Below are positions 1 through 56,092 of a DNA stretch of 56,092 nt, one piece after another (within the stretch, counting starts at the first letter, position 1; every line of letters begins with the position of its first letter). A program made the translations under genes and the position numbers. The notes under the pieces were generated by a model. The model was given only the letters and a program-made list of their open reading frames with translations, made no database searches and had not been told where the DNA came from. The stretch is from an uncultured Pelagibacteraceae bacterium. Its GTDB lineage: Bacteria > Pseudomonadota > Alphaproteobacteria > Pelagibacterales > Pelagibacteraceae. The stretch lies in the NCBI GenBank assembly GCA_902541315.1, contig CACBQF010000005.1, positions 1 to 56,092 on the forward strand. Reading direction: 5' to 3'.

Positions 1-576
1 CATAATTGATTTTTTCCCTATTTCTTCATCTCTTCCCTCAACAGCTGCAAGAGCAGAACCTTTAGCTATTGGTGTTTTATCTCCTGGAAATTTATATGAA
101 GTTAATAGTTCTCTAATTTCTTCTTCAACAAGATCAATCATTTCTTTGTCATCTACTTGATCAACTTTATTCAAATAAACAACTATTGCTGGAACTCCAA
201 CTTGCCTTGCTAAAAGAATATGTTCCCTGGTTTGTGGCATAGGCCCATCAGCAGCATTAACAACTAAAATTGCTCCATCCATTTGAGCTGCACCTGTAAT
301 CATGTTTTTTACATAGTCAGCGTGACCTGGGCAATCTACATGCGCGTAGTGTCTTTTTTCAGTTTCATACTCAACATGTGCTGTTGAAATTGTAATTCCT
401 CTCTCTTTTTCTTCTGGAGCTTTATCAATTTGATCATAAGCAACTGCTTGTGCTCCACCAGTTTCAGATAAAACTTTGGTAATCGCAGCTGTTAAAGTTG
501 TTTTACCATGATCGACATGACCGATTGTTCCAATGTTACAATGCGGTTTATTCCTTACAAATTTTTCTTTTGACAT
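1..576 (-). CDS. tuf: Elongation factor Tu, N-terminal part (runs off window)
   Basis: Elongation factor Tu is the GTPase that delivers aminoacyl-tRNA to the ribosome. The visible 192 codons begin [16 protein letters not shown] and show the P-loop GHVDHGKT at residues 19-26, the G3 motif DCPGH near residue 81 and the G4 motif NKVD near 136, so the G domain is nearly complete. The rest of the roughly 395-residue protein lies beyond the left edge. tRNA-Gly and tRNA-Tyr lie just upstream on the same strand, matching the tRNA-tufB operon known in proteobacteria, so they are probably co-transcribed. Identity is certain from the motifs. Confidence 0.98.
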
Positions 577-620
577 TACTTATATTCCTCACTTTTATTT
601 TTTATAAACTTTGTTTTTCT

Positions 621-694
621 TGGAGCGGGTAAAGGGAATCGAACCCTTACATCCAGCTTGGAAGGCTAGCGTTCTACCATTGAACTACACCCGC
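621..694 (-). tRNA. tRNA-Gly (anticodon TCC)
   Basis: The minus strand folds as a full cloverleaf of 74 nt with encoded CCA. The acceptor GCGGGTG pairs with TACCCGC, the anticodon loop is CTTCCAA giving TCC, and the T loop is TTCGATT. It lies 44 nt upstream of tuf and 47 nt downstream of tRNA-Tyr on the same strand, so one precursor transcript is likely. Confidence 0.97.
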
Positions 695-741
695 ACAACC
701 CCAAGAGTATCACTCCAGTATTGCCTAAAATTATTGAATGG

Positions 742-824
742 TGGAGGGGGAAAGATTCGAACTTTCGAAGACCGAAGTCAACGGGTTTACAGCCCGCCCC
801 ATTTGACCGCTCTGGAACCCCTCC
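742..824 (-). tRNA. tRNA-Tyr (anticodon GTA)
   Basis: The minus-strand sequence begins GGAGGGG, ends CCCCTCCA and has the anticodon loop CTGTAAA giving GTA. It has a long variable arm, as expected for a class II tRNA, and is 83 nt with encoded CCA. It is the first gene of the tRNA-Tyr, tRNA-Gly, tuf unit. Confidence 0.97.
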
Positions 825-872
825 CTTAGGGGAAGTGTCCCCTTGTTCAATAAAGCTTCAAACAACAAGCGT

Positions 873-900
873 TTTATATATTTTATTTGTCCAAATGCAA
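873..900 (-). promoter_or_regulatory. Candidate promoter of the tRNA-Tyr/tRNA-Gly/tuf unit
   Basis: On the minus strand a TTGCAT box (895-900) and a TATAAA box (873-878) are separated by 16 nt, about 49 nt upstream of the mature tRNA-Tyr 5' end. The 125-nt gap is divergent with rlmB. The assignment rests on box similarity only in A+T-rich DNA. Confidence 0.4.
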
Positions 901-954
901 CACGTGATTTAATGGGAAAATATTTAAAAAAACGTGTAAAACAAAGGTAATTTT

Positions 955-1698
955 ATGAATAATTCATCTTTTTTTATCATTGGCCAACATGCAGTAATTG
1001 AGGCGCTAAGAAATCCAAAAAGAAATGTGTTGAGGATATTCTTAACAGAGGAAAGTAAGAAAAATATTCATAAAAAAAGTCCTAATATAAACTTGTTAGA
1101 TGATGTCAAAGTATATTTTAAAACAAAAAAAGAACTTGATAAGTATAGCACTAGGGAAAATTTACAACATCAGGGATATGTTGCAGAAGTCGAGCATATT
1201 CAAAAACCAAATCTTAAAGAATACATTAAAGAAAAGAATAATATCACGTTAATTTGTCTTGATGGTGTAACTGATCCAAGAAACATAGGATCTTTGATAA
1301 GAAGTGCTGCTTCTTTCGATATTGATGGAATAATCATTAAAGAAAGAAATTTTCCTAGCGAAAGCAAACTTATGTATAAAGCGGCAAGCGGCGCAATTGA
1401 ATATATCAACATTTTTGAAGTTTCTAATATCAATTCAACACTAAAAAATCTTAAAGAAAAAAATTTTTGGGTATATGGTTTTGATGGTAATGGAAAAGAA
1501 GATTTTACTAATATTGAATGGAAAGGAAATAATATATTATTGTTTGGATCAGAGGGATCAGGAATGCATAAACATACATCCAAATATGCAGATTTTTTAG
1601 TTAAGATTAAGATAAATAAAAATATTGATAGCTTAAATATATCAAATAGTGCTGCAATTGTGTTTCACCATTTAAGCTATTTAAAAAAAAAGAGTTAA
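955..1698 (+). CDS. rlmB: 23S rRNA (guanosine-2'-O)-methyltransferase, TrmH/SpoU family
   Basis: This is a SPOUT-fold 2'-O-methyltransferase, most likely RlmB, which methylates a guanosine in 23S rRNA. The N-terminal substrate-binding region begins with GQHAVIEALRNPKR (residues about 10-23). The C-terminal SpoU domain has the three family motifs: DPRNIGSLIRSA, LLFGSEGSGM and SLNISNSAAI. Its length of 247 residues is typical. It is divergent from the tRNA-tuf unit and, before the insertion described below, would have stood directly upstream of tRNA-Thr. Other SpoU members, such as tRNA Gm18 enzymes, are less likely because of the N-terminal domain. Confidence 0.9.
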   Translation: MNNSSFFIIGQHAVIEALRNPKRNVLRIFLTEESKKNIHKKSPNINLLDDVKVYFKTKKELDKYSTRENLQHQGYVAEVEHIQKPNLKEYIKEKNNITLICLDGVTDPRNIGSLIRSAASFDIDGIIIKERNFPSESKLMYKAASGAIEYINIFEVSNINSTLKNLKEKNFWVYGFDGNGKEDFTNIEWKGNNILLFGSEGSGMHKHTSKYADFLVKIKINKNIDSLNISNSAAIVFHHLSYLKKKS

Positions 1699-1729
1699 TT
1701 AATTAATAAATAGTTAATAACTATTTCCT

Positions 1730-1773
1730 ATGCCCTTGTAGCTTAGCTGGTAGAGCAATTGAATTGTAATCAA
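1730..1773 (+). pseudogene. 5' half of tRNA-Thr, orphan fragment
   Basis: This 44-nt segment matches positions 4327-4370, the 5' end through the anticodon arm of the intact tRNA-Thr, in the same orientation with two mismatches. After the anticodon arm the similarity stops completely and there is no T arm or acceptor 3' strand, so it cannot make a tRNA. It marks the left edge of the DNA carrying the propeller autotransporter gene at 1915-4059. Confidence 0.85.
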
Positions 1774-1914
1774 ACGACTTCATCTTCAATGCATTTATCA
1801 TCAAGTAAACACTAGCATAATTTAAGTAAAAAAGACTCAATATTTTTCATGCTTATTAGAAACCGATAGATTGCTATTTCTGACCACAAACCTATTGTAA
1901 ACATTATAAAATTT

Positions 1915-4059
1915 TTAAAAATTATTGGTCAGAGATAAATTGGCATTATGATTTTCTTGATTAGAAAAATCATTTTCTAAATTAAACTCTAAATCAAAAC
2001 TATTTAACGTTTTAGAAATTTTAAAATTTGAAGTCATATCTTCTCTAAGATCAAGTGCTAACTCTGTTTCTTTTCTATATAAAAAGCCGGTTGATAATGT
2101 AAATTTATTAATATAGCCGTGTCCTTTGATTTGCTGTCTTTCGTAATCTGCACTAATTGTTAACCCTTGGTGGTGCTTAAAATCTAAACCAAGTCCTGCT
2201 GTGTAAATATCTCTATTTTCGTTATCAGCTTGATACTCAAAACTTTCGCTATCTGATACATAACTTGTTACTACTTTAGAGTTTGAGGTAAACTCTTTAC
2301 CATATTCAAGATTAACTCTAGATTTTACATTTGAGTTTTCTAAATTAAAATCTCTATCAATTAGTACACCTAAAGAAGCCATTAAAGATTTAATATCTTG
2401 ATCATTATAACTAATAGCATTAGTGCCACTTTCAGTATAGCTATCAAGCACTGTATAACTTCCATCAATACTACCTATTGAACTAATAATTAAGTCACCA
2501 TCTTCATATTCTCTACCAATATCAAGTGAACCAAAAACTTGTTTGCCTTCACGGTCACCAGTATGAGTGTTAGTGTTTCCCTCATCTTTCCTTACGATAT
2601 AACTATCTAAATAACTAACTCCAAAAACATGTTTTAAAAAATTCTTGTCTTCTAACCTATTAACCCCATAAACTGATAAACTTAAGGCCTTAGTGTCAAC
2701 TGCAGAACCAAAGGTTCCAACATCAACATCAGTGTTACCTACTCTTACAGCTACTCCTAATATTTGGTCTTTATCCATTTTTCTATCAGCACCTACAGTT
2801 ATACCAAATCCATCTATATCTTGTGCAGAGCTTAAGGAAGTCTCACCAATTTTTCCAAAACTAATACTACCTTCAGTCCATGCTTCCCAGTCATTAGGTA
2901 AAATCTGATCTAACTTTTTAATTGGATTGAATTTAGCTTGAGAAGAACTTGCAACATTATTCGATATTTTCTTAAATAATTCATTTTGAAAGAGCAACTC
3001 TATTTTTTGAGCGCTCGTTTGGTATTTATTTGCTCTTAATATATCTAATCTTTTAAAAGTAGCCACTCTTGTATCTTCAGCAAACTTTTTAGCAGTATTA
3101 ATTTGTGCATCATTTATACCTCTTACATCTTTAATTTTTGGTGGGTCTTCACATCCTGAATTAGTAACTGTAAAAGCACATCTTAAAGTATATTCATTTA
3201 TATCATCACCAGCATTACCTACTATAAACATTTTAGTTCCAGTTGTATTAAAAGCTATACCTTGAGGATTGGTCTCTTGATCAGTAACAACAAACTTTCC
3301 TACATGAGTTACAGTTGATGTTAAATCAAAGCCTACTGATAATGTATATTCATTTACATCATTTCCTGCATCACCTACTATAAACATTTTAGTTCCATCA
3401 TTATTAAAAGTAATACCCCTAGGAACAGTTACTTGACCACTAATGTCAAAACCTGATCCATCTCCATTTATGTCATTGAAAGTTGCAGTTGATAAATCAA
3501 AGCCTGTAGATAGTGTATATACATTTAAATCATCATCAAGATTACCTAAGTAATACATTATCGTTCCGTCATTGTTGAAAGCAATACCTCTAGTTTGCAC
3601 ATCTTGATCACTAATATCAAAACCTGTTCCATTTCCATTTATGTTATCAAAAGTTGCTGTTGATAAATCAAAGCCTGTAGATAAGGTATATGAATTTATA
3701 TCTTTACCAGTATTACCTGATACAAACATCTTGGTTCCATCATTATTAAATTTAATATATTGAGGAGTAAGATCTTGACCACTAACGTCAAAACCTGATC
3801 CATCTCCATTTATGTCATCAAAAGTTCGTGTTGATAAATCAAAACCTGTAGATAAGGTATATGAATTTATATCATTTCCTTCATCACCTACTATAAACAT
3901 CTTGGTTCCATCATTGTTAAAAGCAATACCTCTAGGTTGAGTATCTTGAGTACTAACATCAAAACTATCTACAAAGGTTGCAGCAGCTTGTGCTGAGCTA
4001 ACAAAAGTTAGATTAAAAATTAGAAATATTGAAAGTATTTTCTTAAAATAATTTAACAT
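1915..4059 (-). CDS. Propeller-repeat protein with C-terminal autotransporter-like beta-barrel
   Basis: This is a predicted outer-membrane, surface-exposed protein. The preferred ATG gives a classic signal peptide (MLNYFKKILSIFLIF, ending SSAQA); an in-frame ATG nine codons earlier (4086) is possible. Five repeats of about 52-57 residues follow, each with the core FNNDGTKMF then YTLSTGFDLST, suggesting propeller blades. Then come a helical linker and a C-terminal domain of about 320 residues starting near WEAWTEGSISFG and ending in Phe (LSLTNNF), as outer-membrane barrels do. It is homologous to the protein at 9530-11635. The function and ligand are unknown. It is the only gene in island 1 and lies antisense to the tRNA-Thr repeats. 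Confidence 0.8.
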   Translation of the reverse strand: MLNYFKKILSIFLIFNLTFVSSAQAAATFVDSFDVSTQDTQPRGIAFNNDGTKMFIVGDEGNDINSYTLSTGFDLSTRTFDDINGDGSGFDVSGQDLTPQYIKFNNDGTKMFVSGNTGKDINSYTLSTGFDLSTATFDNINGNGTGFDISDQDVQTRGIAFNNDGTIMYYLGNLDDDLNVYTLSTGFDLSTATFNDINGDGSGFDISGQVTVPRGITFNNDGTKMFIVGDAGNDVNEYTLSVGFDLTSTVTHVGKFVVTDQETNPQGIAFNTTGTKMFIVGNAGDDINEYTLRCAFTVTNSGCEDPPKIKDVRGINDAQINTAKKFAEDTRVATFKRLDILRANKYQTSAQKIELLFQNELFKKISNNVASSSQAKFNPIKKLDQILPNDWEAWTEGSISFGKIGETSLSSAQDIDGFGITVGADRKMDKDQILGVAVRVGNTDVDVGTFGSAVDTKALSLSVYGVNRLEDKNFLKHVFGVSYLDSYIVRKDEGNTNTHTGDREGKQVFGSLDIGREYEDGDLIISSIGSIDGSYTVLDSYTESGTNAISYNDQDIKSLMASLGVLIDRDFNLENSNVKSRVNLEYGKEFTSNSKVVTSYVSDSESFEYQADNENRDIYTAGLGLDFKHHQGLTISADYERQQIKGHGYINKFTLSTGFLYRKETELALDLREDMTSNFKISKTLNSFDLEFNLENDFSNQENHNANLSLTNNF
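3300..3970 (-). repeat. In-gene tandem repeats, 171-bp period
   Basis: Within the propeller region the segments starting at 3479, 3650 and 3821 (AAAGTT...GATAAATCAAA) recur with an exact 171-bp spacing, which is 57 codons. The three central blades are nearly identical at the DNA level, so recent expansion or contraction by recombination is plausible. The outer two blades are more diverged. Confidence 0.85.
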
Positions 4060-4181
4060 TTGCTTTGTATAATAAACAAATTGCATAAATAAAATCGATT
4101 AATTTCCTTCATTTTAATGGATTATAAAAGTTTTTTTTTAATATTTACGAATTACTTTTTGATATTAGCTTATCAAACTCT

Positions 4182-4207
4182 CGAACCGATAGCCGAACCG
4201 ATAGATT
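4182..4207. repeat. Short tandem repeat CGAACCGATAG, shared with the other end of island 1
   Basis: CGAACCGATAG occurs twice in tandem here with a 12-nt period. The second copy extends to AACCGATAGATT, which is also found at 1861-1872 near the opposite boundary. It is possibly a recombinase arm site or a remnant of an earlier event; nothing else supports a function. Confidence 0.5.
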
Positions 4208-4328
4208 AGTCACAAATGGTCTACAACAAGCTATAAAATAACAAACAATAAGATTACCTTTTAGTAATCAAATCTTTTAAGTGTTGATTTAATTGACTTT
4301 TAACATTAAAAACTTCGTTGATACGAAT

Positions 4329-4404
4329 GCCCTTGTAGCTCAGCTGGTAGAGCAATTGATTTGTAATCAATAGGTCCGCGGTTCGAATCCGTGCGGGGGC
4401 ACCA
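4329..4404 (+). tRNA. tRNA-Thr (anticodon TGT)
   Basis: A full cloverleaf of 76 nt with encoded CCA. The acceptor GCCCTTG pairs with CGGGGGC through G-U pairs, the anticodon loop is TTTGTAA giving TGT, and the T loop is TTCGAAT. The 3' A at 4404 directly abuts the stop codon of the convergent nadK at 4405. Its 5' half is duplicated at 1730-1773. Confidence 0.96.
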
Positions 4405-5175
4405 TCAATAAGTTTCCCTTCTTAATTGTTCGATTTTAATCTTTTTTTGGAGACTATTATTTTGATCGTATAAGAGATTAAACTTAATCTTTTTATTAGT
4501 TTTTATTATTATGCTCTTAGCATTTCTAACTTCTATATTATCAGCGACTGCACTAATGGGTCTTTTTTTTGAATTAAGATTTTTTATGATGATCTTTGAG
4601 TTATCATTTATAATTTTTCCTTTCCATCGTCTGGGTCTAAAAGGACTGATAGGAGAAATAGATAGCTTTTTTGAATTTAGATTTAATATTGGTCCATGAA
4701 CTGATAGATTATAAGCTGTGCTACCAGCTGGTGTAGATACCAACACTCCATCAGAAACTAATCTTTTGATGATTAATTTAGAACCCTGAGATATTGACAA
4801 GGATGCCGCCTGTCTACTTTGTCTTAAAATTGAAACTTCATTAATAGCAATATGTTTTTTTTTTAAATTATTACTGTTAGTGACTGTCATTTCTAAAGGT
4901 GAAATAGAAATCATTTTTGCTTTTGATAAATTCTTTGTTACATTTTTTGATGAAAACTTATTCATTAAGAAACCATAATTTCCTGAATTAATGCCATAAA
5001 AAATTTTTTTGGAATTTTTATTTTTTTTTAATGTCTGTAGCATAAATCCATCTCCACCTATAACTATTGAGATATCAGATTTTCTTAATTTGCTGTTTTG
5101 TGTAATCTTTAAAAGAGACTTTTTAATTCTTATAGAGTTACGATTTTTATCAGAAATAATCTTAATTTTATTCAT
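4405..5175 (-). CDS. nadK: NAD kinase
   Basis: NAD kinase phosphorylates NAD to NADP in the cytosol. The chosen start (MNKIKIISDK) gives 256 residues. An in-frame upstream extension would run into tRNA-Leu and is rejected. Family motifs are GGDG at residues 40-43, GINSGNYGFLMN, the NE pair in INEVSILRQ, and the glycine-rich loop STPAGSTAYNLS. It starts 2 nt after the 3' end of tRNA-Leu on the same strand, so it is almost certainly made from the same transcript. Its stop codon touches tRNA-Thr. Confidence 0.95.
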   Translation of the reverse strand: MNKIKIISDKNRNSIRIKKSLLKITQNSKLRKSDISIVIGGDGFMLQTLKKNKNSKKIFYGINSGNYGFLMNKFSSKNVTKNLSKAKMISISPLEMTVTNSNNLKKKHIAINEVSILRQSRQAASLSISQGSKLIIKRLVSDGVLVSTPAGSTAYNLSVHGPILNLNSKKLSISPISPFRPRRWKGKIINDNSKIIIKNLNSKKRPISAVADNIEVRNAKSIIIKTNKKIKFNLLYDQNNSLQKKIKIEQLRRETY

Positions 5176-5177
5176 TG

Positions 5178-5263
5178 TGGTGCCCTCGGCCAGACTCGAA
5201 CTGGCACTCCGCAAGCGGCAAGGATTTTAAGTCCTTTGTGTCTACCAATTTCACCACGAGGGC
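5178..5263 (-). tRNA. tRNA-Leu (anticodon TAA)
   Basis: The minus strand gives an 86-nt class II tRNA with encoded CCA. The acceptor GCCCTCG pairs with CGAGGGC, the anticodon loop is CTTAAAA giving TAA, and there is a long variable arm CCGCTTGCGG. nadK follows after 2 nt. Its 5' half and 25 nt of leader are repeated at 9350-9415 on the far side of the restriction-modification genes. Confidence 0.96.
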
Positions 5264-5288
5264 ATTAATGAATTTCATGAGTGTTTAT
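5223..5288 (-). repeat. Direct repeat copy A: tRNA-Leu leader plus 5' half (intact side)
   Basis: This 66-nt segment matches 9350-9415 with two mismatches. It runs from 25 nt before the mature tRNA-Leu 5' end to the 3' side of the anticodon arm. Similarity ends abruptly at both sides. With copy B it brackets the res and mod genes in direct orientation. Confidence 0.92.
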
Positions 5289-5296
5289 TTTAAATT

Positions 5297-5302
5297 ATTA
5301 TA
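5297..5302 (-). promoter_or_regulatory. Candidate -10 box for tRNA-Leu/nadK, at the island edge
   Basis: On the minus strand a perfect TATAAT lies between the res stop codon and the 66-bp repeat. It predicts a transcript start near the repeat edge, about 27 nt before the mature tRNA. No convincing -35 box is seen. If active, it would be a promoter brought by, or formed with, the insertion, replacing the original tRNA-Leu promoter now at 9423-9450. Confidence 0.35.
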
Positions 5303-5317
5303 ATATACAAGTTAAAG

Positions 5318-7525
5318 TTATAAATCTAATGGTTTCCAATTTTCTTTATTTATAATATCTTCACCTTTGCCAATATAATATTTCCAAGCAGCATCTGAAT
5401 AATTATCATTTTCATTTTTAACAACACCACCAAAATATTTGTATTTTTTAATATACTTAATTAATCCATCGCTTTTTGGACCAGCATCAGTACTTTCTAA
5501 TGTTATGCCTCCTTTTGTGTCAAATAAACCTAATTTACCAGATTTTAGTTTTACAATAAAATCTACATAAAAAGGTTCTTCTTTATTGTTAAAAGAATAA
5601 TTTACTGCAAAATTATTTTTTCCAGAGTCACCATTTTTTAACCACCAAGATACTTTGGGACTTCTTTCTAAAAAACTAATGAATTTTTGTTCTGGGTTTG
5701 ATAAATTTTTAAATCTATAACCTTTAACAGCACATTTTTTTAGTTCTGGGTTAAAAGGCTTTGTATCATTGGTAAAAACATAATTTTTTTGAAGCTGAAA
5801 ATCTTTTACATTTACTAATTCATTTTTTTTATATTCAATTTGATTTTTATATTCTGATATTATTTCTGAAATTAATCTTTCAAAATGAATTTTATTAGAA
5901 TTGTCACAAATAATATTTATAATTTTTTTATAATCACTCTGATTTTCATAATTGAAATTTAAGTTTTCTTTGAAAAAATCATAAAATGTTTGTGCAATTG
6001 GATAATAAGATTGAACATCTTTAAATTCATTTAATTCTAAATTTCTTAAAAAGGTATTAAATGTGGCTTGCATATCATCAAGACTTGAGTCTAGGATATT
6101 TTCTGTAGTTTGATCTAGCTCAACCTCTAAACTACTATAGGACCGTTCAATTAATCTCTGTCTTTTTAATGGAGCTGGGTCTTTATCAATTTTTTCTATT
6201 ATTTTATTTTTTGATGCTATGTTAAAGAAAATAGGTTTAAATATTTTCTTCTTTATTCTTGTTTGTCTAAATCTCTTTTTAAAAAAAGATGATAGTTTAA
6301 GTTTACTCGCCTCATTAATCAATTTTCCATTATGAGGAGCCATCATTTCTAACAAATTATCTTTAATTTCATGAGAGGCATTGTTTGTATAAACGTAACT
6401 AGTGTTAAGTTCTTCATCATCATAATGACCCACTTCAGGTTGCGGCATACGCATTATTCTGCCTAAGACTTGAATTGAAAAAGTAACATTATTCCAATGC
6501 CTCAACGTAACAATTATTTGTGCCCTAGGACAATCCCATCCTAAAGCTATAGATTGTTTAAAAATTAAAACCTCTACTTCGTTATCAAATTTTTTCAAAT
6601 TTTTTAGTTCGCGCCTAGGCTCACCAGATAATAACACTTCAAGTTTATTATTATCTAAAGAAATATTGTGATTTTCTTTTAATATTTTTTTTACTTCACC
6701 TTTAATTCTATCTTCTTCATTTGGTGGTTTTGCGGGAAGTTGAATTAAAAGCAGTGGGTTAATGTTAACTCCATTTTTTTTATATAAATCAAATAAAAAT
6801 TTTCTTTTATCTAAGGCAATTTTTATAATTTCTGCATCGCTAGATTTTTCTAAATCTGTTTTGAAATTTCTTTTATTGATTATATTTTTTGAGTCTGGGT
6901 TGATGATCCATTGTTTTTTAATCATTCCTTCAGATTTTACATGCTCTAATTGGACTGTTTCCCTGTCATCTCCATCTCTTGAAGGAGTCGCTGAAACTTC
7001 TATTGTTAAATTAGGTGAAATAATATCTATAACTGTATTAGAATTATCTGTGCCAACACTATCATGTACTTCATCGATAATTAAAATTATTTTTCTTCCT
7101 TCGGCTTTCGTATTTTCAATAAATTTGTCTATGAATATTTCTCCTTCTCTTTCCTCACGTATATTATTTTTAGAACTATTTATACTCGGCCAATTACAAA
7201 AAAAAATTTCATTTGATGAAATCTTTTTTTTATAAATTAGATTTTCCCAGAATGAACATTTTATTGCTTTTGAATCTTTAAAATATTTTTCAAGTTTTTC
7301 TTTACTTTGAGTGTGAAGTTTTCTGGGTGCAAACCAAACAAAAGAAAACTTATTATTGCTTGCATGGTCTTTGATAAACCTTTGAATAAATTCCGCAAGA
7401 ATTATTGTTTTACCTGAGCCGGTTGGTGACTTTAATATTAAAGATTTGTTTCCTATTTCTAATAATTTTTTTGATTTTTCAATTAATCCATTTACTGCAT
7501 TAATTTGATAATTTTTAAGTTGCAT
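5318..7525 (-). CDS. res: Type III restriction enzyme, Res helicase-nuclease subunit
   Basis: Res subunits translocate on DNA with ATP and cut near unmethylated sites in complex with Mod. The superfamily 2 helicase motifs are clear: Walker A SPTGSGKT at residues 33-40, a DEVH box near 150, SATPSRDG near 178 and the motif VI region QVLGRIMRMP near 360. The C-terminus has a PD-(D/E)xK-like nuclease signature, YVDFIVKLKSGKLGLFDTKG, near residue 660. The 735-residue length is somewhat short for Res subunits. It follows mod after 3 nt and ends 30 nt before the tRNA-Leu leader repeat. All key motifs are intact, so the enzyme is probably active. Confidence 0.9.
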   Translation of the reverse strand: MQLKNYQINAVNGLIEKSKKLLEIGNKSLILKSPTGSGKTIILAEFIQRFIKDHASNNKFSFVWFAPRKLHTQSKEKLEKYFKDSKAIKCSFWENLIYKKKISSNEIFFCNWPSINSSKNNIREEREGEIFIDKFIENTKAEGRKIILIIDEVHDSVGTDNSNTVIDIISPNLTIEVSATPSRDGDDRETVQLEHVKSEGMIKKQWIINPDSKNIINKRNFKTDLEKSSDAEIIKIALDKRKFLFDLYKKNGVNINPLLLIQLPAKPPNEEDRIKGEVKKILKENHNISLDNNKLEVLLSGEPRRELKNLKKFDNEVEVLIFKQSIALGWDCPRAQIIVTLRHWNNVTFSIQVLGRIMRMPQPEVGHYDDEELNTSYVYTNNASHEIKDNLLEMMAPHNGKLINEASKLKLSSFFKKRFRQTRIKKKIFKPIFFNIASKNKIIEKIDKDPAPLKRQRLIERSYSSLEVELDQTTENILDSSLDDMQATFNTFLRNLELNEFKDVQSYYPIAQTFYDFFKENLNFNYENQSDYKKIINIICDNSNKIHFERLISEIISEYKNQIEYKKNELVNVKDFQLQKNYVFTNDTKPFNPELKKCAVKGYRFKNLSNPEQKFISFLERSPKVSWWLKNGDSGKNNFAVNYSFNNKEEPFYVDFIVKLKSGKLGLFDTKGGITLESTDAGPKSDGLIKYIKKYKYFGGVVKNENDNYSDAAWKYYIGKGEDIINKENWKPLDL

Positions 7526-7528
7526 TTT

Positions 7529-9331
7529 TTATTTATTCAATAAGTGTTCATATTCACTTATAATAGGTTCTGGATAAGATATTATTTTACTGACATTATT
7601 TAAATCCTCAAACTCATCATCAAAAGTAACATTTCCTAAAGAAAAAATGTAAACAGAAACTTCTTCTTTAAGCTTAGCTAATTCAATTTTTAAGTCATCA
7701 ATATATTCTTCATCGAAAAGAATAGCTGTAAATTTTTTTAAACCTTTGTAAATGGAATAATTTTTATTACTTTTTAATAAATTAAATGTTTCCTCTCTAA
7801 TCTTTATAACCTCTATACTATTTTTGAATAACTTAAATTTACTACTATCCGTAGTATCTTTTTTTTGAAATTCAGTTTTAAAATATCTTAAATTACTTTT
7901 AATATTTGTTATATCTGGAAGTTCTGTGACACCATTTATTGTATTTTTAATCCTTGGATAACAAACTTTTGTGGCTATATCATTATCATTGTTAGTATTT
8001 AAAATAAATCTTCTGTTTCCCCCATCATTTTTATTCATTAACAAAACTGCATGACCCGTTGTTCCTGAGCCTGCGAAAAAATCCAAAATTATTGCATCTT
8101 TTTTATTTTCAACAATTGAGTAGATCGTATCATAAACAGCATAAAGAGATTTTGGAAAATCAAATTTTTCGTTTTTCAAAATTTTTTGAATTATTTTTGT
8201 TCCATACTCTGAGGCATCATATCTGGCTTTTGTATCTAAAGTTTTATTAAATCTGTTTTTTATTTCTTTTTCAATTGAAGGTAGTTTGCTGACATTAGAA
8301 AATATCTTATTTATATCTTTTTTTAAATTTTCTAATGATTGTTTGTAGTACATTGTTGGTCCTAACCAAATAGATTTTCTTGCTCTCTCCTTAGTTAGAC
8401 TTTGAATCGTTATACCATTTCTAGTTTTTTTTGGTCTCAATTCAGGTTTAGTTCTAATATAAGACTCATAACTAATACCCCATTTTTTTTCATTTCCACG
8501 TGAGTCGATAGGCCAAACTTCGTATAAATCTTTTTTAACTTTATTGATTTTTTCCTTAGGGTGATAGTCTTCTGGAGGGACTTTACCAACATCTACAATT
8601 TTCTCATCTTTAACATAGATTGGATAAAAAAGATTTTTTGAAGTATTTCTATCTGATGCAGAGCCTGTTTGCATAAAATCACGCCACTCTGGTTCCTCTA
8701 ATTTTCTTTTTGAAATTAAATCTTGCTCACTGCCTTTTTCATTACTGGGAATACAAAAGTACATATATTCATGAGTTACACCAAAATTTGTTCCCTGTTG
8801 CGATCTCGGATTATGTTGTATTGGAATTAAATAAATAAAATACTCTGCAAACACCTCCTCAAGTAATAATCCTAATCTATTAACCTCATGTTGATCTATT
8901 GCACAAATCAACACCCCATCCTTTTTTAGTAGTTCTTTTGAAGCTTGAAGTCTTGTGGACATCATTTGTATCCACGCACTGTGTCTATATTTATGTTCTT
9001 TATTTACATAATCATTATTATATCTCCAATCATTACTACCTGTATTGTAAGGTGGGTCGATATAAATTACATCTATACGTTCTTTATGAGTGGTATTCAA
9101 GATTGATACTGCATGATAATTATCACCCTCGATAATCAGATTAACTGGTTTATTGTCATCTTTTGAAATATTTAATTTTTCATTTTCTTTTAGATAAAGA
9201 AAATTTTCTTTAAATTCCTTAACAACATTTTCTTCCTCAATTTCCCAATTGAGACCATATTTTTTTCTATTTTGTAGATTTTTAATTTCATTAATTAAAT
9301 CTTCTTTTGTATAATTTGAATAGTCTTTCAT
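7529..9331 (-). CDS. mod: Type III DNA methyltransferase, Mod subunit (adenine-specific, beta class)
   Basis: The Mod subunit recognises the target site and methylates adenine. The catalytic motif DPPYNTGS lies near residue 93, and the SAM-binding motif LDFFAGSGTTGHA comes later, near residue 418. That is the beta-class order, with the target-recognition region between them. The 600-residue length is typical. The start codon lies only 18 nt downstream of the orphan tRNA-Leu 5' half, so the message would carry a tRNA half as its 5' leader. It is followed directly by res. No frameshift is seen. Confidence 0.92.
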   Translation of the reverse strand: MKDYSNYTKEDLINEIKNLQNRKKYGLNWEIEEENVVKEFKENFLYLKENEKLNISKDDNKPVNLIIEGDNYHAVSILNTTHKERIDVIYIDPPYNTGSNDWRYNNDYVNKEHKYRHSAWIQMMSTRLQASKELLKKDGVLICAIDQHEVNRLGLLLEEVFAEYFIYLIPIQHNPRSQQGTNFGVTHEYMYFCIPSNEKGSEQDLISKRKLEEPEWRDFMQTGSASDRNTSKNLFYPIYVKDEKIVDVGKVPPEDYHPKEKINKVKKDLYEVWPIDSRGNEKKWGISYESYIRTKPELRPKKTRNGITIQSLTKERARKSIWLGPTMYYKQSLENLKKDINKIFSNVSKLPSIEKEIKNRFNKTLDTKARYDASEYGTKIIQKILKNEKFDFPKSLYAVYDTIYSIVENKKDAIILDFFAGSGTTGHAVLLMNKNDGGNRRFILNTNNDNDIATKVCYPRIKNTINGVTELPDITNIKSNLRYFKTEFQKKDTTDSSKFKLFKNSIEVIKIREETFNLLKSNKNYSIYKGLKKFTAILFDEEYIDDLKIELAKLKEEVSVYIFSLGNVTFDDEFEDLNNVSKIISYPEPIISEYEHLLNK

Positions 9332-9349
9332 TAAAAAAATATATTTAAA

Positions 9350-9415
9350 GATTTTAAGTCTTTTGTGTTTACCAATTTCACCACGAGGGCATTAATGAAT
9401 TTCATGAGTGTTTAT
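9350..9415 (-). pseudogene. Direct repeat copy B: orphan tRNA-Leu leader plus 5' half
   Basis: The segment matches 5223-5288 with two mismatches and then runs straight into the upstream region of mod, without a variable arm, T arm or acceptor 3' strand. It cannot make tRNA. One mismatch changes the anticodon stem and the other the D arm, consistent with decay after the intact tRNA was rebuilt elsewhere. Confidence 0.9.
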
Positions 9416-9422
9416 GCCAATA

Positions 9423-9450
9423 TTTATAATTTAACAAGATGAATAAGTAA
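9423..9450 (-). promoter_or_regulatory. Candidate original tRNA-Leu promoter, now upstream of mod-res
   Basis: On the minus strand TTACTT (9445-9450) and TATAAA (9423-9428) are 16 nt apart. The predicted start lies about at the edge of the 66-bp repeat, so the repeat would begin at the +1 of the tRNA transcript. The word AATTATAAAT here also occurs at the sodB -10. Supported by similarity only. Confidence 0.4.
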
Positions 9451-9512
9451 ATTTTTTTTATTTTATCTCCCTAGTTTCTAGTCTAGTTCTAGTTATCCCA
9501 TATTATCCTATT
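9438..9512. repeat. Direct repeat downstream of the second autotransporter (copy of the sodB downstream region)
   Basis: The first 37 nt (GATGAATAAGTAAATTTT onward to CTAG) match 11730-11766 with one mismatch. Weaker similarity, including AGTTATCC and ATCCTAT, continues for about another 38 nt. The two copies lie just downstream of the second autotransporter gene and of sodB respectively, so they bracket the autotransporter gene in direct orientation. Confidence 0.8.
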
Positions 9513-9529
9513 AAGTTTTTGTGAATTTG

Positions 9530-11635
9530 CTAAAATGTATTTACAATTTCTAGGGTTGCACCATATTCAGGTATTTGATTCATCAAACTATAATTCGAAC
9601 TCATTCTGATATCAAAACCATTTAAATCTCTCTTATAACTTAAAGATGCTTTGTCATTATCTAAAGTCATAGCATATTCAATATCGTCTGTTGGTATGTA
9701 ACCAAATCCTAAATATAAAGTATCGCTATAAGCATTATCACTTTGATTTCTCTCATAAATAGTCATTATTGAAAAACCATTATCGGTTACTAAATCAAAT
9801 CCAATATTTGCTCTTAAATTTTTAGAATCTTGATCAATTGATTTTGTATATTCTTTAGTTTCCGATAGGTAACGGTATGTTGCATCTGAAGACGGACTAA
9901 AATCTACTCCAAGCTCTAATCCACCATTTGGTTTAAAAGTAAAAGTATTAAAATTTAAAATGTCACTGATGGTAAAACCAGCAGATATCATTCCAGTTTC
10001 AATTGTTTGAGCTTTGTAAACTAAGGCTGCAGTACCGTTTTCTCTATATTTGGATAATTCTGTATAACTTAAATCAATTCTTAAATTAGGAGTAATATTA
10101 AAATCTTCTTTTTTATATGTTGTTAAGTAATTAAGTGAACCAAATATTTGTGCACCATCTCTCTCTCCAGTTCTTGTACTTCCTCCCCCTTTCCTAATAT
10201 GATCAGTCTTTAAAGTGCTCACTCCAATGATACCTTCAGTAAATTTTTCATCATCATGAGGAAAAGTTCCATAAACAGATAAACTAAAAGACTCAGTATC
10301 TAAATTAGTCCCAGATGTACCGACATCAACATCATCATTACCAAATCTAAGAGCATAACCGTATAATCTATTTTTGCTTATCTTTTTATCCATGCCAAGT
10401 GTAATACCTTTGGTATTAATTTTTTTAGATGATGAAGTAGATGTATCTCCAGTTCTACCAATACTTACACTACCCTCACTCCAAAATGACCAATCATCTG
10501 ATAATTTGTCTAGAACTTCATTTGTTTTATTTGATATAGGAATAATGTTAGAAAGCGATGCCACCATTGAATTAGAAAAGTTTAATCTAATATTTTGGTT
10601 ACTTAATTGATCATTGGTTCTATGTCTTCTTAACCAATACATACGGTTAAGAACTGGAGTACTTGCTTGAATAGCAATTTGTTTTGCTGTTGCAGTTTGA
10701 GACTCGATTGAGCTTAAAATATCTTTACCCTCATCAGAAGTAGTAATTGGATCGTCACAAGCACCATCAATTACACTCCAATTACAACTTAGGTTAAATT
10801 CATGAATTTTATTATCGTCATTATCAATGATAAACATTTTACTTCCATCATTACTAAACACAACTTCTCTTGGCTCTTCACTTACAGAACTTACATCAAA
10901 AGTACCTTCAAGGGATAAAGTAGAAACATCATAAGGTGTAGTTAATTCAAACTGAAAAATCTTATCTTCATCTTCTTTACTATTAATGGTATACATTTTA
11001 GTACCATCGTAATTAAAAGTAACTCCATCTATGTGATTTTGAAAAGAAATTAGGTCTTCAGTATTAAGTTGAGTAACTCCTGAGCTAAGATCAAATGCTG
11101 TATCTAGTGAAAATTCATGAACACGCACTTGTAAATTATTTCCTACACCAGCAATAAACATTCTGGTACCATCATTATTAAATGCAATTGAATTAGCTCT
11201 TTGTTCTTTACCAATGAGACTATATTCGCCATCAAATGTAGCAGTTGAAACATCAAATGCAGTACTTAGTGACCAGTAATCTACTGTCCTTCTACCATGA
11301 TGGTTAACAATAAACATTTTTGTTCCATCGTTATTGAACACTACTTGTGTTGGTAAATGAGAGGCATCACCTCCACTTACATGTACTACTTTAGTATTAT
11401 TTACGGTTGCCGTTGAAATGTCATATGCGGTAGTTAATATATGTTCGATAACTGCATCGACTTCTAATTCACTTCTTAAAGTATACATTTTTGTTCCATC
11501 ATTATTGAACGTTAATCCAAAATAATCGGATGCCTCGATTGATTTGCTTTGCACAAAGGTTGGCTCCGCTATAGCTTTAGAAAAAAATAAAGCTAAAAAA
11601 AATACAATGTAATGAATTTTATAAATATTTTTCAC
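9530..11635 (-). CDS. Propeller-repeat protein with C-terminal autotransporter-like beta-barrel (paralogue)
   Basis: A 701-residue predicted surface protein. The signal peptide is MKNIYKIHYIVFFLALFFSK ending near AIAEP. Five divergent blade-like repeats follow, each centred on FNNDGTKM or FSNDGSKM (roughly residues 30-290). Then come a linker and a barrel domain starting near WSFWSEGSVSIGRTGDT and ending with Phe (EIVNTF). The barrel aligns with the protein at 1915-4059, including the shared DVDVGT and LSVYG words, while the repeats differ more. It lies between two copies of the sodB downstream region and has a promoter-like copy of the sodB upstream region. The ligand is unknown. Confidence 0.8.
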   Translation of the reverse strand: MKNIYKIHYIVFFLALFFSKAIAEPTFVQSKSIEASDYFGLTFNNDGTKMYTLRSELEVDAVIEHILTTAYDISTATVNNTKVVHVSGGDASHLPTQVVFNNDGTKMFIVNHHGRRTVDYWSLSTAFDVSTATFDGEYSLIGKEQRANSIAFNNDGTRMFIAGVGNNLQVRVHEFSLDTAFDLSSGVTQLNTEDLISFQNHIDGVTFNYDGTKMYTINSKEDEDKIFQFELTTPYDVSTLSLEGTFDVSSVSEEPREVVFSNDGSKMFIIDNDDNKIHEFNLSCNWSVIDGACDDPITTSDEGKDILSSIESQTATAKQIAIQASTPVLNRMYWLRRHRTNDQLSNQNIRLNFSNSMVASLSNIIPISNKTNEVLDKLSDDWSFWSEGSVSIGRTGDTSTSSSKKINTKGITLGMDKKISKNRLYGYALRFGNDDVDVGTSGTNLDTESFSLSVYGTFPHDDEKFTEGIIGVSTLKTDHIRKGGGSTRTGERDGAQIFGSLNYLTTYKKEDFNITPNLRIDLSYTELSKYRENGTAALVYKAQTIETGMISAGFTISDILNFNTFTFKPNGGLELGVDFSPSSDATYRYLSETKEYTKSIDQDSKNLRANIGFDLVTDNGFSIMTIYERNQSDNAYSDTLYLGFGYIPTDDIEYAMTLDNDKASLSYKRDLNGFDIRMSSNYSLMNQIPEYGATLEIVNTF

Positions 11636-11693
11636 AACAAATAATCATCAATACCTCTTAAAAATTAGAGAAATGAGTGTTAAAATTTAAAAC

Positions 11694-11722
11694 ATTACAG
11701 TTGAAAAGTCTAGGTAGGACAA
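11694..11722 (-). promoter_or_regulatory. Candidate promoter of the second autotransporter gene, related to the sodB promoter
   Basis: On the minus strand TTGTCC (11717-11722) and TGTAAT (11694-11699) are 17 nt apart, about 58 nt upstream of the gene. The -35 lies inside the segment duplicated from the sodB upstream region, where the same TTGTCC sits 17 nt from a TATAAA. Confidence 0.45.
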
Positions 11723-11803
11723 AATTCATGATGAATAAGTAAATTTTTTTTATTTTATCTCTCTAGATCCGAGAATTATCTGAGTTATCCTATAAGATCC
11801 TAT
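11701..11803. repeat. Composite repeat between sodB and the second autotransporter
   Basis: Positions 11701-11738 match the sodB upstream region at 12510-12547 with two mismatches. Positions 11730-11803 match the region downstream of the autotransporter gene at 9438-9512. The shared overlap is GATGAATAA. The segment therefore looks like a junction between a copied sodB promoter region and the sodB downstream region. Confidence 0.8.
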
Positions 11804-11854
11804 AATAATATGATATAAACTCTAGGTATTGCACATGGCAACAGAACGCTCCAT

Positions 11855-12448
11855 TTAATCGAGTTGAGATTCTACAAATTCCCAATTTATTAATTTTTCG
11901 TAAAAATTCTCTAAATACTGAGGCCTTCTATTTTTATAATCTACGTAATAAGAATGTTCCCACACATCACAACCTAAAATAGGTTTCATATTTTGTATTA
12001 AAGTATTTTCAGCGTTTGGAGTTTTACTGACTACTAATTTACCGTTGTTAATTGATAACCAACACCATCCAGAACCAAATTGAGTAATTCCAGCTTGAAT
12101 AAACTGTTTTTTAAATTCATCTGTACTTCCAAAGTCTGTTTCAATTCTTTTTTTTAACTTTTCAGGCATTATACCTCCACCATTTGGCTTCATGCATTTC
12201 CAGAACATTATGTGGTTCCAATGTTGACTAGCATTATTAAAAATACCTGCTTTAGATTTATCTTTAGAAGAACTAATTATGATTTCCTCTAATGACATTT
12301 TAGACATATCAGTGTCTTTAATAAAATTATTCAAATTAGTTATATAAGTTTGGTGATGCTTGCCATGATGAAGATCAAGAGTTTCCTCGGACATTATTGG
12401 AGCTAGTGCCGATTTTGAATAATCTAATTTTGGTAATTCAAATAACAT
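11855..12448 (-). CDS. sodB: Superoxide dismutase, Fe/Mn family (probably iron type)
   Basis: The enzyme converts superoxide to oxygen and hydrogen peroxide in the cytosol. The metal ligands are in place: His27 in DLHHGKHHQTYI, the His of SQHWNH, and Asp and His of DVWEHSYYVDY. The glutamine in NNASQHWNH is at the position that favours the iron type. The 197-residue length is normal and the start MLFELPKLDY fits the family. It is a core gene sitting between repeats that flank the neighbouring cargo. Confidence 0.95.
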   Translation of the reverse strand: MLFELPKLDYSKSALAPIMSEETLDLHHGKHHQTYITNLNNFIKDTDMSKMSLEEIIISSSKDKSKAGIFNNASQHWNHIMFWKCMKPNGGGIMPEKLKKRIETDFGSTDEFKKQFIQAGITQFGSGWCWLSINNGKLVVSKTPNAENTLIQNMKPILGCDVWEHSYYVDYKNRRPQYLENFYEKLINWEFVESQLD

Positions 12449-12502
12449 GCGAGAAGTTATAATTCTTTATTACATTTTTAAATGACTATAATGACGCTGA
12501 TA

Positions 12503-12531
12503 TTTATAATTGAAATGTATAGGTAGGACAA
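12503..12531 (-). promoter_or_regulatory. Candidate sodB promoter
   Basis: On the minus strand TTGTCC (12526-12531) and TATAAA (12503-12508) are separated by 17 nt, about 55 nt upstream of the sodB start. This is one of the best sigma-70-like pairs in the window. Its -35 half is duplicated upstream of the second autotransporter gene. Confidence 0.5.
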
Positions 12532-12547
12532 AATTCATGATGAATAA
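12510..12547. repeat. sodB upstream copy of the 38-nt direct repeat
   Basis: The segment containing AGGTAGGACAAAATTCATG matches 11701-11738 with two mismatches in the same orientation. Together the two copies flank sodB. Confidence 0.85.
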
Positions 12548-12573
12548 ATATCTTTAATAGTTATTATTATTTT

Positions 12574-12783
12574 ATGAAAAGTAATATTGTTAAATCTCAC
12601 TTAAAAAAAAAGTCACAAGCAAAGCTTGCTTTATCAATTAGCCTATTTTTCGTACTTTTAACCGCAACTGGATACCTCTTTAATTCTAAAGAAGTAATTT
12701 TTCTATTTTATATTTTTTGTTTTGTATTTCTCTACAATTTAGTAATCCAATTTTTATTAGAAAGGTTTGATATTAAATCATGA
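12574..12783 (+). CDS. Small membrane protein, unknown function
   Basis: This 69-residue protein has a basic N-terminus (KSHLKKKSQAK) and two likely membrane segments, about residues 18-35 and 42-62. I do not recognise a family. It is divergent from sodB, and its stop overlaps the start of another tiny gene (ATGA at 12780), which supports both being translated together. No clear ribosome binding site is present. Confidence 0.6.
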   Translation: MKSNIVKSHLKKKSQAKLALSISLFFVLLTATGYLFNSKEVIFLFYIFCFVFLYNLVIQFLLERFDIKS

Positions 12784-12917
12784 TAAAAACACTTATTAAA
12801 TTAAAGATATTAAAATTAATACTAATTGGTGGGGTATCAACGGCCTATGTTTTTAAAAAATACTGTGATCAAAAAAACGAAGTTAAAAATAAAAAGGAAA
12901 AAAAACTTTTAAATTAA
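12780..12917 (+). CDS. Very small protein (45 residues), unknown function
   Basis: The reading frame starts MIKTLIKLKILKLILIGGVS and ends in a lysine-rich tail (NKKEKKLLN). One hydrophobic segment at about residues 8-25 suggests a membrane-anchored peptide with a basic cytosolic tail. It overlaps the previous gene by 4 nt (ATGA), the usual mark of translational coupling, and overlaps the convergent DUF4149 gene by 9 nt. It is too short for a family call. Confidence 0.45.
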   Translation: MIKTLIKLKILKLILIGGVSTAYVFKKYCDQKNEVKNKKEKKLLN

Positions 12918-13298
12918 AAGAAATACCAAACAAATCATTTGAACAAAATTAATTACTACTGAGATAAAGTGTGAATATTTGAATTTTTTATCCTGTTTTT
13001 CATCTCTATATTTATTAATTAACGGCATTAATAAATAGTTTGATATAGCAAATAAAATTGTGATTAATAAGATTAAATAAAAATCAACACCTAATTTACT
13101 TAAAAATAAAAATACTAGTAGAACAATAAAGCTAATCGCTAAATTAACATTATAATAAAAAGGAAATATCCTTCTTATAAACTTTCGAGCATTATCTTCA
13201 TCTAGAGTAGTAAATACTACTGGAGCAATCACAAACGAGAAAAATAACATTATCCCAAGAATCATCGCTGTTAAATAAATACTAACTTGTTCAATCAT
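12909..13298 (-). CDS. DUF4149-like integral membrane protein
   Basis: A 129-residue protein with four hydrophobic segments. The first, ILGIMLFFSFVIAPVVFTTL, followed by an acidic stretch and FIRRIFPFYY, resembles the DUF4149 (TMEM205-like) family of unknown function. It begins 3 nt after the stop of the 61-residue gene on the same strand, so it forms the last gene of a minus-strand unit that starts with the cyclase and glycosyltransferase. Confidence 0.65.
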   Translation of the reverse strand: MIEQVSIYLTAMILGIMLFFSFVIAPVVFTTLDEDNARKFIRRIFPFYYNVNLAISFIVLLVFLFLSKLGVDFYLILLITILFAISNYLLMPLINKYRDEKQDKKFKYSHFISVVINFVQMICLVFLLI

Positions 13299-13301
13299 AA
13301 T

Positions 13302-13487
13302 TTAATTTTTAATTGAATTTTCTTCCTTCATTAATATTGGTCTTCCATCATGAGCAGTATTAAGTGGTATAATTTTTCCTTTATACTTTGCACATAAAGT
13401 AGGAGCACTTCTAAACTTATCCCCTAACTTTACCTCTAAATCAACAATAACTAACTTTGCATCATCTAGTTCTTTTAATATTTTCAT
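13302..13487 (-). CDS. Small soluble protein (61 residues), unknown function
   Basis: I do not recognise a family. The protein starts MKILKELDDAKLVIVDLEVK, contains one Cys and the segment IPLNTAHDGRPILMKEE, and has no membrane segment or signal peptide. Translation is supported by an AGGAG 6 nt before the ATG, unusual in this A+T-rich genome where most genes lack one. It lies between the glycosyltransferase (42-nt gap) and the DUF4149 gene (3-nt gap) on the same strand. Confidence 0.65.
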   Translation of the reverse strand: MKILKELDDAKLVIVDLEVKLGDKFRSAPTLCAKYKGKIIPLNTAHDGRPILMKEENSIKN

Positions 13488-13529
13488 CTTTTTCTCCTAT
13501 AGTTAAGTTTTTATATTTTTAAATCTTTA

Positions 13530-14501
13530 TCATAAGCTTTTTTCTCTCCAAATAGATCTTTTTTCCTCAAGATGGATATTCTCATTTTTTTTCTTTATGT
13601 GCCTGATATTCGTTTCAAATGATAAGGAGGAAGGTGGAAGTTGATAATTCTTATTTATAAAATTTATTATAGACGAATAAGATGGATAAAAATCCTCTTG
13701 TTCGTTAAAGTTACTAAATTTCTTGTATTTTCTTGAAAATAAACCATTGCCATCATCATAAAATCTTTCTGTGGTTAAACCATATTTTTCATAAGGATAA
13801 TAATTTAGATCATCTTTATTTATATGATTTACCCAACTTGCATAAGTCCAATATTCACCAAAAGAACCATATATATTTGCAGCTTTTATTAATAACTCAA
13901 TCCAATTTTGATCTGATTTGAAATGATCTTTAAATTTTAACTTAAGACTTTTTAAATACTTTTTTTTAAAAACCATATGATGTGAAGTAAATGTACCCCT
14001 GATATCTTCGACAGGATTTATTTCCAATACATTGGTAATTAAATTTTTCCACGAATTTAAAACATCTTGGTTTCCATACGATTTATCTTGTAATAAAGCA
14101 AATTTTTCCTTTTTGTCATCAAGTATAGGCCATGATTTCACTGGTAACAAATCTGCGTCCCATATTATAAAAACATCCTCTAATTCATCTATAACATCGC
14201 TAGCTCCTAATTTAATAATCTGTTGGTACAACCACCCAGGAGAGTAATTGGGTTTGTTTTGAGTAATTTGAGAAACGATATCATTTTTTGTTAAACCATA
14301 TTTATTTAAAAAAAAATTATCCTCATCCAGCAATGTTAAATTTTCAATATCCCAAGAATTAGATTTATCTTTAAAAATTTTTATTTCATGATCCGATGTT
14401 ACGACATAAATTTGTTTAGGTTTATATTTTTGAGAAATTCCCTCTAGAACTGATCTTGTACTCCAATTCACATGGTGAATTGGAATTACAAATTGGTACA
14501 T
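13530..14501 (-). CDS. Glycosyltransferase-like protein (DUF6492 type)
   Basis: A 323-residue protein with GT-A-like features: the N-terminal FVIPIHHVNW strand and the metal-binding DxD in FIIWDADLLPVKSW near residue 115. A conserved HHMVF segment lies near 178. It resembles the DUF6492 glycosyltransferase-like family, whose acceptor is not established. It starts 4 nt after the stop of the sugar-phosphate cyclase gene, so the two are co-transcribed and may act on the same product. No signal peptide is seen, so it should be cytosolic. Confidence 0.65.
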   Translation of the reverse strand: MYQFVIPIHHVNWSTRSVLEGISQKYKPKQIYVVTSDHEIKIFKDKSNSWDIENLTLLDEDNFFLNKYGLTKNDIVSQITQNKPNYSPGWLYQQIIKLGASDVIDELEDVFIIWDADLLPVKSWPILDDKKEKFALLQDKSYGNQDVLNSWKNLITNVLEINPVEDIRGTFTSHHMVFKKKYLKSLKLKFKDHFKSDQNWIELLIKAANIYGSFGEYWTYASWVNHINKDDLNYYPYEKYGLTTERFYDDGNGLFSRKYKKFSNFNEQEDFYPSYSSIINFINKNYQLPPSSLSFETNIRHIKKKNENIHLEEKRSIWREKSL

Positions 14502-14505
14502 TTTA

Positions 14506-16245
14506 TTAATTTAAATTTGCTTCTTTTGCAATATTTTCATCTGCTTTAAAAACAGTAACCGGATCTTCAAGCCCTGCATCTAAACAAAGAGGTTCAACAC
14601 CCAATCCTTTTCTGGGGTATTTTGAAACTATTATTTTATATTCTTGTATAATTTCTTTTAATTCAGATTTTGTTAGATCATTAATATATTTACACTTTCC
14701 GATAGCAATCGGAACCGGAATAGCCAAGTTGCCGCCTCTTTTTTGGAGAATTTTATCAAAACCTTCATTCATGCATTTCTCATCTAACAATATGTCATGC
14801 CATAAACTCAATTCATATTCGCTAAATAACTTTAAAATTCTATGCAAATCTTTTTCACTTAACCAGCCTCTTTTGTAGGACATAAAAGAACTTAAAGTCA
14901 TTTCAACACTTATGGCATGACCATGTAATAATCCTGCTTTAAGTTCAAAGTTTGCGCTTAATCCGTGGCCAAATGCATGATCTCTAATACTGTGAACTTC
15001 GTGTAAATTATCATATTCACTCTCAACATAACTCTTTAAAGACAATCCGATAATTTTTTTTGATTTAGATACTATCTCATCTTGAGAATTACAATTAATT
15101 GTACCAAAATGTGTTTTCATTAAATCAAGTCCTGTATCTTCAAGTAAAAGAAATAATTCTTTATCTCTAATTACAGCCATCTTGTGAATTTCGGCAATCC
15201 CGTGTCTAACCCAAGAGGTTCTTAGACTTTTAAAGAACGACCTATCAGATATATTTAGAACTGGGGCGTGAAAAGAACCTAAGAGATTTTTAAATCCACC
15301 AGCATCACAACATGATCTTGGACTTGGTCCGCTATCTATTGCACTTACAACTGATGTCGACAACATTATATATGGAGTGCTTCGATGATAAATAGATGCA
15401 GCAAAAGCTCCAATATCCCCTATAACTCCCCCTCCAATTATTAGAATGGGTTCATTTCTGTTTACACCAAGTTTTCTAAAATCCTCTACTATTTTTTCAA
15501 CATTTTTTATATGCTTATCAACCTCCATAGCCCTATAAACCAGTTTTTCTAAAACAATTGAATGATGATTGAAATAATTTTCAATTTCTAGTCCATAATT
15601 ATCCTCAATATTTTGATCCAATAAACAAACACATCTTCCAAACGATTTGTATTGGTCTCTCAAGAGAGAATTATTTATATCTAATGTATTTTCTTCTACT
15701 TTAATTGACGTAAAAGTGTTTAGATTCATAGTTGCTTCTATCTGTTGATAGTCATTTGAACTCACAACATGACCACATGAATTTCTGTAACTTGAGGTTG
15801 GATATAAAGCTAGAGGATTTTTTTTCTCGTAATCCAAAATTAGTTTCTTATAAAATAAACTTTTTGAGCTGTTTAGTAAATTTGAGATTAATTTAGCGTT
15901 TCCAAACTCAGAATTGTTAATTTTTGAAGATAGAATTTTTAATTCGCTTGATAAATGCTTATTAAAAGGTTGCACAAGATATGAAAGCTCTAAGAGAAAC
16001 CTTTCAGTCGTCAAATTTAAGCAAGTTTTTAGTATTCTTAAATGAGGTAATAAAGAAATGGCGTTTAATCTAAAAAATTCATCAGATATTTTAAAATCAT
16101 AAGGATCTATTTCAGTTAGATTTATCAATAAGTTTTTAAAATAATCATTATTTACAAAATCTTCCATTAAATTTGGATCAAGAGGAGAGTTTTTATAACT
16201 TAAAACAAAATATTTAGAAAAATTAATAATTGATTTTGAAATCAT
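14506..16245 (-). CDS. Sugar-phosphate cyclase of the dehydroquinate synthase superfamily, atypical
   Basis: These enzymes use NAD and a metal to cyclise a sugar phosphate; relatives act on DAHP or on sedoheptulose 7-phosphate. Residues about 1-200 match no domain I recognise. The rest carries the NAD loop GGGVIGDIGAFAAS, then DSGPSPRSCCDAGGFKNLLG, then GIAEIHKMAVIRD with the metal Glu, and FGHGLS and LLHGHAIS with the metal His residues. Compared with the 2-epi-5-epi-valiolone synthase pattern (VDAGIGIK...N), the Lys is Arg and the Asn is Asp. The 579-residue length is well above the usual 350-450. It is coupled to a glycosyltransferase. The substrate is unknown. Confidence 0.7.
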   Translation of the reverse strand: MISKSIINFSKYFVLSYKNSPLDPNLMEDFVNNDYFKNLLINLTEIDPYDFKISDEFFRLNAISLLPHLRILKTCLNLTTERFLLELSYLVQPFNKHLSSELKILSSKINNSEFGNAKLISNLLNSSKSLFYKKLILDYEKKNPLALYPTSSYRNSCGHVVSSNDYQQIEATMNLNTFTSIKVEENTLDINNSLLRDQYKSFGRCVCLLDQNIEDNYGLEIENYFNHHSIVLEKLVYRAMEVDKHIKNVEKIVEDFRKLGVNRNEPILIIGGGVIGDIGAFAASIYHRSTPYIMLSTSVVSAIDSGPSPRSCCDAGGFKNLLGSFHAPVLNISDRSFFKSLRTSWVRHGIAEIHKMAVIRDKELFLLLEDTGLDLMKTHFGTINCNSQDEIVSKSKKIIGLSLKSYVESEYDNLHEVHSIRDHAFGHGLSANFELKAGLLHGHAISVEMTLSSFMSYKRGWLSEKDLHRILKLFSEYELSLWHDILLDEKCMNEGFDKILQKRGGNLAIPVPIAIGKCKYINDLTKSELKEIIQEYKIIVSKYPRKGLGVEPLCLDAGLEDPVTVFKADENIAKEANLN

Positions 16246-16438
16246 AAACCTAAATAAAAATATCTAACAAATTAGTCAAACCGCACTATGTCTCATTATA
16301 TAATTTAAATGTAAAATTCATCCTCAAGTAGAAATTGTAATATGGTTAATAATATTATTTTTTCTGTCAAATTTCTAAAAGACCTACTATTTTTAACTTT
16401 TTGAAGTGTTTATACAAATATTTATTGTAATTTGAGTA

Positions 16439-17245
16439 ATGAAAAAAAAATTTACAATTTTGATTTTTACCGACTTAGATGGTTCACTTTTACATAGAGA
16501 TACTTTTAAATTCGACGCCATCAAACTTTACATAAGAAGCCTTGTGAATAGTGGGATTATCATTATTCCAAATTCTAGCAAAACTGAAAAAGAAATTGAA
16601 AAATTTAATGAGGAATTAGGTGTTGAGCTTCCTTACATTTCAGAAAATGGTTCATCAATTCATGGTTTAAATTTAATAAATAAAAATTTTCCAAACAAAA
16701 TAATTCTTAGTAGAGAAAAAGAGGAATTACTTAAAATTTTTAATTTAAAAGTTCCTGAAAAAATAAAAAATAAATGTCTTTTAATTTCCAAATTGAACAA
16801 AAAAAAACAGGAGGAAATATTTGGGCAGAAGGATGACAAGCTTAAAAATGTTTTAAGTAGAAATTATACTTTGCCACTTTTATTTATTGGAAAAAAAACA
16901 GAAAAAAATAAACTACTAAAAATTTTAAACGATAATTCTTTAACTTTACAAGATGGTGGACGTGTCTCAAACTTATGTGATAAGGTTAATAAAGTAAAAT
17001 CCATGAATAAAGTCATAAAAATTTTAAAAAAAACCGAAGATAAGATAAAAACAATTGCAGTTGGCGATAACTATAATGATCTAGATATGCTTAAAAATAG
17101 CGATATTCCTTGCTTAGTTTTTAACGATCAGTTTAAACTTGATCAAATTAATATTAATAACCTTGAATTTTCAAATAAACCATCTCCGGAAGGCTGGGCT
17201 GATGTGATTAAAATGGCTCTAGCTAAATTAAATCATAATGTCTAA
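16439..17245 (+). CDS. Glucosyl/mannosyl-3-phosphoglycerate phosphatase, HAD superfamily
   Basis: This enzyme would dephosphorylate glucosyl-3-phosphoglycerate to glucosylglycerate, a compatible solute. HAD motif I is FTDLDGSLL (nucleophile and acid Asp near residues 11-13), motif II is PNSSKT, and motif IV is GDNYNDLDML near residue 212. The 268-residue length matches the mannosyl-3-phosphoglycerate phosphatase (Cof-like) family. It is 8 nt upstream of the synthase, which is what points to the glucosyl substrate. The specificity is inferred from context. Confidence 0.85.
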   Translation: MKKKFTILIFTDLDGSLLHRDTFKFDAIKLYIRSLVNSGIIIIPNSSKTEKEIEKFNEELGVELPYISENGSSIHGLNLINKNFPNKIILSREKEELLKIFNLKVPEKIKNKCLLISKLNKKKQEEIFGQKDDKLKNVLSRNYTLPLLFIGKKTEKNKLLKILNDNSLTLQDGGRVSNLCDKVNKVKSMNKVIKILKKTEDKIKTIAVGDNYNDLDMLKNSDIPCLVFNDQFKLDQININNLEFSNKPSPEGWADVIKMALAKLNHNV

Positions 17246-17253
17246 ACTTAAAT

Positions 17254-18474
17254 ATGAGTGAATTTTCTCAAAATGGAATAATCTCGACTTTGCATGATTT
17301 TGGGACGAGATCCACAACAGAAATTGAAAAAGATTTATTAAAATTTTCTAAAGAAAGAAAGATGGAGTTAATTTTACCCTGTCTTTATTCAGAGCTAGAG
17401 GGTAACGCTTTACCAAATATTGTAGAGGAAATTAGTAAAACAAAATATTTAGATCATATTATAGTTGGTCTTGATAAAGCCAACGAAAATCAAGCAAAAA
17501 AAGCTTGGAAGTTTTTCAAAAAACTAAAGGCACCCTTTTCTCTTTTGTGGAACGATGGACCTGGACTAAAAAAACTTGATAAAGAATTAAAGAAAAAAGA
17601 TCTTGCACCAAGTGAACTCGGTAAGGGAAGAAATGTTTGGTATTGTATTGGTATGTCTATTGCAAGAGATACTGCACGTTCTGTTGCCTTGCATGATTGT
17701 GATATAAAAACCTATGATAGAAGAATGTTAGCTAAACTTTTTTACCCAGTTGTAAACCCTCTTTTTAATTTTGAATTTTGTAAAGGATATTATCCAAGAG
17801 TTGCTAACGGAAAAATGAATGGCCGAGTTGCAAGATTACTTGTTTTTCCCTTGCTAACTGCTCTCGAGAAAACTATTGGTGCTAGTAGCTATTTAGAGTT
17901 TATGAAGTCTTTTAAGTATCCTTTGGCTGGTGAATTCTCTTTTAGACGGAATGTTTTACCAGAATTAAGGATATCTTCTGATTGGGGTATTGAAGTTGGT
18001 ATCTTATCTGAAATGCAAAGAAGTTTTTCACCTCAAAATATTTGTCAGGTCGATTTAGCTGATACTTATGATCACAAACATCAAATTTTATCTAGCGACG
18101 ATGAATCCAAAGGTTTATCTAGAATGTCGATCGATATAATAAAAACATTTATTAAAAAATTAGCTACTCAAGGAAATACATTTAGTAGAGAAAAGTTTAG
18201 ATCTCTAAAAGCAACTTATTATAGATCTGCATTAGATTTAATCGATATTTATCGAAGTGATGCATACATGAACGGATTAAAATTTGACTCACATACAGAA
18301 GAAAAAGCTGTTGAATTATTTGCTGTAAATATAATGAAGGCTGGAGAAGCATTTATTCTTAATCCGATGGATACACCTTTTATACCTACATGGAGTAGAG
18401 TTAAAAGTGCAATACCTGATTTTTTAGGAAGATTAGAAAGAGCTGTTAATGAGGATAACAAAAAATATAGTTAA
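17254..18474 (+). CDS. gpgS: Glucosyl-3-phosphoglycerate synthase
   Basis: The enzyme transfers glucose from a nucleotide sugar to 3-phosphoglycerate. The protein has ILPCLYSELEG near residue 35, the metal site in ALHDCDIKTYD near residue 150, and the acceptor region PLAGEFSF near 229, followed by DWGIEVGI and TYDHKHQ near 275. These are features of the GpgS (GT81) family. The 406-residue length fits. It lies between its phosphatase and a phosphorylase, whose ATG overlaps its stop codon by one base. Confidence 0.88.
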   Translation: MSEFSQNGIISTLHDFGTRSTTEIEKDLLKFSKERKMELILPCLYSELEGNALPNIVEEISKTKYLDHIIVGLDKANENQAKKAWKFFKKLKAPFSLLWNDGPGLKKLDKELKKKDLAPSELGKGRNVWYCIGMSIARDTARSVALHDCDIKTYDRRMLAKLFYPVVNPLFNFEFCKGYYPRVANGKMNGRVARLLVFPLLTALEKTIGASSYLEFMKSFKYPLAGEFSFRRNVLPELRISSDWGIEVGILSEMQRSFSPQNICQVDLADTYDHKHQILSSDDESKGLSRMSIDIIKTFIKKLATQGNTFSREKFRSLKATYYRSALDLIDIYRSDAYMNGLKFDSHTEEKAVELFAVNIMKAGEAFILNPMDTPFIPTWSRVKSAIPDFLGRLERAVNEDNKKYS

Positions 18475-20198
18475 TGTTATCCAAAATAAACCAAAGACAG
18501 ATTTACTCTAAAATTAATAATATATATCAAGCTCATTGTAATAAAAAGGATATTAATTTTTATACTACTGAAGTCATACAGCTTTTAAACCAATTCAACC
18601 AAAAAAATAAAAAAAAGACAAAGAATATATCTGAAAAAACTTCAATGCTTATATGCTATGGTGATAGCATTTTTGCGCAAAACCAAAAACATTCAATTAA
18701 AGTATTTAGAAACTTCTTTCAAAAAAGATTAAGTAAAAATTTTAACACCGTTCACTTTTTACCATTTTATCCTTCAAGCAGTGATAGTGGCTTTGCAGTA
18801 AAAGATCATTACAAAATAGATAATAAGCTTGGCAATTGGTCAGACATAAAAAGTTTTTCAAAAAAAAGTGATGTAATGGCAGATATTGTCATTAATCATT
18901 CATCTGCAAGGGGTTTATGGTTTAAAAATTTTTTAAAGGCAAAAAAACCCGGTAAAGATTATTTTTTAACTGTAAACTCTAAATTTAATACTTCAAAAGT
19001 TGTGAGACCAAGAGATCATAAACTTTTAAAAAAAATAAATATTTTTAATAAAACTGATTATCTTTGGAGAACATTCAGTCCAGATCAAATAGATTTAAAT
19101 TTTAAAAACCCGGCAGTTTTATTGCGCTTTATAAAAATCATGATTAATCTAATTGATAATGGAGTGACTATTTTTAGATTAGATGCAATTGCTTATCTCT
19201 GGAAAGAAAGTGGAACGAAGTGTATTAACTTAAATAAAACACATGAAATTATAAAGCTCCTAAGAATGATTTCTGGGTTGCTTAATACTCAAACCTTAAT
19301 AGTTACAGAAACAAACTTACCTGAAAAAGAAAATTTAAGTTACTTTGGAAAAAATGATGAAGCTAACTGGATATATAATTTTTCATTACCACCTTTATTA
19401 ATCCATGCTTTTTTATTTGAAACCAACTTGTATCTTTACAATTGGAGTAAAAAACTTCCAAAAAGCAAAAAAGGAAATTGTTATTTGAATTTCATTGCAT
19501 CACATGATGGAATTGGAATGAGACCCACTGAAGGATTATTAAGTAATAAAGTTTTAAAAGATTTTCTTAATAGATTAAAAAAAAATGGGTCAAAGTTTTC
19601 TTATAGAAAAATTCAGAATAAATCAAAAAAGGTTTATGAGGCAAATATAACTGTATTCGATGCTCTAAAAAAAACTAATTATGATAACGGCAAGTTTGCA
19701 TTTGAAAGATATATTTCTGCTCATTCAATAATGATTGCATTCGAAGGAGTCCCGGCGATTTATTTCAACTCCATGTTTGGTACATCTAATGATGAGGCAA
19801 AATTTGTGATCACCGGAAATAATCGAGACGTTAATAGATATAAGTGGAATTTGAAAAATATTTCAAACAAACTTAACGATCAAAATTCTAAAGAGAATTA
19901 TTTTTATAAAAAGATTTCCAATCTATTAAGTATCAAAAAAAAACAAAAAGCATTTCATCCAAACGCGAGTAGAGAGAATATCAATCTTGGACCAAAAATA
20001 TTTTCTTTTAAAAGAGAAAGTGTTGATAAAAAACAAACAATAATCTGCATAACAAATCTCTCCTCAAAAATGCAATATTTTAAGTTAAATAAAAAGTTTT
20101 TAAAATATAAAGACTTATTAGGAAGTAAAATATTTTTTGAACTTGATAAAATAGTTAAAATTGATCCCTGTCAAACAATCTGGCTATCTAATAGATAA
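18474..20198 (+). CDS. GH13 phosphorylase, probably glucosylglycerate phosphorylase
   Basis: The protein belongs to the sucrose-phosphorylase branch of GH13. Conserved blocks are FLPFYPSSSDSGFAVKDH, DIVINHSS, the nucleophile Asp in FRLDAIAYLWKE, the acid/base Glu in VTETNLPEKEN and the third Asp in IASHDGIGMR. The 574-residue length fits. The partner genes make glucosylglycerate, so reversible phosphorolysis of glucosylglycerate is more likely than of sucrose; that specificity is known for this GH13 branch but is inferred here. Start and stop are coupled to gpgS by a TAATG overlap. Confidence 0.85.
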   Translation: MLSKINQRQIYSKINNIYQAHCNKKDINFYTTEVIQLLNQFNQKNKKKTKNISEKTSMLICYGDSIFAQNQKHSIKVFRNFFQKRLSKNFNTVHFLPFYPSSSDSGFAVKDHYKIDNKLGNWSDIKSFSKKSDVMADIVINHSSARGLWFKNFLKAKKPGKDYFLTVNSKFNTSKVVRPRDHKLLKKINIFNKTDYLWRTFSPDQIDLNFKNPAVLLRFIKIMINLIDNGVTIFRLDAIAYLWKESGTKCINLNKTHEIIKLLRMISGLLNTQTLIVTETNLPEKENLSYFGKNDEANWIYNFSLPPLLIHAFLFETNLYLYNWSKKLPKSKKGNCYLNFIASHDGIGMRPTEGLLSNKVLKDFLNRLKKNGSKFSYRKIQNKSKKVYEANITVFDALKKTNYDNGKFAFERYISAHSIMIAFEGVPAIYFNSMFGTSNDEAKFVITGNNRDVNRYKWNLKNISNKLNDQNSKENYFYKKISNLLSIKKKQKAFHPNASRENINLGPKIFSFKRESVDKKQTIICITNLSSKMQYFKLNKKFLKYKDLLGSKIFFELDKIVKIDPCQTIWLSNR

Positions 20199-20199
20199 A

Positions 20200-20925
20200 T
20201 TACTTTTCCCAATCAAATCTTGGAAAAGAGTTGAAAATTTTAAATATTCCATCTGACCATTGATTGCATACTTTAGAATATTCATCATCAGCAATATTCA
20301 AACATTTTTGTGATAGAATTTTATACCCATCTTTTTTATAAACCACGAAATCAATTGGTGGTCCTACGGTTAGGTCACTTTTTAAAGTAGAGTCGATAGA
20401 AATCAATGCACATCTAGAGGCATCTCCAATTGAGACATCAGGTTTTATAACTCTGTCTAAAATTGGTTTACCGTATTTTACTTCACCAATTACTAGATAA
20501 GGCTTACTGTCTGCTGGTTTGATATAATTACCTTGTGGGTAGACTAAATAAAGTTCCATCGGTTGATCTTTAATTTGTCCGCCGACTATAAAAGTTGATC
20601 CTAATAAAACTGTATCAGTGTTTATTCCTTTTGGCATTGAGTGTTCAACATTAAGAGATCCAACATATGAGGCTATTTGATCAAAATCTTTACAGGTATT
20701 TAAATTCATTATTCCAGTTTTATCTTCTAAATCTTTTTCAATAGATTTATATACAGCTTGTGAAGTACCTAAATTTCCAGAAGTAACGATAATTATTGTT
20801 CTGTCACCAACATCATATGTAAACATTTTAGTATAAATATTTACGTTATCTAATCCTGCATTAGTTCTTGAGTCTGATGCAAAAACTAGACCATCATTTG
20901 CTTTTATTCCTATACAATAAGTCAT
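20200..20925 (-). CDS. Proteasome-like peptidase, Anbu type
   Basis: Anbu proteins are Ntn-hydrolases related to proteasome beta subunits and HslV. After removal of the initiator Met the N-terminal Thr is Thr1. Asp17 lies in FASDSRTNAG and a Lys near position 32 in YTKMF, as in the proteasomal catalytic set. The 241-residue length is typical. No HslU-like ATPase is nearby. It is divergent from a circularly permuted ATP-grasp gene, a partner long noted for Anbu. The usual alpha-E and transglutaminase companions are missing from this locus. It ends 1 nt from the convergent phosphorylase stop. Confidence 0.87.
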   Translation of the reverse strand: MTYCIGIKANDGLVFASDSRTNAGLDNVNIYTKMFTYDVGDRTIIIVTSGNLGTSQAVYKSIEKDLEDKTGIMNLNTCKDFDQIASYVGSLNVEHSMPKGINTDTVLLGSTFIVGGQIKDQPMELYLVYPQGNYIKPADSKPYLVIGEVKYGKPILDRVIKPDVSIGDASRCALISIDSTLKSDLTVGPPIDFVVYKKDGYKILSQKCLNIADDEYSKVCNQWSDGIFKIFNSFPRFDWEK

Positions 20926-21034
20926 TATTTTTAAGCAATATTTTTAAAATTGGTTTATGTATAATCTATTTCTCACATAACAGGTATAACAAATACACAA
21001 TTGAATTAATTAATTTAAAATTTGAAGATATTAT

Positions 21035-22477
21035 ATGACCTCTAAATTATGGAAAGATTATAACGCAAAATATGCATATGATGGTTATTTTACAGCGGAT
21101 AACAAATTAAGAAAACATGCACTTATAATTTCCAGTATCCTAGAAAAATATGGCAAAAAAAAACTACAAGAAATAGAAAAAAATTGTCAAAGTACGATTA
21201 GTGCTAGGGGAATAAATTTTAGAGTTTACGCTGCAAATAATAGAGCTGAAGAAAAAAAATGGCCTTTAGATATTATCCCAAGAATAATTCCTAAACCTGC
21301 TTGGAATAAAATTTCAAAAGGTTTGATACAAAGAGCGAGGGCTCTTAATCTTTTTATTGACGATATTTATAACCAAAAAAAAATTTTTAAAGATAAAGTA
21401 GTTCCCGAAGACATAATTTTAAAATCTCCTTATTATGTAAAACAGTGTGAAGGTTTTTCACCAAAGTTTAAAGCTTGGTCTAATATATCTGGGATAGATT
21501 TGATAAGAAATAAAAACGGAGAATATTTAGTTCTTGAAGATAATTTAAGAGTACCATCTGGTGTTTCTTATATGTTGGAAAACAGAATGGTTATGAGAGA
21601 TGTTTTTCCAGAGCTATTTACAAGATATAAAGTTTCATCAATTCACCAGTACACAAATAAATTATACAATTGTATGGTTGAATGTATTCCAAAAAAAACA
21701 GCTAACCCCCACATGGTTGTTTTAACTCCAGGAATTTATAACTCGGCTTACTTTGAACACTCATTTTTAGCTGAGCAAATGGGGATCGCTCTAGTAGAAG
21801 GTAAAGATCTCTTCGTTGAAGATGATAATGTTTACATGAAAACTGTTAAAGGGCCTTTGAAAGTTGACTGTATTTATAGAAGACTTGATGACAGCTTTCT
21901 AGATCCTAAAGTATTTAATAAAGATTCTTTGATTGGAGTTCCAGGCTTATTTAAGTGTTGGTTAAAAAAAAATGTTGGTATATTAAATGCAATAGGAACA
22001 GGTGTTGCAGATGACAAAGTTGTCTATTCGTTTGTGAATAAAATGATTATCTATTATCTAGGGGAACAACCTATATTAAATCAAGTTGAAACATATTTAT
22101 GTCACGATAAGCAACAAAAAAAATATGTCTTAGAAAATCTATCTAAGTTAGTTGTAAAACCAGCAAATGCTTCAGGAGGATATGGATTGATGATAGGACC
22201 CAAAGCACCCAAAAAAGAAATTGAAGAGGTAAGACAAAAAATTTTAAAAAATCCTAGAGAATATATTGCTCAACCACTAGAGGTGTTATCAACTGGTCCA
22301 ACCATAACTAATAATAATATCGAACCAAGACATGTTGATTTAAGACCATTTATTTTAACAGGAAAATCAAATTATGTAACCTCAGGTGGGCTAACTAGAG
22401 TAGCTTTGAGAAAAGGAAGTACTATTGTAAATAGTTCACAAGGTGGTGGATCTAAAGACACTTTAATTGTTGGTTAA
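21035..22477 (+). CDS. Circularly permuted ATP-grasp protein (type 2)
   Basis: A predicted peptide- or amide-forming ligase. The protein shows the family blocks RGINFRVYA near residue 56, ISGIDLIRN and LVLEDNLRVPSGVSYMLENR near residues 165-185, and VVKPANASGGYGLMIGP near 378, the nucleotide-binding part. The C-terminus GGLTRVALRKGS is also typical. The length of 480 matches the family. It is divergent from the Anbu gene across a 109-nt gap holding both promoters. The acceptor is unknown. Confidence 0.88.
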   Translation: MTSKLWKDYNAKYAYDGYFTADNKLRKHALIISSILEKYGKKKLQEIEKNCQSTISARGINFRVYAANNRAEEKKWPLDIIPRIIPKPAWNKISKGLIQRARALNLFIDDIYNQKKIFKDKVVPEDIILKSPYYVKQCEGFSPKFKAWSNISGIDLIRNKNGEYLVLEDNLRVPSGVSYMLENRMVMRDVFPELFTRYKVSSIHQYTNKLYNCMVECIPKKTANPHMVVLTPGIYNSAYFEHSFLAEQMGIALVEGKDLFVEDDNVYMKTVKGPLKVDCIYRRLDDSFLDPKVFNKDSLIGVPGLFKCWLKKNVGILNAIGTGVADDKVVYSFVNKMIIYYLGEQPILNQVETYLCHDKQQKKYVLENLSKLVVKPANASGGYGLMIGPKAPKKEIEEVRQKILKNPREYIAQPLEVLSTGPTITNNNIEPRHVDLRPFILTGKSNYVTSGGLTRVALRKGSTIVNSSQGGGSKDTLIVG

Positions 22478-22483
22478 ATCTTT

Positions 22484-22885
22484 TTATTTTATAAGAGCTT
22501 TTTCTAAAAATTTTAGATCAAGTTTACAATCTTTGTACCCACGCTTAACTACGTTTAAATATCTTTCTGTTGGAAATCTAAAAGGTGTTTTTTTAGTCAT
22601 GGTATAAGTCATTATTTTTTTTCCCTCATATAAGAAATAATATTTTTTATATAAAATTGGAAAGTCTTCATAAATATCTAATTTTTTTTCATCACTCTTT
22701 GATATTTCAAATAAACCACCTGGAACAATTGAATCTTTATTAGGTTCAATATCAGCTGCTCTGTATTTACTTCGAAAAGTTAATCTGAAATCTTTTAAAT
22801 CAATCTTTTTTAAAAAAATACTATCCTTACATCTTTTTTTCATTTGAATATGATGAAGATTACTACCGTAAGCAAAGTAAAGCAT
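22484..22885 (-). CDS. Gamma-glutamylcyclotransferase-like protein
   Basis: The AIG2/GGCT fold is indicated by the N-terminal YGSNLH loop (residues 6-11) that forms the oxyanion pocket, and by the LDIYEDFP segment near residue 70 carrying the catalytic Glu. Relatives release 5-oxoproline from gamma-glutamyl compounds or act on other amides. At 133 residues it is a minimal domain. It follows the cinA-type gene with no gap on the minus strand. The substrate is not shown by the sequence. Confidence 0.8.
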   Translation of the reverse strand: MLYFAYGSNLHHIQMKKRCKDSIFLKKIDLKDFRLTFRSKYRAADIEPNKDSIVPGGLFEISKSDEKKLDIYEDFPILYKKYYFLYEGKKIMTYTMTKKTPFRFPTERYLNVVKRGYKDCKLDLKFLEKALIK

Positions 22886-23635
22886 TTATCTCTCTACAAT
22901 TTCGATATCTTTTTCTTTTATAAATTTTAGAATTTGAGTGTTGCAGTAGTCAATTTTAGATTGATTTTCAGATCTTAAAACAATTGATACTCCTAATTTA
23001 CCAGCATGAAAAAAAGGATAACTTCCAATTTCAACATCTTGGTTTTGATCTTGAACTTTCATCAAAGAGTTAGCAATTTCACTTTCAACTGTTCTTAAAT
23101 TAATTGTATGACTTAAAATTGGTTCTCCACCAGCTAATTTATTCTTCAATCCTCCCAACATAGACTTCATTATTGATGGTACACCTGGTAAACAAAATAC
23201 ATTTTCAACACTAAAACCTGGGGCACCACTTGTTGGATTTAAAATTAATTCTGCATTTTCAGGCATCCATGCCATTCTTTGTCTGCCCTCATTGAATTCC
23301 CCTTTTTTATAATAAGTATCTAAAATCTTAAACGCTTCTTTATGTATTTCATATTTTCGATTGAAAGCTTTTGAAACGGATTGTGCAGTAATATCATCAT
23401 GCGTTGGACCAATTCCGCCAGTTGTAAAAACATAATCATTGGATTTTCTCAAAACATTAAGAGTGTCAACAATTGTTGTTTCTACATCAGGAATAACTCT
23501 TACCTCTTTTACTTTTATACCGATTGAATTAAGCCAAAGAGCTAATGTGCCAGTATTTGTGTCTTGAGTTCTCCCTGATAAAATTTCATTACCAATTATC
23601 AAAATTGCAGCATTAACTTTTTTGTTTTTACTCAT
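22886..23635 (-). CDS. CinA-type molybdopterin-binding domain protein
   Basis: A MoaB/MogA-like domain protein of 249 residues, equivalent to the N-terminal part of CinA without the C-terminal amidase domain. Motifs are ILIIGNEILSGRTQDTNT near residue 11 and FTTGGIGPTHDD near 70, plus PGVPSIM near 150. Stand-alone forms occur widely in alphaproteobacteria and their physiological role is uncertain. It ends directly at the start of the cyclotransferase-like gene and is divergent from sfsA across a very short gap. Confidence 0.85.
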   Translation of the reverse strand: MSKNKKVNAAILIIGNEILSGRTQDTNTGTLALWLNSIGIKVKEVRVIPDVETTIVDTLNVLRKSNDYVFTTGGIGPTHDDITAQSVSKAFNRKYEIHKEAFKILDTYYKKGEFNEGRQRMAWMPENAELILNPTSGAPGFSVENVFCLPGVPSIMKSMLGGLKNKLAGGEPILSHTINLRTVESEIANSLMKVQDQNQDVEIGSYPFFHAGKLGVSIVLRSENQSKIDYCNTQILKFIKEKDIEIVER

Positions 23636-23656
23636 TATTATATGTATAATTTGAAA

Positions 23657-24355
23657 ATGGAATTTACCAAGTCTTTAATAAAAGGCAAATTAATCAAAAG
23701 ATACAAACGCTTTTTTGTTGATGTTAAATTAGATAATCAAGTAGTTACGGCACATTGTCCTAATACAGGATCTATGAAAGGTTTATTAGATGAGGGAAAT
23801 CAGGCCTATCTTTTAAAAAATGATGATCCAAAGAGGAAGTTAAAATACACACTTCAAATTTTAAAAGCTAAGGGAAATCTTGTTGGTGTAAATACCCATT
23901 TAGCTAACAAAATTGTTCACAATGGTCTTTTAAAAAATCTTATTAATGAGTTAAAGAATAATGAAACAATCAAACCAGAGGTTTTTTTCAATAAAGAGAC
24001 AAGATTCGACTTTTTAGCTGAAAAAAATAATAAAAAGATCTTTATAGAGGTAAAAAACGTGACGCTTTTTCGTGATAAGAAAACTGCTGAATTTCCCGAT
24101 GCAATTACCTCAAGAGGATCAAAACATTTACTCACCCTTATTGATGCCATAAAAAAAGGTTATAAAGCATACTTAATTTTTCTAGTGCAAATACAAAATA
24201 TGGAAAACTTTAAAATAGCAAAAGACATAGACCCAGAGTATTATAATAATTATCGAATTGCTAAAAAAGCAGGAGTAAATTTTTTAGCGTATAGATGTAA
24301 AATTAGTTCAAAAAAAATTTTGATCGAAAAAAAATTAAAAATTATAAATGAATAA
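23657..24355 (+). CDS. sfsA: SfsA family protein
   Basis: The SfsA family is conserved and binds DNA in E. coli. The protein starts MEFTKSLIKGKLIKRYKRFF, matching the family start. An earlier in-frame ATG at 23642 adds five residues and is less likely. Blocks AHCPNTGSMKGL near residue 35 and FIEVKNVTLFRD near 133 (an endonuclease-like EVK core), then DAITSRGSKHL, are all present. The 232-residue length is normal. The stop overlaps map by 8 nt. Confidence 0.92.
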   Translation: MEFTKSLIKGKLIKRYKRFFVDVKLDNQVVTAHCPNTGSMKGLLDEGNQAYLLKNDDPKRKLKYTLQILKAKGNLVGVNTHLANKIVHNGLLKNLINELKNNETIKPEVFFNKETRFDFLAEKNNKKIFIEVKNVTLFRDKKTAEFPDAITSRGSKHLLTLIDAIKKGYKAYLIFLVQIQNMENFKIAKDIDPEYYNNYRIAKKAGVNFLAYRCKISSKKILIEKKLKIINE

Positions 24356-25121
24356 CTACTCTGAAAAATTTGAAAAGATGAGAATTGCAGGAAAACTTGC
24401 TGCAAAAACTTTAGATATGCTCACTGAAAATATTAAGGAAGGTGTTACTACAAATTATATAGATAAACTTGGCTATGAATATATAAGAGATAACGGAGGT
24501 CACTCTGCTCCACTTTTTTATAGAGGGTTTGAAAAATCACTTTGTACATCTTTAAATCATGTTGTCTGTCATGGTATACCCTCGGAAGATAGAATTTTAC
24601 AAGATGGCGATGCTTTAAATGTAGATGTTACTGCAATCATTGATAATCATTATGGGGATACTAGTAGAATGTTTTGTGTTGGCAAAACATCAGTAAAATT
24701 AAATAATTTAATTGATGCTACTTATGAGGGAATGATGAAAGCAATTAAAATTCTTAAACCAGGTATTAAACTTGGTGATATTGGGCACGAAATTCAATCT
24801 TATGTCGAAGAAAAGGGTTTTTCAGTTGTAAAAGATTTTTGTGGTCATGGAATTGGAACAGTTTTTCATGAAGCACCTAATATTTTACACTATGGTAATA
24901 AAAACACTGGCATAGAATTAAGACCAGGTATGACTTTTACAATAGAGCCAATGATAAATGCTGGGAAATTTGATACTAAAGTTTTAAACGATGGTTGGAC
25001 TGCTGTTACAAAAGATAAATCTTTATCAGCACAATTCGAGCATACAATAGGAATAACTGAAAATGGTTATGAAATCTTTACAGAATCTGCTAAAGGATAT
25101 TCTAAACCACCATACAATTAA
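24348..25121 (+). CDS. map: Methionine aminopeptidase, type I
   Basis: It removes the initiator Met from new proteins. The dinuclear metal ligands are recognisable: Asp in LNVDVTAII, Asp in YGDTSRMF, His in CGHGIGTVFHE, Glu in FTIEPMI and Glu in AQFEHTIG. The substrate His lies in VVCHGIPS. The length of 257 is typical of the bacterial short form without a zinc-finger N-terminus. It overlaps sfsA at its start and purB by one base at its end. Confidence 0.97.
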   Translation: MNNYSEKFEKMRIAGKLAAKTLDMLTENIKEGVTTNYIDKLGYEYIRDNGGHSAPLFYRGFEKSLCTSLNHVVCHGIPSEDRILQDGDALNVDVTAIIDNHYGDTSRMFCVGKTSVKLNNLIDATYEGMMKAIKILKPGIKLGDIGHEIQSYVEEKGFSVVKDFCGHGIGTVFHEAPNILHYGNKNTGIELRPGMTFTIEPMINAGKFDTKVLNDGWTAVTKDKSLSAQFEHTIGITENGYEIFTESAKGYSKPPYN

Positions 25122-26413
25122 TGATAAAAAGATACTCTCGTAAAGAATTAACAGACATATGGTCTGAAGAAAATAAATTTAAGATTTGGCTTGATGTAGA
25201 AATTGCTGCGGCTCAAGCGATGGAAAAACTAAACCAAATTCCAAAAGGAGTTTCCTCAACGGTTAGAAAAAAAGCAAGAATTAATGTAAAAAGAATTCAT
25301 CAAATAGAAAGTCAAGTTAAACACGATGTGATTGCTTTTTTAACATCCGTTACTGAAAAAGCGGGACTTAAAGCAAGATATCTCCACCAAGGGATGACTT
25401 CGTCAGATGTTGTAGATACAAGTTTTAATATTCAATTAGTTCAATCAGGAAAAATTCTTGTTAAAGATTTAGATCAAATTTTAAGAGTTCTTAAAAAACA
25501 AGCGCGTAAATATAGATTTACTCCTTGTATGGGTAGAAGTCATGGTATACATGCTGAACCAATTACATTTGGTCTTAAATTAGCATCGTTTTATGAGGAG
25601 TTTAAAAGAAATAAGAAAAGATTGATTGATGCAATTGATGAGGTTTCTACATGTGCGATATCGGGAGCTGTTGGAACTTTTGCAAATATTTCTCCAAAGA
25701 TCGAACAACATGTTGCTAAAAAACTTGGGTTAAAAGTTGAACCAATTTCAACTCAAATAATTCCTCGTGATCGTCATGCTTTTTATTTTTCAGTCTTAGG
25801 TATTATTGCTGGATCAATTGAAAGAGTTGCAACAGAAATAAGACATCTTCAAAGAACAGAGGTGTATGAATTACAAGAATATTTTTCAAAAAATCAAAAA
25901 GGATCCTCAGCTATGCCACATAAAAGAAATCCTATCTTAAGTGAAAACCTCACAGGCTTATCAAGAATGGTAAGAAGTGCGGTTGTACCTGCCTTAGAAA
26001 ATATTGCTTTATGGCACGAAAGAGATATTTCACATTCAAGTGTAGAGAGAAATATAGGGCCAGACGCAAACATCACTCTTGATTTTGCTTTAGTAAGGCT
26101 GGCTAATATATTAGATAATATGATTGTTTATCCAAAAAAAATGTTACAAAATTTAAATCTAACAAAAGGATTAATTTTTTCTCAAGAATTGATGTTAGAG
26201 TTAACTAAAACTGGATTAAGCAGAGAAAAATCTTATAGAATGATACAAAATTATGCAAAAAAATGTTTTGCAGAAAATTTAGACTTATACAGCGTCATTC
26301 AAAAAGACAAATATATAATGAGTAAAATTTCACCAAAGAAATTACAATTTATTTTTAGTTACGCTAAACATTTTAAGAATGTGAACTTAATATTTAAAAG
26401 AGTATTCAAATAA
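25121..26413 (+). CDS. purB: Adenylosuccinate lyase
   Basis: The enzyme catalyses two steps of purine synthesis, release of fumarate from SAICAR and from adenylosuccinate. The fumarase/aspartase signature [13 protein letters not shown] is near residue 262, with TSSDVVDT near 89 and RSHGIHAEP near 142. The length of 430 is normal. It begins the purB-purC-purS-purQ-purL run, with starts and stops overlapping by a base, so it is one transcript. Confidence 0.97.
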
Positions 26414-27198
26414 TGAAAAAGGGTAAAAAATTATACGAGGGTAAAGCAAAAATCATTTATGCTTCTTCTGATAAAAATTTAGTTATCCAATATTTCAAAG
26501 ACGACGCTACTGCTTTTAATAATCAAAAAAAAAGTACAATAGAGGGAAAAGGTGTATTGAATAATCGTATTTCAGAACACATACTTTCTAATCTGTCTCA
26601 AATAGGAATTAGAAATCATTTAGTAAAAAGATTAAATATGAGAGAACAATTAATAAAATTAGTAGAAATTATTCCAATTGAGTTTGTTGTGAGAAATGTT
26701 GCTACCGGCTCTTTAACTAAAAGACTTGGAATTGAGGACGGAACGGTTCTTAAAGAACCCCTAATTGAGTACTGTTTGAAAGATGATAAACTTCGAGACC
26801 CCTTAATAGCTGAGGACCATATCTATGCTTTTGAGTGGGCCTCAAAAAAAGAAATTGAAAAAGTAAAAAAAATGGTCTTAAGAATTAATGATTTCATGAT
26901 TGGTATGTTTAGAGGCGTTGGTATCAAGTTGATAGACTTTAAACTTGAATTTGGAAGAATAAAAATAAACGGTAAGAATGAGGTTATTTTAGCTGATGAA
27001 ATTAGCCCAGACACTTGTCGATTATGGGACTCTGTTACGGAAAAAAAATTAGATAAAGATAGATTCAGAAAAGATTTAGGAGATTTAATACCAGCATATA
27101 CTGAAGTTGCAAAAAGACTTGGAATTCTACATGAACAATCCAATGTTACTGCAGTCAATGTTACAAAATTATCTTCAGTTAAAAAAAAGAGTAAATGA
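26413..27198 (+). CDS. purC: SAICAR synthetase
   Basis: Phosphoribosylaminoimidazole-succinocarboxamide synthase joins aspartate to CAIR with ATP. It has the N-terminal [10 protein letters not shown], the signature [15 protein letters not shown] near residue 95 and [12 protein letters not shown] near 196. The length of 261 is a little above the bacterial norm because of a basic C-terminal tail ([10 protein letters not shown]). The stop overlaps the purS start by 4 nt. Confidence 0.97.
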
Positions 27199-27437
27199 AG
27201 GTTTCAGCAATTATCACTTTAAAAAAAGATGTTCTGGATCCGCAAGGAAAAGTAATCCATCAAACCTTAGATGGAATGGGATTTAAGGATGTTAATGAAG
27301 TCAGACAAGGAAAATATTTTGAAATTGACGTAAAAGAAAACGATCCCAAGAAAGCTCAAAAAATTGTTGAAGATATGTGTGACAAGCTCTTAGCGAATCT
27401 TGTAATAGAGAATTATAAAATTATTGAGATACAATAA
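27195..27437 (+). CDS. purS: FGAM synthase, PurS subunit
   Basis: PurS is the small bridging subunit of the three-part formylglycinamidine ribonucleotide synthase (PurSQL). The 80-residue protein has the typical core [16 protein letters not shown] and a C-terminus that continues the ferredoxin-like fold ([15 protein letters not shown]). Its genes for PurQ and PurL follow at once. Confidence 0.95.
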
Positions 27438-27440
27438 TTA

Positions 27441-28124
27441 ATGAAATCAGCAGTAATTACTTTTCCAGGTTCAAATTGTGACAGAGATATGCACGTCGCA
27501 CTGAACAGGTTTGGTTTTAAAAATAAAATGGTCTGGCATAACGATAATGAATTACCTAAATCTGATTTGGTAGTGCTACCAGGGGGATTTTCATATGGTG
27601 ATTATTTAAGATGTGGGAGCATGGCTTCTAAATCAAAGATAATGCAATCAGTAATCAAATTTGCAAAATCAGGTGGTTTAGTGATGGGAATTTGTAATGG
27701 TTTTCAGATACTAGTTGAAAGTGGATTAGTTCCAGGAGTTCTGTTGAGGAATAAATATTTAGAATTTATTTGTAAAAATGTTTTTGTAAAAATTGATAAT
27801 AAAGATAATCCATATTTTAAAAATTTAGATAAGGAGGTATTTGAGTTTCATATTGCTCACAATGAGGGAAATTATTTTTGTACCAATGATCAACTTAAAG
27901 AAATTCAAGATAATAATCAGGTAGCAATTTATTATTGCAATGATAATGGGAAAACAGAGGAAAAATTTAATCCCAATGGTTCATTAAAGAATATTGCTGG
28001 TATTTTTAATAAAGAGAAAAATGTTTTAGGAATGATGCCCCATCCAGAGAGAATGATAGATGAAAGTTTATCTGGTGAAGATGGATCTATCTTTTTTAAA
28101 AATCTTATAAATAATATTAAATAA
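27441..28124 (+). CDS. purQ: FGAM synthase, glutaminase subunit
   Basis: The class I glutamine amidotransferase that supplies ammonia to PurL. The nucleophile Cys lies in [11 protein letters not shown] near residue 87, and the His and Glu of the triad lie in MMPHPERM near residue 200. The start [13 protein letters not shown] is typical. The 227-residue length is normal. The stop overlaps the purL ATG by one base. Confidence 0.97.
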
Positions 28125-30313
28125 TGGAAGTTAACCAACAAATAGCTATAGATCACGGTTTAAAAAAAGAGGAATATAAAAAAATTTGTGATCTGCTAAA
28201 AAGAATTCCCAATCTCACTGAACTTGGAATTTTCTCTGCGATGTGGAATGAACACTGTTCCTATAAATCATCAAGACTTCATTTAAAAAAACTACCAACT
28301 TCTGGAAAAAAAGTAATTCAAGGACCAGGAGAAAATGCAGGCGTGATTGATATTGAGGATGGAGATGCAATCGTTTTCAAAATTGAAAGTCATAATCATC
28401 CATCTTTTATTGAACCTTATCAAGGGGCAGCCACTGGTGTGGGTGGTATCATGAGGGATGTATTTACAATGGGTGCAAGACCAATTGCTAACTTAAATTC
28501 TATTCATTTTGGATCTTCACAACACAAAAAAACAAAAAATCTTTTAAGAGGAGTGGTTCATGGAATTGGGGGTTATGGAAATTGCATGGGTGTTCCAACT
28601 ATAGCAGGGCAAACTTCTTTTGATAGTTCTTACAATGGCAACATTTTAGTCAATGCGATGACACTTGGATTAGTTAAGAAAAATAAAATTTTTTATTCAA
28701 AAGCTGCTGGTCTTAATAAACCTGTTATTTACGTTGGTTCAAAAACTGGACGAGATGGTATTCATGGAGCAAGTATGGCATCAGCTAGTTTTGATGAAAA
28801 AATAGAGGAAAAAAAACCAACCGTTCAAGTTGGAGATCCTTTTACAGAGAAACTTTTACTTGAAGCTTGTCTAGAATTAATGGCTGGAGACTCAATTATT
28901 GCAATTCAAGACATGGGTGCAGCAGGTCTTACATCATCAAGTATCGAAATGGCTTCAAAAGGTAATTTAGGAATTGAATTAAATCTAAATAAGGTTCCAT
29001 GTAGAGAAAGCAAAATGACACCTTATGAAATTATGCTTTCTGAAAGCCAAGAAAGAATGTTGATTGTTTTAGAAAATGGAAAAGAAGATTTAGCAAAAAA
29101 AATATTTGATAAATGGGATTTAGATTTTGCTGTGATTGGTAAAACAACTAATACAAAAAACATTGAATTATATTATGATGAAAAACAAGTGGCTAGTATT
29201 CCAATTAATACTTTAGTTGAAAATTCTCCCATGTATGATCGAAAATGGAAAAAAACAAAGCTACCTAAAAAAAATTTAATCAAAAAAGAAGAATTTAAAA
29301 AGTTTAAAATCAAAGAAGTTTTAAATAAAATTTTATCAAATCCCAATGTTTGTAGTAAAGAATGGATCTGGCAACAGTATGATCACACAGTAATGGGAGA
29401 TACAATTCAAAAACCTGGTGGTGACTCAGGTGTTGTGAGAGTTCACGGAACGGACAAGGCAGTAGCTGCAACAGTTGACTCTTCAGCTATTTATTGTTGG
29501 GCACATCCTCTAACAGGTGGAAAACAAGTTGTTTGTGAAAGTTGGAGAAATCTTATTTCAGTTGGAGCAACTCCAATAGCTATAACGAATTGTTTAAACT
29601 TTGGAAGTCCAGAGAAAGAAGAAAACATGGGAGAGTTTGTTGAATGTGTACAGGGAATAGGTGAAGCTTGTGAATATTTAAAATTTCCAGTCGTCTCTGG
29701 AAATGTATCATTTTATAACCAAACAAAAGAAATTGGAATTAAACCAACACCTTCAATTGGTGGTGTGGGTTTAATAAAAAATTACAAACAGATGATAACA
29801 ATGGATTTTAAAGAAATAAATAGTCTTGTTTTGATAATTGGTAAAACTGAAGGTCACATCGATCAAAGTCTTTTTGCAAGAAATATTTTAAATGAAAAGA
29901 ATGGACCACCACCTGAGATAAATCTTTTTAATGAAAAAAATAATGGTGAATCAGTTCTCCAGCTTATCAAGGACAATCTTGTTAGAAGCGCTCATGATGT
30001 TTCTATTGGTGGAATAATTACAGCAGTAAGTAAAATGTGTATAAAAGGAAATAAGGGTATTGAATTTAATAAACCTAAATATTTCATAAGTGAAATCGAA
30101 TACTTGTTTTGTGAGGATCAAGGACGATATGTAATTGAGATAGACCCAAAAAATTTAAAAAAGGTTATAAGTATATTAAACAAAAACTCTGTCCACTTTG
30201 ATGAATTGGGTAAAATTATCGATAAAAACATGATTATTAATCAAAAGACAAAAGTTACAATTGACGAATTAAAATCATATAATACTAATTGGTTATCAAA
30301 CTACATGAATTAA
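28124..30313 (+). CDS. purL: FGAM synthase, synthetase subunit
   Basis: The small form of PurL (729 residues), as expected when PurS and PurQ are separate. Motifs include [11 protein letters not shown] near residue 40, the ATP/Mg region [13 protein letters not shown] near 87, and [12 protein letters not shown] near 263. The fourth purine gene in a row made by this transcript is followed by bolA after 2 nt. Confidence 0.97.
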
Positions 30314-30315
30314 TT

Positions 30316-30546
30316 ATGGCAATGGATTTAAAAGAAATTGAAAAGCACATAAAAGATGCATTACCCGATGCATTGGTTGAGATTCAAGATTTAGCTGGTG
30401 ACGGAAACCATTACTCTGCAACCATTACTTCTTCTAAATTTAGTGGTAAAAGTAAAATTGAGCAGCACAAGATGGTTTATAATTCTCTAAAAGGTAAAAT
30501 GGGAAATGAACTTCACGCTCTAGCGATAAAAACAAAGGAGCAATAA
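30316..30546 (+). CDS. BolA-like protein
   Basis: BolA family proteins pair with monothiol glutaredoxins in iron-sulfur cluster handling, and here the glutaredoxin gene follows directly. The 76-residue protein has the central DGNHYSATITSSKFSGKSK and the conserved His in IEQHKMVYNSL. The chosen start MAMDLKEIEKH avoids overlapping purL. An ATG two codons later is equally possible, and a longer frame beginning at 30289 inside purL is unlikely. The loop suggests the IbaG/BolA2 subgroup. Confidence 0.9.
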   Translation: MAMDLKEIEKHIKDALPDALVEIQDLAGDGNHYSATITSSKFSGKSKIEQHKMVYNSLKGKMGNELHALAIKTKEQ

Positions 30547-30878
30547 TGGACGATCAAATTAAAAATTTAATTCAAAATCATATTGATAATAATGACGTTT
30601 GTTTATTCATGAAGGGAACGCCTGATGCTCCACAATGTGGGTTTTCAATGGCAGTTGCAAATTTACTTAAAATCTTAGAAGTAAATTATAAAGGAGTAAA
30701 TGTTCTAGAGGACCAATCTTTAAGAGAGGGTATAAAGACCTTCAGTGATTGGCCAACAATACCACAATTATATGTTAAAAAAGAATTTGTTGGTGGATGT
30801 GATATTGTTAAAGAAATGTATGAAAATGGTGAATTAAAAAAAGTCTTTGATGATAAGGGCGTTAAATATAAAAAGTAA
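30546..30878 (+). CDS. grxD: Monothiol glutaredoxin (CGFS type)
   Basis: CGFS glutaredoxins bind a 2Fe-2S cluster with glutathione and pass it to targets, often with BolA. The active site CGFS is in APQCGFSMAVANL near residue 32, preceded by LFMKGTPD, and the glutathione-binding DWPTIPQLYV and GGCDIV follow. The 110-residue length is normal. The ATG overlaps the stop of the BolA-like gene by one base. Confidence 0.96.
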   Translation: MDDQIKNLIQNHIDNNDVCLFMKGTPDAPQCGFSMAVANLLKILEVNYKGVNVLEDQSLREGIKTFSDWPTIPQLYVKKEFVGGCDIVKEMYENGELKKVFDDKGVKYKK

Positions 30879-30880
30879 AT

Positions 30881-31498
30881 CTATCTAGAATAATATTCAA
30901 TTACTAAATTTGGTTCCATAACAATTGGATAAGGAACTTCCTCAAACTTTGGTACTCTTATGAATTTAAATTTTTTATTCTTTTCATCCATTTGAATGTA
31001 TTCTGGAGTTTCTCTCTCTTTGTTTGCTAAAGCTATATCAACTATTGCCATTTGTTTTGACTTATCTCTAATCTCAATTGTATCCTCTTCCTTAACTGAA
31101 TAACTTGAAATATTTACTTTTTTTCCATTAACTTTAACATGTCCATGACTAATTAATTGTCGTGCAGAAAAGATCGTTGTTGCAAATTTCGCTCTATATA
31201 TAACCGCATCTAATCTTCTTTCTAATAAACCAATTAGGTTTTCGCTTGTATCCCCTTTTAACATGCTGGCTTTTTTATAAATATTTCTAAATTGTCTTTC
31301 ATTAATATTACCATAATAAGCTTTTAATTTTTGTTTTGCTTGAAGCTGAATACCATAGTCTGAGGGTTTAGAAGTTTTAGTTTGACCGTGCTGTCCTGGT
31401 CCATAAGCTCTCGTATTAAAAGGACTTTTTGGTCTTCCCCAAAGGTTCACTTTTAATCTTCTATCAACTTTGTGTTTAGAGTTTAATCTTTTTGTCAT
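30881..31498 (-). CDS. rpsD: Ribosomal protein S4
   Basis: A primary 16S rRNA binding protein of the small subunit. The 205-residue protein has the S4 N-terminal region ([20 protein letters not shown]), the S4 RNA-binding domain ([15 protein letters not shown]) and the [13 protein letters not shown] loop. It is separated by 40 nt from the minus-strand genes upstream and faces grxD, with 2 nt between their stop codons. Confidence 0.98.
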
Positions 31499-31538
31499 TT
31501 AATATTGGGTCTTATAAACTTACACATTATTTTGTCAA

Positions 31539-32252
31539 TCAACGTTTTTTACCCAAACTTGCAAATACGCTTGATAAAATACGTGTTTCTTTATCGGATA
31601 ATTCCATCTTATAAAAAATGCTTCTTAAATTCTGTAACATTGCAGGTTTCTTTTCCTTTGGTTTAAAAAAATTGATGTCTTCTAAATTACTTAAACACAA
31701 GTTTATCATTGATTGAATTTCTTTTTTTGATGCAGATTTAACTTTTTTTGACTTTTGAAATGGTTTGGTTTTCATTTTAATTATACTAGATATTACTTGA
31801 GCTATTATAATTAAACTATGAGAAAGATTTAATGACTTAAATTCAGGATTAGTTGGAATTTGTAAAGTGTAATTAGCATAACTCACCTCTTCATTGGAAA
31901 GACCTGAGGCTTCGGATCCAAATAAAAAACCAACTTTTTTTTTAAAATCTATTTTTTTCAAATCATCTAGATTTATATGTTTTATGTTTTTATTTCTAAA
32001 TCGCGATGAGGTCGCAATTACAATATCAATATCTTTTAGCGCCTTTTCAATATTCTCATACACTTTACTTTGATTAATAATATTTTTGGCACCTACTGAT
32101 GTAGCAAAAACTTTATCATTTGGAAAAATAGGCTTAGGATTTATTAAAATTAACTTTTTAAAGCAAAAATTTTTTATTGCTCTTGCACATGCACCAATAT
32201 TTTCTGACAACTGAGGCTTATGTAAAATAAATGAAATATTATTTTTTGACAT
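31539..32252 (-). CDS. trmJ: tRNA 2'-O-methyltransferase, TrmJ-like (SpoU family)
   Basis: TrmJ methylates the ribose of residue 32 in tRNA. The protein begins with a SPOUT motif 1 pattern, LHKPQLSENIGACARAIKN (residues 11-29), and has motif 2 GFLFGSEASGLSNEE near residue 108 and motif 3 SLNLSHSLIIIAQV near 142. The 237-residue length with a basic C-terminal tail fits TrmJ. It follows the DUF1989 gene after 1 nt. Confidence 0.88.
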   Translation of the reverse strand: MSKNNISFILHKPQLSENIGACARAIKNFCFKKLILINPKPIFPNDKVFATSVGAKNIINQSKVYENIEKALKDIDIVIATSSRFRNKNIKHINLDDLKKIDFKKKVGFLFGSEASGLSNEEVSYANYTLQIPTNPEFKSLNLSHSLIIIAQVISSIIKMKTKPFQKSKKVKSASKKEIQSMINLCLSNLEDINFFKPKEKKPAMLQNLRSIFYKMELSDKETRILSSVFASLGKKR

Positions 32253-32253
32253 A

Positions 32254-33117
32254 TTAATCAGTCAAACCATGATCTCTATTATAAGATGATATCTTAGAAT
32301 TTTTTATACCTTTCAAAAATTTTTTATCTACATCCCAAATAGAAACTTTTAATGGATAACATTTTGCAACATCTGATGAATGTTCGGAACCGCAATCACC
32401 ACCGGGACATGCAGATAAGGCTCCTAATAGATCAGTCTCAGCAAAAAATTCTAAATAGTCGCCAGGTCTTACTGGGCTTGATTTCATAAAGTATTGCTTA
32501 GTATCATTGGTAAAACCAGTAAGCATAAACACATTTAATACATCATGCACAATTTTTTCTGCCTCATCTACTTTGATATTTTTTTCCTTAACTAAAGCTC
32601 TGGTTAAATTTGAATGACAACAATAATGGTAATCGTTGTTTGATGTTAGCTTGTAAGTATAAGGATCGCATCTAGTACCAATAATATCATGAACCGAGCC
32701 CCCGTCTTTATCGTAATCGTACCAATCTAATGTATCCCAAGTAATTGTTGCCAATGATCTTAAATATGGGAAACTACTGAACATTTTGTCTCCGACTGAA
32801 ATATGTGTTCCGTATAGAGCTCTAGTTTTACCAGAATAAAACTTTTCATTTAAATTATCAGCTTGAAATATATTTAAATCTCCTACTTGTGGACCTTCAA
32901 TACTTTCTATTCTAAAAAAATTACCTGATTTAACATTAAAAGTTCTAGCATCTCTTGGTGGAACTATAACTTCATCAACTTGTTTAATGTGTTTTCTTGC
33001 TTCATGTAATATTTCAAGATTATTATTTATGCTATCATTTGGGTAACAAATAACGAGTTCTGCTCCAACCCTGCTTTCAATATCAGCAGGTTTCATTGAG
33101 AACTTTTTAATTTTCAT
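32254..33117 (-). CDS. DUF1989 / urea-carboxylase-associated family protein
   Basis: A 287-residue protein of the DUF1989 family, which has been linked by context to urea amidolyase and related nitrogen metabolism but has no agreed reaction. Conserved words are GTRCDPY, HSNL, and the cysteine block CPGGDCGSEH near residue 245, which could bind a metal. It lies tightly packed (no gap) between cimA and trmJ, which does not by itself suggest a role. Confidence 0.8.
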   Translation of the reverse strand: MKIKKFSMKPADIESRVGAELVICYPNDSINNNLEILHEARKHIKQVDEVIVPPRDARTFNVKSGNFFRIESIEGPQVGDLNIFQADNLNEKFYSGKTRALYGTHISVGDKMFSSFPYLRSLATITWDTLDWYDYDKDGGSVHDIIGTRCDPYTYKLTSNNDYHYCCHSNLTRALVKEKNIKVDEAEKIVHDVLNVFMLTGFTNDTKQYFMKSSPVRPGDYLEFFAETDLLGALSACPGGDCGSEHSSDVAKCYPLKVSIWDVDKKFLKGIKNSKISSYNRDHGLTD

Positions 33118-34719
33118 TTATTTACTTGCAGGAGCTTTATCCTTAAACAATTTGAAATCTAAACTATCAATAAGAGCTTTAAATGATGCATCAATAATGT
33201 TTGGTGATACGCCGATTGTAAACCAATTTTTTCCTTGGGAATCTGTACTTTCAATAGATACTCTAGTGGTAGCTTCAGTTCCTGTATTTAAAATTCTTAC
33301 CTTATAGTCAACTAGTTTTAAATCTTTTAAATATTCAGAATATTTTTCTAACTTAGTAACATTTTTTCTTATAGCGTTGTCTAAGGCATGAACAGGTCCA
33401 TTACCCTCACCCTCGCAGACGATTCGTTCACCATCAACTTCCAATTTTGCTTTTGCTTTAGAAACTATTTTATCTTGATTGTTTTTTGAGACTGAAACGT
33501 CGTATTCCTTAATTGAGATATATCTTGGGATTTCCCCCATTACTCTTCTAGCTAGTAATTCAAAAGATGCATCAGCTCCATCATAACTATAACCAATGAA
33601 CTCTCTATCTTTGACTTCTTCTAATAGTTTTTTAACTTTAGGATCATTTTCCCTAATATCAATCCCAATTGTTTTAAGTCTAGATAAGATATTTGATTTA
33701 CCTGACTGGTCAGAGACAACTATATTTCTATTATTACCAACATCTTCAGGATTTATATGCTCATAAGTTTTAGGATCTTTTTGAACTGCAGATACATGTA
33801 AACCACCTTTGTGTGAAAATGCTGCAGCACCAACATATGGTAAATGTTTATTTGGTTTTCTATTTAGTATCTCATCAAGCAACCTTGAGCATTGTGTAAT
33901 ATGTTTGATATTTTTTTCTTTTATACTTATTTCAAATTTATCTGATAGCTCTTTCTTAAAATGAAAAGTTGGAATAATTGACATTAAATTGGCATTACCA
34001 CATCTTTCCCCTAAGCCATTTATAGTTCCTTGAATTTGTCTCGCTCCTGATAAAACGGCTGCTATTGAATTTGCAACAGCATTACCAGTATCATTATGAG
34101 CATGAATACCTAAATTTTCACCAGGTATGTGCGCTGAAACTTCTTTTACTATCTTAGTTACTTCATGAGGAAGTGTACCGCCATTAGTATCACATAGAAT
34201 TATCCATTTAGCTCCATTATCATAAGCAGCTTTGATACAAGCTAAAGCATATTCGGGGTTTGCCTTGTAGCCATCAAAAAAATGTTCTGCATCAAACATG
34301 AACTCTTTATTATTTTTTACAAAATGCTTTGTTGTTTCCTTAATGTTGTCTAAATTTTCCTCTTTTGATATTCCTAAAGCAACATCAACATGAAAATCCC
34401 AAGACTTTCCAACTAAACAAACAGATTTCGTATTAGAATTTAAAATTGCTGACAAACCTGGATCATTTTCAGCACTTCGTCCAGCTTTTTTTGTCATTCC
34501 AAAAGCAGTGAAAGTAGAGTTTTTAAATTCTAAACCTTTTTGAAAAAATTCTGTATCAGACGGATTGGCACCTGGCCAACCTCCTTCAATATAATCTACA
34601 CCAAGATCATCTAAAGCATGTGCAATCTTTGCTTTCTCATCAATTGAAAAATGCACACCTTGAGTTTGAGCTCCGTCTCGAAGAGTTGTATCAAATATGT
34701 ATAATCTTTCCTTACTCAT
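33118..34719 (-). CDS. cimA: (R)-citramalate synthase, CimA type
   Basis: This HMGL-like enzyme condenses pyruvate with acetyl-CoA, the first step of the threonine-independent route to isoleucine. Motifs are FDTTLRDGAQTQGVHFS at residues 9-25, the metal site in GIHAHNDTGNAVANS near residue 204, and GLGERCGNANL near 238. A C-terminal regulatory domain follows (LVDYKVRILN near residue 465). The 533-residue length matches citramalate synthase rather than isopropylmalate synthase. The ATG overlaps the cysS stop by 4 nt. Confidence 0.9.
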   Translation of the reverse strand: MSKERLYIFDTTLRDGAQTQGVHFSIDEKAKIAHALDDLGVDYIEGGWPGANPSDTEFFQKGLEFKNSTFTAFGMTKKAGRSAENDPGLSAILNSNTKSVCLVGKSWDFHVDVALGISKEENLDNIKETTKHFVKNNKEFMFDAEHFFDGYKANPEYALACIKAAYDNGAKWIILCDTNGGTLPHEVTKIVKEVSAHIPGENLGIHAHNDTGNAVANSIAAVLSGARQIQGTINGLGERCGNANLMSIIPTFHFKKELSDKFEISIKEKNIKHITQCSRLLDEILNRKPNKHLPYVGAAAFSHKGGLHVSAVQKDPKTYEHINPEDVGNNRNIVVSDQSGKSNILSRLKTIGIDIRENDPKVKKLLEEVKDREFIGYSYDGADASFELLARRVMGEIPRYISIKEYDVSVSKNNQDKIVSKAKAKLEVDGERIVCEGEGNGPVHALDNAIRKNVTKLEKYSEYLKDLKLVDYKVRILNTGTEATTRVSIESTDSQGKNWFTIGVSPNIIDASFKALIDSLDFKLFKDKAPASK

Positions 34720-36071
34720 TTAAATTTCCACAGTGTTTTACCATCTTTGTCCTCTATTAAAACACCTTTGTCTGAAAGTTCATCTCTAATTTGATCAGCT
34801 TCCTTATAATCCTTATTTTCTCTAGCTATATCTCTTAAGTTTATCATCTTTTCAATTTCTGTTTCACTCAAAGAAACTCTATTTTTTTTGAATTCCTGCC
34901 ATTGCTCGTAGGTTTCACTTAATAATCCAACAAACTGACATGCTGCTATAAATAAATCTTTTTTCTCTCCCTTGCTTGCTTTTTCATACAATCCATGAAG
35001 GTTAGCAATATAACCTGGGGTATTTAAATCTTCGTATAAAGGTTTCAAAATTTCATTAGGAATTTTTATAGATTTGAAATTATCTAATTCTATTCGATAC
35101 CACTTATCTAAAGTATTTTCACAATCAATCAATAATTTATCGTTCCAATCTAAAGGCTGTTTATAATGTGCACTCATTAGTGCCATCCTGATTATTTGAC
35201 CACTTATTTTTTTTTTAAAATCTTTTATCTTTAAAATATTACCTTGAGATTTAGCCATTTTTTCATTTGACATTGTGATAAAATTATTATGAACCCAGTA
35301 ATTTGCGAAACTTTTTGTTTTATTGGCACATATCGACTGTGCAATCTCATTTTCATGATGTGGAAATATTAAATCTCTTCCACCCCCATGGATGTCAAAA
35401 GTATTACCGAGATATTTTTTAGACATTGCTGAGCATTCTAAATGCCACCCCGGTCTTCCTTTGCCCCAAGGTGAGTCCCATGATGGCTCATTATCTCTGG
35501 ATGGTTTCCATAATACAAAGTCCTCTGGATTTTGCTTTTTGTCTGATAATTCGACCCTGGAACCTGCAATCAAATCATCTATGTTTTTATTCGAAAGACA
35601 CCCATAATTTCCAAATTTTTTAACTTTAAAATAAACGTGATTTTCATTTACATAAGCAAATTCACCTTTAATTAACTCATTAATCATTTTTATCATCAAT
35701 TCTATATTGTCAGTGGCTTTGGGTTCGTGAGTTGGAGATACGCAATTTAAATAATCACAATCTTCATGAAACTTTTTCGTAATATTTGAAGTTAATTCAG
35801 TTGTAGAAATTTTTTTTTCTTTAGATGATTTAATGATCTTATCATCAATATCTGTTATATTTCGGACATAAGTCACGGACTTATCTCCATACTTATTTTT
35901 TAGAAGTTTGAAAAGTATATCAAAAACTACCAAAGGTCTTGCATTACCAATATGTGGATCATCATAAACTGTGGGACCACATACATACATTCTAACATTC
36001 TCAGGATCAATTGGATTAAATTTTTCTTTTTTATTCCCTAAACTATTAGATAAAAAAATATCTAGACTCAT
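34716..36071 (-). CDS. cysS: Cysteinyl-tRNA synthetase
   Basis: It charges tRNA-Cys. The class I HIGH motif is in DPHIGNARPLV near residue 40, the zinc and cysteine ligands are Cys31 in VCGPTVYDD and those in WHLECSAMSKK and FPHHENEIAQS, and the KMSKS loop appears as KMAKSQGN near residue 268. The 451-residue length is normal. It is immediately preceded by nadE and overlaps cimA. Confidence 0.97.
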   Translation of the reverse strand: MSLDIFLSNSLGNKKEKFNPIDPENVRMYVCGPTVYDDPHIGNARPLVVFDILFKLLKNKYGDKSVTYVRNITDIDDKIIKSSKEKKISTTELTSNITKKFHEDCDYLNCVSPTHEPKATDNIELMIKMINELIKGEFAYVNENHVYFKVKKFGNYGCLSNKNIDDLIAGSRVELSDKKQNPEDFVLWKPSRDNEPSWDSPWGKGRPGWHLECSAMSKKYLGNTFDIHGGGRDLIFPHHENEIAQSICANKTKSFANYWVHNNFITMSNEKMAKSQGNILKIKDFKKKISGQIIRMALMSAHYKQPLDWNDKLLIDCENTLDKWYRIELDNFKSIKIPNEILKPLYEDLNTPGYIANLHGLYEKASKGEKKDLFIAACQFVGLLSETYEQWQEFKKNRVSLSETEIEKMINLRDIARENKDYKEADQIRDELSDKGVLIEDKDGKTLWKFK

Positions 36072-37730
36072 TTAGTTCCAATTTCTAAATCCACTTGTAA
36101 GCGGGAATCTTCTATCTCTACCAAAAGCTTTTGACGTTACTTTGGGCCCTGGTGCTGCCTGAAACCTTTTATATTCAGATCTAGCTAGCAACTGAGCTAT
36201 TTTTTCAACAATTTTTTTTTCAAAACCTTTTGATACAATTTTTTCTACTGAAATTTCTTCCTCAACTAAACCTTTTAGAATTTCATCCAAAATTTCATAT
36301 TCTGGCAAACTATCTGTATCTCTCTGATTTTCCTTTAATTCAGCTGTTGGTGCTTTTGTAATAATGTTATCTGGAATAACTTTTCCTTTAGGTCCTTTAA
36401 ATAATTGGGAAAAATTTTTATTTCTCCATTTGCATAATTTGAAAACATCTGTTTTCCAGACATCTTTGATGGGAGCAAAACCTCCACACATGTCGCCATA
36501 CAATGTTGAGTATCCTACTGCATACTCTGACTTATTTCCAGTTGCTAGGACCATATAGCCGTATCTATTTGAAAGAGCCATAAGTAATAATCCTCGTAAT
36601 CTTGATTGAATATTTTCTTCTGTAATCCCTGGTGAAAAACTTTTACCATTAAATTTACCTAAAGTTTTATCAATTATTTTCATTGCTTCATCTATTTCTA
36701 AATTAGAAAATTTAATTTTTAAATAATTTGCAACGTCCTTAGCATCATTTAAACTTTCTTGACCAGTAAAAGGACTTGGAAGCATAATCGCTTGTACATT
36801 TTCTGATCCAAGCGAATCAGCTGCAATTGCTGCTACGAGGGCAGAGTCAATTCCGCCCGATAAACCTAAAACAACACCAGGGAACTTATTATTATTAACA
36901 TAATCTCTTAATCCAAGGACTAAAGCCTTATACAATCTTTCTGTGTGAGATGTGTTTTTATTTAAATTTCCACTACCAATCCATTTTTCATTTTTTTTTG
37001 AAAAATTTATTATCGAAACTTCCTCCTTAAATTCTGATGAACAAAAAAATTTATTTCCGTCATAATTTAAAGCAAAAGAAGAACCATCAAATATTAGTTC
37101 ATCTTGTCCACCTGTTCTATTAAGATAAATAAGTGGAAGTTTAATCTCTTCTACTCTTGATAATGTTACATGATCTCTCTCAGAACTTTTGGTAATAGTA
37201 AAGGGTGATGCATTTATTGCAATGATAATCTCTGCACCAGATTTTGTTAATTTTTCAAGAACAGTTTTTTTCCAAATATCTTCACAAATTGGCAATCCAA
37301 ATTTGATTTTTTTTATTTCCACATAACTCTCTAAATTACCTTCTGTAAATACTCTTTGTTCATCGAAAACTCCAGTATTAGGAAGTTCATATTTATCTCT
37401 AATTGCAACTATTCTGCCGTCCTCTATTACGTAAACTGAATTTTTTATTACTTTTTTGTCCTTTCTTGGAGCTCCAAATATTATTGCTGATTTTCCATCT
37501 TTTGTAATTTCTACAAGCTTTTTTATTTCACTCTCAACTAAACTTAAAAAATCTTCTCTTAAAACCAAATCATCTATTGGATATCCAGAAATATAAAGTT
37601 CTGGTACTACTAAAATATCAACGTCGCTATCTAATTTTGATCTTATAGTGATCAGTTTTTTCATATTTCCCAAAACATCACCAACTAAAGGATTTAATTG
37701 TGCCAGTGCTATTTTAATTTTTTTATCCAT
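36072..37730 (-). CDS. nadE: NAD+ synthase, glutamine-dependent
   Basis: Two domains. The N-terminal nitrilase-like amidohydrolase (about residues 5-260) has the Glu in VVPELYISGYP, the Lys in RDKYELPN and the Cys in GLPICEDIW. The C-terminal synthetase has the P-loop VLGLSGGIDSALVAAIA near residue 290 and KSEYAVGYSTLYGDM. It therefore uses glutamine to amidate deamido-NAD. The length of 552 is normal. nadK is also in this window but is unlinked in transcription. Confidence 0.96.
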   Translation of the reverse strand: MDKKIKIALAQLNPLVGDVLGNMKKLITIRSKLDSDVDILVVPELYISGYPIDDLVLREDFLSLVESEIKKLVEITKDGKSAIIFGAPRKDKKVIKNSVYVIEDGRIVAIRDKYELPNTGVFDEQRVFTEGNLESYVEIKKIKFGLPICEDIWKKTVLEKLTKSGAEIIIAINASPFTITKSSERDHVTLSRVEEIKLPLIYLNRTGGQDELIFDGSSFALNYDGNKFFCSSEFKEEVSIINFSKKNEKWIGSGNLNKNTSHTERLYKALVLGLRDYVNNNKFPGVVLGLSGGIDSALVAAIAADSLGSENVQAIMLPSPFTGQESLNDAKDVANYLKIKFSNLEIDEAMKIIDKTLGKFNGKSFSPGITEENIQSRLRGLLLMALSNRYGYMVLATGNKSEYAVGYSTLYGDMCGGFAPIKDVWKTDVFKLCKWRNKNFSQLFKGPKGKVIPDNIITKAPTAELKENQRDTDSLPEYEILDEILKGLVEEEISVEKIVSKGFEKKIVEKIAQLLARSEYKRFQAAPGPKVTSKAFGRDRRFPLTSGFRNWN

Positions 37731-37811
37731 ACTTAAGATATATTCACTTTTAATTAATATTGTATAGAATTAATAGTCATACTTAACTAGCCTATTTGAT
37801 TAAACAAGCTT

Positions 37812-39191
37812 TTAAGAAGCTGCTTTAATAATGTTTTTTGCGTTATTAGAGTTTTTCTTAATTTCGTCTGATATTAAAAATGCTAATTCTAAGGCTTGGT
37901 CTGCATTAAGCCTAGGATCACAGTGGGTGTGGTATCTACTTGATAAATCGGCATCAGAAATTTTTCTTGCACCACCAGTACATTCTGTCACATTTTGACC
38001 AGTCATTTCAATATGTAAGCCTCCTGCGTATGAACCCTCACTTTGATGAACTGCAAATACATCTCTTACTTCTTTTAAAACCCTATTAAATGGTCTAGTT
38101 TTAAATCCAGTTGTAGATTTGATTGTATTTCCATGCATTGGATCACAAGACCAAATTACGTTCAAACCTTCTTTCTTAATGGTTCTTACGAGTCTTGGTA
38201 AAAATTTTTCAACTGAGTCATATCCAAATCTTGAGATAAGAGTAATTTTACCTTTTTCATTTTTTGGATTTATTAAGTTACAAATTTTTACTATTTCTTC
38301 TGGTTTACTTGTAGGCCCGCATTTTATTCCTATTGGATTTTCTATACCTCTACAAAATTCAACATGACCCCCATCTAACTGTCGAGTTCTATCACCAATC
38401 CATACAAAGTGAGCAGATGTATCGTGGTATTCTCCAGTTGTGGAGTCTATTCTTGTCATACTTTCCTCAAAAGGTAGATGTAAAGCCTCATGTGATGTCC
38501 AAAAATTAACTGTATATAATCTGTTATTAAAGTCTGAAGTAATTCCACACGCTGACATAAAAGCTAATGCATCAGCAATCTTGTCTTCTAAATCTTTGAA
38601 TTTCTTAGCTTGAGGACTTTTTTTGATATAATCTAAATTCCATAAATGAACTTTATTTAAGTCTGCAAAACCTCCTTTTGAAAATGCCCTTAACAAGTTC
38701 AAAGTTGATGCAGATTGTGAGTAAGCTCTAAAAAGTCTTTTTGGATCGTGCTCTCTTGCTTTTTTATTAAACTCAATACCATTAACGTTATCACCCAAAT
38801 AACTTGGAAGTTCTAAATTTCCTTGTTTTTCAGTCGGTGCACTTCTTGGTTTAGCAAACTGCCCTGCTATTCTTCCAAGTTTGATTACTGGAAGAGATGC
38901 TGAATAAGTTAAAACCAACGACATTTGCAAAATTAGTTTAAATGTATCTCTAATATTATCTGGATTAAATTCAGCAAAACTCTCTGCACAATCTCCTCCC
39001 TGAAGTAAAAAAGCTTTACCATCTACTACTTCACCAAGTTGTTGTTTTAAGTGTCTTGTTTCACCAGCAAAAACAAGTGGTGGAAAATTTTTTATTTTAC
39101 CTAACACTTGTTCCAACTCTTTTTTATTAGAATAATCCGGAATGTGTTTTACCGGATACTTTCTCCAACTATTAATTTTCCAATTTTTCAT
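37812..39191 (-). CDS. aroG: 3-deoxy-7-phosphoheptulonate synthase, class II
   Basis: The first enzyme of the shikimate pathway, condensing PEP and erythrose 4-phosphate. The class II (plant-like) form is shown by LLQGGDCAESF near residue 80, LGRIAGQFAKPRS near 125, WIGDRTRQLDGGHVEF near 265 and DPMHGNT near 357. The ATG at 39191 (MKNWKINSWRK) is preferred over an upstream TTG. It stands alone between nadE and glmS. Confidence 0.95.
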   Translation of the reverse strand: MKNWKINSWRKYPVKHIPDYSNKKELEQVLGKIKNFPPLVFAGETRHLKQQLGEVVDGKAFLLQGGDCAESFAEFNPDNIRDTFKLILQMSLVLTYSASLPVIKLGRIAGQFAKPRSAPTEKQGNLELPSYLGDNVNGIEFNKKAREHDPKRLFRAYSQSASTLNLLRAFSKGGFADLNKVHLWNLDYIKKSPQAKKFKDLEDKIADALAFMSACGITSDFNNRLYTVNFWTSHEALHLPFEESMTRIDSTTGEYHDTSAHFVWIGDRTRQLDGGHVEFCRGIENPIGIKCGPTSKPEEIVKICNLINPKNEKGKITLISRFGYDSVEKFLPRLVRTIKKEGLNVIWSCDPMHGNTIKSTTGFKTRPFNRVLKEVRDVFAVHQSEGSYAGGLHIEMTGQNVTECTGGARKISDADLSSRYHTHCDPRLNADQALELAFLISDEIKKNSNNAKNIIKAAS

Positions 39192-39226
39192 ATTCAACCT
39201 GCAATTGTTGTATCAGAGTTTTTTAA

Positions 39227-41047
39227 TTATTCAACGGTTACTGATTTAGCCAAATTTCTCGGTTTATCTATATCATAACCTTTTTTTAAAGCTGAATAAT
39301 AAGCTAATTTTTGCAAAGGTATTGTTAAAAGAAAAGGTAATAGATCCTCGTTAGTACTTTCTACTTCTATAGTTTCCCAAATATTCTCTGAAAAAACTTC
39401 ATCTTTACTTTTATTTGTAATTAATAAAACCTTAGCTCCTCTAGCAATTACCTCCTGCATATTTGATATTGTTTTCTTGTAATAATTGTCTCTAGGGGCT
39501 AACACAACAACTGGCATACCTTTTTCTATTAAAGCCAATGGTCCATGTTTCATCTCACCAGCCGGGTAACCTTCGGCATGAACATAAGATAATTCTTTTA
39601 ATTTTAAAGCTCCTTCCAAAGCAATAGGATATGAAAATCCTCGACCCAAAAACATTGAACCTTTAGCCTCAATAAAAGTACTTGAAGAAGTTTGAATTTT
39701 ATTGTCAATAAGTAGAGTTTTACTAACTAGTTCAGGTAAAACTTTTAAATCTTTTAATTTTTGTGAAAATTTTTTTTTATTAATATCTCCTCTAATTAGT
39801 CCAAGTTTTAAAGAAAGAATGTATAATATCAACATCTGGCCTAAGAAAGCTTTTGTCGAAGCAACGCCTATTTCTGTACCACAGTGTATTGGCAGAACAA
39901 ATTTAGAGTCTCTTGCTATTGAGCTTTCAATTACATTAACAACACCACAAGTTTTCATACCATTTTTATTGCACAAATCTAGTGCTGCATAAGTATCAGC
40001 AGTTTCACCTGATTGTGATACAAAAATGTATAAACTGTCTTTTTTAAATCTATTTTTCCTATACCTAAATTCTGAAGCTATATCTACACTTACATCTAAA
40101 GAAGTTAATTCCTCAAACCAATATTTGGCCATTAAACAAGAATGATACGCGGTACCACATCCTATCAACATTACCGAAGAAATATCTTCAACCTTCCATG
40201 GAAAATTAAGTATATTAATGTCATTATTTGCAGTATCTAAATATTCTTTAATACCATTCTTTATTGACAGTGGTTGTTCGTCTATTTCTTTAGCCATAAA
40301 ATGTTTGTAATCTCCTTTATCGTATTTTTGATTTTCACTAGATAGTTCTAAAACTTTTTTGTTAATTTTTTTTCCCTTATGATCAAAAAATTCTACTAGA
40401 TCTTTTTTAATCACACAAAATTCACCATCATTTAAATAAGTAATTTTGTTTGTCATTGATTTCAAAGCATAAGAGTCTGAACCTAAATAGTTTTCATTTG
40501 GACCATAACCGACAGCTAAAGGTGAGCCCCGTCTTGCGCCTATAATTAGATCTGGTTGATCTTTAAAGATAATTCCTAAAGCAAAACTTCCATGAAGTAA
40601 TTTAAGGGTTTTTTTTATGGAGTCTATTATATTTTCTTTTTTTAAGTGTTCAGTTATTAAATGAACAACAACTTCTGTATCTGTTTGAGATTTAAATTTG
40701 TGACCTTTACCGATTAAAAATTTTTTTAGTATGGTTGAATTTTCAATTATTCCATTATGTACAACTGAAACATTTTGTGAAGAATGCGGATGAGCATTCA
40801 AACTACTAGGTACTCCATGTGTTGCCCATCTGACATGACCGATGCCGATAGTTCCTTCCATTTTTTGGACAAGTGAATTTTTTTCTAAATTATCTACCCT
40901 ACCCTCAGATTTAATCTCATTAATCAAGCCACTTGATAAAGTAGCTATTCCCGCAGAATCGTATCCCCTATATTCTAATTTTTTTAAAGAATTGATTATC
41001 GCTGACGATACTGGCTTGTAACTATTAATTCCAATAATTCCACACAT
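39227..41047 (-). CDS. glmS: Glucosamine-fructose-6-phosphate aminotransferase (isomerizing)
   Basis: The entry enzyme of UDP-GlcNAc synthesis. The nucleophile Cys2 begins the glutaminase domain (MCGIIGINSY), with GHVRWATHG near residue 73. The two SIS isomerase domains follow (LIGCGTAYHSCLMAKYW near residue 294 and LGRGFSYPIALEGALK near residue 465). The C-terminus LAKSVTVE is typical. The 606-residue length is normal. It starts at the last base of the GlmU-like gene's stop, so the two are translated together. Confidence 0.97.
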   Translation of the reverse strand: MCGIIGINSYKPVSSAIINSLKKLEYRGYDSAGIATLSSGLINEIKSEGRVDNLEKNSLVQKMEGTIGIGHVRWATHGVPSSLNAHPHSSQNVSVVHNGIIENSTILKKFLIGKGHKFKSQTDTEVVVHLITEHLKKENIIDSIKKTLKLLHGSFALGIIFKDQPDLIIGARRGSPLAVGYGPNENYLGSDSYALKSMTNKITYLNDGEFCVIKKDLVEFFDHKGKKINKKVLELSSENQKYDKGDYKHFMAKEIDEQPLSIKNGIKEYLDTANNDINILNFPWKVEDISSVMLIGCGTAYHSCLMAKYWFEELTSLDVSVDIASEFRYRKNRFKKDSLYIFVSQSGETADTYAALDLCNKNGMKTCGVVNVIESSIARDSKFVLPIHCGTEIGVASTKAFLGQMLILYILSLKLGLIRGDINKKKFSQKLKDLKVLPELVSKTLLIDNKIQTSSSTFIEAKGSMFLGRGFSYPIALEGALKLKELSYVHAEGYPAGEMKHGPLALIEKGMPVVVLAPRDNYYKKTISNMQEVIARGAKVLLITNKSKDEVFSENIWETIEVESTNEDLLPFLLTIPLQKLAYYSALKKGYDIDKPRNLAKSVTVE

Positions 41048-41670
41048 TATTTTTTTCTAGTTTTATAATTTTTAACTTCTTTTTGTTCACTTCTTGTTAA
41101 AGCCAACGATTTTTTTTTTACATTTCTTGTTATAACAGATCCTGCTCCAACTGTACTTTCTTCACCAATAGTTATTGGAGCTACAAGCGATGAATTTGAT
41201 CCTATAAATACTTTATCTTTTATATTAGTTACGTATTTCTTTTTTCCATCGTAATTACAAGTGATTGTTCCTGCACCAACATTTACAGATTTACCAATTT
41301 TACTATCCCCAATGTATGTTAAATGATTTACTTTTGACTTTTTACCAATTGTACTTTTTTTAACTTCTACAAAATTTCCTACTTTTGAACCTTCTTTTAA
41401 AATTGTATTTGGTCTTATTCTTGCATAAGGTCCAACCTCTACTTTATTCTCAATTTTACATGACTCAAGATGAGAAAAAGATTTAATGACAACATTGTTT
41501 CCAATTTTTACTTTAGACCCAATAACAACATACGGTTCAATTGTTACGTTTTTTCCTATTTGAGTATCATTGGAAAAAAAAATTGTTTCAGGACCAATCA
41601 TTTTTACGCCTGATTTTAAAAACTTATTTCTTAAATTAATTTGAGGATTTTTTAAATAAATATGTTTCAT
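41047..41670 (-). CDS. GlmU-like acetyltransferase half (left-handed beta helix)
   Basis: This 207-residue protein corresponds to only the C-terminal glucosamine-1-phosphate acetyltransferase domain of bifunctional GlmU. Hexapeptide repeats run through the protein. The region IGPETIFF to GPYARIRPNT, the catalytic His in HLTYIGDSKIG near residue 128, and VNVGAGTITCNYDGKKKY near 145 match GlmU closely. The N-terminal uridylyltransferase domain (about 230 residues) is absent and no remnant lies upstream in 41671-41741. It is co-transcribed with glmS, supporting the same pathway. Confidence 0.85.
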   Translation of the reverse strand: MKHIYLKNPQINLRNKFLKSGVKMIGPETIFFSNDTQIGKNVTIEPYVVIGSKVKIGNNVVIKSFSHLESCKIENKVEVGPYARIRPNTILKEGSKVGNFVEVKKSTIGKKSKVNHLTYIGDSKIGKSVNVGAGTITCNYDGKKKYVTNIKDKVFIGSNSSLVAPITIGEESTVGAGSVITRNVKKKSLALTRSEQKEVKNYKTRKK

Positions 41671-41741
41671 CTTTCAAATTCTTTATATTATGTATATATA
41701 TTTCTTAACTCACAAAATATTTCTTAAAAATACTTTTAAAT

Positions 41742-42425
41742 ATGAAAGAAAAATTTACAATTCTCTTTGATTTAGACGGTACTTTGGTTGATACAGCACC
41801 AGATTTAATGAGAGCACACAATTATGTTATGAATAAATTTGGCTACCCAACAAAATCTACTGAGGAAATTAGAAATCTTGTTGGACAGGGTGCTGGAGCA
41901 ATGCTTGGACGATCGATTTGGGGGCAAGCTAAAAAAGAATTTAGTAAAGTGCAAGATGATAAAATAAAAAAAGAAATGGTGAAAGACTTTATAGATTTTT
42001 ATGGAAAAAACATTGTCAATGAAAGTACATTAATTAACGGAGTAAGAGAGTTTTTAATATGGTCAAAAAAAAACGATATATCTATGGCTGTTTGTACTAA
42101 TAAAACAGAGTATTTAGCAATTGATCTTTTAAAGAAAATTGGTATTTACGATTTTTTTGAATATGTTGCAGGACACAATACATTTGATTATTGTAAACCT
42201 GATCCAAGACACCTAACCTCTGTTATAGAAATTTTAAATGGTGATATTAAAAAAACACTTATGATTGGTGACAGTGAAACAGATGCTAATGCTGCAAAAA
42301 GTGCAGGTATCCCAATTATTTTACTCGAAGATGGATATACAGAAAAAAAAACAACTGAAATTTACCACAATCACTTAGTAAAAGACTTTATAGGTATAGA
42401 AAAAATAGTATCTAAATATATTTAA
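41742..42425 (+). CDS. gph: Phosphoglycolate phosphatase-like HAD hydrolase
   Basis: HAD motif I is FDLDGTLVDTAPDL near residue 9, motif II is AVCTNKT near residue 113, motif III is the Lys in FDYCKPDPRHL and motif IV is MIGDSETDANAA near residue 172. The 227-residue length and cap region fit Gph, which clears 2-phosphoglycolate, though related phosphatases cannot be excluded. It is divergent from the glm genes and 54 nt upstream of prpD. Confidence 0.85.
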   Translation: MKEKFTILFDLDGTLVDTAPDLMRAHNYVMNKFGYPTKSTEEIRNLVGQGAGAMLGRSIWGQAKKEFSKVQDDKIKKEMVKDFIDFYGKNIVNESTLINGVREFLIWSKKNDISMAVCTNKTEYLAIDLLKKIGIYDFFEYVAGHNTFDYCKPDPRHLTSVIEILNGDIKKTLMIGDSETDANAAKSAGIPIILLEDGYTEKKTTEIYHNHLVKDFIGIEKIVSKYI

Positions 42426-42479
42426 TATTGATTATTTTTTTTTAACTATTACAAACAGTCTCGATAATTAGGAGTTATT

Positions 42480-43982
42480 TTGATATTACATAAAGTAAAA
42501 GTTTACCCATCTAAAATTTACTTACCTAAAAAAAAACAACTTGCCTGGAAAATTGCTGAAATAGCCAGCGATAACGCAAAGTTAAATAAGGATGCAATAG
42601 AAATGGTGATTAATAGAATTATTGATAATGCCTCTGTTGCAATCGCATCTCTAAACAGGAAACCTGTAGTTTCATCTAGAGAAATGGCTTTAAAACATAC
42701 TAGAAAAAGTGGTGCCACAATTTTTGGTGTTAACAAAAAATTAAAATTTGATTGTGAATGGGCTGCATGGTCAAATGGAACAGCCGTTAGAGAGCTTGAT
42801 TTTCATGATACTTTTTTAGCAGCAGATTACAGTCATCCTGGAGATAATATTCCTCCATTAATAAGTGTTGCACAACAAAATAAAAAAAATGGATTGGACC
42901 TTCTGAGAGGAATTATTACAGCTTATGAGGTACAAGTTAATTTAGTTAAGGGAATATGTTTACATAAACACAAAGTTGATCATATTGCTCATTTAGGACC
43001 TAGCGTTGCTGCAGGAATAGGATCGATGCTTAAATTAAACACCGAAACAATTTATCAAGCTGTTCAACAAGCCTTACATACTACTATTTCAACAAGACAA
43101 TCTAGGAAAGGTGAAATTTCAAGTTGGAAAGCGTATGCACCAGCGCATGCTAGTAAACTAGCAATAGAAGCTGTGGACAGAGTTATGCGGGGAGAAGGTG
43201 CTCCAAGTCCAATCTACGAGGGTGAAGATAGTGTGATAGCCAGAATACTAGATGGCAAAAAAGCATTATATAAAGTTCCGCTTCCAAAAAAAGGTGAGGT
43301 AAAAAAAGCTATACTCGAAACTTACACAAAAGAATATTCAGCTGAATATCAATCCCAAGCGTTAATTGACTTGGCAAAAAAGCTTAAAAAGAGAGTACAA
43401 AACCTAAGTCTAATTAAAAAAATCGATATCTATACTAGTCATCATACTCATTATGTAATTGGAACTGGTGCAAATGATCCTCAAAAAATGGATCCTAACG
43501 CAAGCAGGGAAACCTTAGATCATTCAATAATGTACATTTTTGCTGTAGCTTTAGAAGACGGTAGTTGGCATCACATAAGATCATACACTAAAGCAAGAGC
43601 AAAGAAAAAAAGTACATTAAAAATTTGGAAATCAATAAAAACTCATGAGGATAAAAAATGGACTAAAAAATATCATGATCCAAATCCTAAAAAGAAAGCA
43701 TTTGGTGCAAGAGTAGTCATAACTCTCAAAAATGGAAAAAAAATTTCAGAGCAACAAAATATAGCTGATGCGCATCCTTATGGATCACGTCCTTTTAAAA
43801 GAAAAGACTACATCAACAAATTTTTAACTTTAACTGAAAATATTTTGACTAAAGAAGAAAGTGATAGATTCTTAAGAATAGCGCAAAATTTAAAAAAATT
43901 AAAATCAGGTCAATTAGATAAATTGAACATAGAAGTGAAAAAAAGTAAGCTCAAGAGGAACTTAAAAAAAGGAATTTTTTAA
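42480..43982 (+). CDS. prpD: 2-methylcitrate dehydratase, PrpD
   Basis: PrpD dehydrates 2-methylcitrate in the methylcitrate cycle, which handles propionyl-CoA. The MmgE/PrpD family blocks are visible: [17 protein letters not shown] near residue 97, the [15 protein letters not shown] segment, and [15 protein letters not shown] near 219. The start codon is TTG at 42480, supported by an AGGAG five nucleotides upstream; no ATG fits. The stop overlaps the prpB ATG by one base. The 500-residue length is normal. Confidence 0.93.
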
Positions 43983-44878
43983 TGCATTTCGTTGAAAAGG
44001 AACCAAATCAAAAAAGAGAGGATTTCGATAAGAAATTAAAATCAAACAAAATTTTAAGAGTTCCTGGTGCTTATAATCCTTTAACAGCAAAACTTATTGA
44101 GGAAATTGGATATGATGCAGTTTATGTTTCAGGTGGTGTTATGGCTAATGATCTTGGTTTTCCTGATATTGGATTAACAACACTACAGGATGTAAGTACA
44201 AGATCATATTTAATATCTAGAGTTACAAATCTTCCGACTATTGTTGATATAGATACAGGTTTTAAATCTTGTAAAGAAACAATTGAAACTTTTGAGGAAT
44301 TTGGAATTTCAGGCGTGCATATAGAAGATCAGATTGAAAGGAAAAGATGTGGTCATCTAGATAATAAAGATCTGATTTCTACTGATGCCATGGTCAAAAA
44401 GATTAAAGAATGTGTTTCAGCTAAAAAAGATAAGAATTTTAAAATTATAGCTAGATCAGATGCAAAAAGTGTAGAGGGAATAGATAAGATGATTGATAGA
44501 TGTAAAGCTTATGTTGATGCTGGAGCTGAAATTATTTTTCCAGAAGCTTTACATGATGAAAAAGATTTTGAAAAAGTAAGAAAAGAGCTTACATGCTATT
44601 TATTAGCGAATATGACAGAATTTGGAAAAACCAAGTTGTTTAATTTTAAAGAATTAGAACAATTTGGTTACAATATAGTTATTTATCCAGTCACCACTCA
44701 AAGATTAGCAATGAAAAATGTTGAAGATGGATTAAGAGACATTTATGCAAATGGACACCAAAACAATATTATAGATAAGATGCAAACTAGGAAAAGGTTA
44801 TACGAGCTTGTGGATTATGAAAAATATAATAGTTTAGACGAAAGTATTTATAATTTTAGTACTGATGGACATGAATAA
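43982..44878 (+). CDS. prpB: 2-methylisocitrate lyase, PrpB
   Basis: It cleaves 2-methylisocitrate to pyruvate and succinate. A PEP-mutase/isocitrate-lyase TIM barrel is shown by VPGAYNPLTAKLIEEIG near residue 27, VYVSGGVMAND, the Mg-binding TIVDIDTGF near residue 86, and the signature IEDQIERKRCGHLDNK near residue 116, where the catalytic Cys lies in KRCGH. The 298-residue length is normal. The stop overlaps the prpC ATG by one base. Confidence 0.93.
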   Translation: MHFVEKEPNQKREDFDKKLKSNKILRVPGAYNPLTAKLIEEIGYDAVYVSGGVMANDLGFPDIGLTTLQDVSTRSYLISRVTNLPTIVDIDTGFKSCKETIETFEEFGISGVHIEDQIERKRCGHLDNKDLISTDAMVKKIKECVSAKKDKNFKIIARSDAKSVEGIDKMIDRCKAYVDAGAEIIFPEALHDEKDFEKVRKELTCYLLANMTEFGKTKLFNFKELEQFGYNIVIYPVTTQRLAMKNVEDGLRDIYANGHQNNIIDKMQTRKRLYELVDYEKYNSLDESIYNFSTDGHE

Positions 44879-46002
44879 TGACGGATGAAATAAAAAAAGG
44901 CTTACTTGGAATTGTGGTTGATGAAACAGAGGTTTCAAAAGTAATGCCAGAGATAAATTCTCTTACCTATAGAGGTTATGCAGCACAAGATCTATGCGAA
45001 TATTGTAAATTTGAAGAGGTCGCCTATTTAATTTTGAATAAAGATTTACCAAACTCAATAGAATTAAAAAAATTTGAAAAAGAAGAGAGAAATAATAGAG
45101 ATCTGTCAAAAGATCTTTACTCATTCATAAAAAAAATGCCAAAGAAATCCCATCCAATGGATGTGGCTAGAACTGCGGTCAGCATTATGGGTTTAGAAGA
45201 TAAAGAAACAACAGACTCTTCACCTGAAGCGAACATGAGAAAAGCAGTTAGAATTTTAGCGAAAACACCAACTGCTTTAGCTGCGTTTTATAGAATAAGA
45301 AAAGGTAAAAATATAATCAAACCAAAAAAAAATTTAAATATGTCTGAAAATTTTTTTCATATGTGCTTTGGAAAAGTTCCTCAAAAAGAAATTGTGAAAG
45401 CATTTGATGTATCTTTAATTTTATATGCTGAACACAGTTTCAATGTTTCAACATTCACAGCAAGAACTATAACAAGTAGTTTATCTGATATTCACGGAGC
45501 TATAACTGGTGCAATAGCAAGTTTAAAAGGTCCTCTTCATGGTGGAGCTAATGAAGAAGTTATGCATATGATGAATAAAATAAAAAGTCCTAAAAATGCA
45601 TTAAAGTGGATAAACAATGCACTTGCCAAAAAAGAGGTTGTAATGGGTTTTGGTCATAGAGTTTATAAGTCTGGTGACTCGAGAGTCCCTACGATGAGGA
45701 AATATTTTGCTAAAGTAGCAAGAATCAAAAAAGATAAAAAATTTGAAAAAATTTACGACATTGTTGAAAGAGTTATGATTGATAAAAAAAACATACACCC
45801 TAACGTAGATTATCCCACTGGACCAACTTATCATTTAATGGGTTTTGACACAGATTTTTTTACACCAATATTTGTAATTTCGAGAATTACAGGGTGGTCA
45901 GCGCATATAATGGAGCAACATGCTGCAAATAAACTAATTAGACCTTTAGCGAGCTACAAAGGTAATAAACACAGAAAAGTTCTACAATTAAATCAAAGAT
46001 AG
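44878..46002 (+). CDS. prpC: 2-methylcitrate synthase, PrpC
   Basis: It condenses propionyl-CoA with oxaloacetate. The citrate-synthase fold is shown by the first block GLLGIVVDETEVSKV, the His in AEHSFNVSTFTAR near residue 186, GPLHGGANEEVM near 221 and the catalytic MGFGHRVYKSGDSR near 256. The length of 374 and the prpD-prpB-prpC context favour PrpC over citrate synthase. It ends 4 nt from the convergent methyltransferase-like gene. Confidence 0.92.
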   Translation: MTDEIKKGLLGIVVDETEVSKVMPEINSLTYRGYAAQDLCEYCKFEEVAYLILNKDLPNSIELKKFEKEERNNRDLSKDLYSFIKKMPKKSHPMDVARTAVSIMGLEDKETTDSSPEANMRKAVRILAKTPTALAAFYRIRKGKNIIKPKKNLNMSENFFHMCFGKVPQKEIVKAFDVSLILYAEHSFNVSTFTARTITSSLSDIHGAITGAIASLKGPLHGGANEEVMHMMNKIKSPKNALKWINNALAKKEVVMGFGHRVYKSGDSRVPTMRKYFAKVARIKKDKKFEKIYDIVERVMIDKKNIHPNVDYPTGPTYHLMGFDTDFFTPIFVISRITGWSAHIMEQHAANKLIRPLASYKGNKHRKVLQLNQR

Positions 46003-46006
46003 TTTT

Positions 46007-46633
46007 TTACTTTTGAATTTTAGCAAATCGATTTTCACAAAGTATCTCAATATTTAATTGATTTTTTTTTACAAATTCATCAATAGCTCTTTTAACACCT
46101 GGTGCTGAGCCTAAATTATAATCATCGCATAAAACAGTCCCATCCTTTTTTATAACTTCAATACAGTTATCTAAGTCATTTTTAACTGTATTATATTCAT
46201 GACCCCCATCTAAAAAAACATAGTCTATTTTGCTCATGTCAATTTTTTTTAAAACTTTGTTTGAATTTCCTTGAATTAAATGAACATTTTTTTCAAATTT
46301 ATTTAATAAATCTTTTACGGCGTCGAGACTATAAGGATTTTGTTTTTTAATGTATTTAAAATAAATTCTTTTTAATGGATTGTTAAAAGTATTGTTAGGT
46401 ATAACCTCATTTTTATTTTCTTCATCTTCGATAAATAAATCTAGCCCTATATATTTAAAATCATCTTTATGAATTTGATAAAGTAATTCACAAATATTCC
46501 GTGCAGTGACACCATGAAAAACTCCTATCTCTAGAAAAATTTTAGGTTTTTCTTTTCCAACGTCATTTAAAAGAAAATCTCCATGACCTTTTTGTTTAAG
46601 GCTTGTTTTCCTAAAGTATTTCTTATATTTCAT
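46007..46633 (-). CDS. Class I SAM-methyltransferase-like protein
   Basis: The 208-residue protein resembles the Methyltransf_24 group of Rossmann-like methyltransferases. The SAM loop is the IFLEIGVFHGVTARNI strand-loop-helix near residue 32. Later come YIGLDLFIED near 62, a DYVFLDGGHEYNTVKNDL block near 135 and a VLCDDYNL strand near 163. The substrate is unknown. It is close in type, though not obviously in sequence, to the gene at 47105-47899. Confidence 0.7.
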   Translation of the reverse strand: MKYKKYFRKTSLKQKGHGDFLLNDVGKEKPKIFLEIGVFHGVTARNICELLYQIHKDDFKYIGLDLFIEDEENKNEVIPNNTFNNPLKRIYFKYIKKQNPYSLDAVKDLLNKFEKNVHLIQGNSNKVLKKIDMSKIDYVFLDGGHEYNTVKNDLDNCIEVIKKDGTVLCDDYNLGSAPGVKRAIDEFVKKNQLNIEILCENRFAKIQK

Positions 46634-46681
46634 TAATAAATTTATTGGTTTTTTAAATTATTTAATCAAGTCTAAGATAAT

Positions 46682-46930
46682 TTATTTGAGCATTTCTTTT
46701 TTAAAAAGAGAAATACCATTTTCAACTTTATTTTTATACGACTTTTCAAAACTTTTTAACTGCCAGCCACTAAGTCTACTTTTGATTTCTAGAAGATTTC
46801 TTTTCTTCCATTCATCAGTGGTCTCAATGAGTTTCCAATTTTTTTTTTCCTCATTAGTTCTTCCACACCCATAACAAAAACCTGTTACAGGATCTGTTTT
46901 ACAAATACTTATACAGGGTGACACAACCAT
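46682..46930 (-). CDS. DUF1289 family protein
   Basis: A small protein of 82 residues with the DUF1289 signature: four cysteines in SPCISICKTDPVTGFCYGCG (residues 4-23), which may bind a metal or an iron-sulfur cluster, then WKLIETTDEWK. It is common in proteobacteria and its function is not settled. It lies 48 nt upstream of the methyltransferase-like gene on the same strand. Confidence 0.85.
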   Translation of the reverse strand: MVVSPCISICKTDPVTGFCYGCGRTNEEKKNWKLIETTDEWKKRNLLEIKSRLSGWQLKSFEKSYKNKVENGISLFKKEMLK

Positions 46931-46989
46931 ATAAACATATTAGATAATTTATGGCTCTCTATCTAGTGATTTATTTAAAAATGAACATA

Positions 46990-47057
46990 AAACTACTCTG
47001 TAGCACGACCTTTAAAGAAATTCTGTACTCAACCACATTTGATATAAGTTTACAAGC
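46990..47057 (-). pseudogene. Decayed fragment of an nrdB 3' end
   Basis: On the minus strand this stretch aligns with about 68 nt of intact nrdB at 48011-48078. Translation gives NFFKGRATE followed by a stop codon, where the intact gene has NFFEGRATEYS. The upstream part (VVEY versus AVEH) matches after one single-base gap. Many differences are synonymous, suggesting it came from a diverged nrdB allele rather than a recent copy. It is in direct orientation, on the far side of the gene at 47105-47899. Confidence 0.7.
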
Positions 47058-47104
47058 ATCGAAAAGTTATTCGATTAATCAGATATAAATATTAATTTTA
47101 GAGT

Positions 47105-47899
47105 GTGGAAATTAAATCTATTCATGTTACTAATTTAATTCAAATTAATAAATTTATGGGCTTAATTAATCAATTTAAAAATAATCTTTTAAATATTAAA
47201 AGAAAAAGATATGACAAAAAGTCTAAAAAAAAAATTTTAGAGTTAATACCAGATCTTGAAGATTTCATTAATAAAAGTAAATCAACAGGTGCACATTATT
47301 CTGATTATTTTCAATTATTTGATTACGTTACAAGAAATAAACCTAAATATATTCTTGAGTGTGGTGGTGGAATTACAACATTTGTTATTGCAAAAGCATT
47401 AGAAAAAATATCTTATAAAAGTTCCATGAAACATCTTATAATAAGCATGGAGGAACTTATAGAATATCATGAAGAAATAAAACAAATATTTCCACCTGAA
47501 TTAAAAAAATTTGTAAACTTCATTCATTCTCCAAGAATTGAAAAAAAACACATGTTTTATTGCGGCGTAGGGTATAAGGATATACCAAGGTATGATTATG
47601 AGTTTGTTTTTGTAGATGGTCCAGATAATTTTTCTCCTGTAGATAAGATTAGAAAATTTAACTTTGATTTAATTACCGCGATACAAATTAGTTCAAAGCC
47701 GATAGATGCATTCATTGATACTCGTTTAGCAACCTGTTATTGTTATCAAAATATTTTTGGTAAAAATAAAGTCAATTACGATGTAGTAAAAAAATTGGGT
47801 ATTGTAAAAAATGTTTCAAAAAATGACCTTGTTAAAAATTGGGGTAAAAAAAATTTCAAACATAGTCATGGAAATTTGACTTTTGATAATGGTAATTAA
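47105..47899 (+). CDS. Methyltransferase-like protein, unknown function
   Basis: I do not recognise a precise family. The protein shows a possible SAM loop, KYILECGGGITTFVIAKAL near residue 80, and a later FVFVDGPDNFSPVDK near residue 175, a pattern seen in Rossmann-like methyltransferases. The start is either GTG at 47105 or ATG at 47156 (MGLINQF); neither has a clear ribosome binding site. It stands alone on the plus strand between a decayed nrdB end and intact nrdB, so it looks like inserted cargo. Confidence 0.6.
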   Translation: MEIKSIHVTNLIQINKFMGLINQFKNNLLNIKRKRYDKKSKKKILELIPDLEDFINKSKSTGAHYSDYFQLFDYVTRNKPKYILECGGGITTFVIAKALEKISYKSSMKHLIISMEELIEYHEEIKQIFPPELKKFVNFIHSPRIEKKHMFYCGVGYKDIPRYDYEFVFVDGPDNFSPVDKIRKFNFDLITAIQISSKPIDAFIDTRLATCYCYQNIFGKNKVNYDVVKKLGIVKNVSKNDLVKNWGKKNFKHSHGNLTFDNGN

Positions 47900-47970
47900 A
47901 AATAGTTAAATTAAGTCTAAAACATAAATGAGGTCCATAGAATAATTTATCAAATATTTTTCCCTATTGA

Positions 47971-48987
47971 TTAACTAAACGCTTCGACCCAAGTCCCTTG
48001 TGTTGATGCTTTAGAGTACTCCGTAGCCCGACCTTCAAAGAAGTTCATATGTTCAACTGCATTTAGCATTGTATCGAGCCATCCAAGTGGATTTTTTTCT
48101 ACATCGTATATTGGCTCTAAACCTAGTTGGACTAATCTTCTATTTCCAATAAATCTAATGTAATCCTTAACCTCTTGCGCGGTTAAACCTTCCATTGGAC
48201 CCATTTCAAAAGCTAAATCTATAAAAGCATCTTCATGCTCAACAATTGTTCTGCAAGCTTCATAAAGTTCTTTTTTTAATTTTGGCGTCCAAATTTCTGG
48301 GTTTTCTTTTATAAACTCTTTAAAGATTCTAATCATAGAATTGCAATGAAGAGTTTCATCTCTAACAGACCAGGTTACTATCTGTCCCATTCCTTTCAAT
48401 TTGTTGTGTCTTGGAAAGTTTAAAAGAATTGCGAAACTAGCAAATAACTGTAAGCCTTCTGTGAAAGCACTAAAAACTGCAACTGTCTTTGCAATATCTT
48501 CTTTTGAGTTTACATTAAAACCTTGCATATAATCATATTTATCTTTCATCTCCTTATACTTCATAAAAGCTGAATACTCTGACTCAGGCATACCAATTGT
48601 ATCTAATAAATGTGAATATGCAGCCACATGAACTGTTTCCATTGCTGCAAAAGCTGTCATCATCATTAATACTTCTGTTGGTTTAAATACCGTTGTATAG
48701 TGTCTTAAATAACAGTTATTAACCTCAACATCTGCTTGAGTAAAAAACCTAAATATTTGAGTTACTAAATTTTTTTCAGGTTGTGACAGATTTTTTTGCC
48801 AATCTCTTACATCATCACCAAGTGGTACTTCTTCTGGTAACCAATGAATTCTTTGTTGCGTTAACCATGCATCATAACACCATGGATATCTAAATGGTTT
48901 GTATACTGGGTTTTCTACCAATAAACCCATCTTTTTTGGTTGAATAATTTCTTTTTTGTCCGTCTTAGTTTTCTCTGCTACTGACAT
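47971..48987 (-). CDS. nrdB: Ribonucleotide reductase, class Ia beta (radical) subunit
   Basis: This subunit holds the di-iron tyrosyl radical. The ferritin-like ligands appear in the helices containing TQADVEVNNCYLRHY, MMTAFAAMETVHVAAYSHLL, AFTEGLQLFASFAILL and WSVRDETLHCNSM. The chosen ATG (MSVAEKTKTDKK) has an AGGAG 8 nt upstream; that AGGAG lies in the last codons of nrdA and the two frames overlap by 10 nt. An in-frame GTG three codons earlier is less likely. The 338-residue length is a bit short for class Ia. Confidence 0.94.
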   Translation of the reverse strand: MSVAEKTKTDKKEIIQPKKMGLLVENPVYKPFRYPWCYDAWLTQQRIHWLPEEVPLGDDVRDWQKNLSQPEKNLVTQIFRFFTQADVEVNNCYLRHYTTVFKPTEVLMMMTAFAAMETVHVAAYSHLLDTIGMPESEYSAFMKYKEMKDKYDYMQGFNVNSKEDIAKTVAVFSAFTEGLQLFASFAILLNFPRHNKLKGMGQIVTWSVRDETLHCNSMIRIFKEFIKENPEIWTPKLKKELYEACRTIVEHEDAFIDLAFEMGPMEGLTAQEVKDYIRFIGNRRLVQLGLEPIYDVEKNPLGWLDTMLNAVEHMNFFEGRATEYSKASTQGTWVEAFS

Positions 48988-50918
48988 GATAAACACTCCT
49001 CGTATTCTGGTTGTTCGTTAGATTGTTGTTTTTTTGATTTATATACATTAGCTGTAATATCAGTAGAGTTAGCATTATTGATATTTTCAGCTCTTTGAAT
49101 TGATTTCGATCTGCAGTAATAAAGGCTTTTAAGACCTTTTTTCCATGCATCAAAATGAATTCTATGTAATTCTTTTTTATGAACATCTGCTGGCAAAAAT
49201 AAATTGACTGACTGTGCTTGAGAGATATATGGAGTTCGATCTCCACTTAATTCAATAATCCATTTTTGATTTAACTCAAATGCAGTTTTGAAAACATCTT
49301 TTTCAAGATCAGTTAAAAAATCTAAGTGAGAGACTGAACCTTGATTTGTAGTAATTGTCGACCAAGTTTCATCATCATTTTTACCGTGACTTTCAAGTAT
49401 TTCTTCAAGGTATCTATTTCTAACATTAAAAGAACCTGACAAAGTTTTGTGTGTATAACTATTGGCTGCAATCGGTTCAACACCAGGTGAAGCACCTCCA
49501 CATATAATAGAAATTGAGGCAGTTGGAGCTATAGCTGTTTTGTTTGAAAATCTTTCTTTGTATCCATATTCAGCTGCATCTGGACAAGCACCTCTTTCTT
49601 CAGCTAAATCTTTTGAAGCTTGATTAACTTGTTTATCAATTTGTGAAAATATTTTTTTATTCCAAGATTTTGCCATTACTGATTCAAGTGGAATTCTCTT
49701 TTTTTGTAAGAAAGAATGAAAGCCCATCACACCTAGACCCACACTTCTTTCTCTTTCTGCAGAATACTTGGCATCTTTAAATTGATCTGGAGCTTTATTA
49801 ATAAAATCAGATAAAACATTATCTAAGAATCTCATTACATCTGCAATCATGTTTGGATCGTCTTTCCACTCATCGTATTTTTCTAAATTTAATGATGATA
49901 AACAACAAACTGCAGTTCTATCTCTTCCATCTTTATCTATTCCTGTGGGTAAAGTTATTTCACTACAAAGATTAGATGTTTTAACTGTTAAGTTTGCGAG
50001 TTTATGATGCTGAGGGATTTGTCTATTAACAGTATCAATGTAGATAATGTAAGGCTCTCCAGTTTCAATTCGAGCTGTCAATAATCTTATCCATAAATTT
50101 CTTGCAGAAATTGTTTGTTGAATGGATCCATCAGCTGGACTTTTCAACGCCCATTCTTCATCGTTTTCAACTGCTCTCATAAATGCATCTGTAACCAAAA
50201 CACCATGATGTAAATTAAGAGCTTTTCTATTTGGATCACCACCAGTTGGTCTTCTCATTTCCATAAATTCCTCAATCTCAGGATGATCAATTGGAAGATA
50301 ACAAGCTGCAGATCCTCTTCTTAATGAACCTTGACTTATTGCCATAGTTAAAGAGTCCATAACTTTTATGAAAGGAATAATTCCAGAAGTTTTTCCTACT
50401 TTACCAATTTTTTCTCCGATAGATCTTAAATTTCCCCAGTAACTACCAATACCGCCACCTTTTGCAGCCAACCAAACATTTTCGCTCCAAAGGTCAAGTA
50501 TACCTCCTAAACTATCGGAAGCCTCATTAAGAAAACATGAAATAGGTAAACCTCTTTTTGTGCCACCGTTTGATAAAACAGGTGTTGCTGGCATAAACCA
50601 CAATTTACTTATGTAGTTATAAATTCTTTGAGCGTGTAAATTATCATCAGCGTAAGTGCTAGCAACTCTTGCAAATAAATCTTGAAAAGATTCGTTATGA
50701 CCAAGATATCTATCTTTTAAAGTTGCTTTTCCAAAATCAGTTAGATTTGCATCTCTTGATCGGTCGATTTTAATTATGATACCTCTATCATTTTGAAAAA
50801 GTTCAGTTTCATTATTAAGTGAGAATAGATCTGGTCTGTTATCACTTTTGACTTTTTCAACCTTGGGGTTATATTCAGAGACAGCTTTCTTAATTGCTAG
50901 CGATACTATTTTGTTCAT
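48978..50918 (-). CDS. nrdA: Ribonucleotide reductase, class Ia alpha (catalytic) subunit
   Basis: It reduces ribonucleotides to deoxyribonucleotides. The substrate Cys pair is in PISCFLNEASDS near residue 125 and TAVCCLSSLNL near 341, the radical-site Cys with Asn and Glu in TSNLCSEITLP near 316, and the C-terminal redox pair in EECLSCQ. No N-terminal ATP-cone is evident, so the allosteric activity site may be lacking. At 646 residues it is shorter than enterobacterial NrdA. nrdB begins inside its last codons. Confidence 0.95.
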   Translation of the reverse strand: MNKIVSLAIKKAVSEYNPKVEKVKSDNRPDLFSLNNETELFQNDRGIIIKIDRSRDANLTDFGKATLKDRYLGHNESFQDLFARVASTYADDNLHAQRIYNYISKLWFMPATPVLSNGGTKRGLPISCFLNEASDSLGGILDLWSENVWLAAKGGGIGSYWGNLRSIGEKIGKVGKTSGIIPFIKVMDSLTMAISQGSLRRGSAACYLPIDHPEIEEFMEMRRPTGGDPNRKALNLHHGVLVTDAFMRAVENDEEWALKSPADGSIQQTISARNLWIRLLTARIETGEPYIIYIDTVNRQIPQHHKLANLTVKTSNLCSEITLPTGIDKDGRDRTAVCCLSSLNLEKYDEWKDDPNMIADVMRFLDNVLSDFINKAPDQFKDAKYSAERERSVGLGVMGFHSFLQKKRIPLESVMAKSWNKKIFSQIDKQVNQASKDLAEERGACPDAAEYGYKERFSNKTAIAPTASISIICGGASPGVEPIAANSYTHKTLSGSFNVRNRYLEEILESHGKNDDETWSTITTNQGSVSHLDFLTDLEKDVFKTAFELNQKWIIELSGDRTPYISQAQSVNLFLPADVHKKELHRIHFDAWKKGLKSLYYCRSKSIQRAENINNANSTDITANVYKSKKQQSNEQPEYEECLSCQ

Positions 50919-50952
50919 AAATAATGTATTATATTTGTTATTTTAACGAAAA

Positions 50953-50999
50953 CAACTATATGTTGTATGCGCTTGATGTTAATATACTATATAAACAAC
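50953..50999 (-). promoter_or_regulatory. Candidate pair of NrdR boxes upstream of nrdAB
   Basis: Two similar words, CTATATGTTG (50956-50965) and CTATATAAAC (50987-50996), lie 31 nt apart, about 35-80 nt before the nrdA start. NrdR boxes occur in pairs with centres about 31-32 nt apart and a core of the type CWATATATWG. The first differs from that at one position, the second at two. This suggests repression of nrdAB by the dNTP-sensing regulator NrdR. Confidence 0.45.
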
Positions 51000-51078
51000 A
51001 AATCAATAGAACATTTATAGAACGTGGCAAAAAAAATATCAATAAAAAAATCCAAAAAAATGTAAGTAATTAACAATA

Positions 51079-52533
51079 ATGTCTGAAAATTTAAAAATAA
51101 GTCCCTACGGTTTTAGAGAATATGATGCCAGATGGTTGTATGAGAAAGACATAAATTTGGATGGAATGACGAATCTAGGGAAAGGATTCGGGTCACAAAT
51201 TATAAAACACACAAAAAAAAATAATCCGAGAGTAATAGTGGGTCATGATTATAGATCTTACAGTGAAGAAATTAAGAAAGCGTTTAAGAAGGGTCTTATT
51301 TCAACAGGATGTAATGTCGAAGATGTAGGATTATCATTATCTCCAATGGTTTATTTTGCTCAATTTAACTTAAACTCAGATGCAGTTGCAATGATAACTG
51401 CTAGCCATAATGAAAATGGTTGGACTGGTGTAAAAATGGGTATCAAAAAAGGATTAACTCATGCACCGGATGAGATGAAAGAGTTAAAAGAAATTACATT
51501 AAATAAAAGCTTTTTGACAGGTAGTGGAAGCGAAAAAGAAATTAAGGATTTTCAACAAACATACAAAGAAGATTTAATAAAAAAAAATAAGATTAAAAAA
51601 AAAATAAAGGCTGTTGTTGCCTGTGGGAATGGTACTGCAGGTATTTTTGCACCTGAGATTTTAAAGGGAATAGGTTGTGATATAATTGAACTAGACTGTA
51701 AATTAGATTGGACATTTCCAAAATATAATCCAAATCCAGAAGATCTAGAAATGCTTCATGAAATATCGAAATTTGTAAAAGAAAATAATGCTGATATTGG
51801 TTTTGGTTTTGATGGTGATGGTGATAGACTAGGAGTGATAGATAATAAAGGTAATGAAATATTTTCAGATAAAATTGGCCTTTTAATTGCAAGAAATCTT
51901 TCTAATACTCATAAAAATTCCAAATTCATTGTAGATGTTAAATCAACAGGTCTATATTCAAACGACAAAATATTAAAAAATAATCAATGCCAAACGATCT
52001 ATTGGAAGACAGGCCATTCACATATAAAAAGGAAAGTTCATAATGAAAAAGCGCTAGCCGGTTTTGAGAAAAGTGGGCATTTCTTTTTTAACCAACCTCT
52101 GGGGTATGGATATGATGATGGTATCAACTCAGCCATCCAAGTGTGTCACTTACTTGATAACGATAATAGAAAAATTAGTGAAATAATGGATGAATTACCC
52201 AAAACATTTCAATCACCTACGATGGCTCCTTTTTGCAAAGATAATGAAAAATATGAGGTGGTAAATCAGCTTGTAGAGGAAATTGAGAATATTAAAAAAA
52301 ATAAAACTAAAATAGACGAACAAGAAATAACAGAAATTATTACTGTAAATGGAGTAAGATTTTCATTTAATGATGGATCTTGGGGCTTAATTAGAGCTTC
52401 ATCAAATAAACCTTCGCTAGTGGTTGTTACTGAGAGTCCAACTTCTGATGAAAGAAAAAAAAAGATATTTGAATTTATTGATAAATTATTACAAAAAACT
52501 GGTAAAATTGGAGAATACGACCAAAAAATATAA
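51079..52533 (+). CDS. Phosphomannomutase/phosphoglucomutase
   Basis: This alpha-D-phosphohexomutase interconverts 6-phosphate and 1-phosphate sugars for polysaccharide and nucleotide-sugar synthesis. The phosphoserine loop is ITASHNENGWTG near residue 110, the metal loop is GFDGDGDRLGVID near residue 251, and the sugar-binding GFEKSGHFFF is near residue 333. The phosphate-binding end reads IRASSNKPSLVV. The 484-residue length fits ManB/AlgC proteins. It is a single-gene unit, divergent from nrdA. Confidence 0.9.
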   Translation: MSENLKISPYGFREYDARWLYEKDINLDGMTNLGKGFGSQIIKHTKKNNPRVIVGHDYRSYSEEIKKAFKKGLISTGCNVEDVGLSLSPMVYFAQFNLNSDAVAMITASHNENGWTGVKMGIKKGLTHAPDEMKELKEITLNKSFLTGSGSEKEIKDFQQTYKEDLIKKNKIKKKIKAVVACGNGTAGIFAPEILKGIGCDIIELDCKLDWTFPKYNPNPEDLEMLHEISKFVKENNADIGFGFDGDGDRLGVIDNKGNEIFSDKIGLLIARNLSNTHKNSKFIVDVKSTGLYSNDKILKNNQCQTIYWKTGHSHIKRKVHNEKALAGFEKSGHFFFNQPLGYGYDDGINSAIQVCHLLDNDNRKISEIMDELPKTFQSPTMAPFCKDNEKYEVVNQLVEEIENIKKNKTKIDEQEITEIITVNGVRFSFNDGSWGLIRASSNKPSLVVVTESPTSDERKKKIFEFIDKLLQKTGKIGEYDQKI

Positions 52534-52619
52534 TCTTTCTCTAATCTATTTATCAACAACTTATAAATTCAATTATTACGAGTTTTGTGTTTTTTTAAGA
52601 ATCAAATAAGATTTTTATT

Positions 52620-52665
52620 AAGGGTGGTAGAGGGAGACTGAAACCACCCTTGCCCCATCTTTTAA
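52620..52665 (+). ncRNA. Candidate structured leader of the DUF2061 gene (hairpin, possible pseudoknot)
   Basis: A 9-bp perfect stem AAGGGTGGT (52620-52628) with ACCACCCTT (52643-52651) encloses a 14-nt loop starting AGAGGG. Directly downstream comes GCCCCATCTTTT, part of which (CCCC..TCT) could pair with AGAGGG in the loop to form an H-type pseudoknot. It lies 87 nt after the mutase stop and 20 nt before the DUF2061 start. Several structured 5' leaders have been described in Pelagibacter; I cannot say whether this is one of them. The G+C-rich block stands out strongly here. Confidence 0.55.
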
Positions 52666-52685
52666 ACAGAATTGAATACAATTAA

Positions 52686-52898
52686 ATGGCGGACAAAAAG
52701 ATAAGGTCAGTTGCAAAAACTTTTTCTTGGAGATTTCTTATATTTGTATACTGGATGCTGTTTGGATATATTTTTACAGGTTCTTTTAAAGTCGCAGGAA
52801 TACTAGGAGTTGGATCGATAATACCACTTTTTTTCTATTATTTTCACGAAAGGATTTGGAACAAAATTAAATGGGGCACTGATCAAGATAAATTTTAA
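52686..52898 (+). CDS. DUF2061 small membrane protein
   Basis: The 70-residue protein matches the DUF2061 pattern: AKTFSWRFLIF near the start, a membrane segment, the central FTGSFKVAGILG, and the ending YYFHERIWNKIKWG. The function is unknown; the family often travels with sulfate-assimilation genes. Its stop overlaps the convergent TSUP permease stop by 4 nt, and TSUP proteins often move sulfite or organosulfur anions, so a sulfur link is possible but unproven. Confidence 0.88.
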   Translation: MADKKIRSVAKTFSWRFLIFVYWMLFGYIFTGSFKVAGILGVGSIIPLFFYYFHERIWNKIKWGTDQDKF

Positions 52899-53731
52899 CT
52901 AATATTTAGATACTCAATAAATGATCTAATAGACACTATAATTAAGAAAGTTCCAAAAATTTTACTCAATAATTTTTTATCAATTCGATAAACTGCTTTA
53001 GCACCTATACGAGCCATGACTGTTGTTACTGGTACAAATACAAGAAAACCTAATAAATTTATGTAACCAATACTAAAAGGAGTATTAACATTATCAATTA
53101 TTTTACCCCCTAAAATCATTGTTATGCTACCACTTACAGCAATCAAAAAACCTACTGCAGCGGCTGTTCCAATGGATTTTCTAATATCATAACCAAATGT
53201 TCTCATAAAAGGCACCATTAACGAACCACCGCCAATTCCAAGAGGCACTGAAATGAAGCCTATTACAATCCCGGAAATATTTTTTACTAAATCAGAAATC
53301 TCTTTTGGATTTTCAAGAAGTTTTTCTCTCAAAAAAATAAAAAACAAACCTACAATAAATGCAAATATAGAAAAGAATAAAACTAACGCTGCCGTTTTCA
53401 AGTTAACAGCTAAAAAAGTTCCAGCGATTACTCCGAATAAAATAAAAATACCAAATGATTTTACCATTTTAAAATCTACTGCATCATATTCCATATGTGT
53501 TTTGGTAGAAATAATAGATGTTGGGATTATTATTGCTAAAGAGGTACCAACTGACAAATGCATTCTTGTTATAATATCAAAATCTAAAACTGTAAAAGCA
53601 TAGTATAAAGCGGGCACCATTATTATTCCTCCACCAACACCTAGTAATCCAGCCAAAAAACCTGCAACTGCTGCAGCAACACCTAAGACAAATAATAAGT
53701 TTATTAATTCACCTAAATCTATTATTTCCAT
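52895..53731 (-). CDS. TSUP (TauE/SafE) family permease
   Basis: A 278-residue integral membrane protein with about eight hydrophobic segments. Two family repeats are seen, each with a glycine-rich loop: AGLLGVGGGIIMVPALYY near residue 27 and PLGIGGGSLMVPFMR near residue 158. The family exports or imports sulfite, sulfoacetate, or similar anions. It shares the start base with the stop of dusA on the same strand, so the two are translationally coupled. The substrate cannot be read from sequence. Confidence 0.88.
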   Translation of the reverse strand: MEIIDLGELINLLFVLGVAAAVAGFLAGLLGVGGGIIMVPALYYAFTVLDFDIITRMHLSVGTSLAIIIPTSIISTKTHMEYDAVDFKMVKSFGIFILFGVIAGTFLAVNLKTAALVLFFSIFAFIVGLFFIFLREKLLENPKEISDLVKNISGIVIGFISVPLGIGGGSLMVPFMRTFGYDIRKSIGTAAAVGFLIAVSGSITMILGGKIIDNVNTPFSIGYINLLGFLVFVPVTTVMARIGAKAVYRIDKKLLSKIFGTFLIIVSIRSFIEYLNIS

Positions 53732-54735
53732 TACTGACTTGTTTGATTTGCTTTTTCATTATTTTGAACAATAGTCATAATATGTTTTGCTTTTTGAAAA
53801 TCAGAGTCTCTTGCCATCATATTATCACTTAAATACCTTTTCCATTCTTTAGATCCAACTTGACCATGATATAGTCCAACTGTGTGTCTCATTATGTGAT
53901 TAACTTTGGTACCCTCTTTAACTTCTTTATCTAAATACTCTAAAAGTTTTTGAACAACTTCTTCTCTTGTAGGGCTATTGACGACATTAAAAATTTCTTT
54001 TTCTATTTCCACGAGAGAATATGGATTTTGATAAATAGATCTGCCAATCATTACACCATCACAATAATTTAAATGATCTTTTATTTCACTTACTTTGGTT
54101 ATGCCTCCATTAATTATAATTTCTAAATTTGGATTTTCTTTTTTAATTTTGTAAACCATATCGTAGTTTAACTTTGGAATATTCAAATTTTGTTTTGGAG
54201 AAAGTCCACTTAACATTGCTTTTCTTGCATGCAAAATAAATGTCTTCGCTCCTGCATCTCTCATTTGTCTAATAAAATTATTCAGATAATTAAAATCTTC
54301 TACATCATCAAAACCAATACGTGTTTTAGCAGTTACTGGAATTTTACAAGCATTTACCATCGAGTGTATACACTCAGCTACTAACTCAGGTTCTTTCATT
54401 AAACATGCGCCAAATTTATTTTTTTGAACTTTTTTACTAGGACATCCAAGATTGATATTTATTTCGTCATAACCCATGTCTTCTCCAATTTTAGCAACTT
54501 CTGCTAATTCATCTTTATTGGAACCACCAACTTGTAAAGCAAGAGGTTTTTCCTCCTGACTAAAAGACAAGATTTTTTTTCTATCACCATGGATTGCTGA
54601 TTTTGTAGCTACCATTTCAGTATAGAGCATCACATTTTTGCTCATCAGTCTTAAGAAGAAACGATCGTGTCTGTCAGTGCAATCCATCATTGGAGCGACT
54701 GATATTTTTCTGTTTATTTCTTTTTTAAAATCCAA
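53731..54735 (-). CDS. dusA: tRNA-dihydrouridine synthase A
   Basis: An FMN enzyme that reduces uridines in the D loop of tRNA. The DusA subtype is indicated by the N-terminus ISVAPMMDCTDRHDRFFLR near residue 11, LQVGGSNKDEL near 67, the catalytic Cys in INLGCPSKKVQKNKFGACL near 95, and FILHARKAMLSGLSPKQN near 170. The 334-residue length is normal. It starts 11 nt inside the end of the TRAP permease gene, so it is likely cotranscribed with it. Confidence 0.95.
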   Translation of the reverse strand: MDFKKEINRKISVAPMMDCTDRHDRFFLRLMSKNVMLYTEMVATKSAIHGDRKKILSFSQEEKPLALQVGGSNKDELAEVAKIGEDMGYDEININLGCPSKKVQKNKFGACLMKEPELVAECIHSMVNACKIPVTAKTRIGFDDVEDFNYLNNFIRQMRDAGAKTFILHARKAMLSGLSPKQNLNIPKLNYDMVYKIKKENPNLEIIINGGITKVSEIKDHLNYCDGVMIGRSIYQNPYSLVEIEKEIFNVVNSPTREEVVQKLLEYLDKEVKEGTKVNHIMRHTVGLYHGQVGSKEWKRYLSDNMMARDSDFQKAKHIMTIVQNNEKANQTSQ

Positions 54736-56056
54736 GGTCCTTGCCCATTATTTTATCAGGTAACCATGTAACAATCTCAGGAAAAATACATAAAATTACT
54801 ATAGCTAAAGCCATAATTATCATGAATGGTATAGATCCTTTTAAAATTTCTGACAAACTAACGTCTGGGGTAATTCCTTTTATAATATAAAGATTTAGTC
54901 CAACTGGCGGTGTAATTAAGCCAATCTCCATATTGATTGTAAATACTATTGCAAACCAATACGGATCAAACCCTAAAGTGGTTATTACTGGCAATAATAT
55001 AGCTGAAGTCATTACAATAACTGCGACTGGTGGTAAAAAGAAACCAGCTATTAAAAGAAATATATTTATCAAAATGAACACAACCCATTTGTTTGAACTT
55101 AATTCAACCATGCTTTGTGCTAAAGATTGAGTTACATAGAGTTGTGAGAGAGTAAAAGCAAAAAGATAGGATGCAGCAATGATAAACATTATCATCACAC
55201 TTTCTTTCATTGAAACTTTAACAATGTTCCATATTTTGCTTGGTTGATAAATTTTGTAAACTACCGCAATCAATACAAAAACTAAGAATGCTCCTACTCC
55301 AGACGCTTCGGATGGTGTTGCAACCCCTCCATAAAGAACATACAAAACACCGGCAATAATAGCTAAGAAAGGAAGAATTCTTGGTAATACTTCAAGTTTT
55401 TCCTTTAAAGTTGGTCTTACTCTATTTCTCAGAGCTTTTGCGGCATCTTTATCAATAAAATAACTGTGGATAAGAGCCCAAATTGCAAACATACCTGCTA
55501 ACATGAAACCTGGTACAAGACCGCATAAAAATAATCTACCTATTGATGTTCCTGTTGCAATTCCATAAACAATTAGAACAATACTTGGAGGAATTAAAAC
55601 TCCTAAAGTACCTCCAGCTGCAATAGTTCCTGTTGCGATTTGGTCAGAGTACCCTCTTTTCCTCATTTCAGGTATTCCCATTGTTCCAATTGCTGCACAA
55701 GTTGCAGGGCTAGATCCACTTAAAGCTGCAAAAATTGAACAAGCACCAATATTAGAAATTACTAATCCACCTGGTACTCTCCAAAGCCATCTATCCAAAC
55801 CTGTGTATAAATCTTTTCCTGCAGGAGAATTGGCAACAGCCATTCCCATTAAAATAAACATTGGTATGGAAAGTAAAACAAAAGAATTTAATCCTGCAAA
55901 AAATGTTTCAGCAAATACGTCAAGCATTTGAATTCCCTCAAATGTTACTAACAAAGCAATCGAAACAAAACTCAAACCAAAAGCAATTGGAATTCCAGAA
56001 AAAAGTACCAATAAAGTAAATACTGCAACAATTAATGCTATAATCAATGGATCCAT
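54725..56056 (-). CDS. dctM: TRAP transporter, large permease subunit (DctM type)
   Basis: The large membrane subunit of a tripartite ATP-independent periplasmic transporter, which imports organic acids or other solutes with a sodium gradient. The 443-residue protein has about 12-13 hydrophobic segments, with family blocks SIPMFILMGMAVANSPAGKD near residue 64, ASLSGSSPATCAAIG-like sequence near 110, and GTLGVLIPPSIVLIVYG near 150, and LITPPVGLNLYII near 384. The substrate is set by the absent binding protein. The upstream gene on the same strand ends directly before its ATG. Confidence 0.95.
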   Translation of the reverse strand: MDPLIIALIVAVFTLLVLFSGIPIAFGLSFVSIALLVTFEGIQMLDVFAETFFAGLNSFVLLSIPMFILMGMAVANSPAGKDLYTGLDRWLWRVPGGLVISNIGACSIFAALSGSSPATCAAIGTMGIPEMRKRGYSDQIATGTIAAGGTLGVLIPPSIVLIVYGIATGTSIGRLFLCGLVPGFMLAGMFAIWALIHSYFIDKDAAKALRNRVRPTLKEKLEVLPRILPFLAIIAGVLYVLYGGVATPSEASGVGAFLVFVLIAVVYKIYQPSKIWNIVKVSMKESVMIMFIIAASYLFAFTLSQLYVTQSLAQSMVELSSNKWVVFILINIFLLIAGFFLPPVAVIVMTSAILLPVITTLGFDPYWFAIVFTINMEIGLITPPVGLNLYIIKGITPDVSLSEILKGSIPFMIIMALAIVILCIFPEIVTWLPDKIMGKDLGF

Positions 56057-56092
56057 TTATTTAAAATCCTTGTCATCAGTTAATTTTATAAT
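56057..56092 (-). CDS. C-terminal codons of the upstream gene, probably the small TRAP permease subunit
   Basis: The last 36 nt read IIKLTDDKDFK then TAA, ending immediately before the dctM ATG. In TRAP operons the small permease gene normally precedes the large one, so this is probably its end. Only 11 residues are visible, too few to prove it. Confidence 0.4.
   Translation of the reverse strand: MIKLTDDKDFK

What the first reader, a model, noticed from the sequence alone, without database searches (positions are those of the whole stretch)
5178..9415. Type III restriction-modification island at tRNA-Leu that may take over the tRNA promoter
Copies A (5223-5288) and B (9350-9415) share 66 nt with two mismatches, covering the tRNA-Leu leader and 5' half. 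The predicted -10 box next to copy B puts the transcript start at the repeat edge, and mod starts 18 nt after the tRNA half, so the old tRNA promoter would drive mod-res with a tRNA half as 5' leader. At the other end a TATAAT at 5297-5302 could drive the rebuilt tRNA-Leu and nadK. A restriction system in a streamlined genome is itself uncommon.
Basis: partly seen in the sequence, partly recalled or inferred. Interest (0 to 1): 0.75.

Follow-up and report, generated by a model that had tools for sequence, protein, structure and literature searches.

The report
Restriction genes behind a tRNA promoter
In an ocean SAR11 bacterium a pair of DNA-defence genes has been inserted into a leucine tRNA gene so that the old tRNA promoter now sits just in front of them, and the same site collects many other small inserts in related bacteria, usually without an integrase gene of their own.

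Summary
A 66-nt repeat (64/66) of leader plus tRNA-Leu(UAA) 5' half bounds a 4.1-kb mod-res island. Six related genomes hold the empty site: the insertion point is the anticodon loop, and the promoter beside copy B is the ancestral tRNA promoter, now 5' of mod. The site is a hotspot: 90 inserts in 66 of 120 loci (81 partly hand-picked, 39 less so), up to three in tandem; one of 90 carries a recognisable integrase. Most have a conserved left end and an insert-specific 9-bp word twice at each end (30/36, replicated 17/18). Two of three integrase-bearing elements found here share arms and words, so mobilisation in trans is likely. Cargo coding is 87% on the tRNA strand, control 56%. The window's insert is atypical: no canonical left end, no words, mod 18 nt from the half-tRNA, a new -10 box before the rebuilt tRNA. 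Promoter takeover fits the anatomy but is untested: no transcript data, and a conservation test was inconclusive. New variant of a known kind: tRNA islands with 5' fragments.

The parts
5178..5263 (-). tRNA-Leu(UAA), rebuilt intact gene: 5' half from the insert, 3' half from the host
5223..5288 (-). repeat copy A: 25-nt leader plus tRNA 5' half
5225..5231 (-). anticodon loop of the intact tRNA, inferred crossover zone
   Evidence: right edges of displaced copies at tRNA index 38-43 (counted from 0) in 56/58 and 31/32
5297..5302 (-). new -10 (TATAAT) supplied by the insert, with TTTATA at 5319-5324; inferred promoter of the rebuilt tRNA-Leu
   Evidence: the surrounding 30 nt matched 1 of 300 genus genomes, this one, with up to 3 mismatches
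5318..7525 (-). res, 735 aa: ResIII and helicase domains and a C-terminal PD-(D/E)xK-like motif (motif name recalled)
7529..9331 (-). mod, 600 aa: N6_N4_Mtase, DPPY and FAGSGT motifs; matches Mbo45V, another Mod and EcoP15I Mod in the PDB
9350..9415 (-). repeat copy B: displaced leader plus tRNA-Leu 5' half (weaker match to 9347)
9422..9428 (-). ancestral tRNA -10 TATAAAT, now upstream of mod
   Evidence: same sequence before intact tRNA-Leu in the five empty-site genomes printed; exact in 104/106 canonical intact copies
9446..9451 (-). ancestral tRNA -35 TTTACT
   Evidence: exact in 96/106 canonical intact copies
9392..9511 (-). canonical right end (word pair, GGGAGATAA, promoter, leader) of the older, autotransporter-bearing insert
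   Evidence: nhmmer E 1.5e-31, read
9530..11635 (-). autotransporter-domain gene, inferred cargo of the older insert; an autotransporter-domain gene is also cargo in L085
11727..11804 (-). remnant right end of a still older insert beside a superoxide-dismutase-like gene (name recalled, no family search run)
   Evidence: nhmmer E 3.6e-14, read

Best explanation
The island is an integrative insert that entered tRNA-Leu(UAA) by a crossover in the anticodon loop, leaving the host's promoter, leader and tRNA 5' half on its far side and rebuilding the tRNA with its own 5' half and a new -10 box. SAR11 inserts at this site work in the mirror image of ordinary tRNA islands: each brings an upstream region and 5' half, so each insertion moves the previous promoter onto the front of the new cargo. 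Most such inserts encode no recognisable recombinase; integrase-bearing elements and pelagiphages with the same attachment site are the likely helpers. In this genome mod-res starts 18 nt from the displaced half-tRNA and is most simply transcribed from the displaced promoter with the tRNA half as 5' leader. Shown by sequence: boundaries, empty sites, recurrence, polarity, shared arms and words. Inferred: mobilisation in trans of the canonical inserts (about 0.75), transcription of mod-res from the displaced promoter (about 0.5, lowered from 0.55 when one supporting count proved to be true by construction), activity of the enzyme (about 0.6). For this particular insert the recombinase is unknown, because it lacks the canonical ends.
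For: Empty sites in L034, L035, L041, L043, L054, L104; the nearest relative L033 has a different 4.5-kb insert at the same point. 90 inserts in 66 of 120 loci; no half-bearing copy on the other strand or downstream in either set. Two single-contig genomes carry them (L153, L154). Conserved left end in 44/58 (the model was built from this set) and in 24/32 of the second set. End words match within inserts 30/36 (shuffled mean 3.4, max 11 of 2000 shuffles) and 17/18 (shuffled mean 3.0, max 9 of 5000). Integrase elements at the same site: G120 and G168 with the AGTC arm and with words also found in integrase-free inserts, G202 with a word of its own. HTVC105P and S35-C6 carry 58 nt of leader plus the same tRNA half between integrase and RNA polymerase genes, HTVC109P a diverged half there. 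Coding 209,163 vs 30,504 nt on the tRNA strand; control upstream DNA 651,354 vs 518,958.
Against: No transcript data. In 18 decayed displaced copies the -10 is not clearly better kept than the half-tRNA (5/126 sites changed against 66/702; Fisher p 0.055), the -35 box changes more (0.167/site), and the -10 trend is if anything stronger where the first ORF faces the other way. 15 of 89 inserts with ORFs have a first ORF on the opposite strand; in the six 2178-bp inserts an opposite-strand gene ends within a few nt of the half. In most inserts the first ORF starts 140-280 nt after the half, leaving room for its own promoter; TATAAT-like sites cluster after the word pair. The mod relative in G151 faces away from its tRNA-Ser. 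The window's insert has neither left-end arms nor words, and its own genome shows no PF00589 match (84% complete). The scan that finds no promoter before mod also misses the tRNA promoter.
Confidence: 0.68

Rival explanations
1. Ordinary tRNA island with no promoter takeover: mod-res uses its own promoter (for example TATATT just before mod, giving a nearly leaderless message) or read-through from the autotransporter gene, and the displaced half-tRNA is only a scar.
For: TATATT lies 6 nt before the mod ATG (read); most inserts have room for a promoter before the first ORF; promoter retention test inconclusive.
Against: No site on that strand passes the scan between the displaced promoter and mod, though that scan also misses the tRNA promoter; the ancestral -10 and -35 are intact in front of mod; seven inserts have a same-strand first ORF starting within 45 nt of the half, with little room for another promoter.
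Confidence: 0.38
2. The island arose by homologous or illegitimate recombination or a local duplication of leader plus half-tRNA, without a site-specific recombinase.
For: The window insert lacks canonical ends; its shared part stops at the inferred start of transcription; its right end is unique among 300 genus genomes.
Against: Same edge, at or just past the end of the anticodon loop, in 56/58 and 31/32 displaced copies; a different insert at the same point in the nearest relative; integrase-bearing elements and phages with this attachment site exist.
Confidence: 0.2
3. Assembly or amplification artefact joining unrelated DNA at a repeated tRNA fragment.
For: Many genomes are drafts; the titles listed are isolates named AG-..., SAG or MAG (that AG- names are single-cell genomes is recalled).
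Against: Seen in two single-contig genomes, L153 and L154, in many contigs, always in one orientation, with insert-specific words agreeing at both ends.
Confidence: 0.02

Closest known systems
Genomic islands in tRNA genes (Islander set, PMC4383910, passages read)
   Same: Island bounded by an intact tRNA gene and a displaced fragment; the anticodon loop is a standard crossover subsite.
   Different: Islander reports 3760 islands with 3' and 159 with 5' fragments of 3919, demands an integrase gene and at least 2 kb, and lists 4 tandems of three or more. The SAR11 inserts are of the 5' type, nearly all without a recognisable integrase, often under 2 kb and often tandem.
Pelagiphages HTVC105P, HTVC109P and S35-C6 (Pelagivirus)
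   Same: Attachment site made of the tRNA-Leu(UAA) 5' half (with leader in two of the three) beside an integrase gene. A related phage genome with a 46-bp tRNA-Leu match is noted in PMC3861242 (passages).
   Different: Phage genomes of about 41-43 kb; the AGTC-type left arm is not seen in the two attP regions read. That these phages are temperate is inferred from the integrase.
Tycheposons and other marine phage satellites
   Same: Cargo-carrying integrative elements at tRNA genes of streamlined marine bacteria; the G120 element has an integrase and a primase-like protein.
   Different: The mod-res insert has no recombinase or replication gene, and of the other 89 inserts one has an integrase. 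The original tycheposon paper is not held; features come from passages of PMC10872708 and PMC11389934 and recall.
Integron cassettes without integrase (CALIN, PMC11389934 passages)
   Same: Arrays of small, mostly same-strand, diverse cargo units near a promoter, with the recombinase in trans.
   Different: attC sites and integron integrases were not sought; the site is a tRNA half, and each unit brings a new upstream region instead of sharing one promoter.
Type III restriction-modification (EcoP15I, Mbo45V Mod)
   Same: Adjacent mod and res, Mod similarity to solved type III Mods, helicase plus nuclease-like Res.
   Different: Res is 735 aa, and its only solved match by sequence is a Dicer-related helicase at E 0.0009.
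tRNA-dependent lysogeny (PMC10865867, passages read)
   Same: Integration into a tRNA gene with the incoming element supplying tRNA function.
   Different: There a whole phage tRNA complements a broken gene; here the gene is rebuilt from an insert-borne 5' half.

Membership tests
tRNA-integrated genomic island | Intact tRNA plus displaced fragment, same orientation, fragment on the side expected | tested here: met
tRNA-integrated genomic island | Empty site in relatives with matching boundaries | tested here: met
   six loci
tRNA-integrated genomic island | Own integrase gene (Islander filter) | tested here: not met
   no PF00589 match in the 84% complete genome; the two long ORFs are mod and res
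Canonical SAR11 tRNA-Leu insert (defined here) | Conserved ~165-nt left end with AGTC repeats | tested here: not met
   no left-end match after copy B in the window
Canonical SAR11 tRNA-Leu insert (defined here) | Insert-specific word pair at both ends | tested here: not met
   none found for the mod-res insert
Canonical SAR11 tRNA-Leu insert (defined here) | Displaced half ending at the anticodon loop or stem, cargo on the tRNA strand | tested here: met
Type III restriction-modification | Mod of type III kind next to Res with helicase motifs and a nuclease motif | tested here: met
   the Res assignment rests on moderate scores
Type III restriction-modification | Methylation and ATP-dependent cleavage at a short asymmetric site (recalled) | not testable with these tools
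   needs long-read methylation data and assays
Integron/CALIN | attC sites and an integron integrase | not tested
   no attC model was run
Tycheposon/phage satellite | Integrase and replication genes in the element | tested here: not met
   mod-res insert has neither; the G120 element has an integrase and a primase-like protein

The most novel reading that the evidence does not exclude
SAR11 bacteria run an integron-like gene-capture site on a tRNA: integrase-free gene inserts, moved in trans by satellites or phages that share their end words, stack on the 5' side of tRNA-Leu(UAA), and every arrival replaces the tRNA promoter and inherits the old one, so that new genes land behind a strong constitutive promoter.
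Probability: 0.47. Interest if true: 0.87.

Novelty: new variant of a known kind. Interest (0 to 1): 0.72.

Why it matters
SAR11 is among the most abundant bacterial groups in the sea (recalled) and its genomes are streamlined; how it gains genes is little understood. A single, mappable site where small cargo inserts stack, occupied in 21 of 39 loci of the less selected set, gives a concrete place to measure gene flow. It also bears on where rare restriction systems sit: the three mod genes found in 300 genus genomes lie in this slot, just after an insert-end motif in what looks like the same slot (G029), and inside a tRNA-Ser-bounded insert (G151). The promoter hand-over, if real, would explain how newcomers are expressed at once.

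Tried and rejected
Intrinsic terminator made by the half-tRNA in front of mod: none found; the leader folds no better than shuffles (z 0.51). Compensatory change in the anticodon stem of copy B as a sign of selection: it involves one base pair, and one side may come from the insert, so I drop it. Selective retention of displaced promoters: inconclusive. Free or virion forms: exact scans of viral contigs with three left-end patterns and one right-end pattern gave nothing; the G120 integrase gave two pattern stretches but no confirmed relative and mod none; the G120 integrase has no match in the phage records. The remaining phage matches that I saw (40, 30 and 15 rows of 238, 263 and 118 records) are mostly annotated tRNA-Leu genes of unrelated phages. 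PADLOC scan of 92 cargo representatives: 187 models matched, the 25 shown having two or three members each, mostly redundant type I specificity models; PHROGs: 93 families, four of the 25 shown with two members, the rest one. Not in print: searches of an open-licence library listed no title or abstract start that reports these arrays; I read passages of six papers, none whole, and subscription papers were not seen.

Selection and dropped rows: set 1 is the window plus 80 of the 127 other genomes with a match, chosen for match quality and contig room, several because the listing already showed an extra copy or a split tRNA/nadK, so 45/81 overstates the frequency. Set 2 is 40 loci taken mostly by rank of the match, a few (such as G555, G344, G271, G568) although their listed tRNA match was short or low in rank; L190 was dropped because the fetched stretch held no tRNA-Leu(TAA), leaving 21/39. 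Copies ending before tRNA index 34 were not counted. In the word test only inserts with a repeat found at both ends count (36 of 58; 18 of 32). ORFs are mechanical (60 aa or more), not gene calls. That one of 90 inserts carries an integrase rests on comparing coordinates of PF00589 matches by eye. Of the 162 cargo proteins 40 were scanned with Pfam, plus eight of the G120 element.

Full report
What was checked. The window lies in a 1.03-Mb, 84% complete genome; the left-end motif of its relatives' inserts was found, in the 80 titles listed, only in records of Pelagibacteraceae, Pelagibacterales or Candidatus Pelagibacter, so I take it for a SAR11 bacterium. The repeat stands: 64 of 66 positions, A 5223-5288 and B 9350-9415, the only two matches in the genome at E 0.001 or better. 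tRNA-Leu(UAA) is 5178-5263 on the minus strand. The repeat is a 25-nt leader plus the tRNA from its first base into the anticodon arm. Between the copies the long ORFs are res (5318-7525) and mod (7529-9331), both intact; a 157-aa ORF antisense to res is also listed. Mod matches solved type III Mods (Mbo45V 2.8e-44, another Mod 2.8e-29, EcoP15I 1.5e-21) and CcrM weakly (2.7e-5). Res has ResIII and helicase domains, weak type III Res matches in PADLOC and a C-terminal DFIV-FDTK motif.

Empty sites. In L034, L035, L041, L043, L054 and L104 the sequence next to copy B (autotransporter gene, end motif, promoter, leader, half-tRNA) runs straight on into an intact tRNA-Leu. The window's left flank aligns to these through tRNA index 38 (from 0), the last base of the anticodon loop, and its right flank from the next base on (in L054 and L104 that flank is interrupted further downstream). 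So the host promoter went with copy B, and the 5' half of the working tRNA came with the insert. In the nearest relative, L033, the same point holds a different 4.5-kb insert. Copy A's upstream DNA is not the canonical promoter: it has TATAAT at 5297-5302, at nearly the same distance from the tRNA as the old -10, and was found in no other of 300 genus genomes with up to three mismatches.

A hotspot. I oriented 81 loci (window plus 80 of 127 other matching genomes, partly chosen for visible extra copies) and found 58 inserts in 45 of them. A second set of 40 loci, taken mostly by rank, gave 39 usable loci, 21 with inserts, 32 inserts. Together 90 inserts in 66 of 120 loci: 45 loci with one, 18 with two, 3 with three; median 2.5 kb. 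The edge of the displaced half falls at tRNA index 38-43 in 56 of 58 and 31 of 32. No half-bearing copy was on the other strand or downstream in either set. Two single-contig genomes show the same (L153, L154). Cargo is diverse: 162 proteins in 119 clusters in set 1; Pfam matches among 40 scanned include type I restriction subunits, GmrSD, a pilin-type N-terminus, an autotransporter, ABC and TRAP transporters and peptidases.

Ends. 44 of 58 inserts carry a conserved left end after the half-tRNA (the model was built from set 1), and the same model finds it in 24 of 32 of set 2. It has AGTC-type repeats about 10 bp apart (read by eye), then a 9-bp word repeated at 11-bp spacing. The same word pair stands at the right end of the same insert: 30 of 36 match at 8 or more of 9 (shuffled mean 3.4, maximum 11 of 2000 shuffles), and 17 of 18 in set 2 (shuffled mean 3.0, maximum 9 of 5000). 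L081 has left and right end joined through one word pair with no cargo, an apparent emptied insert.

Helpers. PF00589 matches in 109 of 151 genomes are mostly one gene of about 305-326 aa, which I take for a Xer recombinase; by coordinates one of 90 inserts, the 8.8-kb element of G120, carries an integrase. Its relatives, itself included, occur in 6 of 399 genomes; those of G120, G168 and G202 start within about 150 nt of a half-tRNA-Leu at this site. The G120 and G168 elements have the AGTC left arm and words also seen in integrase-free inserts (ACCAGCAC, ACTAGAAAC); the G202 element has no such arm by the model and another word. In L149 a canonical insert and the G202 integrase element are in tandem. 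HTVC105P and S35-C6 carry 58 nt of leader and tRNA half between integrase and RNA polymerase genes, HTVC109P a 40-nt half at 92.7%. Mobilisation in trans is inferred, not shown.

Promoter takeover. For: the ancestral -35 and -10 are intact before mod; mod starts 18 nt from the repeat; the scan finds no promoter-like site between on that strand and no terminator in the region, with the caveat that it also misses the tRNA promoter. Cargo coding is 87% on the tRNA strand (90% in set 1, 83% in set 2) against 56% in upstream control DNA, and the first ORF is on that strand in 74 of 89 (binomial p 8e-8 against the control rate, not corrected for relatedness). Seven inserts have a same-strand first ORF starting within 45 nt of the half. 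Against: in the six 2178-bp inserts an opposite-strand gene ends at the half instead; 58 of 74 same-strand first ORFs start 140-280 nt away, with room for their own promoter; decayed displaced copies give no clear sign of promoter retention; and orientation bias could reflect other constraints. I put takeover at about 0.5 for mod-res. A draft of this report said 0.55 and counted the seven near ORFs as all lying on the promoter's strand; that count was made on same-strand ORFs only, so I lowered it, and the novel reading from 0.5 to 0.47.

The window's insert is atypical. It has no left-end arms and no words, and 22 of 90 inserts lack the left end, among them the 2178-bp insert with opposite-strand genes seen in six loci. 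Its recombinase is unknown. Beside it, the autotransporter gene is the inferred cargo of an older canonical insert, whose right end is at copy B, and a still older right end remains at 11727-11804. The two other mod-bearing genomes of 300 also have mod at such ends: in G029 just after a right-end motif that resembles the autotransporter end, apparently the same slot, though no half-tRNA was found on that contig; in G151 inside a 4.5-kb insert bounded by a half tRNA-Ser(UGA), there facing away from the tRNA.

Known or new. Islands with 5' tRNA fragments are known but rare (159 of 3919 in Islander, passages of PMC4383910), and that screen rejects integrase-free and sub-2-kb islands. Pelagiphage attachment to tRNA-Leu is known (PMC3861242 passages). 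I found no report of integrase-free, word-matched, tandem 5'-side inserts in SAR11 in the listings of searches of an open-licence library; subscription papers, including the tycheposon paper, were not seen. Verdict: observation confirmed, interpretation partly supported, new variant of a known kind.

Noticed in passing
L128 9465-9554 and upstream; L148 5455-5544 and upstream: tRNA-Ser(UGA) in G151 and G326 also has a displaced 5' half upstream (4.5 and 9.0 kb) ending at tRNA index 38; the G326 stretch holds a relative of the G120 integrase.
   Followed up: partly
L127 6150-7358: In G072 an integrase gene lies directly upstream of a tRNA-Leu whose first 30 bases are missing, with a terminase-like ORF (name recalled) further upstream; possibly a phage junction that does not rebuild the tRNA.
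   Followed up: no
L104, L105, L106, L107, L108, L109, L110, L111, L112: In these genomes tRNA-Leu and nadK are separated by about 0.5-5 kb, so there is a second variable slot on the 3' side (match positions).
   Followed up: no
L047, L058, L059, L061, L070, L164: A near-constant 2178-bp insert with two genes on the opposite strand (one a HAD hydrolase) recurs in six loci with half-tRNAs in different stages of decay.
   Followed up: partly
window 1915-4086 and 9530-11635: Two autotransporter-domain genes with similar-looking repeated N-terminal parts flank the tRNA-Thr/nadK/tRNA-Leu stretch.
   Followed up: no
L085, L086, L088, L102: A tRNA-Val(GAC) gene lies downstream of tRNA-Leu in these four of the 81 loci only.
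   Followed up: no
L103 5613-13298: 8.8-kb integrase element with a 766-aa protein matching DUF5906 and an archaeo-eukaryotic primase domain; its integrase has no match in the phage records and no confirmed relative in viral contigs.
   Followed up: partly
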